The translations under genes and the position numbers were made by a program. A stretch of 64,000 nucleotides of DNA from Holothuria scabra (taxonomy: Eukaryota > Echinodermata > Holothuroidea > Aspidochirotida > Holothuriidae). Of this stretch, positions 1-64,000 are shown one piece after another. Every line of letters begins with the position of its first letter. The stretch's first letter is position 1. The notes beneath the pieces are model-generated. The model saw nothing but the letters and a program-made list of their open reading frames with translations, did not search any database and was not told where the DNA came from. The DNA is taken from positions 6,214,284 to 6,278,283 of the forward strand of contig CM074190.1 in assembly GCA_037179385.1 (NCBI GenBank), in the 5' to 3' direction.

Positions 1-1068
1 TTAAATAGAGTCAGAGCCATATGCATTTTGGTCCCAAATTTACAAGGTTACCTTCACAAAGCTTAATTATTACTTTAAAATTGCTATATATTCTATTGGA
101 GGTAGACACAGAGCCAAGGGGTTGCTTTGAGAATTGCAACTGCATTCTCACCCAACCCACCAAAAGAAAAAAAAAAACAGACTTGAAAAACAAGATAATG
201 GAAAAAGGTTGACCTGTGTAAACTTTCCTTTTGTAATTTTTATTCACAAACAGAGACTTTTTATTATTTGTCATATTGAGGCCTGAAGAAGGTGTTTTTT
301 CTGCTAAAGCTTCTGTCTCAGACCACACTCCAAATATTCTTCCTATGACACAATATTAGCTATACATTTGATTCATGGAAGTTATTGTTTCTGTGCAATC
401 TGTGTTGCCCATGAAGGAGGGCAGGGGTTCCTTGCTAGGATGCAACCCACATGAACATTATTCAACAAATTTTAAAATCCCCTGTTGGCTGAAAGTTGTA
501 GGATATACCCACAGTACTCCTTGCCAGTTGTAAATGGTGGCTGAAGGGAGGACTTGAAAAAAATTTGAAGCGCATGTGTAACCGAACTAAATTCAACTTG
601 AACCATATTTGAAATCGTATTCAGATGTTACCTTTTGTATCCAGCCAACACTATTTACATAACACATTGGTGCTGGTTTGTCTTTAAATCTGATTAAACA
701 CCCTCTCTACACTGACATTGTGACAGCTATTATTTCTGGACCCCCTTCCATTAATGGGCAATATTTTCTACATTAATTTTGCTTTCTTTATTCTTAGTTA
801 TCAGCAATTTTCCCTACAATATCCTTTCTAAGACTTGACTCAGATTCTATTTCCCTTCTTCCAACTTTTTTTCTGAGGAAAAAGGGAGTTGAGATTCTTA
901 ATTACAGAACAGTGGATGTTTCAAAAAATTACCACCCCTCGACTCGTAACTTTGTATCTATGTAATGTAACAGCATGTCCCAGCAAAATCATTACTTGGA
1001 TCATTATACTTGTATCATCATATATGCTATGTAAATTACATACAATTTCACTGATGACAATGTTACAG
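1..1068. other. IWS1 upstream intron or 5' flank, no exon recognised
   Basis: AT-rich sequence with no recognisable coding exon. The acidic N-terminal part of IWS1 must lie partly upstream of the window, so this is probably an IWS1 intron. Open frames here are short and match nothing I know. Confidence 0.4.
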
Positions 1069-1249
1069 CTATTCTCTCAAGTGATGAAGATGATGATGGA
1101 GAACCAGCTGGAGGTGCAATGGATGCAGAGGAGGAGGAAGAGGAGCGAGAGGCAGGCCAGGAGGAGGAAGTAGCTGAGGAAAAAAATAAAGAAGCAGCAG
1201 GATCAGATTCAGATGAAGGCATAGAACCACAGAAGGGTTATCAAAGAGC
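1069..1249 (+). CDS. IWS1: IWS1 exon, acidic region
   Basis: Reads [15 protein letters not shown], then a run of Glu, then [18 protein letters not shown]. The SDSDE pattern is typical of the casein-kinase-2-type acidic N-terminal region of IWS1. The donor GC|GTAAGT at 1250 is strong. The acceptor TTACAG at 1068 is my choice. The frame stays open further left, and CTCTCAAG at about 1081 is an alternative, so the left edge is uncertain. Confidence 0.75.
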
Positions 1250-4200
1250 GTAAGTTGTTTTAGTAATATCTACACTGACTCTTTTTCTGAGTTCTGAGTT
1301 CTTTCACCTTTTTATTGTGACTCATGTCTAGTTAGCCACTGTTATCCCTTGACTCACAATATTGCTACCAAGGCACACTTGTATAAAAATTGGATAGGCT
1401 GCCACATTGCACATAAATGCACTTGTAGCATATTTGTATGTCCAGTTGGTCAGAACTGTCCAGACATTAGTGTGACTCACTCTCACATAGTATGTAAAAT
1501 TCATTCATTTGGTCTGACTTCTATTACACCAGACTGGCATAATGTTTTGTGGGTAAGTCTTCATCTTTTCCAGTAGCAATGCCCTTCATACTTTGATTTT
1601 AAAACTGGTGTTATGGCCGAGTGGATAAAGGCAGGGGCATTTGAAGCAATGAAGCTTAGCAACCGGGAGGTCTGGAGTTCAATTCCTGGCCGGGTCAAAG
1701 TAAGGTGGGTTTTTTCATCCAAGAGCAATCTACGGTTTTCCCATCTGAACTGCCCTTTCAAAAAAAATACCAAATTTGATCCAAATTATTGAATTGGTAC
1801 CCGATGTGAAGTTGTAATTCATAAGCCAATGGCTTCTCCCACATTCGTGGTCACTTAGCGTCGTAAAACAACTGCCCTATCATTATTATTATGAATTGTG
1901 GATTGGGAAAAATCTCACCCCTGGATGTCATTTGTCTATCCAGAATGTAAGTAACCAAGAATTATTGTAAAGGAAATTAATTTTCTAAAAACTGTCAGCT
2001 ATGAAATATTTAAGTTCACAACTTCACAACTGTTAATGCAGAGATTTTGTCAGTGACTTTGACCTAATGATGGAGAAGAAAAAGGCTGAGATGGGCAGGA
2101 GGAGAAAGAGGCGGGATGTTGATATCATTAATGATAATGATGACATTGTCATGGCGATGATCACACAAATGAAAGAAGCTGCAGAGGTAAGTTGCAAACT
2201 GAAAATTCTTTATTCATCAAACAATTTCATTTCTGCACCCTAATAAATATGTATATTCCCCAATTCATTCAAGACAGTGGAAGTGATGTACACTTGTTCC
2301 GTATGATTCAGGTAGAGTTACATAGAAAGTGGTGGTAATTTACAGTTAAAAATTATTGTAGCTGTGGGAAAACGTTACATCCGCCAAGCCTTGAATTTAA
2401 CGTTTTCCAGGTGTACTACAAATCACACTTCTCAGGAAATTAGGGATTGTGATTGGTTTGCTCTTTCACTTAAATTTAATAGATTTATCCAAGTTGTCAT
2501 TCCTTATCTACAATCCTGGACAAAAATACATGGGACAGTGTCCCCCCCCCCCCCCCGGTTCAACGTTGCAATTTTTGAAATTTTGAGAATATTTTGTCGA
2601 GAACAACATTGAACTAGGGGGAGGGGATTTTGGAAAACCAACGAGTCTTTGCATACGTGTTGCTACATTTGGGCAAAAATGTCCCATCATTTTTGTCCAG
2701 GATTGTCTGAACTGCTGTACCCATATATGGGAGCGCACACGTATACTGTAGATCGTGTTGAAGCGTTGGCATTTTTGGGACAAGTTTGAAAGCCGTGATA
2801 GGAAAGTCGCGTTAGGGAAGGATACAGTAAAATTCTCCATTTTGTAATCTAGGAAACAAAAAGTTTATTTAAGTAGCTAATAAACTTATAGCTATTGCTC
2901 ATGAAATAATTAAAAAAATTATTTAATTAATGCCAAAGCGGAACGATTCTTTCATTCAGCCGAAAGTAGGAACATTAAAACAACCAGTTTGAACTTTGGA
3001 AATAAGCCACAGACTAAAGAAGAGGGCGCCTTGCTCTGACTGCGATCTCTAAACTAGGGTAAACCAGACAATCTACCGTTTGTTTTTATTATTTTTTTCA
3101 CCAGGGATGACGTCATAAACATGCAAAATTGGGGCATGTAAAGATGAGTGGGTTTCACATTACTGCAGTAATAAACAGTTTCCTGCAATGCAGTTTATTC
3201 CTCGTTTGCCACGGTCAACCGTAAAATTGCTGAAATTATCATTTTGAAATAGGTCCCTTCATAAAAATGTGAGGTCGACCGTCAGTTCCATTTAAAGACT
3301 GTGTAGGTCAACGGTAGATCGTTGTCAGGTCAATGGTAGATCCTTAATTGTGGGGTCGCAATATCAAATTAAAGGCAATTTCACCAGAAGCCTGTTCTCA
3401 GTTACGAATTTTGTGTTCAAAGTGTAATTTTTCTCATGGTTTCTCATAAAAGATGTTATTTTTAACTTCAGGTGGTATCAAGAATTTATTCCTTTTCTTT
3501 TACTTCATATTTGAATGCTGTCTAAAAATTTAAATGGGCACTTACACCGGTTTAGAATTCGCTCATCCCAACCCCTGGCTTACCGAAATATTGAAACGAC
3601 TTGTTTGATTAGTTTATGTCCTGTCAGCTTAGTATCATGCATGATCATCTAGAAAGTGTTGAAATCAGTGATTAATCATGCCACTGTCCCTCTACATTTA
3701 TTAACTTAAACCCAAGATTTACACATTACTGCCAAAATTAAAATTTTTTTTATGCTCCTTCACTCTACGGCAGCTGTTCTGCGGTGAATTCGTATGCTCC
3801 CATACATGTGTACAGTCGTTCAGACAATCCTGGACAAAAATACATGGGACAGTGTCCCCCCCCCGGTTCAACGTTGCAATTTTTTAAATTTTGAGAATAT
3901 TTTGTCGAGAACAACATTGAACTAGGGGGAGGGGATTTTGGAAAACCAACGAGTCTTTGCATACGTGTTGCTACATTTGGGCAAAAATGTCCCATCATTT
4001 TTGTCCAGGATTTTAGGTTTGCAAAAAAATCACTCTCCTAGGGATTGGAGGTGAGTGGTGGTCTCACACACCTCAAAATCCAAGGCCTAATGAGCTGATA
4101 ATGGTACGACAAACAGAAAGCTTTTTCTCAATATATTGTAGTTATGTGAATTTCTTAGGACACTAATGGTTGTGAAAATGTATTGAAATTCCCGTTTCTG

Positions 4201-7200
4201 GTTAGTCTGTGAAACTTGTGCCATGTATAGATGCACAACCTTTAAAAGTGTCCTTGTGTAGGAACTGATTTTCTTTTTGCAGTCTCTAGCTTGAATGAAT
4301 GTAATTTGTATCCATTTGTTATATTTCAGGCTGATCAAGAATTGAATAAGGAGAGGAAGGCAGCCATCAAGAAACTGCTCATGTATCCTAAAATTATGCA
4401 ACAGTTACAAAAGTAAGTCTTCCAGGAGTTTATGAATTTCTGAAGAACATCGAAAACTTGAGATAATCTACGGACAAAAGAGTGAGTAGGTTCTATACCA
4501 GGGTTTGTACAGGTCCTGGAAATGATAAAAAGTCAGGGTAAACTGGAACGTAAAATTCCAGGCCTGGAAAGCTAGGGAAATGAGCAATTTTTCAAAGAGG
4601 TCCTGGAAAAGTCAGGGAATTTTAGGAAGTTAAGGTATTGTTCTGGTTTTCTCGATGTTTAGATACAGTATTTTGTGGAAAAAAGATGGAAATATGGGAT
4701 CTGACTGGTTTGCAAAGGTGCTGGAAGTATCAGACAAGATCCTTGAAAGTGATGGAAAAGTCAGGGAATAATGTCATTTTGGTTGTGTACAAACCCTGTT
4801 TGCTAATTATGTATACACTGATAAACTTACTTTTTAGAGTTGATTTCTTCATTTCAAGGTCAAGCATGCAAATTACAATTTCAAAGTATGGTAGTAGGAA
4901 GTAATGTTTTTAGTTTATTTGTGTTATTTTGGTACACCTGTGCCAAATATAGCGGCTCTCCTTCATACCTTGGTGGTATTCAAGATCATCTGTAGCACAG
5001 ATGTAACAAAACCCAACACTTGCTTAAAGTTGATAGTAGTAGACAGAATAAAAACATTCAGTACTGTAAAATGTTGAAAACCTGGCATTGTTGCCGGTAA
5101 CTGCCTGATATGTGAGAAACGTCATTAGGGTATGGTGATATGGTCCCTGTTGTAATCTTCCATCCCTCACCCCCATTCCAACCCCCCAGACCCCCTTGCC
5201 CTTGAAGCTTCATGCAGATGAATACCTCCTTGAAATTTACCTCTTGGTACAATTTCCAACCATAACAAATACCCAACAGGAAATTTGGAATTGTCCTGGG
5301 TATTATTGAGAGGTGGAATTTGTCTGAATGTAAATAGACCCTTTTCCAAATTACAATTACAAAGGATTGTGGGATAGGATTTTGGTATGTGGTATTTTTG
5401 TCAATAGTATTTTACTGTTGCAAAATATATTGCACACCAATATTCTGTCCCGCAATTCTTTGTAATTACTGTTCGAAAGAGGGTTTGTCATCTCGGAAAA
5501 TCAGGTTAGTATTTTCCATGTGTTTAAATTGATCTGATGAGACATTTAAACATTTATCCAATTATAGATAATTTAATGTTGAAATTTACATAGCAGTTAT
5601 GGATTTCATTATGCTTGCTTTTGCCACCGTGCAATCATTGACAACTGTTGTGTACTTCATGCAAACACTGTTAAACATATGGCCTTCAATTTGACCTGCT
5701 TGTTTAATGAAAGGTAATTTGGTACCAGGTAGCAATGTCATTAAGTTTGGTCACCTTTTCCCAATAAGTGCCATTAATATTATCTGATGAGGTACATGAT
5801 TTATCCTTCACAGAGCTGACCTCCAGCAAACATTACTTGAATGCGGAATACTGTCAGCCATGAAAGACTGGCTCATGCCCCTTCCTGATAAGAGCCTCCC
5901 CCATCTTAAAATCAGGAGCAATTTTCTCAAGGTCCTTAGATCAGTAAGTTAATGTGACTTCCTCTTCTGTGTCTGGAGTAGAATGTATGGTTGCACAGTT
6001 TCATCATAATAATTGCCAGCAAACTATGGTCTAGGAAAATTCAAACACCTTTTAGTTCCATGATGTTTTCCTTCCTTTTTTGGTAAAGTTCCATTTCAGC
6101 TTTGGTATTATGTCAGTTTATATGCAATGTAGTTGATCAATTTAGTCAATTAAGAATCCTAATCCTCTTGAGGTGAAATCTGTAGCTCGTAAAATGTTGA
6201 TTGTTGCTGGCCCTCTTTTTTCCTTAAAAAAAATCATGCTGCAAATGACTTAATCTTCCTTTTAAGTTAGATCTTGTAGGTAGTGTGAGGTAGCAAAGAA
6301 TTGCAGTAAATCAAGAATTTCTAGCAAGTTATAGTTTATCTTGTTTTTTAACTATAGATAATACTTTTTTGTCAGTTTCATGCTTTGTAGTACCCATAAC
6401 TGGTCAAAAATAACTCATAATAACATGTCTTCCTTGTTTTTTCTCTACAATTTGTAAGAAATAGCTCTTGAAAACACATCTTTCTTGGCTTTTTCCTCTA
6501 CAATTCGTTAAAATTTTAAAGAACTTGTCCTCGTAAATTTGATTACAAGATGTTGTTCCTGTTGTGAAATTGTAATATGGATAGGATATTTGTTGCATTT
6601 AAAACCAGATTATGAGTTAATTGCTTTCTGTGTTGAAGATACTGAGGGATAACTGAGAGTTGTTTTTAGTATTTTGATAAAAATCAAAGTCCATAGAAGT
6701 GCTTTTTGTTGTTTATTTGTTTTCTTTTTGTTGGTTCTTTCCTTTTAGTTTCCACCTATAAGTCAAGATCTGCTCAAAAGCAGTGGCATCGGCAAGGCAG
6801 TTATGATCTTATATCGACATCCAAAAGAATTAAGGATGAACAAAGATTTGGCAGGAAGAATTATAAGTAAGTTAAACTTCCTTTTAAGCCATTGAAAGAA
6901 ACGAAAACAGAAGTTTAGAAATGTCACTTTGGTGTCGTCCTTGCTGCAAGGCTTTCTGGGTAAAGTGTCCTCATTGCCTCAAAATGCCTCTTGATACTAG
7001 TTCTTACCTCAAATATTACTAATATACTTTATAAGAATCTCTTAGGAAAAAGTCCTACATGAAAGAAGATTTAAAAGAACAGCTATGAATAAATTCAGCC
7101 ATTCAATACTTTTTGTACTTGATAACCCAACCCTGCAGAGCATTGCATTTTGGACTGAAAAATGCACTTTGCTGTGATTTTTGTAATTATTTTTCAATTT

Positions 7201-10200
7201 GAACACACATCTGTCAGGAAGATATTCATGAAAACAGATGGGAAGAGGACACCTTAATTGATCTACATTGTAACCGAAATGGGAAATTAAAGATTAGATG
7301 ATTCGCTTGCTAGCTGATGTTATAATCATATGTTTGTTTAAAGTGTGCCCCAAGTCAAAAAATTCAAAAATATGTATTAAGCAGCATGAAAAATGAATTC
7401 TAACAGTCCAACTCCCATCTTCATGGGATTCTTGAGCCGAGATATAAAATGCTGAAGTTTATTCACTCAAATTAAAATGGTACCTTACACAATAATTTGT
7501 GATGTCATTGTTGTACTACTCAAGTTTCGATCTTTTTATTTCTTTGTTTTTCTAAAAGCTACTGCACCTTGTAACAAAGTGTGACAGGACTCTTAGTCTT
7601 TTGGGGTGATGTAATTAATTAAACCATCCCTGTGCAACATGCTATGCAAGCAAACAGGAAGTGTTCAAGGTCATAAAAACATTTTTAATTTTAAACAGAA
7701 ACAAAGCAGGTTATGTGAAGTTGTACAACAAGAAAGTCACAAATTGTTGTGCAATGGAACAATTTGTTTAAGTGAATAAACGTCAACTTTTTATATCTCG
7801 GCTCAGTAATGCCCTATGAAGATGGGAGTTGGACTGTTTGAATTCATTTTTCATGCTGTTTAATAAATATTTTTGAATTTTTTGACTTGCAGTACACTTT
7901 AAAAGTGCTGGTCTTTAAAAGGTGCAGCTAGATTGAATCCTTCTCAGTACTGTAGAGACCAGTGTGTATCTTGCAATCTTGGGTCTCTTAACCAACTTCA
8001 TGTATGGTCAATTGGTTAGAGCATGCAAGATTCAGTTGAGAGGTCAGGAGTTCAACTCCTTGCTGGGTCATACCAAAGACTTTTCAATTTGAACCACTGT
8101 CATTGTGTTTGGTGCTGAGAAGTAGTGGGGAAGTAGGGAAAACAAGCCACTGAGCCAAAACTGGAAGATAAACCACTTTGTTAGAAACTGAGCCGTGAAA
8201 CTCTGTCTGACTATTTATCCATCTAGCTCATAATCATGTTCTTCATACTTTTTGTCATCCAGATAATTGGTCCAGACCTATTTTTGGTGTAGATGATAGT
8301 TTTCTGTCTATGTCTAAAGAAGAAAGACAACACAGAGATTTGGCACAGTTGTCAGCTGTCAAAAGGAGGAGAATGAGGTGAGAATTTAATTTATATAAAT
8401 CCTTTTAAAGGCCAAATCCTCTCACCCCAGACAGTTCCAATTCTCATAATCTACTTACTTTAGCCCCTCCCCCCCCTCCCCCTCCTCCTTCCCTCATACA
8501 AGACCCATTGTGTAATCAGAGCACAATCAAGTACAGTTCATGCTGTGCAATATGAGCTATAGTTTCTCACAAAGGGTAAGTGTGACTAGTCTAATATTTT
8601 CTTCTAGGGTAGGTCATTTTGAATAGATGGGCCCTATTGCAGAGGTGCCAACTCTCCCTGATTCTCAGGGAGGCTCCCTGAAAATTCAAGGATTTTCGTC
8701 CATTCCAACTAGCAAATATGACAATCTCCCCGATGCAAGAAAGTTTTCCCCCCATGAGTTGCATGTAATTCTAGAAAATCTCCCTGATTCCTGTGTGAAA
8801 CGTCCCTGATTTCTGGATGTAAATGTTGGCATCTCTGCTATTGTTTCTGGTTGAGGTCAAAGGCCATTTGGGATCACAAGGTGTCAAATAGTAAATACCT
8901 TAGAATTTGCTTGTCATTAGGCATAAGGTTGCCTCTATACAATTTATACCCGACACCCCACTTTTTGTTCAAAAAGTGATGTTACAGCAAGGTCAACCTG
9001 ACTTCCTATTATCAGCTTTCTGTCAATAGTAGCTGCCACGTCCAGCACTATGTAAACAAAGAGTCCCATTGAAAACCTCATTCACAAAGGCAGAGACTGT
9101 TTATTCAACATGTAGGCTGGTTGTGCTGCCACTGAAGCGTGATAAATTGTGTAAACAAACATTGCCCAGACTGCATAGAGGTAGCTTATGCCTAATGTAG
9201 ACACATTATCTCAAGCAGGGTAAGTGTGATTAATCTTGCATATGGGTGTGGGGGTTGGTCATATTAAGAAGGAGATCCCTATGGGTTTTGGTCGTGGTCA
9301 AAGGTCATGCGGGGTCACCGGTCTTTAGAGTGTGAAAACCTTGTTTACATGATATCTGAAGATAGGAAGCTTGAACATAGTTCAAACGTGGTATGCATTA
9401 GGGGATTACACAAAAGGAGCGAAGCCTTTTTTTTTGGTGGAAGTCAAAGGTCATTTGGGGACACTAGTGGACAAAGTCTGAAATTTTTGTTCACAACATC
9501 TGATGGTAGGAAGCTGGGATAAATTTTATACAGGTTATATGGATGCGTTATGGTGATGAGGAGAAGTCTCTTTTTTTTGGTGGAGGTCAAATGTCCTTTG
9601 GCTCACTAGGGGTCAAAGTCTATCAACCCCATGTTTACACAATTTCTCATGGTTGGAGTCTTGGAAACTGCAAAATTTCATACTTTTTCTAAAGTCCTCC
9701 CGACCCTCTGGCAAAGGGCCGTTCGGCGAAACCAAACTTGATACTGCTTCCCGAAGAAGCTATTACGTCCACTGAAGGACAACACTTAACGACCAACCTC
9801 GCGGCCTTCAGACCATTTTCATCATTGGTCTGTCATGTATGGCTCCATTCTTGACTGGATGAAAAGAACAGATACTACACATGATCTTAGCCAAAAGGCC
9901 GAGAAGCGAACTGCAAAATTTCATACATATTATGTGGATGTGATATAGTGAGCAGAACCTCAGTTGTAGGTGGTCAAATGTCATTGCGGTTGTGGCGTGG
10001 TCCAAATCTCTGGACCTGATTTACATGATATCTCAGTGTAGGAAGCTTGTATACCTTGTGGGTGCATTAAGAAGCACTGCCAATTTGAACAAAAAAAAAC
10101 AAACTTACATTTCAGCAGCAAGGAATCACTAAGCCTTTTGGCTTTCTGGTTTGCATTTGCTGTCATTAAAAGAGCTGGGCCAATTGAGAATTTTTGTAGT

Positions 10201-13200
10201 TTGGGTTGAGAATTTACTGCCTTTAATTTTCATTGGTTACGATGAAAAGTGAACAGGATTGTAGATGTGAGTGTAAGATGTTTGTGATGTTAAGATCATT
10301 GACACAATATATCAAGAAAGGAACCTTGCCAGTTCCCACACTTATTATGTGGTATTCATAATTAATGGAAGAGCACTATTGTTTAAGTATGTGTCAAAGG
10401 TCATCTGGGGTCTTTGTTGGTCAAAAACTGGAATCTTTGTCAAGTACCTCAAGATGCCAAGCATGGATACCTCTCACACTAGGCATTGGAAGAAGGATCT
10501 CTCCACAGTTTTTCATTTTGAAAGAGGGGAGGGGCCAAAGGTTATCTTAGGTCAGGGTGATTTAAGGTGAACTCTTAAAATCTTATGAGCCCAATACCTC
10601 AAGAAAAGAAGGTTAAATACTGTTTTTTTCCAGCATGGACATCATTAAATATGGAAAAATTGTCCTTACATTTTGATGGAAGTCCTAAAATAGAAGAAAA
10701 ATAAGAAGAAAATTGTGAGATTTAGCTGTTGTTTCAAAATAAGTTGGGAATCACTGCTCTTGATCTTTCAAGATACATTCATTAAATCTGATATACCAAA
10801 ACTGTCAGTAAATTAAAGTTTAAAATTAACTGTATGACAAAAGTTTATCTTGCTACCTACACACCAAAACACTTCAACAATACCATAACAAGTTGTTATG
10901 GCTGGGCCAGCCATGTTTCAGATAATGAGAAGCAGAAAAAGTAACGAGGTAAATACAAGATGAATTGTAAAAGGTCAAAACATCTCATCCGGCCTACAGT
11001 AAGGAGCACTGATCTATCATCATTACTGTTTTATTGACATGCAGTATACCTGAATGGTGGAATGGATGACTTCTTAAATGGAACCTGCTGCCACTGTTCT
11101 GTATGACCATTCTTGTATACTGTACATCAATGAAGCAACAGTAGTGATAGATTAGCAGTCCTTACTAAGGAGCTCAGCAAAAGCTGTGGAGTAGGAAAAC
11201 AAACCAGTGGTCCACAACTGGAAAAAGGCTGTGGCTTAGACCTTGGACTTCCTATATGCATGGACAAAGGATCATGGGGAAAAAACTCTGTTGCTGCCAT
11301 TCAAACCATAAAAGGTGCACTGAGATGACCACTGTGAAGCTGTAATTTGCGTGATTTGATGGCGATGCTGTGATAATTTTACAAAATTTAAACTTGAATG
11401 AGGAAACAATATCATATTCCTGCCATACATTTTGTGATTTTGACCTTACCCTGCTTTATTTTGAAAATATTTCCAACTATCTTGCAAAATCTGTTGATTT
11501 GAATCACTTGAGCAAGTTCAAACTTTCACACACAAAACTGTAGCAGACAGCCATCTTGTTACCCCTATAGTCACACATACGGTTGCAACAGTCCATGTAT
11601 GGGACATTAATAATAGTAATAATGATTGGATTTATATAGCGCCTTATATTTATGTTCAACATCTCAAAGCACTTCACAATCATTACCCCTGGTCACTGGT
11701 AACTCATCAAACTCACACTATAAAAGTGCACATCCCTTGCTTTTCATACCCGGCACAATGCCACTTCATCTTGTCCCCTGGGGACTTCCCATAGGAGCAG
11801 CCACAAACAGTGCATCACTATACAAGCTACCTCACAGGTACCCATTTAACACCTGGGTGGAGAGAAGCAATCGAGATAAAGCATCTTGATCAAGGTCCTA
11901 ACACAATGACCCAGGTGGAAATTGAAACATCAATCCTTTGATCACAAGTCCAATGCCTTAACCAATAGGCCACCACGCTTTCTCTGATGCAGTATTCTCT
12001 GTTCATGTAGGTACAAAGTCCATGCGTTGGCCCAACTTAAACCAATTGGTTAGGAACTGAGCTGTAAAATCTCATCTTACTAATTAATCAGAATAGTTTG
12101 TGTTTGTTTAGCTTATATATATCCATCCTTTTTCTTGTTTAATTTTTCAGTTCCCAGGAAGGTGAAAGACCCAAGTCTATAGAAAAGGCCTTACAGCAGG
12201 GAGAAAAGTAAGACAGTCACTACAATATTTATGTACATGGTTGTAATTAATTCATATTTATGATTTGTTTTAACATTGGGGTTGTTTTTTGTAAATCTGG
12301 TTTCCACATTCCTAACTTTTCAATTTGATCCCATAGCTCACTGCTCTTATTAGCTATTTGAGTTCCCAGGCTATGAATGAAAACCAGTGTTTGAATGATA
12401 TTAAATAGATATGCCCTAAAATATTTGCAGATCAGAGGTTCTCAAGTGCTTTGGTCAGATTGCCTCTTAAATGTAGTTTCTTCTTTTAATGAATGTTTTT
12501 AGTGGTCAGGATTTCTTAATGCAGCTCATTTTCTTATTAGAACTAAAGGTTCATTCCAATTTTCCAGAAGCCATTTAAGTGCAGCTTGCGGCCTGCAATT
12601 GGCCTGTGGCCACCTTTTTAGACCCTGGGCTGTATGTGGTGGTAATTTACTGTAAAGAATGATTTTCTGAGTGTTTCAAGTGTTTGTTTGTTTGTTAAAA
12701 GAATTTATTTGGACAAAAGTAATATCTAACTTTCACATACACAGTTAATCAAGTGTTGATGTTTCGATAACCAGAACTGATTGTACATTGTGACAGTGGA
12801 GCAACATCAGTGGCACACACAGAGGGGATGGGTTGCATTGGTTTCAAAAAATATGCACATTTTGTAGCACTTCAAATTTAACTTCAAACCGTATAGCACT
12901 TAGCACAATATTGCATGTGAGGAATCCCAAAAGAAAAATTTTCCAAAGGGCAGGGGGTGTTTCCCTCCCCTTAGACCTCTTCCCTCAGACTGACCATCAC
13001 TTACACCCATATATTTTAGTTCCTAAAAATATGCAAATTATTTAACAAATTTTACTCCAAAAGGTAAAATACATAGCACCAGATTGCATGCAACAATGCC
13101 AAAATTTTAAGACATCCCATCCTCCCCCCAGGCAAGCAATCCTTGAGTATACCACATCCCCCCCCCCCCCACCATTCAGAGAAACCCTGCATTTGCCACT

Positions 13201-14557
13201 TAGTAACATTATGATCGTAAACTATACAAATGTGGGAAACATTAAAAGGATTAGATGGTCTTCTGTATATTGCATCAAATTGGGATTGTGCTCAGATGGC
13301 TCTACCTGAAATGGGGCCGTTTTGAAAGGTCTGGGAACTACTAGCCCAGATATTGTTAGGATGAGATATATGATAGAGTTAATATTGATGTACCATTTTC
13401 TCATTCTAGAGCCTTGAGACCTGGAGATAAAGGTTGGATAGGAAGAGCTAGAGTACCAATGCCATCGAATAAAGATTACCTTGTGAGACCAAAGTCAGCC
13501 ATTGAAGCAGAATTTTCTGCAAGGGTTAGTAATAAAGTCTGACTGTCAGTTACGATGTCAAAGATTCAATAGCCATTTCATCTGTTTTCAGTGTTGAAGT
13601 GATACAATGGGTTGGTTTGTGAAATGCACCAAAGTTTTCCAAACTTGTTTAGGTTACTTAACCCTATCACAGCCAGTGTCCATTACTGTAACAGACCCTT
13701 TTCAGCCATAGGTTGAAAAGCACATAGCTGCTTTAGGTAAGTATAAGTATGTACGTCTCTGGAGGAATTGGCTGTTCAATTGATATGCTGCATTGGTATA
13801 TATATCAAGAGTGCTTTGTGATGGTGAATTAGTTACTTAGATAAAGTTTTATGGTTTGGTTTCTAACTGGACTTTTAAGTTTGGCCAACTGCAGCTTTTT
13901 TTCCAGTGGTGGCTCACTGGCTTGTTTTCCCTACTTCATTGCTTATGCTGAGCACCAAGCACAATGACAGTAGGTTCACTATTTAAAGTCTTAGGTATGA
14001 AATGGCCAGAAGTTGAACTCCAGACCTCCTGACTGCAAGTCAAATCCTCTACCCACTTGACCATGCAGTCAGTTTGTGACTCTGAAGAAATTTTGAAGTG
14101 ATGGAATAAAAGTGTAGTTGTGTTTAAACAGTGTCCTTGGTTCTAGATATAGAGCAAGTCTTACCAAAGACTCTAGAAATGGAACCTACTGCAGTTGTGT
14201 TTTGGAGCTCTGCATAAGCAATGGAGTAGGGAAAACAAGCCAGTGAGCCACAACTGAAAAAAAAACTCTGTGGCCGGCTCAACTTGAACCAGTAGGTTGG
14301 AAACTGGGCCGTAAAACTCTGCCTAACTATCTAACTAACTTGGCTCTAGATGTGTGAACAACAGCAAGCTCTAATGGATATGTCATATGTCTCATATGCA
14401 TTGGATATGTCTTTTGTCTCAACAGAATTTCCGTAAACCACCGCCATCTAAACTTGATAAACAGTTGAAGAAGATGAAGGCAAACAGAGCCAAGTCACGG
14501 AATCCCAATGCCAGAGCTATCAATGTGAATATAGCAGGAGCCAAAATGTCTTTATAA
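1069..14557 (+). CDS. IWS1: IWS1 homologue (SPT6-interacting elongation factor), C-terminal part, nine exons
   Basis: Join of 1069-1249, 2042-2186, 4330-4412, 5814-5943, 6749-6866, 8263-8377, 12151-12207, 13410-13524 and 14426-14557. It gives about 358 residues in one frame with GT-AG junctions throughout. IWS1 (Spn1 in yeast) binds SPT6 and RNA polymerase II in the nucleus and links elongation to mRNA processing, export and H3K36 methylation (family knowledge). Visible order: acidic Glu/Ser/Asp-rich stretch, basic KRRR-type patch, TFIIS N-terminal-like helical domain (exons 2-6, ending near [10 protein letters not shown]), then the conserved tail with [20 protein letters not shown] and a basic C-terminus ending AGAKMSL. 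Vertebrate IWS1 is around 800 residues, so the N-terminal half is missing to the left. No frameshift or stop interrupts the visible exons. Identification rests on motif recall, not a search. Confidence 0.93.
1608..1885 (+). mobile_element. SINE with class II (Ser/Leu-type) tRNA head
   Basis: The A-box-like TGGCCGAGTGG at 1614 and B-box-like GGAGTTCAATTCC at 1674 lie in an 89-base tRNA-like head. A non-tRNA body follows, reaching about 1885. The body reappears at 16624-16760 without a head, which supports a dispersed retroposon rather than a tRNA gene. It lies in an IWS1 intron in sense orientation. Confidence 0.7.
2042..2186 (+). CDS. IWS1: IWS1 exon, basic patch and start of TFIIS-N-like domain
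   Basis: Acceptor AATGCAG, donor GAG|GTAAGT. Encodes [19 protein letters not shown], a basic GRRRKRR segment (possible nuclear localisation signal), then [15 protein letters not shown]. The last part corresponds to the first helix of the IWS1 folded core. Confidence 0.92.
2511..2705 (+). mobile_element. Short inverted-repeat element, copy 1 (CAATCCTGGACAAAAAT ends)
   Basis: Starts CAATCCTGGACAAAAAT and ends with its inverse, with a poly-C run near the left arm. Almost identical over about 190 bases to 3825-4012 in the same orientation. Typical of a non-autonomous DNA transposon; superfamily not assigned. Confidence 0.7.
2701..3827. repeat. Inverted arms between the two direct short elements
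   Basis: The arm at 2701-2734 (GTCTGAACTGCTGTAC and onwards, reaching GGGAGC) is repeated in inverse at 3796-3827. The arms abut the two direct 190-base copies, giving a composite structure of copy, arm, about 1.06 kb, inverse arm, copy. The interior has no coding sequence that I recognise. Confidence 0.55.
3825..4012 (+). mobile_element. Short inverted-repeat element, copy 2
   Basis: Near-identical to 2511-2705 except for a shorter poly-C run. Ends in the same inverted termini. Confidence 0.7.
4330..4412 (+). CDS. IWS1: IWS1 exon, core domain helix
   Basis: Acceptor TATATTTCAG, donor AA|GTAAGT. Encodes [20 protein letters not shown] and a following KIMQQLQ, matching the family pattern of Leu-Asn, Ala-hydrophobic-Lys-Lys-Leu and Pro. 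Confidence 0.92.
4499..4798. mobile_element. Short element with CAGGGTTTGTACA inverted ends
   Basis: Left end CAGGGTTTGTACAGG, right end TGTGTACAAACCCTG. Internal repeats of the type GTCCTGGAAA and GTCAGGGAAT are present. CAGGG termini fit the hAT superfamily, but no 8-base flanking duplication is evident. Confidence 0.55.
5337..5487. mobile_element. Palindromic MITE (GATTGTGGGATA family), copy 1
   Basis: Arms of about 40 bases around ACAAAGGATTGTGGGATAG are inverted at the right end (TGTCCCGCAATTCTTTGT). A second copy lies at 18881-19020. No coding capacity. Confidence 0.6.
5814..5943 (+). CDS. IWS1: IWS1 exon, centre of TFIIS N-terminal-like domain
   Basis: Acceptor CTTCACAG, donor TCA|GTAAGT. 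Encodes [20 protein letters not shown], then [13 protein letters not shown]. The G-[IV]-hydrophobic-x-x-[IM]-K-x-W-L and PLPD-x-SLP motifs are hallmarks of the IWS1/Spn1 core that contacts SPT6. Confidence 0.95.
6749..6866 (+). CDS. IWS1: IWS1 exon, end of core domain
   Basis: Acceptor CCTTTTAG, donor ATAA|GTAAG. Encodes [20 protein letters not shown], then [19 protein letters not shown]. The SGIGKAVM and YRHPKE-x-R-x-NKD motifs match the family closely. Confidence 0.95.
7337..7903. mobile_element. Foldback element with arms of about 165 bases
   Basis: The left arm begins TTTAAAGTGTGCCCCAAGTC and continues through AGTCCAACTCCCATCTTC. The right arm is its inverse ending GTACACTTTAAA. The centre carries ACAGGAAGTGTTCAAGG. 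A second member is at 39229-39780. TTAA at both edges suggests a TTAA target. Confidence 0.7.
8005..8225 (+). mobile_element. tRNA-derived SINE (family B)
   Basis: A-box-like TGGTCAATTGG at 8005 and B-box-like GAGTTCAACTCC at 8048 are followed by a body including GGGAAAACAAGCCACTGAGCC. The body ends near ACTGAGCCGTGAAACTCTG. Related copies or fragments lie at 11050, 13862, 14158, 20812 and 39000. Confidence 0.65.
8263..8377 (+). CDS. IWS1: IWS1 exon, WSRPIFG motif
   Basis: Acceptor GTCATCCAG, donor AG|GTGAG. Encodes [20 protein letters not shown], then [25 protein letters not shown] marks the end of the folded domain in IWS1 orthologues. Confidence 0.95.
8405..8565 (-). mobile_element. TTAA-type MITE (family T1), truncated copy
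   Basis: Begins TTAAAGGCCAAATCCTCTC and continues through a pyrimidine-rich stretch and GTACAGTTCATGCTGTG, then breaks off. The complete members are at 37621, 31708 and 59128. Confidence 0.55.
8640..8837. mobile_element. Small element with CAGAGGTGCCAAC inverted ends
   Basis: Left CAGAGGTGCCAACTC, right GTTGGCATCTCTG. Internal CTCCCTGA-like repeats. Both sides are flanked by CTATTG (8634-8639 and 8838-8843). hAT-like termini, though the flanking repeat is only 6 bases. Confidence 0.6.
8848..10160 (+). repeat. Dispersed AGGTCAAAGGTCA repeat block 1
   Basis: A degenerate tandem array with units of about 110-160 bases. Each unit holds a form of AGGTCAAAGGTCATTTGGGGTCAC, then a GTTTACA-CATGATATCTCA-like part, then GGAAGCTTGG. 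The block is interrupted at 9684-9908 by the U2-headed element. Related blocks are at 10385-10560, 17160-17500 and 22040-22825. It ends with GCCTTTTGGCTTTCTGG, as the 22-kb block does. Confidence 0.7.
9684..9908 (-). mobile_element. U2 snRNA-headed SINE-like retroelement
   Basis: On the - strand the element starts CGCTTCTCGGCCTTTTGGCT, then continues with GTAGTATCTGTTCTT. This matches the first 45-50 bases of U2 snRNA with about two mismatches and keeps the branch-site-recognition GTAGTA. After that the sequence is unrelated to U2: no Sm site and none of the later U2 stem-loops. It closes with GGAGGACTTTAGAAAAA, a short A tail. The 18-base direct repeats AACTGCAAAATTTCATAC flank it at 9666-9683 and 9909-9926. 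The paralogous repeat at about 22690 has no insert. Target duplication, an A tail and an snRNA head are the marks of L1-type target-primed retroposition. Confidence 0.82.
10385..10560 (+). repeat. AGGTCA repeat fragment
   Basis: Contains GTGTCAAAGGTCATCTGGGG and weaker later units, related to block 1. It lies in the same IWS1 intron. Confidence 0.45.
10660..10785. mobile_element. TTAA-type MITE (family T2), partial copy
   Basis: Shares AAATAAGAAGAAAATTGTGA and TTAGCTGTTGTTTCAAAATA with the copies at 27973-28217 and 41338-41580. The right end, CACTGCTCTTGATCTTTC, is decayed. Confidence 0.5.
11050..11255 (+). mobile_element. SINE family B, decayed copy
   Basis: Contains TGGAACCTGCTGCCACTG and GGAAAACAAACCAGTGG. 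Both are diagnostic body segments of the family at 8005 and 14158. The head is not recognisable. Confidence 0.45.
11612..11985 (-). mobile_element. tRNA-derived SINE (family C)
   Basis: The - strand head at about 11985 reads GTGGCCTATTGGTTAAGGCA (A-box-like), with a degenerate B-box further in. The tail includes TTTATATAGCGCC and CTCAAAGCACTTCAC. That combination is common in repeats of marine invertebrates. Confidence 0.6.
12000..12095 (+). mobile_element. SINE family B 3' fragment
   Basis: ACCAATTGGTTAGGAACTGA and GCTGTAAAATCTCATCTTAC match the 3' end of family B copies. No head present. Confidence 0.4.
12151..12207 (+). CDS. IWS1: IWS1 exon, short linker
   Basis: Acceptor AATTTTTCAG, donor AA|GTAAG. 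Encodes [18 protein letters not shown]. Only 57 bases long, isolated by a 3.8-kb intron on the left, but the phase fits both neighbours. Confidence 0.9.
12808..13201. mobile_element. Non-autonomous hAT-like element
   Basis: Left terminus CAGTGGCACACACAG, right terminus TGCATTTGCCACTT. The flanks AGCAACAT (12800-12807) and AGTAACAT (13202-13209) match at 7 of 8 bases, the size of a hAT target duplication. The interior holds two diverged copies of a GCATG/AAAATATGCA-type unit and a poly-C run. No transposase. Confidence 0.65.
13410..13524 (+). CDS. IWS1: IWS1 exon, conserved RPGD...RARVPMPS tail
   Basis: Acceptor TCATTCTAG, donor AGG|GTTAGT. Encodes [20 protein letters not shown], then [18 protein letters not shown]. 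This is the best conserved part of the IWS1 C-terminal tail. Confidence 0.95.
13862..14076 (-). mobile_element. SINE family B, reverse copy
   Basis: The inverse of the family B body, including GCTCACTGGCTTGTTTTCCC. The tRNA-like head, with GAAGTTGAACTCCAGACC as the inverse B-box region, ends near 14076. Paired with the opposite-orientation copy at 14158 within the last IWS1 intron. Confidence 0.65.
14158..14340 (+). mobile_element. SINE family B, headless copy
   Basis: Contains ACCAAAGACTCTAGAAATGG, GGGAAAACAAGCCAGTGAGC and GGGCCGTAAAACTCTGCC. No tRNA-like head. Forms an inverted pair with 13862-14076, upstream of the terminal IWS1 exon. Confidence 0.6.
14426..14557 (+). CDS. IWS1: IWS1 terminal exon
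   Basis: Acceptor GTCTCAACAG. Encodes [20 protein letters not shown], a basic stretch, then [11 protein letters not shown] and TAA. Matches the Lys/Arg-rich C-terminus of the family, which ends in a hydrophobic-basic motif. Confidence 0.94.
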   Translation, partial: NFRKPPPSKLDKQLKKMKANRAKSRNPNARAINVNIAGAKMSL

Positions 14558-15925
14558 CAGTACTACAGGAAGAATGAGAAAGATTTTAGACTTGCTCCAA
14601 GTATCACACTGTCTGTTGAAAGTTACTTGGAATGTGGTTAACACAAGATCATGTGTGCAGCAACTGAGCTGTTGATCTAATGCTGATTGGATTAGGAAGT
14701 GCCTTTACAGAAAAATGGCAGTTGAGTGGTTCTCTCTGGATGAGATGCTGTCTTGAGATTCTTGGTTCTTTCTTTTCCTTGCCATCAGAAGATGTTGAAG
14801 GACAGGTGTCTTGTTTCAGCAAGGAAAGAAGTGCAATGAAATGTATGGTACATCACACACTATACATCAATGTCAAGTTTTTCGTAAATGCTTGCTTGAG
14901 ATTTCCTGCCATCATAGTTTTCTGCTGACTGAACCTGCTGTGACTGAGCGAAAATTTGCATCATCAGTTTGGGTTACTCCCTCCCTTCTTGGCTAAGGAT
15001 GAAGCATTTAAACTGTACATTTCAGTTTTCTTGTTGCATTTTGTCTCAGTATGATAGTCTGGGGGTTTTACTGGAGGCATATTGTTGAGGCAGAATCCTG
15101 CAAACACCACCCACCCCTTGAAATCCATTGCCAGCAACATAATTGTGCACAGGTTGAATGCAGGTCTTGACTGAAAATGTACATGGTTTTGCCTGGGATT
15201 TATTGAATTTTTTGATTGTCATCAAGTGGAAGGACAGGTGTAGTGAATTCTTCATCAAGAGGGCCTGTGTATTGGATGGCTATTCAGTGTTAAACTTGAT
15301 TCATAATTATTTTAATTTTAGCAGGTTGACAATTTTTAGGACTTGGTAGAACAGAAGGACTACTTTGCGCTGCGGAGGACTGACACATCCAGGTACTTGT
15401 AGGACTCCAAACAAGCAGACAAGTTGGAAAATTTGGCCCTTGGGGCTGGGTCACAAGGTCATATGTACCATGACAACTGTTTTGTCTGTGTGCACATGTG
15501 AATAATTACACCATTCCACTGGGTAGGGTGTATTATTCCTACATTGGTTATATGAGTACACAAAAGGGTACAGGTACATCTTCACCCTGGACACATTTAC
15601 AAGATGCATTGCCTGTAGACGTCTCCTAAGTCATCTATTAAAGTATTGCTGTATTTTAGTTGCACAAAGAGAAGAATCAAGATAAAATTTGTAGAGGGAT
15701 TTAAACCAATTTTTCCAGATTTTACTTTCTGAATCCAGTGAAGATTTGATGTGAATCAATTGACTCTTTGTAAACCTTGGTAAAAAAAAAGTGCTAGGCT
15801 AGACATGGATTGTTTTTTTGGCTCAAACTGCTGGCAAGTGAATATTCAGTACTGGTATTGATGGATACAATGTGGGAATGTTTAATTTGCCAAAAAAGCT
15901 TTCATTAAACATTTAGAAGTGTGTA
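14558..15925 (+). other. IWS1: Probable IWS1 3' UTR
   Basis: Follows the IWS1 stop. ATTAAA hexamers at 15637-15642 and 15904-15909 are candidate polyadenylation signals. No other coding sequence recognised. The true end cannot be fixed without transcripts. Confidence 0.45.
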
Positions 15926-16623
15926 AATGTCATAACTTTGCTTTAAGCACCATACTCTGTCAGACATGAATATAATGTTCTAAGACAAAGTTCTTGTTCA
16001 ATCTTGCTTATTGCAGTAAATTTTTTTGGAGTGTTGCCTTCTTTCAAAATTTCCTTATTTGTAGTTCTTGGGTGAAATACATTCCAGATGCTTTTCAGAA
16101 ATTATGTGATGCAAAAGTGTGAACAAATTCAAGGTTATTTCCCTACTCACTTGAGAGTCAGATATATAGTAATTTACAGCATCAACATAATTCTCAGTTT
16201 CAACAGATTTACTCATGTTTGCAACCTTTGCCTAGCAACCATTGACCTCGAAAATTTAGCAGAAAGGAAAAACTCGGCACCATTAACACCAGTGGTACAT
16301 ATCAGTTTCCATTGCAAAAGTGCAAACTTTTAATCAGATAATTCATATCATTAGTTGTGATTGGCCGTGTAGTATACCATCTCAGACTCAACCTTGTGAG
16401 CAATTGTTGAGACTTTTTTTACTGATGTTCCTGTCAGTTGGAGAAACAAAGGGTCATGACAAGGGGTTATGACAAATAGTTTTGCTTATCGTCGCAAAAC
16501 TAAATACCTAAAATTTTAAATATGAGAAAGAGGTAAGCAATATTTCTGTTTGCATTTATGTTTGGTGAAGGTGGTTACTTTAAGTTTCTAACTCCCAACT
16601 GGTTTATATGTTATAACGTTGAA

Positions 16624-16760
16624 CTGGCCTTTCAAAAAATACCAAATTTGATCCAAATTGTTGAATTGCTTGCCACCCGACGTAAAGTTGTCATTCATAA
16701 GCCAATCGCTTCTCCCACATTCGTGGTTGCTTAGCTTCGTAAAACAACTGCCCTTCAGGG
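16624..16760 (+). mobile_element. SINE family A body fragment
   Basis: Shares ACCAAATTTGATCCAAATT and CTTCTCCCACATTCGTGGT with the 3' body of the SINE at 1608-1885, ending at the same AAAACAACTGCCCT. 5' truncated. Confidence 0.6.
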
Positions 16761-17056
16761 GTGCTGTTTGTTCAATTTGTGTATGGGTTAGTAAATCTAG
16801 TAAAGTGGTGTAAAACTTATGCTACTGTGACAGCTGTGTAAGAAAAGATGTTTGTTGTTTGCAAGTTTTATTTTTTTTCATCACAACTGTTAGTTTTAAG
16901 AATCAGTGGCTGAAGTCTCATTTAAGTTAGTGGAAGCAAGCACAGAGGGACTTATGTAGAGTTAAAAAATATTTCTTTGACATAAAACAAAATTTCCACT
17001 GCTTTGTACCTTTTTGGTTCCTTGCATTAGCAAAAGGAACCTATGTAGTCAGCTTG

Positions 17057-17082
17057 GTGTGTGTGTGTGTGTGTGTGTGTGT
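17057..17082. repeat. GT microsatellite
   Basis: About 13 uninterrupted GT units. Confidence 0.9.
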
Positions 17083-17159
17083 CTGTTAAGCTAGCTTGGG
17101 TACGCTGTAACTCAACAAGGGAAAGTTGGATTAAATCGTAACTTGGTATATAGAAGTGC

Positions 17160-17500
17160 CATAGTTTGAAGGTGTGCCCTATCGTTTTTGGTGGAGGTTA
17201 AAGGTCATTTGGGGTCACCAGAGGTCAAAAACTAAAAACCTTCTCAACATGATATTTCAAGGTAGGAAACTTGGAGAGATGTCATACTTGGTGTGTGAGT
17301 ATGTTATTGTGTAAGGATGAAATCTGATATGTTTGGTGAAGGTCAAGGGGTCATCTGGGGTCACCAGGGGTCAAACACTGAAAAACGTGTTAACACAGTA
17401 TTTCCAAGGTAAAAAGGACAGATTTCAAATCAATCTGTGTTTGGTTAAGGTCAAAGGTCATCAAGGTCACTGGAGGTCAACCACTGAAAATGCTATTTAG
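17160..17500 (+). repeat. AGGTCAAAGGTCA repeat block 2
   Basis: Three degenerate units about 110-150 bases apart. The exact AGGTCAAAGGTCA stands at 17448-17460. Same family as blocks at 8848 and 22040. Confidence 0.7.
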
Positions 17501-17894
17501 AAAATGTTGTAAGCTAGATAAAGATAGGTTCAATAGATTTTTTATCTCACCTGGTTTTGCATGCTTACACACCCAAACACCTTAGAATTTGGCCTTTACA
17601 TTCGTTCAGTAATGATTGCTTCAGGTTGTACACAGATTTTGGATCATTCAAAGTTGTAAGAGGGCAATAACTGAAATCTGTAGATTTCAATGAGCACAGA
17701 CCACACTGCATTACACTGGTCTCTCTGCCAGTGGAAGCAATGCATGGATTATACAGTATGTCTCTTTAATGCTGCTGTGCTCTGTCTGGTAACCTAATCC
17801 TCATTCTATTATCACACCCCATTAATCACTTGCTTTCTGCTTAACTGCTGAATAAACCCTGTTTCTGTGTAGAGATAGCAAACAAGACAAATGG

Positions 17895-18640
17895 TTGATT
17901 GTTTTAAAGTAATAGCAAGTTTTTTGAGAGCAGGTAAAAATAACTTATGAGAGAGGTACAAGGGGGTGTTTTTCTCTCTCTAACCACATTGTGTATTGTT
18001 TATTGGTGATAATTATCAAGTTTGATTACAAAAATAAATACATATGGACATGAGGAAATGTTTTTGAAGGATCACCAAGCATTATACAAGTTGAATGTAA
18101 GTAAGGCCACAAAAATTTAATCATTGATATCAATATAAGTACTAAAATACCCCTTGTGAAGATGTTACAAACATTGAGTATGAGCTTTCGCTTCGCTCTG
18201 TTTCGAAGACTGGCTGTACACTAGTTCTTATAATATCCAGCAAGGAACCACAGTGTTCATTGGGCTGTTGTTTTAAGTAATAGCAAGTTTTATTTGAGAG
18301 CAGGTAAAAATAACTTATGAGAGAGGTACAAGGGGTGTTTTTCTCTCTCTAACCACATTGTGTATTGTTTATTGGTGATAATATCAAGTTTGATTACAAG
18401 CATAAATACACATGGAAATGAAATGTTTTTGAAGGATCACCAAGCATTATACAAGTTGAATGTAAGTAAGGCCACTAAAATTTAATAATTGATATCATGT
18501 AATATAAGTACTAAAATACCCCTTGTGAAGATGTTACAAACATTGAGTATGAGCTTTCCTTTCGCTCTATTTCGAAGACTGGCTGTAGACTAGTTCTTAT
18601 AATATCCAGCAAGGAACCACAGTGCCCATTGGGCTCTTGT
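17895..18640 (+). repeat. Tandem duplication, period about 370 bases
   Basis: Two head-to-tail copies, for example AACTTATGAGAGAGGTACAA near 17942 and 18312. They differ by small indels and substitutions. Each ends TATCCAGCAAGGAACCACAG. No coding sequence seen. Confidence 0.85.
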
Positions 18641-18880
18641 TTATTGTGAAATCAGGAATCAAATATCCTCAGCTACCCAAATCCCTTTAAATCAAGTAGC
18701 TGCCTAGGGTCCTATATATTGCATAGCACTTGGAACGTCATCTGTAGGCACGGGGTATGCCAGAGAATGGAATGATGCCAGATATTCCTCAGATAAAAAA
18801 AAAATGAAAATGGGGGACTGGGTCAGGAGGGGGACCCTTTCTCATAGAAAAGATGATGTGTGCAGGTTGAGGCCCATAAT

Positions 18881-19020
18881 CCCTTTTACAAATATCAATT
18901 GCAAAGGATTGTGGGATAGGGTTTTGGTACATGTTTCTCTCAATGGCATTTTACTATGGTAAAAACCAAACACACCAACATTTTATCCCACAATCCTTTG
19001 CAATAACTATTTGGGAAATG
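18881..19020. mobile_element. Palindromic MITE (GATTGTGGGATA family), copy 2
   Basis: Left ATTGCAAAGGATTGTGGGAT and right its inverse ATCCCACAATCCTTTGCAAT, nearly perfect over 20 bases. Better preserved than the copy at 5337. Confidence 0.65.
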
Positions 19021-19552
19021 TTATGTTGAAGGGAAGTTGCTTCCAAACATGGAAAGTGCTTTATGAGGACAGCATAATTGAACTTGTTTGAAGGTGTTAG
19101 CATTGCAAGGTTGTGCCAAAAGTTGCAACATTCGGAATGTTACCCACGTCTTTGTTTTACATTAGAGCTGTCATCAGTCATTACAGTTGCACTTATACTG
19201 CTGTAAGCCTTTGGTTATGTTGATTTGGTTAAGATGTGAAATATGTTTTATACAATTCATTTTTGTAATATTATCTGCAGTTCATAAGTCCAGAGCTGGT
19301 AATGTGTGTATCATTACTGTAATATCTGACAATAATTTGTCAACAATAAAAAGGAAACAAAAGAACCATGTCCTATTGCATAATGTTTAGTATACTGTAC
19401 ACTTTTGTTCTGAAGTTAATACAACTGACAGTTTATTGAGTCCTTTGCCATTAGCACATGGATCTATACAGTGATGTTGTGTGCTTGGGTTAATTGTGGA
19501 TGTACTTCCTACTTTTTTAGTTTTCAGACAAAATTGGCAAATGTAGCGGATC

Positions 19553-21840
19553 ATGCGAAATCGTTTTCAAACGGTCGTCATCTCTGTAACGTACGACAAT
19601 GGTCAATTTTCTCTACGTTTTTCCCTTTCTTGGTTTCAATCTAAGATGTTAGCAATATTGTCCAAGCTCAAAATGACAACTGCTGCATTTCCATGGATCA
19701 GTATGGGAAATGAAATATCCAGCTGTCTAAGCGGTCCAGTTTTCAAAATTTTCTATACGCTCGGGGCCAACTGATGGTGGCACTTCGTTTAGATTGTGTT
19801 TGGGTGGAACAAATACTGAACAGAACTTGCTGGCATGCATGCACATCATGTTTCGTTTTTTGCATATATTAGGAAGAGGTATTCATCGATAACATGAAAA
19901 AGGTCACACTTTTAGAACATGGATCAACCAGAAAAAGAAACAAAACTTGATACGCAGTATTGCATTAAAACCCGTCGAGACGCAAAACATCTTATATATA
20001 GTTCCCTTTTCAGGAATGAGATCAAGAACTGGGACAATGAGTAGACCTTGTGCCTCACCATACCAAAAAATGGCTACGCTTCAGAGTCCCCAATAATAAA
20101 ATGTCAAAAATGCAGGATTTCAAATCACGGGAATTTTCCGCCATGATCCTTCGTAGCAGGTTCCAATATTTAAGTTATTACTTTTTTGCACATGGATACT
20201 CAAGTGCAGTCATTATGTACGTCCGCCGGGCGGGTAACGTCAAACCATAATCCTTCAATCTTGTCATTCTGCACGAATGGTGTCTCAACCTTTCGCACCT
20301 TTCAAGATTTAAGCTTGTTAGACAGAGACAATTCAGTGCCAACAGTGTAAACTTTAACAATAGGAGGGAGGGCAATTTTCCCGCCAAAGAAGGGCACCTA
20401 GACAAATGATTGGCAGTAAGAAGACAAATGCATCTGGTAGCAAATTTATTGTTACACATCGCCATGTAGACGACTAGAAATATGTAAAGCACAATTGCTA
20501 GATCGCTTGCATGCATTGTTTCTGGAAACCTGTACAACCCACGAACACATCGTGCCGCTATTTCCTAAGTTGGAAGCTAAACAAAAGCATAATAGCAGTT
20601 GGTATCCTGTAACTGTAACTTACATGCACTTTAGACACAATATACCATAATACAACCACACTATGAATCCTTTTGACATGTTACAATAAATAATCTAAAG
20701 ACAAATCAGACAAACTTACTAAAGAGGGTGAAATATGAGCTTTCATTAAGGCGAAATGAAACTGTATAAATAAAACTGTCGCGTGGCAGGAAATTAAATG
20801 GAATGTACTATTTAGTAAGTTAGTTAGATCGAGTTTTACGACTCAGTTTCCAACCTTTGGTTCAAGTCGAGCCGGCCATGGTCTTTTTCCAGTTGTGGCC
20901 CACTGGCTTGTACTAATTCCCTGTTCAATTGTTTTGACTTAATACGAGGGTTTGCTATTGTGCATTATTTTTGTGTAGCTTGACGTACTTGTTACAGCGG
21001 GACTATACTTGCGAGGCGTGTGTCAAAGGGGCGTCGTTCCGGTAAGGGGGCAGGTGGAAGGGGGAGCAATCGCCCCAGCAACGAAAATATTGAGGGAAAA
21101 TGTATCGTTTTTGGCCCCAATAATTCGGGCAGATTAAAAAAAAAACAAGCGGCAAAATTAACATTTGTGACACCAGTCAACTACATTGTGGTTTTCCAAA
21201 CTCCCTTTCATTGACCTCCGAATTCCGTTTCTCCAATAAAGGCTCAATATTACTTTTCTTCAAAAAGCAAGATTTCCGTGCGTTCGCACAATGCAAATTG
21301 CAATTCCTTATGCAGTAGTGATCGTTCTTGAGTTTGGTAGACTTCCTCAAGCTCTGGAGATGACAAATCGGAATTTGCTACTTATCAGTATATGATACCA
21401 CATCATGAAGTGATACTGGCAGCTACAGTACTATTTGCAAAAATTTCATGTCGCAAAATTACACATTGTCTCCAATATAAGCTCTTGACTTTTAAAATGC
21501 CGTCGGAGAGCCTCAATTCTTAGGCCTCATGCATGCAACAACTATCTTTGGTCGCCGTGCACAGGTTCAATCTCAGATTTACCAATAGAAAATGTAGCCA
21601 AGATTCTTCTGTATTCCCCCAAAATATCACATTTTCTTTCAGGCTGACAGGAAACTCAGGATTCAAAATTTTTGGCAAAGCAAACCCGATATTTTCAAAT
21701 ATTTGCCGAAAAAGGTAAGTTAAATCAGCGCGCTGCGCGCACCGCAAATTACCTTCCTCATTCTACGGTGTTGAATCTTTGAAAAAACGGAATTTTTGTG
21801 TGCTTGTGGTCCCCCCCCCCCCCCGAGCCCTGATAAAAAT
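19553..21840. mobile_element. Decayed relatives of the 24-kb hAT-like element
   Basis: 19620-19800 resembles the 224-bp unit of the element at 24066 (CCAACTGATGGTGGCACT shared, with matching flanks). 21430-21500 (CCAATATAAGCTC) and 21726-21745 (GCGCGCTGCGCGC) resemble the right half of that element. No intact terminal repeats were found, so this may be one eroded copy or several fragments. Confidence 0.4.
20812..20945 (-). mobile_element. SINE family B, reverse fragment
   Basis: Inverse of the family 3' part, including GAGTTTTACGACTCAGTTTC and GTGGCCCACTGGCTTG. Confidence 0.5.
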
Positions 21841-22039
21841 GTCTAGCTGCGCTAGTGCGTGTACAGATGATTCGAGGGCTTCTAGAAAGCCTCAGTTTGG
21901 GGACTATTTAAAGCAATTATACTGAATTCATCTGTTTTGTGTGGCCTACATGCGTATCAATGTGAGTGTGTATGTGTGCCGTGTTTGTGTGTTTATAGTG
22001 GATGTGTGCTCGGGTTCGTATGCGTGGGTTGCTTATATA

Positions 22040-22825
22040 GGCGAGTCTATGGTTTTTGGAGGAGATCAAAAGTCATTTGGGGTCACGGGAGGTCAAAAGG
22101 TTAAGACCTTGTAAACACGACATCTCACGAGAGGTATATGTGGCTTTGCTCATATTTGGGGTGTGTGAATTGACTGTATTGGGTAGAAGATCTGTATCAT
22201 TTTTGCGGAGGTCAAAGGTCATGTGGTGTCAGCAGAGGTCCAATTCTGACAAACTTGTTTACACATTATCTCAAGAAAAGCAACTTGCAGGGTCCTCATT
22301 CTTGGCATTTAGATGGTGCATACTGTATATTACATACGATCCCTATAGTTGTGGTGGATGTCAAAGGTCGTGTGGGGTTACGGGTAGTTAAGTCTGAAAA
22401 AATTGTTTGCACAATATCTGAAGGTACTGAAATATATCATAAATGGTATGTGGATGTGTTATACTAAGGGAAGGCAGCATATTGTTATGGCTGAGGTCAA
22501 AGGTCATTTGGAGTCACCTGAGTTACATGATGGTCGAAAGCTTGGGAAAATTTCATACATGTTATGTGGACGCATTATGGTGAGAAGCAGAACTCTCTTG
22601 CGTTTGGTGGAGGTCAATGTCATTTGGGTTCACAAGGAGTCGAAGTCACAACACCATGTTTACACAATTTCTCATTGTTAGAGTCTTGGATACTGCAAAA
22701 TTTTACACAAAACATGGGGATGCGATGTAGTGAGGGTACATTACGGAGCACTGTCAATTTGAAAAAAAAAACACAGACATTTCAACAGAAAAGGATCACC
22801 CAGCCTTTTGGCTTTCTGGTAATTT
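22040..22825 (+). repeat. AGGTCAAAGGTCA repeat block 3 (empty site for the U2 element)
   Basis: Five units spaced about 117-151 bases. Exact AGGTCAAAGGTCA at 22209-22221 and 22494-22506. Near 22680 it reads GAGTCTTGGATACTGCAAAA, then continues directly into the sequence that lies beyond the U2-headed insertion in block 1. It therefore serves as a paralogous pre-insertion site. Confidence 0.72.
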
Positions 22826-23091
22826 TAGGACTCGAGACAGACCTTTTAAAATGTCCAATCAATGAAATGTATGCTACATAAAGAATATAGTAAGCTATCT
22901 CAATCCCAAGCTGCCAGGAAAGCAAGTTGGGGATTTAAGAGAGGGGAGGAGGCCTGGTTATTATTGACTAAATCTTAGAAGCTTTCACTTTATCCCCGTG
23001 ACAAAAAAATAAGAAGGAAATTGCCAAGTTGCTATTATATGTCGATTATATGTCGATTAGAGATTTTTTCAAAGGGGAAAACCTGTAGACA

Positions 23092-23137
23092 GATATATAT
23101 ATATATATATAAACATATATATAAACATATATATATA

Positions 23138-23232
<95 letters not shown>

Positions 23233-23262
23233 ATATATATAAACATATATATATATATTTAT
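23092..23262. repeat. Compound AT microsatellite
   Basis: About 170 bases of (AT)n. Interruptions of the form AAACATATATATAAACATAT occur in the same order on both sides of a pure central run. Apparent Ile-Tyr open frames here are an artefact of the repeat. Confidence 0.95.
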
Positions 23263-24057
23263 ATGCAATGTAAGGTAATTAAAGATTCATAAATTATTTA
23301 TATGCTTTCTTCGCAAACTTGAAACGAATTTTTAACAAGCGGATTTCAGGTAAACCATCGTAAGTACTCCAATTTATATTTCATAATAATATTAATGTTA
23401 ATTCATCGGGTATTTGTTATATTGCATGTATGCTATTTTGATAACCCTAAACATGAACGTGACTATACTGCCTCTTGAAACAGGCAGCTCCCTGTATGAT
23501 ATAAATCAAATCGTAGCGACCGACGCTTTTATCTTTTGCACACTACTATACTTTGACTTAACACTATAACGCCCCAAATTTTCGCGTGACATTTGAACTG
23601 ATCAGAGATGAGTCTGTACCTGATAGGATTCGGATTATGTTATCAGGGTAAAATTTCACCTGGGTTCTTTTCTGAAAGATTTAATTTTTATTTAAGTGAT
23701 ACATCCCCCTTAAAAAGAGACCATGTCATATGTCATAGCGCATAAACAGCTGGTTCCTTAGGCTATTAGCATAGAAGGGGGAATTAGAAGAACCCTCTTA
23801 ACATTGCATGAAATACGGAGGCTATCATAGACTGGGAAGGGGCTTTCAGGTCGCTAGCACCTTAGCAAAAATATCAATTTAGAAGAAATATTGTATGGTT
23901 GTAAGCCGAAGACCGTAATTGCAGGACAAAAACCTTTCGTCCCTTTTGAATTACCTTCTCAAAGGCTTTTGGTTGTTTCTTCCGCACAATGGTGGATGTT
24001 CTCTTCGAGAAAAGTTATTACATGTGAACACTTATGATGGAAGTGAAGTATCCCCGG
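23263..24057. other. Gene-free stretch
   Basis: No coding, RNA or mobile-element signal that I can support. Confidence 0.3.
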
Positions 24058-24065
24058 AAGGGGAT

Positions 24066-26845
24066 CAGGGGTGGCGCCAGCGAGGGGGCCGGGGGGCATG
24101 CCCCCCCCCCCCCCGTCGGGGAAGGTCGGCGGTTTCGTCGGGGAGGCCTAAAAAAAATAATAAAAAATAAAAAAAACCTACCAGGACTGAAGTTACTGGA
24201 TGGGTAAACATATTTTTTGTTTTGAAATGAAATTTTAATACTTATCGGAATCTATTTTCAATCACTTTTTCTTTGCTCCGTTATACCACATTCCATGAAC
24301 CCGTGTCCTATCTCCTCCCCCGTCGGGGAAAAATGGCAATTTCCTTCGGGAAGGCCTAAAAATGAACGTAAAGGACTTAAAGTTACTGGATGGATGATTA
24401 TGAACTGTTTTTTCCTTTTTGCACTATTCTAGTCTTTTGTAACGGTATTTTAATGCCTATCTGAATCTGTTTTAATCAATTCTTACTAGCTTTGCCATCC
24501 TTCATCCCATTTCAATCCGCAAGGTCATGCCCCCGTCGGGGAAGGCTGCCGCGGTCTTTCCCCTGTTGTTGAGAAAACCCGATTTCGTCGGGGAGCCTTC
24601 ATCTTCATGCCCACGGTAAACTAATAAAAGATGCGGGTCTGATAAACTTCAGTCACCCGGAAGTTCTTCTTGATTTTTTCACTAGAAGACTATATTCTTC
24701 AAGGAAACTCACAATTCCGAATTTTCTTGACAAAAACAGACGAGAGGTTGATCATGTGCATGCAGCGCCCGATGGTGTGCCATCTAGCCTGCCCCGACAG
24801 CCGAATTCTAGCAACTGTAATGAAAATCTACCAGCCCGTTTTCAGTTACACTTACTGACAAACAGTAGTGTGAGAATGTCTCCCCATAAGTCTGACTGAA
24901 AAACTTATTTGAAGGTACCTTGTGACGTGACATATTTTCAAATACGTTGGAACTTAAAACCATTTATAGTCCGAAATTCGGGCAGTCACGTAAACAAAAT
25001 TTATTTATTTAGTGAACCTAGCAATTATAGTAATTCCGTTGCATAGTTCGCCCCCCCCCCCCCCCCGAAAAGAGGCAAGACCATTACATTTACTTGTAGC
25101 AGTACATTTTATCTGGTACTTTTCTGATCATTTAGCAATTTGGGTTTTTTCTATCGAAGTGAAACTTTCATTTCAAAGGAAAGCTCAAAATAACGACTGC
25201 TTCATTTCTAGTTACAAGTCTGGAAAATTCCATTCCGGCTATCTGAGGGGTTAGATATTTTAACAATTTTCTGTACGCTCCGCACCAACTGATGGTGGCA
25301 CTCCGCATAGATAGTACTTTGGTCGAACAGATTACTCAATAACAGAACAAAGTATTCTTGTAAATTATTCTCCGTTTTGGGGCAGTATTATGAATTTCAA
25401 AGGAAAGCTCAAAATAACGACTGCTTCATTTCTAGTTACAAGTCTGGAAAATTCCATTCCGGCTATCTGAGGGGTTAGATATTTTAACAATTTTCTGTAC
25501 GCTCCGCACCAACTGATGGTGGCACTCCGCATAGATAGTACTTTGGTCGAACAGATTACTCAATAACAGAACAAAGTATTCTTGTAAATTATTCTCCGTT
25601 TTGGGGCAGTATTATGAATTTCAAAGGAAAGCTCAAAATAACGACTGCTTCATTTCTAGTTACAAGTCTGGAAAATTCCATTCCGGCTATCTGAGGGGTT
25701 AGATATTTTAACAATTTTCTGTACGCTCCGCACCAACTGATGGTGGCACTCCGCATAGATAGTACTTTGGTCGAACAGATTACTCAATAACAGAACAAAG
25801 TATTCTTGTAAATTATTCTCCGTTCTGGGACAGTATTATGAAGTGAAAATTTTATTGCGAAAGAAAGCTCGAAAGCTGACTTCTTAAATTCTAATTTGGA
25901 ACACGGAAATGCCATTTCCTGCTGTCTGGGGTTCTCAATTTTTCAAAAATTTCTGTGCGCTCCACTTAGATGGTCTTTCGGGGAGGATTACACTTTTCGG
26001 ACAAAAAACAATTCTGCTCCCTCCCAAACTGAAACTCTCCCGTACGCCTACGACAATAAAAAAATATGAAACTTCGAATATATGCGAAGCCAAACTTTTT
26101 CCTCGGGAGAATGTTCCAATATGGTCTGAGGGCCTGAATCTGCATGATGATATTCAGTAACCCAACAAAACTACAGATCACCCCCTACTTGATTTTTTCT
26201 CATGAGAAGGTGAGATTCGTCCATAAAACGCCCGAACTCTCATAAGCTTTACAATTTTTTCCCCAATATAAGCTTCATATTGTTTAAAGTGGCGAAATTT
26301 GCCATTTCCGATGGATACTCTATACAATAAATAACCAAATCCAACTCTGTTAATCACCCAGCATACTACCTAATTTTGCTCATGATAGGCATATTACTTG
26401 AATAAGCCCAAATATTCTTTATAACCTTACCAAAAAAACAAATTTTCTTTCATTAAATTCCAAAAATTCTCCAATTTAACAAGCCCTTACTTTTCAAATC
26501 TTCGTTCAAAAGGGAAAAACTTTCAGGGCAAACTTGTAGTCTCGTCTCGATTTAAAAAGTATTTCAGCTGTCGCCTATATAACGTTTTTTATTTTTGCCA
26601 TAAGAAGGATAGATTCTCCAACAGAGACCCAAAACTTTTCATGGTACTAACAAAAGCAAAATTTCTTTCAAAAAACTCCAGATTTGTTAAAAACAAAGCC
26701 CAAAATTTCGACGCGCTGCGCGCGCCTCAAATTCTACCAAGTCACGTCCCACCGGGACATAACATCACCTTTGTCGGGGCCATGAAATTCTGGCCCCCTG
26801 TCGGGGAGCTTGGCCCCTGTCGGGCAAATCCTGACGCCACCCCTG
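24066..26845. mobile_element. Non-autonomous hAT-like element, 2.8 kb
   Basis: Left terminus CAGGGGTGGCGCCAGC, right terminus CTGACGCCACCCCTG, so inverted ends of about 15 bases. Flanks AAGGGGAT (24058-24065) and AAGGGGAG (26846-26853) match at 7 of 8. Subterminal GTCGGGGA-type repeats occur inside both ends. The interior carries a 224-bp tandem array and poly-C runs, and no transposase frame. CAGGG termini with an 8-base duplication point to hAT. Confidence 0.72.
25167..25838 (+). repeat. Three 224-bp tandem units inside the hAT-like element
   Basis: Units at about 25167, 25391 and 25615 are nearly identical (for example CACCAACTGATGGTGGCACT in each). A clearly diverged fourth unit follows from 25844 and a distant relative lies at 19620. 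The high identity of three copies beside diverged ones suggests recent local amplification, or an assembly effect. Confidence 0.92.
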
Positions 26846-26853
26846 AAGGGGAG

Positions 26854-27968
26854 GGGGCTTGCGAAGGGAAGGATACACATAAACCTTATTCTGCTGACCC
26901 CTCCATAACTTTTTCACTTGCGGCATAATTTGCAAGTGAGCGTAAGATAGCGGCTGGGGGGGGGGGGGGTATTAATCTATGTGATTTCATACTAAAGGGC
27001 ATTCCTATGAATTCATGGCACCCGAACGGTACTTCCTTTCCATTGTCAACAGGTCCGGGATGTAGGCCTACAAGTACTTTTAAGCAGTAAGAAAACTAGA
27101 CAAAACAATCTAAAAATTATTAAGCTTAAGAGGGTGTTTCAGTTTTTTCTTGTAAATTGCTTTTAAGTTTTGAGATTTGAAAGGTTGGCAGCAGGCAATT
27201 AGTCAAGGGGGGGGGGGGGCTAGGGGGGAACAACCATCCTTGAACACATTTTTGTTACTTTCATAGATATGTTACGACATCGCTAGTATTTACTGTATTT
27301 ATGTGCTGTAAACACGCCCAAGAAGTGCTATTTGCAGTTATCTGCTATGGCAAGTATTTTCGGAAAATTTTGTGAACTCTTCGCCGGCGCCAACATGGCA
27401 GTGCTACGCTTAAATAGTCATGTATTCCAGTTTTTCCTCTCTTAAATTTCTGGCTTTGTGCCTGGTTGATAGTGAATCGTTAATTTTCGCCCTCCCGCGG
27501 TATTAGGCGTCACATTGTTGTCGTTCTTAACGTTTGTAAAATGCATTTTGCGCTTTTTCTGAATTTTAAACAGAAGATATGAGATCGATAAGTCATGATA
27601 ACAGCGTGTATTATTTTTCTGGTACTTAATCATTGCAAAATGTCAGTAAATATTAAGACGATATCGTTAATTGTTATTTAACAAGTAAAATGTAGTTAGT
27701 TTTGTCTGTTTTGTCTGCTGACGTGGATGGGAAGTAAAAAAGTGTTGAAATTTGAAAGACATTTAGCAGTTTAGTGCAGTTATCATCAACTCAACTTAAG
27801 TTGTACTCGCTAATTCTTAAAATCATTGTACCTCTTGAAGTGCATTTGCATTTGCAAATACCAGACCATGATTCTTCAAAGTATGCAAAAAATTAATCCT
27901 TTTATCATATAACTTTTGGAGGGTCAACTAAATAAGGGCTGGTACTTTTTTACCATGAGAATGCTGAA
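26854..27968. other. Gene-free stretch with poly-G runs
   Basis: Poly-G tracts near 26956 and 27210. The rest is AT-rich without a gene I can recognise. Confidence 0.3.
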
Positions 27969-28221
27969 TTAAAAGCGCAGGAGCAGTCACCCCAACTTGA
28001 AGTAAAGTAGTAGACTGTCCTGTTTCATGATTGGCTGTTGAGAGTCACGTGACAAAAAATTTCCCTTCAGATGTTTAAATTAGTTGTAACTCCTTTTTTA
28101 CTTGAATATGCCAAACGGAAGTTATAAAATATGATAAAGGATAATTTGTAGAGAAATAAGAGGAAAATTGTGAGATTAAGCTGTTGTTTAAATTAAGTTG
28201 GGGACTGCTCTTGACCTTTAA
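27969..28221. mobile_element. TTAA-type MITE (family T2)
   Basis: Left end TTAAAAGCGCAGGAGCAGTC, right end inverse of TTAAAGGTCAAGAGCAGTCC, both leading into CCCAACTT. TTAA at both edges (27969 and 28218). Its right TTAA is shared with the next element. Confidence 0.65.
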
Positions 28222-28450
28222 AGGCAGGTGTTCATTACTACAGGCAGTTCCAATTCTACCAACCTACTAACTTCTAGCCCCTCCCACTGCATCTGCCTAA
28301 AGTTCATCTTTATCCAGACACAATCTTATAGTTTATTGCATTAGAGCATACCCTGGTGAGCAAACAAATCTTAATATGTAATCACAGCACTCTCGGTGAT
28401 TGTTGTTTAATATGCGCAACTGTGATTTTTTAAATATGGTGTCCACCTTA
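28218..28450 (-). mobile_element. TTAA-type MITE (family T1), partial reverse copy
   Basis: Starts TTAAAGGCAGGTG, then GTTCCAATTCTACCAACCTA and the family interior (ATCCAGACACAATCTTATAG). The far end is lost. Abuts the preceding family T2 element at a single TTAA. Confidence 0.55.
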
Positions 28451-31400
28451 ATAAAACCCTATAAACACATGAGAGTTTATTCTGTCTCTTATTTCTCTTT
28501 CAATCAGACTTGTAGTCATAAGTGTAACACTCGGGACGGGTCGCCCTCGCGTTGGCCAAAGGGGAATTTTTGATGCGAAATTGAACAATATGTTCCCCTC
28601 AAACATACTGACATATTACAATTTATAGTGGTCCGCTTTTAGTCATTTTTGCTATTATTTTGTTTTTCAAAGCTTGGTTTGTGGAAACTTTTTAACTCTC
28701 AGACCCTTCCCCTTTGACTACGCTCCGCTTACAAGATATGCCCATGCCAGTGACAAAAACTCACTACAGAAGACTATTTGTAAAGAAACACAACCATCCC
28801 ATGATGTATGGAAAGTTTTGGCCCCAAGCTTCTGCCGCTGTCGTAGGTGACAATGACGTCACGATAACAGATAGTATTCCATCGTCGTTTTATGTAAGGC
28901 GTAAAACTGTTTTATTTCTTGGCCTAACAACATAAAAATTTAAATCGAAGGTAGTAAATTTCAGCCAAGTTCAACCTTGTTCATCTTATTTAATCGCCAT
29001 GGGTGTGGAACATATGCCTTTGTTGCGCTTACCCCTTGAAATTTGACATGTGATATACGACACACCGATTGCGCATACGCCAATGTGGCGCGGTTTTGAC
29101 ATTTTGAAACCTATTCGCGTCAAGCACTCCTACGAATCACTAAATTTTGGCCAAATAACTATAAAATACGTTAATTACACCCCATACAAATGATGAGAGT
29201 GTAAGTATGATGAGAAGACATTTCCATAGGTCACGCAGAATCCAGACTACTTTTCATGTAAATACTAGATCGTCCGCCTGATTTCCTCAGGAGGAAAACA
29301 TCCGCAGGAAACGAACAAAACAACTCATTTATGCGATATACAGACCTGTAATTGGTATTTGTCTTTTCAGAATTGTCGCGGAATTGGTTTGTGGGGGGAC
29401 CTAAATAAACATAAATCATAAACATCGAGAAACATCGAGAAACATCAATCTAATGACGAAGGTAAGTTTAACGCTCCACGTGGTATTTCTGAGGAGTGTT
29501 TTTCTTCTTTTTTGCAAGGAGAAATTAAAGAAAAGAATCGAGGGAGTATAAGGTTAATCGATACACCCTTTATAGATGAATTACATCGTCTCGATGTGAA
29601 GGATAAAGAACAGAACAACCTTCTACCTTCCATTTGGCACGTACCTAACTTTGGATGACATAGCCACAGATGACCTATGCCAACGCCATAATGCCATTTG
29701 CGAAAAACTTCGGTTGCTTTCCTACCTCCGTTTTGCAAAGAAAACGAATCTTTGTCATGTTTTGTAATTTTCTCTCATATAATGCAAAGTGTCACCATCA
29801 AAGACCGTTTCTTTTTAACTGAAGTTTGAAGAACTGAATATCTAACGATGCTCGTCTTTAATTATAGGCCTAACATTGTTCGAATATTTTAAAGAATGCC
29901 TAGGGGTATCCCTAATAAGGGAATTAAACTTTATTTTGCTCTTCCATTTACCCAAAAGTTAATATTAAAATGACGTCTCGTAGTATTTAATTACCTTCAA
30001 GACACGTGTGCCATTGATGAAAGAAATAATTTCAAACTTCAACATGAATTAAAACCCTTCCCATACTACCAGAGACGAATGTGCTGTCTGGCCTTTTTCT
30101 TCAAAGTATAAAAAACGAATTTCTGAACGATATGTCACCATGACTGTTCGTTTTGATTTAATCTGTCAACAGCGCAACGTGTTTATTTTCCAAGGACGTG
30201 TATGTGATGGAAAATAGTTCCCATCACTTCATCCCTTAGTCTAAACCATGTCACCACTGACGTCATAGACTGACATAAGTTGATGGTATTTTCTCAAGCT
30301 GAGTCAAATATACTTTTCCAGAAAACCCTGATTTTTCTTGGTGTTAAGGTAAAATCCCTATTTATGCCTTAAATACTTTGTAAATAAGGAAGGACTTAAT
30401 TTAAAACCGGGTAACACATGTCTAAGCCTTTTGCTTTTAACTGTTAGACTACAAGAACATGCGTCGAAGAAATTATGATCCTGTATCCTCACCCGCGGAG
30501 GTTGTATTTGTTTGTCCATGTAGGAAAAAGATTAGATACACAAAGTAATGTTGATCTTCTTAGCAGTTGCAGGATTTTGAAATAATCTAAAGGCGCCACC
30601 AGCCAAGGAATTAAATAGATTTATAGTTTATCCTTCAAACCTCCCAAAAATGTAGATTTGTTTTCTTTCTTTTTTTAAGGTGAATCTTTCCGAATGATTA
30701 TTCTACATGGAAAATAGGTAAAGAAAAATTATAATTGATCGGTCTTTGGCAGTTTGGTGTAACTTACTTGTCGTGAATTTAAAGATCTAGTAACTTGACA
30801 CCCCCCCCCCCATTCAGCTTTTTTAAACTTAGATGTGGCAAATCAGTAGACTTCTTTAATTCCATTGTATTTCAAAGAGAGTAGAGTCGGATTGCTTTAG
30901 GCGAAACCGATTGGCGCTTGTTTTTGGTGACTGTAGGCAGCCATTAGTGGGGTCCATCAGCCTTTAATCGTCTTCATTAATTGTTTAATTGTCTACCTGA
31001 AATTCAAATCCTCATATTCAGTGAAGTTGACAAAATCAAGATACACTTTAGTGTGCAACCATCCATGGAACAGGTAAGAAAGGAAATTTAAAGATTGAAG
31101 GTGATGGAATAACTAAAATCAGATCATCGCAATCTTCCCGGATTCGACTTTAGAGGGCATACACGCAACGACAGAGCGTTTCAGCTTTCCATATACCGAT
31201 GGCCCTGATCATGCACCCTAGAAGTGTTTCCGATACGCCCACACGACAGCACCTTAGTAACAATTGTTGTACAGTAGACACCTGGATGACGAATTAGAGA
31301 GACGCGCAAAACAATGACGTTGGTGCATCTATATATAAGACGTTTCGTAAAATCTTGAGAGATAAGGCTCCCTTGAAACTTCTGACAATAAATTTTCTTC

Positions 31401-31653
31401 ATGTCACATTTCCCGAATGGTGCGGAAATTCTCTTCGGAGTAGAAAAAGTACCACACCCCATGTACTCCATGTCTGGTCCTCTGTATTTTGTGTTCATTT
31501 ATGGCAGTAACTACCCCACCCGATGGTAGTAAATACCAATTATTGGTTAAGCGATGCACCGTATTTTGTCCGCAAACTAGTTATGGGGCCAGGGAGGCAG
31601 CCAGAAAGATGATTTTTCCCAAGACAGTTTTGAGATCGAATTCTACTGTTGTC
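28451..31653. other. Gene-free stretch
   Basis: No gene recognised. TGACGTCA (CRE-type) occurs near 28855 and 30256. A short CGAGAAACAT tandem lies near 29425. Short open frames match no family I know. Confidence 0.3.
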
Positions 31654-32259
31654 TTAAAGGCCCAGTTCTCTCACCCGAAACAGTACTAATTCTCCTAACC
31701 TTTTTACTTAAAGGAACAATCCTCTCACCCCAAAATACACTTCTAGTATAGGGTAACAGAAACTCTCAATTGGCTCAGCTTTTTTATTGACTTCTAATTC
31801 AAACAATGCAGAGTACCAAAGCTTATATTTCACAGCATGAACTGTTCTGAGAGTGTTTTGATAATATACCTTGAGCTTTCTATACTCACCCTGAAAAAAT
31901 AAAATGAGATTGTGTCTGCATGAGAGTGAATTTCAGACAATTGTGGGAGGGGCTTAATTAAGAAGGTTGGGAGAATTGGTACTGTTTGGGATGAGAAAAT
32001 TGGGCCTTTAAGCCTTTTCCCACAATTGTCTGAAATTCATGCTCATTAAGATACAATCTCAGTTTATTGCTTCAAGGTGAGTAAAGAAAAACTCCATTTA
32101 TATAATCAAAGCACTCTCAGTACCGTTCATGCTGTGTAATAAAAGCTTTGGTACTCTGCATCGTTTGAATCAGCTGTCAATCAAATGGCTGAGCCAATTG
32201 AGAATTTTGATACCCTCGTACCAAAATAATAGTTTGGAGGGAGAGGTTTGACCCTTTAA
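31654..32259. mobile_element. TTAA-type MITE inserted into another copy of the same family
   Basis: The outer reverse copy is split into 31654-31707 and 32012-32259. A full forward copy occupies 31712-32007. TTAA stands at both junctions (31708-31711 and 32008-32011). Removing the insert with one TTAA would join the outer halves at the TTAA that other reverse copies carry at that place. Ends AGGAACAATCCTCTCACCCC and the inverse of AGGCCCAATTTTCTCATCCC. TTAA duplication plus TTAAAGG termini resemble Xenopus T2 MITEs and the Kolobok superfamily. Confidence 0.78.
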
Positions 32260-32402
32260 TACATGTTATAATAACTTTTCCACTGAAAGCTGTATAACCC
32301 CCCCCCCCCCCCCCCCAAAAAAAAAAAAAAAAACCCTATCTTACTGCGGACCCAGAATTCTGTCGAATAAAGAGCCATGGCTTTTGTTTAAAAATCGCAT
32401 TC

Positions 32403-32455
32403 TCATAAATATCATATCATATCATATCACATAACATCACATCACATCATATTTC
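32403..32455. repeat. ATATC/ACATC microsatellite
   Basis: Pentamer array of ATCAT/ATCAC type over about 50 bases. Poly-C followed by poly-A lies just upstream near 32300-32333. Confidence 0.8.
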
Positions 32456-34133
32456 GCGATGCAAGGTCATCTTAGCGACATCAATCACGGACCTACCTGG
32501 CAGGTTTGTTGACAGGGCAGTGTGCGAAAATATTTTTGAGGAGGAGTGGTTGAGAAGCAGTGGTTGCACAGACGACTAAGTCGAACGCCGTCATCAGGAC
32601 TTATAGGAAATTTTGAGGAATTTCGACCCCAGAAGGCCAGAAATGACGTTTCCATGTCTGTACGGTTGAATCGAAGCAGTCCCTACTTTGAGCTTTCGTT
32701 TGCAATAAAAATTTTCACCCCAATAAAAGCCGGGACATAATTGCAAAATGATCAGAACATTAGGTCTACCAGATAAACTGTACTCTCATTCATAGATAAA
32801 ATTTTTAATGTTAAATAGGTTTATCATTGTAAGTATCTTGTATTTCTGTCCTGTCATAAAATAAGACCAAGATCGTACACATTTCTTTCAATAGTGAGGT
32901 CCAATGAGAGGAAGACGCGACCATCGGTTCGGGAGGCGTCACCCCAAAGGGATTTTTCTCAAAAAGCCCTCTCAATTGCAGAAAATGACACGGACACTTG
33001 TTGTGTTTTTATTATGGCAGCCAAGGTTTGCCTTTTTTAGATGTTTCATGCTTCTGGAACTTTCAAGAAACATTTCGAGGCGAATGACGGAGGTGGAATA
33101 AAACCCAATAGACATGTAAATGAGTGAATAATTATTTCCTTAAAATGTGGGTATGTTGCCAATTAATAGCAATGTACCATTTAGCAATTGCATCGATAAA
33201 ATTAAACTATGTTCAAGAGCATAATGTTTAAAGTTACTATTAAAAAGGTATCTGGTGCTCTGTCCATGACCGAAGTCAGTGGCAACAGTGTCATTAATGT
33301 TTTCACCAAAAGCATAGTTTAAAATTTAAACGTTTAGGCTATAGCTCTTCAAAAATAATAGATTTATTTGGAGAAGGTAGCAAGAGAAAAATAAAAAAAG
33401 TAGCTATCTCCTGTAGCCTTGCCTTTAGAGATTGTAGGGGCTCGACAATGAGTAGTACAGTCGTTCTGAGAGGTCGCGAAATCAGTAGAAGTATACATTC
33501 CTGTTTTGAAGTCTTTTGAAAATAACGAAGCTAAAACGTAAAGGTTGTTAATTAATTATGGGTGGTATTTTGATACATGTTGTCAAAACACTTAGAACCC
33601 AGCACCTTTAAAACAGGGAGTTGTTAGGAAAAATCCCCTGCGTCTCAATCAGGCTCAGTGGAGAGTTGCTATAAAGAGACAACGCCTAAGCCCTTGAACA
33701 AATGAACAGCACTATATGAGCACTCCGACGGGTCTTGTTCAAAAATGTCCGTATTGTTTTTAGGGTAGGAAGATCACATCCCTGTGACTTCCGGTACGCA
33801 TTCAAATAACGTTATCTTTCTTAAATTAACTATCAATTGTCTGTCATACGATAACAATTTAATGATCTGATCCGTGCAAACGTTTCTAAACATTCAGAGG
33901 AAACGTGGGAAATGTATCAATCCAAAATGTTAAATTTTACCTACATAAGGGCACTAATGGTGCAGCAAGTGTAGACTTTTCAAAAGAGTGCGGTAATTTG
34001 AACGGAGAAGCTATTGTTTTAAGAAAATACATCTTATCTAATATCTATTGGATTAAAAAGTAATTACTGCAAGGTGAAAGATCTTTAAAGCATTTCTTTG
34101 TTTTTCTTGGTTTATGATTTTCCATATGATCAT
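32456..34133. other. Gene-free stretch
   Basis: No gene, RNA or element supported. Confidence 0.3.
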
Positions 34134-34141
34134 ATTAAAGA

Positions 34142-35792
34142 CAGTGGCGTAGGAACCAATATGAGAGTGGGGGTGGGGAAATTTTAGAATATTCACCTCA
34201 ATCTACCCCATTGACCAAAAGTTATATTTTTATGCTAAATTTTTCGCTTTTTTCTACGAGCAAGCAAGATTTTCCTTTCTCTCATTTTTTTAAAGGAAAC
34301 TGCGCATAGAAAAGGTGGAACTATTCGTTTTTGCCAGTCATGCTACATTAGATAACAATTCCAGTATATCTATGTCCTCTGCAACCGTGGCGTAGCTAGA
34401 CTTTTTCCAGGGGGACAAACACCCAAATGTTCTCATATTTTCTTGAGTGTGAACACTACTGTCTGTATTAGGAACGTAATTTGCGACGTGCGGAGCGCGC
34501 TGAAAATTCCTTTACACATTCGTAAATATGGAGCTTGTACTGCAGAAAATAGCTTAGATTCGGGGTGTCCTGTAAGGAAATTTGAATATTTGGGGGACTA
34601 TCGAAGAATCTGAGATTCCTATTAGCATATATTTGAGATAGCATGTCGACGGAAGATGGTTGCTTTTACATACTGTTATCAAAGGAGTTCGGATTCTTGG
34701 TTTCTTGGCGACATTCAAAAGCTCCCGAAACTTTGTTGCTTTTTGGACAAAATACTTAAAAAATTAAGAGCCAATATTGAAGAAAATTTTAGAAAAACGG
34801 CTCTGTAATGGCTCGGAAAAGTTTACCACTATGAGCGACCGCTTACTGCATTAGAGGTTGCAATTTAGGGCTTGCGTAGCGGGCGAAAAAGTTTTCCTTT
34901 TTAAAAGTAATTGGGAATATGGAGCTTTTATATGGAAGAATTCGGAATTTTATGAAGGAAGTCTTGGGAAAACTGATTTCTAGTTGACTGGTGTCTCAAA
35001 TGGCAAATTTCCGAATTTTTCACTTTCACAATCGCCCCTGCCCCCTGTAGCTACGTCACTGCTCTGCAATATTGAACATGGAGAACATTTTGACACTTCA
35101 ATAACTAAAGAATCCATATACACTATACTCAACTGACAGCGTTGAAAGGAATATGATGATAGGTTTGTTTGAGAAAATTTGAATACGGTATGCAAATGGT
35201 TCCCTGCCTTTGAGGTCTTCCACGGAAGACTATCTTCAGTAGGCGCTAAGTAGTAACTAAGTTTTCCGATTTTTTTTCAAGTGTGAACACAACTGTATCA
35301 GGGACGTAATTGAAATTTATGCCCTTTTTAAACAAATAGCCTAGATTTTTGGATTCATTTCCGGGTTTCCTGTAAGGAAAATTAGAGAGTTGGGGATTAC
35401 TGAAGAAACTGCACTTCCGTCATATATTGGTGGCAAATCTGAGAATGATTGCACGACGACTGAATCGTTGTTGCTAGATAATCTTATCCAACGAACTAAC
35501 ACTCTCCAATGTCATTTCAAAAGTTTTGAATTCTATGAAAGGCAGTTTATAAAAATGGCAATATAGCTGCAAGTGTTTTATGATGATGTGGTGTCACATA
35601 TGGTAAATATCCCGGCGATTTTGCCATTTTTAGAGCTCGGAAAAGTTTACCAAACTGATTAATGAGCGAGCACTAATGCATTTTATATTACTTTTTAGCT
35701 TAGAACGCTTTGCTTTTTTTCTGAGATATGAAATATTGTAAAAGGGGCTTTCTTTTCACTGGGGACTGTCCTCCCTGTTTCCTACACCCATG
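34142..35792. mobile_element. Older hAT-like element, split by a younger relative
   Basis: Left end CAGTGGCGTAGGAACC, right end inverse of CATGGGTGTAGGAAAC. The interior from 35270 resembles the interior of the nested element (for example CCTGTAAGGAAA in both), so the two are related. Flanks ATTAAAGA and TGGAAAGA match at only 5 of 8, so the exact ends are uncertain. Confidence 0.5.
34385..35061. mobile_element. Nested hAT-like element, 677 bp
   Basis: Left CCGTGGCGTAGCTAG, right inverse of CAGTGACGTAGCTAC. Perfect 8-base duplication CTCTGCAA at 34377-34384 and 35062-35069. No transposase. Perfect duplication implies a younger age than the surrounding element. Confidence 0.8.
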
Positions 35793-35800
35793 TGGAAAGA

Positions 35801-37620
35801 AAGACTAAAAAACTCCCAATTTCGATTCGGTAGGTCAAAGAAAAGATCGCTATTAGATAAAATAGCTTCATTTCAAATCAAATGTTATACTCGCCCATAG
35901 CATTTTGAAGGCACTACAGTATTTCAACACTTCAGCGAGTGCTTAGTTTCATCGACTTAATGGCATGGTCCATGAGAGCCCTGGGGATTTTAAAAAACGT
36001 GTTGGATGATATGTCTCCATAACAAATGTTTTACTTAAGCAATGGACTAGGATAACATTCATTTAAGCCAAATGTCTCGCAGCGCCCTCGCCCCACTTTT
36101 TTATTCTAATCAATGACGTATGTGCATGACATCGGCACCATATCACGGGCAATAATTTTAACACTTTAGTGTGAAATGGCGTCCCTAACTAAGTTTCGTT
36201 AATGATGTCCTATTTCACCACTTCATCAGGATGTATCAATCAATGGTAAAAAATCCTGGAGGTAGCACCTTCTTGTTACAGAATCATCGACCCACCAGTC
36301 CGACAAATATAAACTGTTTAGTCTAAAGAGATTGCTTTAATCATTCAGATTTCTAATTTCTTTTCCAACTGGGACATTTCCTCGGGAGAGAGAACCCGGT
36401 GATCAACTCTCTAAACTGATCTTGTTACCATAGCTGCATGGTGTAACACTTACTTAATGTTGCTAGAAGACATTAAAAAGTCCCCTTTATATGACAAACG
36501 ATTTTTGAAGTACCTGCGATAAATTCCAAGTGGCTGTGAATAGAAAAGGCAACACTAACCAAGAAATGCATATGACCCCTGGCGTTGCATGCATATTCTA
36601 AAATCGATAATTTAAAAACCAAGGGACTTCAGATTCAAATATATTTTCTTGCTTTCAAAAGCTTTCGAATTAGTTAACTATATTACCGACTCCTCGTCTT
36701 TAAAATGAAGTAAAAGTTTGGATCATTTCCTTAGCTTTTCTTGGTAATTTTTACTAGTCATTGATTTTTCTTGTTGCGACTTTATTTGCTAGTAGCGCCA
36801 CGGTGGCGTGACGAGCTCTTTACACGAATTAAAATTTCACCACTGGACAAGCGAGATGACAGTTTCACTCAAAGTAAACTTGCTTAACATGGACATTCCA
36901 GTCGTTTGCTTTTCTTAACCATTTTCATTATGGGACGCCATTTTGGACGACAACGTTCAGCCGTCTCTAGATAGTCACTGGCTCCGAATCTCAATTGACT
37001 TCAAGTGTGAAAACATTAAGAATGTCAAATAGTGATTTTTTTTCTACAGTTTTAGCATCACCTTTTTTCAAAATTAACATTGACTCATTTGATCTCAACT
37101 AATTGAACGCGATACTTTTTGTAGAAGCAAAATCGACAAGAGAATTGAAAAAGAGGTGTTAGATTGAAAGCCCCGAGGCCAAGTTGACGATATTTGAGAA
37201 GAGAAGGGGTAAATCCGACAGTTCAAATTAAAGACTTGTCAGTTTTGATTCACCTCTTCTTTAAGAAAGTAACTTTCAAAATACCAACTTTTTTCATAAA
37301 TTTGCTATTTGTAAAAGTAAAGAAAACCAACCTCAGGAATATTATACCCACAAGAAGAGTTTAAATGGAGTAAACAGCTACAACAACTTACAGTTTTCAA
37401 AGATAACTTATGAAACTCGTGACTGTTTGGAAGAAATGTTTCATTGTGCACATAAAATGATAATTTCAGTAGCAATTAATTACAAAATTAATGCCATCTA
37501 CATTGTCATATCACTAATTAATCAAAACTCAATTGAGATTCGATGCAAGGAATCCTAATGAGATCTTTTTTGTTTAATGTTTTTGACCTAAATGAATACA
37601 TCTTTTCACTCTGAAATAGC
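35801..37620. other. Gene-free stretch
   Basis: No gene recognised; ordinary AT-rich intergenic sequence. Confidence 0.3.
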
Positions 37621-37924
37621 ACTTAAGGGCCAATCCTCTCACCCCAAAGTAGGGGTTTACAGAAATTCTCAATTAGCTCAACTCTTTGATTGACAGCTAA
37701 TTTAAACAATGCAGAGTAGTAGAGTACGAAAGCTTATATCACACAGCCTGAACTGCACTGAGAGTGTTTTAATTATACACATTGAGCTGTTCTATATTCA
37801 CCCTGAAGCAATAAATTGAGTGTCTGGATGAAGATGAATTTTAGACAATTGTAGGAGGGGCTTAATTAAGAAGATTTCAGTTGGAGAATTGGTAATGTTT
37901 GGGGTGAGAGAATTTGGCCTTTAA
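37621..37924 (+). mobile_element. TTAA-type MITE (family T1), complete copy
   Basis: Left TTAAGGGCCAATCCTCTCAC, right inverse of TTAAAGGCCAAATTCTCTCA. About 300 bases, with the family interior AACTGCACTGAGAGTGTTTT. Best-preserved full-length member. Confidence 0.75.
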
Positions 37925-38990
37925 TATATAAATTTAGATGTTTAAAACGGTATTTTGCTTATTTTACTATCACCGCCATTAGTCCATAGCATTTTCAGTT
38001 GTAAATATGTCACACATTGAACTTCACTCAACCACACAAATTTGGCATGCTGCTATAACTCAAATAATTTCTGATGCCTTCCTGGTAATACTAGCAATGA
38101 ATGCTCACACATATTATATTTGCATAACCTTGCGTGCTATCGTTGGGCGCTAATAGGCTATGTGAAATAAATCAAAAGTAATCAATAACAACAAATAAAA
38201 ACATCTCCCGTTGCATTTATCTTAAAGAAGGCGCTTATTGAAGACTTAAATTGATAATTAATCAGAGCAGTAGCTTCAAACTTACTTTGAAGCAACAGCT
38301 AATTGATCCCACATATTTATTTTTGTTTTCTTCCAAAAGTATTTTCTAAGATACTCAATGGACAACATAACATATCACGGACTTCCTATACATGGACAGA
38401 GCATACCATCCGTAGATTTGCGCTAAGCACATGTGGGTATAGACGTAGGAAGATGGCTGTCTGCTGTGGTTGTGTGTGTGTGGAAGTTTGGACTTGCTCA
38501 AGTAACTCAAATAACAGATTTTGCAAGAAACTTGAATTATTTTATTTTAAATAATGCAAGGTTAGGTCAAAATTACTACACGTATTGCAGGAATATGATA
38601 TTTTCCCCCTTCGAAATTTAATTTTGTTCCAAATATTTGTCGTCAAATCAGGCAAATTACAGCTTCACGGCGGCCATCTTGGTGCGCCTTTTTTGACCCA
38701 GTCAGTGGCAACAATCTACGGATATGACGTGCGCGTTACATGCTCTGTCCATGTATATAAGAAGTCCGTGAAACATATTCAAGGTATATGTCACTTTCCA
38801 AACCTTTAGGATTTACTTAGTGAGAAAAATATTTTTATATTACTCAACCAATCACGAACTTCGCAGACTACAAGTACAACACTTAATCGAATAAAAAACT
38901 GAGTTGACTTTACTTCCTTTTAAAGTATTATTATTTTTAAGTAGTATATAAAATTTTCCTACATATCTAAACTGGTAATACCTGATACTT
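37925..38990. other. Gene-free stretch
   Basis: No gene recognised. Some GT-rich sequence near 38470. Confidence 0.3.
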
Positions 38991-38999
38991 TCAAAATGA

Positions 39000-39150
39000 A
39001 GGTACCTAAAGAACATCCGCCTCTCACGCGGGAAGACCCGGGTTCTATTCCCAGGTCGAGTCATACTAAAGACTCTAAAATGGAACCTACTGCCGCTGTG
39101 CGTGGCCAGTGAGCCACAACGGGAAAAAGGCCGTGGCCGGTTCGAAATTG
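39000..39150 (+). mobile_element. SINE family B, 5'-truncated
   Basis: B-box-like GGGTTCTATTCCC at about 39040, then ACTAAAGACTCTAAAATGG, GGAACCTACTGCCGCTGTG and GCCAGTGAGCCACAACG. The A-box is missing. Confidence 0.6.
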
Positions 39151-39228
39151 TTCTGAGATAGGTAACGTCATCATTTTACATTCAAATATGTACCATACAT
39201 GAATATCTATAAGGGGATAGGGTTGGAC

Positions 39229-39780
39229 TTTAAAGTGTGCCTCAAGTCAAAAAAAAATAAAAAATATATATTGAACAGCGTTAGAAAAGAATTCCAACAA
39301 TTTAACTCCCATCTTCATAGGGCATTCTTGAGGCCGAGATATAAAATGCTAAAGTTTATTCACTTAAAACAAATTAGTCCATTGCGCAATGACTTGTGAC
39401 TTTATTGATGTACAACGCACATTGTTTTGTAACCCCTTATAACTAAAAATGTTTTTTATGGCCTTGAACACTTCCTGTTTGTTTGCATAGCTGTTGCATA
39501 GAGAGGCTTTATTTAATTTCATCTCCCCATATGATTAAGAGTGGTATCACCATTAGTAACTTTCAGAAAAGACAAAGAAATATAAAGTTTGTTATTGGAG
39601 TAGTGCAGCAATGACATGACAAATTATTGCGCAACATTCCTTTTTAATTTGAGTGAATAAACTTCAACATTTTATATCTCGGCTAAGGAATATCCCATGG
39701 AAGAGAGAGTTGCACTGCTTGAATTCATTTTTCATGCTTCGTAATATGTATTTGGGGATTTTTTTCCTTGAGGTACAGGG
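39229..39780. mobile_element. Foldback element, second copy
   Basis: Arms match those of 7337-7903 (TTTAAAGTGTGCCTCAAGTC at left; inverse of ATTCCGTAGGG-type right arm, diverged). The centre has CACTTCCTGTTTGTTTGC, the inverse of the other copy's centre, so the two centres are in opposite orientation relative to the arms. Confidence 0.6.
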
Positions 39781-41190
39781 ATTGTCTCACAATTGTTACT
39801 TATATTGGATATGTTCACTTTCATTGCTAAATGAAAAAAAAAAACACTCAAACGACAGGAAATGGGTGAGCAGGTATTGGCGTTGTAGTTTGAAGAACTG
39901 GAACGGACTCGCAGAGAGATTTTGAGTCGCCTCCCTTAGGTATTACGTTTCTTTTTTGATACATTTCCAAAGATGCAACACAAAGTTTATACGAATTCAG
40001 GGAGGAGCATTGCTCCGAAAGTATTTGTTTGTTTTTGACTCGTGACTCTCCACTAGAGAATCACGTGGTTTTAAGAAAATGGTCACGAAATTCATTTTGA
40101 CCGCTTTATACCAGGAAATTACAATTAACAGTGTCTACTGTAAATTTCTCAATACCCTTTCCCTTTTCTCAGACCCCATCTGGCGGGCTTCGTACTTTTG
40201 GAACTCTTGGTTTCGACCTTTTCTGTCACTGAACGAATCAATCCCTTCCTTTTGTGCGAAAATCATTTATATTTCCTTAGTGAAATGCAATCAAATTAAG
40301 ATATACTACGTTTTGTGTAGGTTAGAGTATCCGAATTGGACATACCGTATCTCATTTGATATCGACTGTCCCCTATCCCGGGCTTTATTCTCTTCCCCTC
40401 CTGAGCCTCCTCACTCGTTTCCTACGTCCACCACAACTTACAAACCTCCGTCTTATTCTACAGAGTGCCTTTCACTGCGCCACATTGCAAGGAAGTCCTT
40501 TTTGACGGACAAATATGTGTAGTACGCATTTAGTGTAGTTAGCTGAGAAGAAGCTAGCGCTCCAAGTGTGATTGTTGCACTAAAACATCACCTGGCAGAG
40601 AGCGTGGCCTACCGATTGTGACGTAATGTTAAACACTTTCTAAGCATTTACCTTATTCTTTTCTGTTTTTTAAGTGAGAAAGGGCAAAGCTCGGAGCGAG
40701 TATATAATTTAGAAGAGTTCTGGGGGTACGGAAATTAAACATTTGTTGTCATTTGAAAGACTGATGCGCCATTTGAGGATCTGAATGGTATAGAAGTCTG
40801 ACACGAAGGTGAAAAAAAGAAAAAGTATAAATTTGTTTTAAATTGTTTATGATCCTATTCCACATTTTATTTGAAAGATTTTTACCTCTGAAAGAAATAT
40901 ACTCAGTCATGAATATCGCCAACATATTCATTAGGGCCAAAACAAGGGGACAAATTGAAATTTATAGAAGTATCTTGAAATATTTTTATTTTAATTCTAA
41001 AGTAAATGACATTGAAACACTGTTTAATTAAAAAATATTTTTGATTGTATACAGTCAGTTCTATTGATTAAGATCTAGATATCAATTTCTCTGTTTGCTT
41101 AAAGTAAAACAACGTCACCAAACTAAGTACAATAGACTATCATACTTCATAATAGATTCTTGGAATCCTGTGACTATAATCTTTGTCATA
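39781..41190. other. Gene-free stretch with one 147-codon open frame
   Basis: The frame at 40079-40522 (+) is the longest non-repeat open frame of the intergenic region, but shows no domain or motif I know, and no splice or promoter context. 40495-40640 resembles 58316-58470 (TTTTGACGGACAAA, then GTGTGA, then GTAACGTGA-like), so part of it is a repeat. Confidence 0.3.
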
Positions 41191-41199
41191 TATAAAACG

Positions 41200-41580
41200 T
41201 GAAATTTGACAGGAGTCACTGCAAGGCTTGCTTTGAATATTCAGTTAAGTCCCAAAATATTATAAAAGATACTTTGAATAGAAATAAGAAAAAAAATGTG
41301 AGATTTAGCCGTTGGTTCGAGGGCTCTTTCCCTTTGTAAACGCAGTCATCCCAACTTGAAGTAACTGACATGTTTCTTGATTGGCTCAGAGTCATGTGAC
41401 AGTATTTTTCTCCTCAAATGTGAAATTTGATAAGAGTTTCTGTTTGGTTTACCTTGAATATGCAATATTGGAAGTCCTGGAATATTATAAAAAATACTTC
41501 GAAGAGAAATAAGAAGATGATGGTGATATATTTAGTTGTTGCTTCAAAATAAGTCTGGGGTGACTGCTCTTGCCCTTTAA
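41200..41580. mobile_element. TTAA-type MITE (family T2), one full and one partial copy
   Basis: 41338-41580 runs from GTAAACGCAGTCATCCCAAC to the inverse of TTAAAGGGCAAGAGCAGTCA. 41200-41335 repeats its right half (AAATAAGAAAAAAAATGTGA). They are arranged head to tail. Confidence 0.6.
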
Positions 41581-42640
41581 AGTAAGTCTTTGTAAGTTAA
41601 AAGTTTAAGCTTTATCTTGACAGTAACGCTGAAAGGCAAAGTATTGCTAAATTAATTTTACCCCTGAAAAAGTTGAAAAAGTCAAGAAAATAAAATGAAT
41701 AAACTGTAAACAACCAAATAGTTGAACAGACGATGCTCCCCTTACATCAGCATAATAAACATACAAATAACTTAAGTCCCTTAATTGGAGTTCTTATTTG
41801 ACAAATGGCAACTCTTTGCGCATACAAGAGTTTGGTCCGTCAAGGAGCTTAGATTTGGAGGTAAAAGCTCCACGATAAAACACTACAGTTTTAGTGTGAT
41901 CACATGGTTACGCCGTCTCAAGGATTACAAAGCCCCTGAAAAAATCTACGACAATGACAACAAATCGTGATTTGTTGTAAAGTCTAACTGGTTTCCCCAC
42001 AGACCCATTGGCGCATTAACTGTTTCACAACAATGCAAGGTGTTACACTAATCTTTCAATTACCCTCCCTTTCTGGAAAAGACTTCACCCTCTTACCAGT
42101 GCATAACAACGTAATTAGGATAAAATCTGACGGTTTGAATGCACACGCCAATTAACCGTTTTGTACTTTTGGCAGCTGAATTAGACACCAACGGTCTATT
42201 GACACCTAAATCACTGCTGGTTAGTCAATTCGTCGTCGGTTAACTGTAGGGGAACGCGACAGGCACTCTTTTTTGCGAGACGTAGTACACGGAAAACTTT
42301 TTATTAACATACACCATTTCTTACTTGACTTCTTACTTGACTGCATGCGAAGTCAATTAAAGCGAATGACAGGTTGATTCCACGAAAGTAAGAATACAGA
42401 TACGTGAAGTTAAATCGACATTTGGACCAACTTATGGCCCTATTTTGGAATAATCTTTGTGAAACAATAAGTCGGGGTATTTGCTCCGTTGTAGACTGAA
42501 CGTTTGCAGCATGAAAAGTGGGACGCAATTAAACGGTAACCGTTTCCGTTGAGAAATTCCTCAATTGCCAGTCAATTGCCATGACCACCTACATGCATTC
42601 CTTGTTTGACATAGGCCTAAACCCTTTATTCATTTTTCTG
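41581..42640. other. Gene-free stretch
   Basis: Nothing supported. Confidence 0.3.
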
Positions 42641-42650
42641 TGTGTGTGTA

Positions 42651-42809
42651 GGCGTGGATCCAAGGGGGTGGGGCTTTTAAGGCCTCAGTTCTCCCTTTTT
42701 GCCAGATTAACAACAACTGAATAAAACATATGGGAAATTAGCAGTGCAACTCCCCCACTTCGATACTTTCTCTTAAGTCAGCTCGATCCCCCTATGTCTG
42801 GATCCAGGC
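42651..42809. mobile_element. Small element with GGCGTGGATCCA ends
   Basis: Left GGCGTGGATCCAAGGGGG, right inverse of CGCCTGGATCCAGACATAGG. Inserted at or beside a GT-rich tract, so the target duplication cannot be read. Possibly hAT-like. Confidence 0.5.
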
Positions 42810-43827
42810 GTGGTGTGTATGGGTGGATATGTGTGTGTGTGTGCGTTTCAATCAGGAAAATACCTTTCCATCCGTAGTGACAAGTCTTCCTCTACATTTA
42901 AAACAAATGAGTTGTGAAAATTGTAGGAAAAAAACTGGCAAATTCGCTCGAAATGGGAGGTAGGAAAACTATCTGACTATCAAGATGCATTAATAAAAAT
43001 TGAGTCGTTTGAATCATTTGGTTGTAAGTAAAGGCGTAAAATAAGCATTTGAGTGACAGATATTACCGAAGTTTGACAATTAGAATCATTTTTTGTCAAA
43101 ATAACTTTGATGAATTGGTTTTGAAAAATAACTTGTTCACTAAATTATCATCAAAATGATCAAGAGAAAACACAATTTTCCATCCCATTTTTGCTGGTTG
43201 TTTGGTTTTTAATGCGATCAGGAAATTATTGAAACAGTTTTACTACAGCATGCAACCAAGCAAACCAAGTTCCTGTAACATGTTATCTGACGGTGAATGG
43301 ACAGCTGGGTGAAAGCAGAGAGCTCTTACAGCTCCCCAGTAAAAGTAACACATGCTACGCAGACTATAAAATGAAATTGTACAACGAAAATTTGGTACCA
43401 AGTAAACGATTAAAGGGGCAATACTTAAACTGATTTTCTTACCAAAACAAACAAAGAAAAGAAACAAGGAATTTAGTACCGTAATTCTCTTTTCCTTTCA
43501 TCTATATCAATGCTATTTAATTATGGACTACCGTAGCTGTCTACAAGAAATTCGACAACAATACTTCGACTTCCGTCGCAAAATCGTTCTCAGACGTACA
43601 TCTGATGCAAACATAGAAAGAATCTAGTAGGGTACACCGTGTTTCGTATTTTCTGAAGACCATAGACGATAGACACGACCTACATCGGACGTCAGGCGCC
43701 TCAGGAACTCTTAAGTGTTCCGTCTTTCATGGCGTGGGGTCCAACTGACGATGCACCCCTGGCACGAACCAAAGGTCACGTCTGCACGGGTAAGCGCCGG
43801 AATCTGTAACCTATTTTCGAATAAACC

Positions 43828-44005
43828 AGAGTTGTAACAAGTCATTCAATTTTGCAATCGAGATAAGTCATTTTCTTCTTTTAATGTGACTCTAGTCGAG
43901 TCAGTCACTTGAGTCATTGTATTATTTCTTTGAGAAAACTTATAATTCTTGGAGTCATTTCCTTTTTACAATATGAGAAACTCGAGTCCTGACTCATTTC
44001 CAGTG
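43828..44005. mobile_element. Decayed relative of the GACTCGAGTC hAT-like element
   Basis: Starts AGAGTTGTAACAAGTCATTC and contains TCTAGTCGAGTCAGTCACTT and GAAACTCGAGTCCTGACTC. The right terminus is lost. Confidence 0.5.
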
Positions 44006-44599
44006 CAAATCTGTTTTAATACATAGGAAACCCCGAAGTATCAGCAAACAATACCTGAGACATTCAGCTCACGCACGGGACACCCATAATGATATTTTGG
44101 ACGTTGAAGACCTTAATAAGCAACTCCCTGCTCGAAAAATTTGTTTGATTTTTGTAATAGTTCTGTCAGTGTGTATACACGCACTAATTATCTTACATGT
44201 GTAAAGGTGAGTCATTGCGCTTTTCGCGTTCCTGTTACGAACTTAAGTATAAACTTTTGTATGAGAAACTTGGACGAGAGCTAGGGACCTGACACCCCTC
44301 CCATTTCACAATCATCAACACCAACTTAACAACTCAATCACTGGCCACCTCAAACTACATTTTTACTGATGGTCTACAGAAGTGCTCAATTGGTCACAGC
44401 TCTTTGTACTCAATTCTAGGCCCAACTAGTAATGGAATGAAAAATAAGGAAAAACAAAGAATTAGCTAACAATGTGAATACATGACATAACACCTGCTTG
44501 CCTCAAGTTCAATCTAAGTAGAAAATTTACCACATTAAATTCCTTATATCTTGAGAGCCGAACACGGGAAATGAATAAAAATTTCACCAGAGTGCTTTT

Positions 44600-44888
44600 T
44601 CAGACATTTCCAATGCTCCCAGCCTACTTACTTCTAGCCCCCCCCCCCCAACTTAAAGTCATCCTCACCCAGACACAACCCCACTTTAATGTTTAAGGGT
44701 ATACCCTGTAGAGTACACAAGGCTTTAAAGTGTAATCAGAACACTTTCAGTTTTTGCTTTGTAATATGCGCTGCTCTGCATCTTTTAACTCTATGTCAAT
44801 CAAAGAGCCATGTCAATTGAGCTAGAATTTCTGTAGACTACTGGCAAAATTATAGTTTGAAATAAGGACTGATTGCCTATAAATACAT
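44600..44888 (-). mobile_element. TTAA-type MITE (family T1), reverse copy
   Basis: Family interior in inverse (CACCCAGACACAACCCCACT, GTAATCAGAACACTTTCAG, CAATCAAAGAGCCATGTCAA). Termini eroded; poly-C expansion near 44638. Confidence 0.55.
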
Positions 44889-46320
44889 TAAGACACTCGG
44901 TTTTCGTATAAACGGTCAACTAGTACATCGCGATACCTGTTTTAAAGGGGAGGATTAAGCAAAAACTCAATTTTCGTATGTGAAAAAAGGAACCAAATTT
45001 ACACACTTTGGTGAAATTTCCATTCAAATCAGACATATATTTCTCGAGATATAACTTAATGAAGTTACGAGATTTGTGTTCAGTTCCAAAGTGACTTGAA
45101 AGCAGCAGACATTATGTCCCTTCCTCCAGTCACACTGACAAAGAATGCTCTAATTCCCTTTGTTTTTCAGACTGTTGTGTTGATCTTGAAGTTAATACTA
45201 CCTCCTTACGGGGATGCAAATTTTGTGAAGTTCTTATGCGACTTATGCAATCACATTTTCAAAATATGGAATTGTTGAGGAGAGAAGAACTGTAAAATTT
45301 AAAGGAAAACAAAAGGCTGTCCATTAACGTGGGAGTATGATGTCATATATGTTTGCTTTCAACTTCACTTTTTGTTGAAAATGTGACAACTTTACTTGCT
45401 CATATCTTAAGAACCTCACTTAAGATTTGCTAAGTTCACCAAAATGGTTAGTATAAGTTTCTTTCCAAATATCGAAAATTGATATGACCTTAAGCCCTCT
45501 CTTAAGGCCACATATTGTGTTTGACTAATTAACTAAAACCGTTTGGACTTTATTCTAATTCAAAAAATACTGGATGTACCGGAACTAGTTGCCAAATCTT
45601 ATTTTCATCATTTTAAAACTTATTGTCCCATGATGTTTTTGATTCCTTTATGTGTTTATTCGTTTAATCTGAAATAAATGTGGTCGCATTGAACAACAGA
45701 CACTCCATGTACAGTACAGTAGTAAAACTGAGGCTGTGTACAACAGAATAAAAATAAAAACTGTGTATCTCTAAGAGATTTAGGCAATTGTCCATCAGGT
45801 CTTTTAAACCCCCAGGGAGGGAATGCCCACGTAAATATGAAGCCAGTGGGTCTGTTCGTCTGCAGCTTAATGGTGCAATCAAGTCGACATTTGTCGTCGT
45901 AACTAAATTAACTACCGTCGAGGCCAAGTCTAAATTAATTACCTAATGCGATTCTGAATTTATCCTATTTGATTACATTAAGAGCAATTTCTGCAAAATT
46001 TCGGAAGTATGGTACATTTGAATAGACTTTCAATCACTGGTAAGATTTGCTGGGTCATGCATGGTGAAGCCTTACCATGCACTTCAAATTTGGATTTCAG
46101 GAAATTTATCTTTAACTTTTTTCTTTCCCATAGAACCAGAAATGCTACAAAATTCGAGTTGCAAAATGTTTCTTCGGTTTTGATTCTACAATATTGACTA
46201 TCAAAATCAGGCTTTATTTATTGAACAATTTATTTCGTTATTTCCGTATGGAGATTCCCATCAACTTTTACCATCCCCCGTCACCTGTTTAAAGCAAGTA
46301 CGCATATTGATATCGTAAAT
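44889..46320. other. Gene-free stretch
   Basis: No gene recognised. The open frames at 45096-45278 and 45664-45927 carry no known motif. Confidence 0.3.
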
Positions 46321-46324
46321 ATAG

Positions 46325-46603
46325 ACGTTCGTCACCCCAAAAGTACATTTTTCTGGGGGTAAATTCTCAATTGGTGATAGTCCCTTGATTGACATCAAAT
46401 GCAAAGGTGAAGAGAAGCTAAGATTACACAACTTGCACCGAGAATGGTCAGAATACCTTGTAGGGTCTTGTATGCGCACTTCACTCCAGAATATACCCAC
46501 AAGAATGAAATAGGTTTGTAAAATATACACGAGGAAATAAAGACAGTTGTGGGAGGGGGTTGAAAGGAAAAAGTTGATATGGGATGAGGGGATTTGTCCC
46601 TTA
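46325..46603 (+). mobile_element. TTAA-type MITE (family T1), diverged forward copy
   Basis: Contains CACCCCAAAAGTACATTTTT, CTCAATTGGTGATAGTCCC and the right end GATGAGGGGATTTGTCCCTT followed by AA. Confidence 0.5.
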
Positions 46604-46675
46604 AGTTATGTGAAGTTTTACAATAGAATATTTTATATTAAATCACAATGAAATAACAGTGTTCTTAGTAAGAAA

Positions 46676-46860
46676 CAGTGTTGTAATCGAGTCACTAGAT
46701 TAGTGACTCGAGTCACCAGTTTTCAAACTTTTAAGTGACTCGAGTCGAGTCATTGACTCGGGTCACTGTACTATTTCAATGGGGAAATAACTCCTGAATT
46801 CTGTCGAGTCACTATCATTTTGAGAGGACGTGACTCGAGTCGTGACTTGTTACAACACTG
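46676..46860. mobile_element. hAT-like MITE with GACTCGAGTC subterminal repeats
   Basis: Left CAGTGTTGTAATCGAGTCAC, right inverse of CAGTGTTGTAACAAGTCACG. Perfect 8-base duplication GTAAGAAA at 46668-46675 and 46861-46868. At least six copies of the palindromic ACTCGAGT or GTCGAGTC motif, probably transposase-binding sites. 185 bp, non-coding. Confidence 0.85.
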
Positions 46861-47619
46861 GTAAGAAATCGGCTCCTATACAGATGATTATCTCCGTAAC
46901 ACGTTTCTAACACTTACCCTCCCGGCCCGTCAGGGTAATGTGAAATTCATTTGTATTTACTCCATCCTACGGTAAGTTAGTGGTATATGAATAGTAATTA
47001 CTTCAAACCTTCTCAACATCCCAAACCAACAAAATGGAACGGGCACTCGTCACGTGTAAACTGTATAAACGGTATAGAATCATTTTATCAGTCAGATCTG
47101 CTCGAGTCCAATCATTAGGGTCAAAGGTGGAAATTTATTCCAAACATTGGGATTATTATATACCTCATTTCAAAAAATATACTGCATGGAAAACCAAAGT
47201 CAATAGTCAATTCATCAAATGTTTGTGGCACAAACGGCAAATAAAAGCTCGTAAGAATATTTCGGAAAAACTGTCACAGGTATGTCCGTTAAACAAACGG
47301 TCATTCCTTCTTAAGTGGCAAAAACCAAGACACTCGTCGAAATGAACCCCGAAATACCTCTAATAAACTTTTCAAGTAGGCCTACATGTTTTTCAAACAA
47401 AGTTTAAAATTAACGCCGTCTCCATGATGCTTCCATTTAATAACGGAAATCATGTGGGAGAAATTATATCTTGTACTCCAAGTCCAAAATTTCAAAAAAA
47501 AAAAAAAAAAACATGTTACAAAATTAAAAAGTAATTCCATTACGCATGGTCTATAATCTAAATTCTCAGGACTGACTTAAGCTGAGAAAAAGAAAGCTTT
47601 CAAGCTCATTCACTCAATT

Positions 47620-47912
47620 TAAAGGCCTAATCCTCTCACGTTAAACAGTTCCTAATCTCCAAACCAACTTATTAACCCCTCCTACATCTGTCTAAAACTC
47701 ATTCTCACCCAGACACAATCTCAGTTTATTGTTCCAGGAGCAAGTAAACAAGCCCCCTATGTGTAATCAAAACAAAACTGAGTACAGTACTTGCAGTGTA
47801 ATATGAGCGTCAGTACTCTGCATTTTGTATCTTGCTGTCAATCAAAAACCTGCGCCAATCGATAATTTCGGTAGACTACCACGAAAATTTTGGGTGAGAG
47901 TTGACTGCCTTT
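47620..47912 (-). mobile_element. TTAA-type MITE (family T1), reverse copy
   Basis: Starts TTTAAAGGCCTAATCCTCTC, interior CACCCAGACACAATCTCAGT, ends GGTGAGAGTTGACTGCCTTT. About 290 bases. Confidence 0.65.
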
Positions 47913-48071
47913 ATGGTGATTTGCACAACTTAATAATTATTGACGTTATAATTGAATCATACTTTCAACCTTGCACTAACATGCCAAAATGTATTTTATT
48001 ATTATATTTTCACCTTAACATTCTGACAGTATACCGATTTCCCCCCCTAGGGGTGTATCCACCGTTACAGG

Positions 48072-48286
<215 letters not shown>

Positions 48287-50515
48287 TAAACGATATAGTG
48301 AAATATTGAATTGGAGCATTATAACTCATGTTATTATAGCCTGCGGAGCGGACAACATTATTCATTCCGACTCGTTCGAATGCAAAAGAGAATTGCTCTG
48401 GATGTTGTGTGCAGTAAATATAACGTCAAGCTTTATACGTCATAACTAATCATCTCTTTAAATATTCTTGTAATATTTTGAACAGTTATCCCTAATTCTA
48501 TTTGTGGACCTGATATACATCTTGACGCCAATTGGAATGGACTACTTCTATTTCTCAGTTTGAATGAACATAGCTTATATATTTGTTTCATCTGTTTTCT
48601 TTACATTTTAAAAATACATTATAATTATCAACAAAAGTCTTTATTGGGTTAACAAAGATGTACGATTCATTGCCGTCATCATCGGTTCTTCATAGAACCG
48701 TTATTAGGGCTTTGTTAATGACTGAACAGGCGAACGGAAAAAAAGAACTAAGACAGTAAAACTATTCTTTTACTTTTATCCACACTCTGCCATTCATTAA
48801 GTTTTCTGTTCAAATTTGTCTCTTACGCTGGCACGCGACATGCCCTCTGTAGGTCTACACAAATATTTCTTCAGCAAGTAACCAACTCGAACTAATTCCC
48901 CGACAATCACTGCATCTCTCTGCTATGCAGAACATTGAAGTGTGGGTAAAAGCTACATGGCTGCAGGTTGCGACTCATTTAAATATATTTAAACTTTTAT
49001 AAATATAAGTATTTTCACTTTGTATTGAAATATTGATGGTTTGGACAATAAAAGTTCTATTTTGGTTTTCTCTCCTCCCAAGGTCCTGCGGAGTATTTTT
49101 CGCAAAGTGTGCCAACCCTAAATATAAAACGACCTCACCATTTTGTCTGAAAATTTAACTTTGTAGTACTTCGCACGGCATCCAAGTGTCAAAATTATTA
49201 CCACCCCTTCAGCACCTTGTGGAACTTTGACAAGAAATCAAAACAGAGCGAGACGTTCCAAGTATATGTATTGAACTGTGGGCAATTCACAGCATTTAAA
49301 CGAACTCCTTGAAAAGTCTCCCACGAGTTGCTCTTTTTTTCTAAGTAATACAACCCACTCGTGTGCAACGACTTATGACTTTGTCTCAAAAAGATGAGTC
49401 CTTGGACGATCATTATGAGCTTCCTTACACACTATTGAATCCCCGGAGAAACGCGCAGGGTGATTGGCGTTTGTAACGACAACAATTGTTTTCTCCGTCA
49501 TTTAGAAGCATAGATGTGTAACACTTACTACTGGCGCCCGTTCATAGACAAGAGGACTTCCTCGTGTCGCCACCAATTGTGTTTTTTACAGTCACAGTTG
49601 GCGGGGCAGTCAATGTAACTGCAGACAGCACAGTAAAAAGAGAAGAAAAGTTCGCTTAGCAATGATTGGGAAGCCAGAGTTCGAGCAAACAACCCCGAGG
49701 GTAGATGCGGTGCCCACTCTGTTTATATACAGTTTCAATTTTTATCAGTTTTTTGGTGGAATGCCGAAGTGTTTGCTGAGTGTATAAAAGTAACGAGGTT
49801 CTAAGCTTAGAGGCCACACAAGAAACGGACAGAAAATACGCTAATCTCGTTTTAACGTCCACTTCTACGGATTCACTTTTTGTTACTGCTCTTTTCTTGA
49901 TGAAAAAACGCCATTCCTTCGTGAAGGTGGTGATTTTCTTTACTTTTTTTCACTTTCTACGCTGGACCACACCGCTAAGGAATTGCAAATTTCCTGGACG
50001 GTTGAATACTTTTAGGTAAGTCAACTTGCTGCTAATTTATCAGTCGGACTTAAATTTATAAAGTAAAAGAAATAATTGAAGTGCAATTTCTCTCTTACTT
50101 CATCAATTCCAAGAATTTAAACGAGTGCAATCCAGTAGTTTTATTTTTCAATCTCCGACATTATTGTTCCCTCGAAGAAGAGCTCGAACAATTGAGATAG
50201 TGAATGCAATCTGCATTTTTCGATCTAAAATGAAAGATGGGTAAGCTACTGGCACACATCGACGACGAAGTATTCATAAACTGTGAAATATCATAAATCA
50301 TTGTGACTGCGTTTTCAGAATCGTCAGTACTACATTTATTTAGCACTTGGGCACGTCTTTGCCGTAATATTATCGTGATTGTTTCGTTGATAATGGATTC
50401 AGCTTTAGCTGTTATTAATTTTTGCTTTGGTATATGCTACAGTGGGCATATCTCCAGCAAACTCAGTTTAAGCTCGTATTTGAAAGAACAGATGTACCTC
50501 CTCATTTTGAATTGC
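48287..50515. other. Gene-free stretch
   Basis: No gene recognised. Short open frames only. Confidence 0.3.
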
Positions 50516-50700
50516 AGTGGCGCCGCTTGAAGTACGGTAACAAAATTAGGGGTGGAGGAAAACCAGGGGCAAAGGAAAATGTTGGGACAAAACTTTTCGC
50601 GCGAAAAGCGAAACAAAACCCTAAGCGAGCGCTCCTGGTGGTGGGGTGCAGGGTAAAAGCTTCAGTGAGGGCTCAGGGGAAGAAGTCCCTCGCGCTCTGA
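50516..50700. mobile_element. Possible hAT-like left end
   Basis: CAGTGGCGCCGCTTGAAGT at 50516 has the hAT CAGTGGCG start, and the sequence after it is GC-richer with TTTTCGCGCGAAAA. I did not find the matching right end. Confidence 0.3.
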
Positions 50701-53080
50701 AGTTTTAGCACATCTAGGCTGAGTGAAAAGTTAAGCATCAAGAGAAGCATTTTTTTATTTTTTGACTTAATCACTAACTGACCTAACTGGGAGAGGGACA
50801 ACGGGTATCTTCAGAAGGAAAATGCCTCCCCCTTAGCATTGCCACAGTTGAGTTGTGTCCAATGTGTTGTGCAAATAAAAGGAATATTTAAAACTTTGTT
50901 CTCGCACAAGAGCTTTACTTTTATAAATATCCTTTTAAATGTATTCCCAAGTATCTTTGTAAATATTTCAATAAATATTAGCTAAGATTATATTTCCAAA
51001 GTGAACAGAGGAGTGATTCATATAAAATTCCGTTAAAACGTTTTCACGTGACTTTATGAATAATGCTTATGCTAAGTCTGTTTGGGGCGACTGTATTCCT
51101 CGTTAATTCATGTAAGACTGGTTTAATATTTTGTGTATACTTTAATTTATGAAGATTTATTTTCTTCATCTATGTGTACCTTTTATCCACGCATAATTTG
51201 TGTTGTAGAATACAAAATTATGTTCGAAAGGCCCATTGCCGGCCGAAAAACTGAAAGGACGAAATAACTTCCAGGGAGGGGGGTCAAAAATAAATACTTT
51301 TTTAGGGGGTGATACAATTTAAATTAACTAAGCCAAGTTAGTCAGCTATAATTTTAGCAAGTTTTTAGAACCCGATCATCTCTGCAGGGTTATTATTTTT
51401 ACAAGAAAAGTTGTCGATGTTGAGTGACATTGGGTGGAGTCTTTATACTTGGGGTAAATTGGACTGACAGCTTTAAATAATTTGTAATATCAAAATTTGG
51501 GGATTTGCATGGGGTTAATTGTTCACCAAGAGTTTCCTGTAGCAGCTGAGGGCGTACGAGTGAGATCCCCCACTCCCAGTGCTGATTAGTTATCTGGTTA
51601 AGTGCCCCTCACCGTACGTAATGTGCCTATACATGTGCGAAAAGTGGAATATGTAATACGATCATATTTTGATGGATTTTAAGTTAACTCAAAGGCCCAG
51701 TATAAAAAGCTGTGTTCAACAGGTGCGCCAGTATGAGCTAACTCTTCGATCGACGATAGTGGATATTTCAATTGTCCAAATCCAGCGGCGGAGTCAGTGG
51801 ACAGGGTGGAAACTCCCCTTATTTTTACTTGAAAATATGAAAAGAGGAGATAAAGAAGTAGAAAAAGAAGTAGAAAAGAAGGAAGGGAGCATTAAACTCA
51901 TGCTTTTCCTACTATCAAAATATCATGGCGTCACTCCTGCTTTAAACTAGGCTCTTATTAACACTGCAATCATAACATCGTAATATACATGCAAACAAGT
52001 TGTTATAAAAGTGTATTGCAAAATATACACAGTAGGCTATATAAATATACTGAAAAGGTCTATTACATGCGGTGTTTAACACGTACAAGTTTTTATCTTA
52101 AATATGAAAAAATTGTAAAAACTGTTTTTATATTTGCACGAACATGAATGCTTTATAACACAAATGCTTTATAAGAATGCTGTAATTGACGTAATCCCGA
52201 TCTGATCGACAAAAGAATACACAGTGAAGGTTACGAGCAATTACACCCTTGAAGTACAGTAACAAGGTCGTTTTATTTCAGTTAGTTAGAATTGTACTCC
52301 TTAAAGCAAATTTGCGTTAGAACAAATGTTATGCATATTCAATTATTCATTAATGATTCTTAAATTAAAGATGGCTATTTTACTGCAAAAGTCGGATTTT
52401 GGTTAGTACTTGGTAGGAATGAAAACATTAAGGGTGCCTGAGGAGACAATAATCAGGTTCAACGAACTGGTGTAGTCAACATAGTAAATATGTAAATGGT
52501 GCTAAATGTAGCAAGACCTACGGTAGCTTCTACCAGTCTACGATAAGGGAGGGAATGAAACAAAAGGTACTTTTTTATGAGGTATGTAAACTTTCTTGGC
52601 TCTCCCCCTTGACCCTTATTAGTTACAAGTCTGATATTTTGCTAATCAACTAATAGCACGAAAGTGTTTCGAATGTGGCCCTCATAATTATGTTAGGTAT
52701 TTAAAACCGACGTATACAATTAACTTTTTAAACCGGAACCCAACGAGGGATGGAGTTACCATTACAGTCACTTGCATACAGGTTCTACGAGTCCTAAAAC
52801 TAACGACCTGACAAGAATGACTCTCCGTGACTGTCGCGTCTACTTTAAGAATTGACCCGGGCCGTAAACTACAACTACACATCTTGTGAGGGTACGGTTC
52901 AGCCGACTTGTACATCATTTAAAAACTTCTCTCGTGTCGCAGATGGACACCTAGCGAGAAAAAGATAACGAACCATTTGCCCTTCGCTCGGTCAAGTTGG
53001 TAAAATTTAAGAAGCGCAGTACCGTTTCCTACAGATTTTTCTTATAAAGTTCGTGTGGATGTTCCATTTATCATAATGCG
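50701..53080. other. Gene-free stretch
   Basis: Nothing supported beyond AT-rich intergenic sequence. Confidence 0.3.
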
Positions 53081-53097
53081 AACTGATCTATTCCGTG

Positions 53098-53291
53098 CAG
53101 GCGGGTAGCCAGGATTGTGTCATGGGGGGTGGGGGTTGGTGTCGGGGCTGTCAGGGGTGGGGGGACGAAAAGAGGGAAAAGTCTTAGGATAGAGAAAAAG
53201 ATCCTCTATTTTAGGGGTTTTTTTTGCATTGGAAGGTTGGGTCATGGGGGAGTTCTGACCTCCATCCTCCTCTCCCGTGGCTACGCCTCTC
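53098..53291. mobile_element. hAT-like MITE, 194 bp
   Basis: Left CAGGCGGGTAGCCAGG, right inverse of GAGAGGCGTAGCCACGGG. Perfect 8-base duplication ATTCCGTG at 53090-53097 and 53292-53299. G-rich left half. The glycine-rich open frame over it is not a gene. Confidence 0.8.
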
Positions 53292-53299
53292 ATTCCGTG

Positions 53300-56200
53300 G
53301 CAAGATAAGGCACTTAAAAGGGGACAAACGCTTCCTTGGGTGATTTTTTCCTAAGCGAGATGTGTGAAAATGTGTTAAGGCAAGAGTTTGGTAAAAGGGT
53401 TCCGGAGCACTTCCCACCCCCTCCCTCTCTCCTTGGCTATAGACTTAACCCACTGTTGTCAGAGAAAAGTACATCAGAAAGAGGAAAGAATATAGCAAAC
53501 TGATCGATAGACGCCTGTGACTTACACACATAATCGAGTGGTAACAATTACTCGAAGTTTTTAGAGTGGGTGCTCAGCACACACGCTCTAGTTGTTATAC
53601 ATGGTAGTGAAACTGTGATACGAAGCATTTAACGCCATGACGTCCTTTGCCCTACGTGTTTCAAATCAAAGGTATGAAAAGATGAAACACCGGGGTGGGG
53701 AAGATTAAGACCAATCTGCCAATACATCTTGGAGTCGGCAAGAGAGTTCGTATCACAAATTCCGGGCACAAATTCATTTGTTTTCTCACTTTTGGGTAAT
53801 GTAAAAACTGTTCGTGCTTTATGACTTTAAAACTGAGTTTGGTTTCGGGTTTGACAAACTTAACTTTCCCATGTCTATCGAAGGTTAGGAAAGAAAAACG
53901 GACCGGTCTTTGCATTTGCGTAAAGTCTGCACACACAATTTAAGGAAGGCTCCACTCGCCGTGAACTAACAAAGCAAGTGCACACATTCCCCGCCAATGT
54001 ACACACATGCCCTAGGCTACTTTCGGCCAATCAGAGAGGTTTTCATACATAACCAGTGCCGTCCATTTCATCTCACTGTGATAGTAATTGAAGGATTACA
54101 AACACCGGCAACAAAACGGTAATTAATGCACTGATTCTCTGTGAGTGTCACATTGACTCACCAACACGAACAAGGAGGCACATATGTAACCGTCTTTCCA
54201 GATAGAGAATGGTTATTTGTGTAAATCCCCCCACTATTTTCGACAACAAGGGTTAACCTTACATTTGCTATTTCCGATCCTCATTCTACAATTTTGACTT
54301 TCTATAGCCTACGGACACGCTATACAACAAACGCAACAGTAAAAGTGGGGACATTCCAAGAGGATTCTTCTCGAAACATTTTGCGCAAAACTTGATTTAA
54401 CTTCTTATAGTGATTAGGGTGTTTTGTTTACCTTCAGTTTTGTTGCAAAGTATTTTCATAGGATGAAATTGGGTGACTTTTTCGCATTGTAGGCTTCCCA
54501 CGCAGTATGACGTCATATGAACTTCTCTTCCTCACATCAACGTTTTTCTTTTTTCTCTTAATTGCTAACAATAAATAACTTGACATTTAGCATTATATCA
54601 GTTTTAACCACTCAGCAGGTTTCAGCGTTCGGGTGCAATGAAAGTAATTTTCTTCACCAATGATTCGGAGCCCGATGGTTTAATAGGCAGAAGTTCGATA
54701 GAGGGTAATAATAAACTGATAAAAATGTCTGTCAAACGAGAATTATGATATTTTTTAAAGTAGGTAAGGGCAATTCATCGAAAGGAACGCGTCTAAACAT
54801 TCGAAGGTGGTGTGGAAACATCGAAGGATACAATTTTGAGTGAATCTGGGAACAGGTGGCCTTCAGTAACAGAAGAACGGGATCAAAGGCGCTTGCAATT
54901 GGTACCGTATATAGGGAATGACGTGTCACGTCGATCCCTATGGTACTTAAAAATTAATGCACAGAGGAAATAGCGATTGAACTTGCACAAAATAGTGAAA
55001 ACTGCATTTAGAAATTACTAAATAAATTATTATATAGTATAAAGAGTAAATTGTTCAATTGCTTTTAAGGCCTTGGACACGCGCTAAGCGGGCTTGCATG
55101 CGTGAGGCCGACTCAATTAGGCCCCGTGGTGCGAGCTTGATTGGTCAAATAATGCACAGTCAGGCGCTGCAATTAACGATATCAATTGTGCAAAGTGGAA
55201 AGAAGTGAGTATTTATTGTCAGTTATTATTACTGTTGTTTTTATACCACCATGATTGAATTATTTGTCTTTGCAAACTAATTTGAGACTCTTTTCAATTC
55301 AGCCTAATGTAAACAGGGTGGCACATGCCATAGGCCATTTGGTTTGTCCGTTCATTCTTATCATATTACGCTAATGATTTTTCCCGTTACTCCAATACTG
55401 ATAAATAAATAAACCGGTGTACAAAAATTCTTGATCTTTCCCCTTAACCAAGGGGACTTTGAGGGCCAGTGCCCCCTGTACTGCAGGCACAGAACGATCC
55501 CTGTTCAACAACATATTGACCGAAAATTACCGTTCCATGGCTTGATTTGACCCCTACTGTCCAATTCTGCTTCTGGCTTTTCCGTTGACGTACTCTTGGG
55601 GCAAATCCGTAAATAATATCAGAGTCGGTCTCCGAAGGAAATGGCGCTGGAATCGCTCAAGCCATGAATGTCCCCCATACCCAATGGTTACATTCTCTCG
55701 CATTCCACTCTATTGAAGGTATGTATGCTGCTGCATATCGTACATGGTATCATGGCTGGGTTAACATAATAACCTATCAAAAAGTTAACTTCAATTTTAA
55801 TATCTTTCAATAAAAGGCAAGAATAAAATTAGACAAACCATGAACAATGTTTTAATCACGGAATTTTTGCTTCTTGTTTGTAACATTTAGGAAGAAAATG
55901 GTTCGTTTCCTCCGTCTTCGACAAAATAGTATTTTCTTGTTAACCTAGTCGAGACTGTGAAATTAAAAGTCAATATGTGAGGCTGGCTTTTAAATTATAA
56001 ATCGATTAATCATTTGTTGATATCGCTGTAGCTTTAACCACTACGACAGTTCAGTCTGACTCTGTTAGTGGTTATGTTTCGCCAAAGCGGCCGCCTTTTA
56101 CTGAGTATTTAAAATGTTTTACATTCTTGATTAATAGGGCCATGGAACCGAACAAACGTTCGAATTTGAATCGGCGAGGCTTAGGCTATGCCGAGAATGA

Positions 56201-57085
56201 CATTTAAGCAATTACTGTATGTGAAATATGTTGGGATATAATCAAAAGTTTGATGAATGCGATTGTGTCTTTAGTTTCATCTTTTCTTTACCAGGATTGG
56301 TAGCGGGATGAGTATTCACCTGCGTCAAAAGAAATCATACATTTTTTGTTTCAAGCAGAACACTGGAGTTTCTCATCCGAGGGGCTGCTTCAAGGGAAAA
56401 TACTAACTTGTTGAACTTTGTTACTATCCGAACTACAGTTGTTCCTACTAAACCAAATGGTTGTCTATGTCGCATGGTTTCGTAAAATGGCCTCCCACCA
56501 AGTCTGAACTGGATAAAAACCCGTCTGCGGTACCGCCTCTCCGCCCATCATTAAACCTTAAGGTAGATGTCGAGGTTTAAAAGTCTAAAAAACTAAACCA
56601 ACTTCATCTAGATTATACGCAAAGTTTAACCTCGTGAATCCAAACCCCTCCCCTATAATTTCTGTTCCTTCCAAAAATTTTGTATCCCCATTGTTTGTTT
56701 TTGCTTAACATTCCTTTCCGAATCTTTTAAAGAAGTTTTTGTTCAGAAGAAAATCGATGAGTGTGTTATACCTATCAAAGACTTAAAAACCAAAGGGTCT
56801 AATGAAATGAGTTATAAACTGAAATTAAAGGTTATCAGTGATCCATTAGGGGGTATCGCTTCCGCTTGTATTTCGTGCTAGGTTACAAACATGGAGGAAG
56901 AAATCTACAATCTCCAAATGTCGTGGGTTTGTTTTATTGGGGGTCTTTACTTGTGGCTTAGAAGTTTCGAAATCTTAATGCAACGGACGAGCCTGAACCC
57001 ACCACAAGGATGATAAAACGTTTACTCTGTGGATGATCTAACGGACCGCAATATCCAACATATACGTGAAATTCAATGAAAGAAA
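53300..57085. other. Gene-free stretch
   Basis: No gene recognised. A GC-richer patch with an inverse CCAAT box (ATTGGTCAAA) lies near 55080-55160, but no transcript evidence can be read. Confidence 0.3.
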
Positions 57086-57104
57086 ATGAAGTTTTATTTC
57101 TCGA

Positions 57105-57150
57105 ACGTCATCTTCCGTTGGCAACGCCACCAGTCACGTGACTTCCGCGA
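57105..57150. promoter_or_regulatory. Promoter-like motif cluster
   Basis: Within 45 bases: CGTCATCTTCCG (CRE/ETS-like), the palindrome GTCACGTGAC (E-box, USF-type) at 57133-57142, and ACTTCCGCG (ETS-like). Such clusters are typical of housekeeping promoters, but no downstream gene is recognised, so the call is tentative. Confidence 0.25.
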
Positions 57151-58086
57151 TGGTGAATTTTTTGAATACAAATGGTGTTATTCGAATGTTCGTAAGAGAC
57201 ATCCGGTGATCACTTCTTTAGTTTCGGTAATTTCTGCTTGTTTGCGCACCCTGTGGAATTTTGCAACGCGATATACGGGATCTCCATGGGTGAAGCTGGC
57301 CATCGTAACGCTTGCAATATCATTAATACGTAGGAATTTATCAATTTTGACAATAAACTGAACAATAAATGCTGCGGTAATGACCTCCACAGAGTTCTAC
57401 TTATAGAGTAGGTCTCTTATTTCCCTAATTGGTCGACCAGTTTACCGCCCCGTGCACGCACCATCTCCCACGTTCAATTGGTTGCAGTTAAATAATCTTT
57501 GAAAATCTGTGATGCTGAGTATCTTGAATAGTACTGGCTCCAACGAGCTTGGCCTGTTAATAGAACGAGATTATTCTTGTCTGGACCTTAATGAAAACCC
57601 ATTCAATGGTATTGTATGTTATTGTATCTTTCTTTGTCAAAAATGTCAATTTCCAATATGATCGTAGAGATAATCGCTTAGAAATAATAACAAAACCACA
57701 CTGAGATTTAAAAAAGATAGGGAAATTTTTGGTTCGTTTGTTACCATGCGTTGGTACAATAAACAGTCCCACGTAAGCAGTGAATAAGAATCTACCTTGT
57801 AAAAAGATTATGTTAGAGTTGTAAGTTCCTAGCATCCGAAAATCACAAAAAATGAAACCCACGGCATGTTTGCTGGGAATTCCATGAATGTTAAGTGCCA
57901 TCTGTATTTTAAACCTTTCGTATTGCCAAGCGAATGCACTTTTTTGAACCTTTTCGAGGGTAAAATTTTACACACAAAGCAAATAACCGGAAGATTTTAT
58001 TGCAAAACGGAAGTTAGACAAAACTTAATTTGTCCATGGGAAAATTTATTTATCAGTTTGTGCAAGAGTTTGGTCATCTAACGAGA
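57151..58086. other. Gene-free stretch
   Basis: Short open frames on both strands without known motifs. Confidence 0.3.
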
Positions 58087-58150
58087 GTGTCCTAAAAGGG
58101 TGTGTCTAGCTCTAAGAGTTGGAGTGCCCTAAAAGGGTGTGGTCTAGCTG
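58087..58150 (+). repeat. Short tandem duplication (CCTAAAAGGGTGTG)
   Basis: Two units about 42 bases apart, each GTG-CCTAAAAGGGTGTG-GTCTAGCT. Confidence 0.75.
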
Positions 58151-58315
58151 CACCGGCAGAAAGAGAGAAATTAGGGAAAATGTGTTGAACTTCGTGGTTA
58201 CTTCGTTTCGCGCAGTAGTTCAGTTATGTTGGTTATTTACCGTACCTTTGATTTGATTGTTCACAGGCAAGGTCAAGCCTACAGAGAAAGCCAGTTTACG
58301 TACGTCACAAGCCGC

Positions 58316-58470
58316 ATCCCTTTTGACGGACAAAAATTGGTATAGTTCGCTACACATTGTAGCTAGGAGAAACAGCTGACTACCCACGTGTGACAATTGG
58401 GTTGAAACACTGTTGATTATTGCCCGGCGGTGATCGTGTTCTACTGATCGTGAGGTAACGTGAAAAAACT
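58316..58470. repeat. Diverged repeat shared with 40495-40640
   Basis: Both start TTTTGACGGACAAA and run through GTAGC or GTTAGCTGAGA-like, GTGTGA and GTAACGTGA-like stretches. Nature unknown. Confidence 0.4.
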
Positions 58471-58481
58471 CTCAGAGGCAG

Positions 58482-58640
58482 CGGAGCCAAGTTTGAAGTG
58501 CGGGGGCTAATCATCGAAGCGGCCCAATATGTCCAATAAAATAAATCCAGTTTAAGGCGGCCCAAAATGCCCACAGCAAAAAAAGTGCGGGGCTAAAGCC
58601 CCCCTACCCCCTCCCCCCAGTCTCCGCGGTCCCCGACTGT
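58482..58640. mobile_element. Possible small hAT-like element
   Basis: Left CAGAGGCAGCGGAGCC, right inverse of CAGTCGGGGACCGCGGAGAC. The sequences share GCGGAG near both ends and an internal GCGGCCCAA-ATGCCCA/GTCCA duplication. No clear target duplication. Confidence 0.4.
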
Positions 58641-59127
58641 ATACCTCCTGCTACTCAGTTGAGCTCCCAGTATGACCATAGGATGATTACACCAGAAAAG
58701 CTCCCTGATTAGACCTATTGATCAGGCTTAGTGGAGTGATATGGTGGCCGTTGCACTGAACGTTACATAGCAAACAAATTGACTGTATTTACGGTAAACT
58801 CATCAGGCCATATAGCCGGACAAGGTTCTAGAAGGGGGGATTTTTTGAGTCAATTCGAACTTCAAAAGTTCCCCTCGCTGGCTAAATATGGAACAAAGCA
58901 GATTTAAGTGCCGTTACGGTGTAATGACCCTTGGGTTTGCAATAACATGCACACAAATAATCAAACAAAAGGCCCTATTAAATCACGTACACAGTCAAAT
59001 CGGATCATGAACAGACGAGATCCATTCATGACCTACGGTATCTCTGAAATGACATGAAAAAAGCAAGCTGGTGTTTGATGACTAGGATAAGGTTTCGATT
59101 AAATGGATGGTGGATGTATCGAGTTAT

Positions 59128-59432
59128 GGGACCAATCCTCTCTCCCAAAACTATAATGTGGTAGGGGTTTAACAAAATCCTCAATTGGCTCAGCTCTTTG
59201 ATTGACAGTTAATTCAAACAATGCAGAGTACCAAAGCTTCTATTACACAACATGAACTGTACTGAGAGTGTTTTGATTATACACGTTGAGCAGCTCATTT
59301 ATACTCAACCTGAAGCAATAAACTGTGATGGCCTCTGGATAAGAATGAATTTAAAAAAATTGTGGACGGGGCATAAGTAAGAAGGTGAGGAGAATTAGTT
59401 CTGTTTGGAGTGAGAGAACTGGTCCTTTAAGG
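59128..59432 (+). mobile_element. TTAA-type MITE (family T1), forward copy
   Basis: Left GGGACCAATCCTCTCTCCC, interior GCAGAGTACCAAAGCTTCTA, right GAGAGAACTGGTCCTTTAA. The left TTAA is mutated to TTAT. Confidence 0.7.
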
Positions 59433-60749
59433 AGCTACCGACCGTCATTAGTGTTGGTTAAACGACGATGAAATTTTACTGTGGCGACTCATTTTCCGTA
59501 CACCACACGGAAATTAAGATTGCATGTAAAAGTTTCTTTGTCACATCTTCCGGATCTTTCCGTTTTATTCATCGGTAGAGCGGAAGGACGATCATTCATC
59601 CAGCCTTTCGACGGGCAATCCTACTCTCTACCCGTTGTTGTGCGTTCGGGCTCATACTGCGATGGAGGTTTCCACTATTCCATTTTCAGAGATGATTTCA
59701 TTTTCAAACAAATCATTCCAATTTCTTGACTGTATTTATACAGCTTAAAAGACAGGGAATGGCTGCTTGAGGCTTTCTAAAGCGTGTTTGTAAAGCCAAA
59801 ACAATTCTGGTACGATACATGCGTTTGCTTTAGTGAATGGGATTTTTTAAAATGTAACTGAGGAGGCCAGAGGGATTTTTCTTAGCATTCAACTCTTTCA
59901 GTTTTCCCCAATCAGTGCTATCCCTTTTCTCTTCAGGAAATGACACCTAGTTTCAGTCAATTTAACATTGAAGCTGGCGACGGCTTTGTTTTCAATGTAT
60001 GGCAAATCTAACATTATATGCATGTGCCCTTCGACAAACAGTTTCATGAGTAACACAAAATGATCGATAAGGTGCACGCACTTCTGTTAATGGAATTTAA
60101 TTCTTCTGTGATTGGGCACTCCCCTTGAAGAAATCGTTTCACGTGACAAACCTTTCAAAGTCCTTTCACAACTCAACTTACAATTTTCACGGAAATATAG
60201 TGCTAGATATCACAAAAGACTACCCGATCAAAACTTCTACGAACCACTTACTTTCATTGAACGCCATTAATGACAATAAAACTGCGTTCGTTAAGTTGGC
60301 GTAATGATAGTAAATGACCAAGCCGTCGCCACGGTTTAGGTAGTTGGTGTCTCCTGTGCTTTTACATTTTTTAACTTAAAAACTGACTCAAATGGTTAAC
60401 CATTATCAACATGACCCCATTTTCAAATCTTTAAACTTTCATCATCTTCTCTTAAATATGAAGCTTGTGAGTGGAATCGCATTACGATTCATCAGCCACG
60501 AATAAATGTCTTCCTACTGGAAACTGATCGTTGTGGGTAAGGGCTGGATTTTGTCAATCCATACTGCTCGTACAAATCACCTCAACTTGTCCAAAATCAC
60601 GCGCATCGGTATTCATGACTTTAACTCGACTTAGTTTGTGTTTAGCCTCGATACCTGACCAATGTCTACACTTGGCCACGCCAACTTAAAACCAGAGTAA
60701 CCGTGTGGTTTTAAAACCAAGCTATAGGGCTTACCTTTGTGCCTTTTTA
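59433..60749. other. Chordin 5' flank
   Basis: No gene recognised. By position it may hold proximal chordin regulation, but no site can be supported. Confidence 0.3.
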
Positions 60750-60904
60750 AGTCACTTCCGTTTATTTTGTCGAAAGCCACTTCGGATTTGAATTCGTTCT
60801 CAAAGAGAATCTCCGAGTGTAGATCACCGAGGTGATTTTGAGAGTACAGTCAACGCGACGTGCTTATGACTTCTTGTTGAATAGAGTAAACACCCACGGC
60901 AAAG
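60750..60904 (+). other. Candidate chordin non-coding first exon
   Basis: Ends in a good donor, CAAAG|GTGAGC at 60905. The ATG exon has its own acceptor at 61382 (a long T-run then GTTGTAG), so an upstream 5' UTR exon is expected. The left edge is unknown. Confidence 0.3.
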
Positions 60905-61382
60905 GTGAGCGGGACACAGTTATAAATATATATATATATATACTAACGTGGAATTAACGGGCTCGTACTTTTCATGCTAAAGTACTTAACTGACTTTTAA
61001 AATTGATCGTAAGACACGATTGGATTACATTTCACACGGATCGAATCCGAAGCTCTCAATCAAAACGTAAGTGTAAACGTATTTTTACTTCAGGAGGAAT
61101 AATTAGGATTAGGGCAAGTATGAACAAGATTCGAGAGATATCCATCGTACCGACTCTAGCATATTCTTTTTTCAATAAAGTTCGATCATTATATCATAAA
61201 GTACATTTTACTGTGAAGATGTTCAAAATAATAATAACTCTCTCAGAAGGAAACGATTGCCCAAATTCTTTTAAAACACGTGACTAGGTTGGTACACTGC
61301 TAATCCTCCTATCAATACACAGCACACTACAATTTTTCATCAGTTTAACTAACATAAAATTTATTTTTTTTTTCTGTTGTAG

Positions 61383-63745
61383 GATTACATCTTTACTTCG
61401 TATGTCCATATAGAAAGATATGAAAGGCTCGGAACTCTTATGCTTTTTAATTTTTGCTGGATGCTGTGCCTCAATGACGTCATCAACTTCCCAAGGTGAG
61501 ATATTTTTAATAACTAGCCTATATTAACCCCGATTCTCATTTGAACGGCGACCGTTAAGGTTACAATTTTTTTTTATTTAGTTCAAGTACGTGTACGCAG
61601 TTTTTCATTTTTATTCGGTCTCCACTTAAAATCTTATCCATAACTGATATTGTGGAGCTGGGGATGGGGAGAAGAAGGGAAGAGGACATGTATAATGTAT
61701 TCCTATTTTACTATAATGGAAGACTTAGCCTATAATTGGAGTAACCGGATGTCAGTGACATGGGCCGTAAACCCACATCTAACCTAACCAAACCTAACCC
61801 GTCAGTGATATAACTTAGTACTCTCATAACTGAAAAAGACGTTTATTTTTTCAAAACGTTTAATTGGACTGTAAGCTTATTCTTTCGAAAATGTCTTGCC
61901 CTAGCCCCGGGTGCGGAAAAACGGGTGTCGATCGTTATGAAAAAATTAAACCACCGTGTCAATGTGAGCGAAGCCACAGAAGCCCTTATACTGTAGTCAT
62001 TCTCGTCTTTACTTCAACCCCGCCTCCCCAAGCGAAGCAAACAAACAGCTGATTTATTTGTCAAAAATTAATATTTAACTAAATCGGCCTGATTTGTACA
62101 TGGTACTCACATCAATATTTTTGGAAATATTCCATAAATTCCGATTTGCCTTGATTATATAGTGACGGCAAAAGGGACATTTTAGAGAGATATATCGTTT
62201 CAGACCAACTTTTCAGAGTTAATTTGAGCACCCCATTTCCATTACTGATGGACGGTATAGATTTTTTGGCCAATTTATCCGTCTTTGCCGTCATTTAGAT
62301 GGTAAACTCTTCAAGAGAAGTGTGCAAGCATTAAAGTTTTACCGATCTTTGTGCCCCTAACACCATTGAGACCTACTATGGCTTCTACAGCCATTGGCGT
62401 TAAAGACCAGACCAAGTGGCTGGCTACGCATAGAACACTCAAAGAATGGCCTTTAAAACAAGCAGCTTTGGTTTATTTTTGACGCCAAGAGAACATCAGA
62501 GGCAGACAAGCTAAAGTGTTTGGTTGGAAAAGTGGGTCATTGTTTGCTCTCATTTGTTTACAACAATTCTTAACACAAAAGATTGGGAAGTATTAACGGT
62601 GGCACAAGGGCGGGCGTGGTACCGGGTCTGAGAAACAAACGGCACTGTTAATCTACGGGAGCATTTACGGGACATGCAGACGTGAAACATACGTTTAAAG
62701 AAAATGAAAAGAAGGATATATATATATAAGTATATAACCATAGCCAGAGAAACATTCCAATGCGTTTTTAACTTTTTCACCTTCTGAGTAGGAGGGTAAG
62801 GATCGGGAAAAACTCTTTTGTCCAGCTCATGGTTAAAAAGAAAAATAATAATAATAATAATTAAGGGCCGGAAGCCACAAAGGAGCTGCACAGGTTGGAA
62901 TGCGAGTTTCGCTGTGCGAGTGAGAGGATGATGAGAAAGATTCTTTTTTTTTTTTTGTCCTTCGACATCGGTATTGACAAAAATTGCAAACTTCATTTGC
63001 AAGAAAATGCGCAACGAAATTCCGAAAATCCGTTAGTCGACTGTCGTGTGTATAAATGAAGTCGCCATATGAGAAATGTTGCTCGCCAACGACGAATTGG
63101 CGATCGATTGTGTTCTGGCCTGATAGTCGATTGAAATCGGATTGATTTACGTGGAATAGGGTTTTTATTCATTTGCAGTAGGAATATTCTGGCAAAATGT
63201 GAGCAGCTGTTAGCTCATCCGATTTTGTGTGGAATGAAAAATCGAGGTTGGAGGAACATTGCCTGCCAATTTGATCGATTATCTTATTTAAATATTCAAT
63301 TGAACCAATAATTGGTATTAAAGATAATCCTCAGAAATTCAACAATCAAATTGATTTTGGGTAACTGTGGGAAATATGGACCCTGTCGATTGGATCGATA
63401 ATGTGTATAAAATTATTCGATTCAACCGATATGTTGCTGACTTAGGCGATGCGATATTCATGAATATTCATGTTGAAAATCTGTATGCAGCAACGCTCTC
63501 CAATTTGTGAATTTGATAATCAACATACGTGTTTTGATTCTCAGCAGAAAATTGTGAGTTCGGTGACAACACATATCAAGTTGGTGAGAGCTGGAATCCT
63601 ATATTAGAACCTGGGGGGGTGGATCGCTGCATTACTTGCCGTTGTAATGCCCCTAATCGTGTTTCTTGTGATAAAATGCCGTGTCCAACTGTACAGTGCT
63701 CTAACCCAGTTCGACTTGAAAACAGCTGTTGTTACGTCTGTACAA
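61383..63745 (+). CDS. CHRD: Chordin, 5' part (signal peptide and first VWC domain)
   Basis: Coding join 61420-61495 and 63545-63745, continuing past the right edge. Chordin is a secreted protein that binds BMP ligands through cysteine-rich VWC domains, blocks receptor access and sets the dorsoventral axis. It is cut by Tolloid proteases (family knowledge). Exon 1 starts MKGSELLCFLIFAGCCA, a signal peptide. Exon 2 encodes a VWC domain with ten cysteines: C-EFGDNTYQVGESWNP, a chordin-like ILEPGGVDRCITCRCNAP, then VSCDKMPCP and NSCCYVC. The E-S-W-x-P-x-L-x-x-P-G-V-x-R-C pattern matches the first VWC of chordin better than kielin/crossveinless-2 types. A short VWC protein cannot be excluded, because the CHRD domains are outside the window. 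Confidence 0.82.
61420..61495 (+). CDS. CHRD: Chordin exon with start codon and signal peptide
   Basis: ATG at 61420 opens MKGSELLCFLIFAGCCASMT, then SSTSQ. It has a short n-region, a hydrophobic core, and a likely cleavage site after the CCAS region. Donor CAAG|GTGAG. A T-rich acceptor at 61382 precedes it, so 61383-61419 would be 5' UTR. It contains a TGACGTCA octamer at 61475-61482. Confidence 0.78.
62163..62293. mobile_element. Small element with TGACGGCAAA inverted ends
   Basis: Left TGACGGCAAAAGGGACA, right inverse of TGACGGCAAAGACGGATAA. About 131 bases, in the chordin intron. Superfamily not assigned; flanks TATAG and TTTAG are only similar. Confidence 0.5.
62844..62860. repeat. AAT microsatellite
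   Basis: About five to six AAT units. Confidence 0.8.
63545..63745 (+). CDS. CHRD: Chordin exon, first VWC domain
   Basis: The acceptor TTCTCAGCAG is a tandem NAGNAG: use of the first AG gives A-E-N-C, and use of the second (start 63548) gives E-N-C, both in frame. Donor ACAA|GTAAGT at 63746. The complete ten-cysteine VWC pattern lies in one exon with phase 1 at both ends, so the domain is a symmetrical module. Confidence 0.85.
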
Positions 63746-63846
63746 GTAAGTATAATGTTCAACGTTGAAATTATTGATAACAAAATAGTGTTTTTTTACT
63801 TTTTAATAAATAGTTTGTTGGACTTTTACTTTATATAATTTTCCTG

Positions 63847-64000
63847 ATCAGGCCCGTAATCAGACAAGGTACACGGATTGCGCCAACGGGAACCACGCCC
63901 CCACCCCTCGAGGAAAATTTCCCACGTTGTAGGAATTCGGTTCAAAATATGCTTCATTTTACTTATAGAACGGGCTAGTTTTTAAATGGACACGCATAAT
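63847..64000. other. Chordin intron, possible mobile element start
   Basis: CAGGCCCGTAATCAGACAAG has a hAT-like CAGG start and is followed by CCCCCACCCCTCGAGG. The right end is outside the window. Confidence 0.2.

Follow-up and report, generated by a model that had tools for sequence, protein, structure and literature searches.

The element at positions 9909-9684 of the window (the whole 64,000-nucleotide stretch of DNA analysed here) is a LINE-type retroinsertion. Its sense strand, the minus strand, opens with U2 snRNA and continues into a longer body that is not recognisable as U2. Folding of the element as RNA predicts that the U2 head pairs with the body of the same element, and this predicted pairing is what is new here. 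SINEs are usually born from RNAs transcribed by RNA polymerase III (pol III), and the route by which pol II snRNAs become SINE heads is poorly understood. A U2-headed element with its head folded on its body would give a testable route to snRNA heads, through selection on an RNA fold or through template jumping directed by an RNA-RNA hybrid, and not through an internal promoter. If the body instead stems from an independent RNA able to hybridise to U2, an unknown U2 partner would be recorded in the insertion. From modelling of the fold, we favour either of two explanations: the retrocopying of a single pre-existing U2-headed RNA folded head-to-body, or a switch of template between U2 and a second RNA with which it was hybridised.

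Insertion anatomy and target site

Read in U2 sense, the insertion and its target consist of the following parts.

9909-9684, minus strand: whole element, 226 nt, made up of U2 nt 2-51, 171 nt of other sequence and A5
9909..9926, minus strand: 18-bp target-site duplication, 5' copy, which precedes the element when read in sense; exact repeat of 9666-9683
9860..9909, minus strand: head, U2 snRNA nt 2-51, 48/50 identical, with A30T at 9881 and A48T at 9863
9689..9859, minus strand: body of 171 nt at about 50% G+C, with no recognisable U2 sequence, no Rfam match above noise and no Pfam match
9684..9688, minus strand: A5 tail, read from the sequence
9666..9683, minus strand: 3' copy of the target-site duplication, identical to 9909-9926
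22338..22734, plus strand: empty site, represented by a paralogue of the dispersed repeat that the element interrupts; the joined flanks align with it across the junction at 72% over 437 bp

The first-pass annotation had proposed a U2-headed retroelement with a target duplication, and this description is borne out by the head, the perfect 18-bp repeats, the A tail and the paralogous empty site. The identical flanking repeats that it had noted agree at 18/18 bp, the tail that it had called short proves to be 5 nt long and directly adjoins the 3' duplication, and its assignment of the start of the minus strand to the first 45-50 bases of U2 is refined to nt 2-51. Target-site duplications of target-primed retrocopies measure approximately 7-20 bp, and the present duplication of 18 bp falls within the range of LINE-mobilised retrocopies. 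Exact pairs of 18-mers at a spacing of 200-300 bp number 415 across the whole window, all of them on two diagonals that correspond to the element's duplication and to a 224-bp tandem array; outside the array, the element's pair is the only one. Base 9909 is common to the duplication and U2 nt 2, giving a 1-nt microhomology. The head lacks only the first base of U2, and this start at U2 nt 2, together with the A5 run before the duplication, is expected from target-primed reverse transcription.

The empty site was found by joining the element's flanks with one copy of the duplication and aligning the result, and the match is a paralogue and not the orthologous locus. The element sits inside an older dispersed repeat. 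Since the duplication is still perfect and the repeat copies are approximately 28% diverged, the insertion is probably much younger than the repeat. The TT/AAAA nick of L1-type enzymes, which applies to the L1 clade only, is not seen, as the duplication begins in sense orientation with GTATG after AT. This target is not the L1 consensus, which makes a LINE clade other than L1 the likely source of the enzyme; nick-site strictness is lower in those clades.

Several other features were recorded in the window. The tandem array mentioned above comprises three copies at 99% identity (25170-25842), and a 369-bp tandem duplication with 93% identity occupies 17899-18642. A dispersed repeat family of approximately 300 bp occurs in both orientations, at 31706-32258, 37621-37924, 47619-47900 and 59124-59431; 59124-59431 is matched in one orientation by 31713-32012 and in the other by 32020-32250, which together form an inverted pair. 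An exon-like open frame on the plus strand (63538-63765) encodes a von Willebrand factor type C domain (Pfam PF00093, E 2.6e-10), the only match above the Pfam cut-off among the 10 frames tested.

The match of the head to U2 is far beyond chance, one of the two points on which, according to the first-pass annotation, its proposal could fail. The Rfam U2 model scores 58.9 bits on the minus strand from 9910, above its gathering score of 46 (E 2.4e-11 over a 351-base stretch), with good alignment in the 5' part only, and this is the sole Rfam match above a gathering score in the 64-kb window. Our U2 reference was a complete U2 gene, confirmed by Rfam, on contig L001 (JAOZOU010000036.1), to which the head aligns gap-free over nt 2-51 with A30T and A48T as the two differences. 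A search for the U2-head pattern in prokaryote genome contigs matched three (L001, L002 and L003), each with an Rfam U2 gene, although on L002 the gene lies elsewhere than the pattern match, which is at the contig edge. We take all three to be eukaryotic contamination. L001, filed as a bacterial MAG, carries U1, U2, 5S rRNA and three histone 3' stem-loops according to Rfam, and looks like eukaryotic contamination with an animal-type cluster of small-RNA and histone genes. Exact patterns from the U2 head (one scan) and from the body (three scans) gave 0 matches in IMG/VR viral contigs, where diverged copies would escape such patterns, and the element had no match among phages and plasmids.

Predicted pairing of the U2 head with the body

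In the predicted fold of the element RNA, the head pairs with the body in two blocks that together comprise 40 pairs, 9 of them G-U.

9890..9906, minus strand: 5' strand of closing helix P1 (U2 nt 5-21), predicted to form 17 uninterrupted pairs with 9696-9712, 5 of them G-U, at probabilities of 0.98-1.0
9696..9712, minus strand: 3' partner strand in the predicted closing helix P1, located towards the body's 3' end
9864..9884, minus strand: 5' strand of helix P2 (U2 nt 27-47), predicted to form 19 pairs with 9833-9852 at probabilities of 0.68-1.0
9833..9852, minus strand: 3' partner strand in predicted helix P2, separated from the head by 7 nt of body sequence
9717..9832, minus strand: predicted inner domain, consisting of a hairpin (9809-9832) and a multi-hairpin domain closed by GGCC/GGCC (9717-9806), at probabilities of 0.53-1.0

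The junction is separated from P2 by 4 nt on its U2 side and by 7 nt on its body side, and one further pair is predicted in between. The fold of the 225-nt RNA (9684-9908) has a predicted energy of -87.8 kcal/mol and a z-score of -5.7, and 0/200 shuffles are as stable. None of the 122 window tiles matched for G+C content (43-55%) reaches the stability of the element, and 6 of the 1122 tiles of any composition do so. Folded without the head, the body (177 nt, 9684-9860) is ordinary, with a z-score of -1.85 and 7/200 shuffles as good. Pairing of head with body contributes a gain of -24.1 kcal/mol, which was reached by 0/1500 shuffled bodies and 0/1500 shuffled heads; a smaller test on total energy gave 0/300 for both. 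The gain remains at -17.5 kcal/mol when the head is replaced by the exact U2 nt 2-51 sequence, a value that 0/1500 shuffled bodies reach, and six other 50-nt segments of U2 give gains with the body of 0.0 to -12.9 kcal/mol. On the opposite strand the fold has a z-score of -1.5 and the pairing gain is only -8.7 kcal/mol. Of the head-body pairs, 9/40 are G-U, which pair on the sense strand only. This evidence was noticed post hoc, in one sequence and with one energy model, without covariation.

Other measures of complementarity gave weaker results. The duplex energy between head and body is equalled by 8/1000 shuffles for the whole body, 10/1000 for its first 60 nt and 4/1000 for its last 60 nt, and the 17-bp helix is equalled by 1/5000 shuffles. 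When the body was aligned to the whole of antisense U2 with gaps and wobble pairs allowed, the score was not significant (270/1000 shuffles as good). Among 176-base tiles of the window taken on both strands (n=726), two form such helices with the head, one of 17 bp and the other of 50 bp; to judge by position, the first should be the body of the element itself and the second its head in antisense.

The two substitutions in the head differ in their relation to the fold. A30T forms one P2 pair and adds 4.4 kcal/mol to the stability of the whole fold, the second best of 150 possible single changes, while A48T makes no contribution to fold stability; of 11025 double changes, 211 are at least as good as the observed combination of A30T and A48T. 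The first substitution (window position 9881, minus strand) falls on U2 nt A30, a residue that METTL4 N6-methylates in human and Drosophila (PMC9512776). A30T could have arisen by misreading of this modified base in the template, or it could be a change that strengthens the pairing of head and body.

Identity of the body and origin of the template

The switch, early in the element, to about 175 bases unrelated to U2 that had been described from the letters is upheld as a 171-nt body no closer to U2 than its shuffles are. Scores as good were obtained by 421/500 shuffles for the alignment to U2 nt 52 onward, 367/500 for whole U2 in sense and 232/500 for U2 antisense. On these comparisons the body was rejected as U2 in either orientation, and it is not recognisable as diverged U2, the possibility that the first-pass annotation had named as a refutation. 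A plain diverged or truncated U2 pseudogene, which would account for the U2 head and for the stretching of the Rfam model over part of the body, is rejected on the same comparison, and we consider it extremely improbable.

Other identities for the body were tried and set aside. G+C content is approximately 50% in the body and 33-43% in the 2-kb steps of the window, and no Rfam family matches the body above noise. The longest open stretch in the element measures 47 codons in sense and 53 codons in antisense; across six frames, chance alone is estimated to give a stretch that long in roughly one case out of two. A Pfam scan of the element, covering its full length in five frames and the 47-codon open stretch in the remaining one, gave no match at E up to 10, the 47-codon piece had no match among PDB sequences, and none of the four types of poly(A)-signal hexamer searched for occurs in the element; on these grounds an mRNA was rejected. 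A C/D snoRNA was rejected also, as its Rfam matches are at chance level (best E 0.29) and the C-like and D-like boxes stand in the wrong order and at the wrong spacing.

On the sense strand, the best A box (7/9) and the best B box (6/9) of a pol III promoter are equalled by 182/500 and 339/500 random pieces of the window, and TTTT runs lie inside the head at nt 14 and nt 45. With no boxes above background level, an internal pol III promoter was rejected. Judged from these boxes and runs, pol III transcription of the element is unlikely, and the missing promoter and the two TTTT runs indicate that it is not a classical SINE. These results bear on the possibility that the element belongs to an amplified SINE family with a U2-derived head, comparable to the SINEU elements discussed below. 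An snRNA head, an unrelated body, an A tail, a target duplication, insertion within a repeat and a fold on the sense strand would all suit such a family. Against it stand the lack of an internal promoter and of a second copy in the 64-kb window, in which the best blastn match outside the element and its duplication has an E value of 0.16. The family is one branch of the first of our two favoured explanations and is included in the weight given to that explanation; taken alone, we think it rather unlikely.

The absence of a second copy in 64 kb is also what would be expected of a one-off chimeric retrocopy, in which a LINE reverse transcriptase would have begun on the body RNA, jumped to U2 at about nt 51 and run to the U2 5' end. 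Precedents for such chimeras exist (PMC4476161, PMC2104539, PMC13174262), and we regard this account as a real contender that nonetheless falls short of an even chance. Its difficulty, where the body is an unrelated RNA, is that the complementarity (0/1500 shuffles in each of three sets) and the stabilising A30T (211/11025) become coincidences. Head-body complementarity beyond 1500 shuffled bodies and 1500 shuffled heads, and weaker on the other strand, argues against fusion with an unrelated RNA. A stronger form of the same account supposes that the body RNA was hybridised to U2 and that a jump at the end of the hybrid left the present hairpin. This would explain why P2 ends so close to the junction on both sides, and it leaves only A30T to chance.

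We can now set out the explanation based on a single folded RNA, to which we give roughly an even chance. The template would have been one RNA, comprising the first ~51 nt of U2 and a body of ~170 nt folded against that head. Head and body would already have been joined before copying, in a SINEU-like SINE or a U2-derived ncRNA gene that was probably transcribed from a U2-type pol II promoter, and the fold between them may have been under selection. After nicking the target, a LINE enzyme would have begun synthesis at the A tail and continued until it reached the RNA's 5' end, so inserting the copy in the older dispersed repeat with its 18-bp target duplication. More tentatively, and somewhat against the balance of probability, the element may represent one of two things: a U2-headed ncRNA (SINE or gene) with a selected architecture and an origin independent of the crocodilian SINEU, or a fossil of an RNA that paired with U2 nt 5-47 in the cell. 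If it is such an ncRNA, the branch-site and U6-binding face of U2 would be locked in a long head-tail helix that closes a multi-hairpin domain. If it is a fossil, a U2-pairing RNA would have been caught by a reverse-transcriptase jump across the hybrid.

Comparison with known systems

Utopia LINEs have an association with U2 in common with the present element. They insert in U2 genes at nt 38, a position that is not the junction here (PMC4640811). Debris of such an element, produced by retrocopying of a U2 gene that a Utopia insertion had cut, was considered as a source and rejected: the disrupted U2 genes of Phytophthora are without their first 38 bp and are cut at nt 38 (PMC4640811), whereas here U2 runs to nt 51. 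A Utopia origin is highly improbable.

Chimeric snRNA retropseudogenes provide another comparison, as the present element likewise holds an snRNA part and other sequence inside one duplication-flanked insertion. PMC4476161 describes snRNAs truncated at the 3' end that share a single target duplication with the retrotransposed or unknown sequence fused to them, among them a U5 chimera with a 15-bp duplication whose 3' part was found once in the genome. This U5 chimera is a close anatomical parallel, with the 5' part of an snRNA in sense and other sequence sharing one duplication. Most of the validated sense fusions in that study are of U6 or U6atac, with U6/L1 among the chimeras, and its U2/L1 case is inverted through twin priming, unlike the element described here (PMC4476161). 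Head-body complementarity, predicted here, receives no mention in the section of PMC4476161 on these chimeras. LINE-1 chimeras with five further RNA types are described in PMC13174262. In Magnaporthe, WEIRD and tripartite chimeras likewise join an ncRNA to another template, are attributed to a LINE reverse transcriptase and, in the tripartite case, have direct repeats; template jumps occur at preferred sites beside predicted hairpins (PMC2104539). The partners there are known LINE and SINE sequences, in contrast to the body described here, and the account of these chimeras in PMC2104539 reports no pairing between nascent cDNA and the second template.

Among the literature matches listed, no title concerned a SINEU from an invertebrate, which is no proof of absence. 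SINEU elements, reportedly described by Kojima in 2015, are said to be U1- or U2-headed SINEs of crocodilians; U1 and U2 heads were reportedly added repeatedly to SINEU-1 5' ends, and the insertions are said to prefer a repeat. We know of no head-body fold described for SINEU. The head of the present element is U2-derived (nt 2-51, 48/50), as a SINEU head is U1- or U2-derived. Both systems place an snRNA-derived head on an unrelated body and insert in LINE-type fashion, and as an analogy the comparison with SINEU appears apt.
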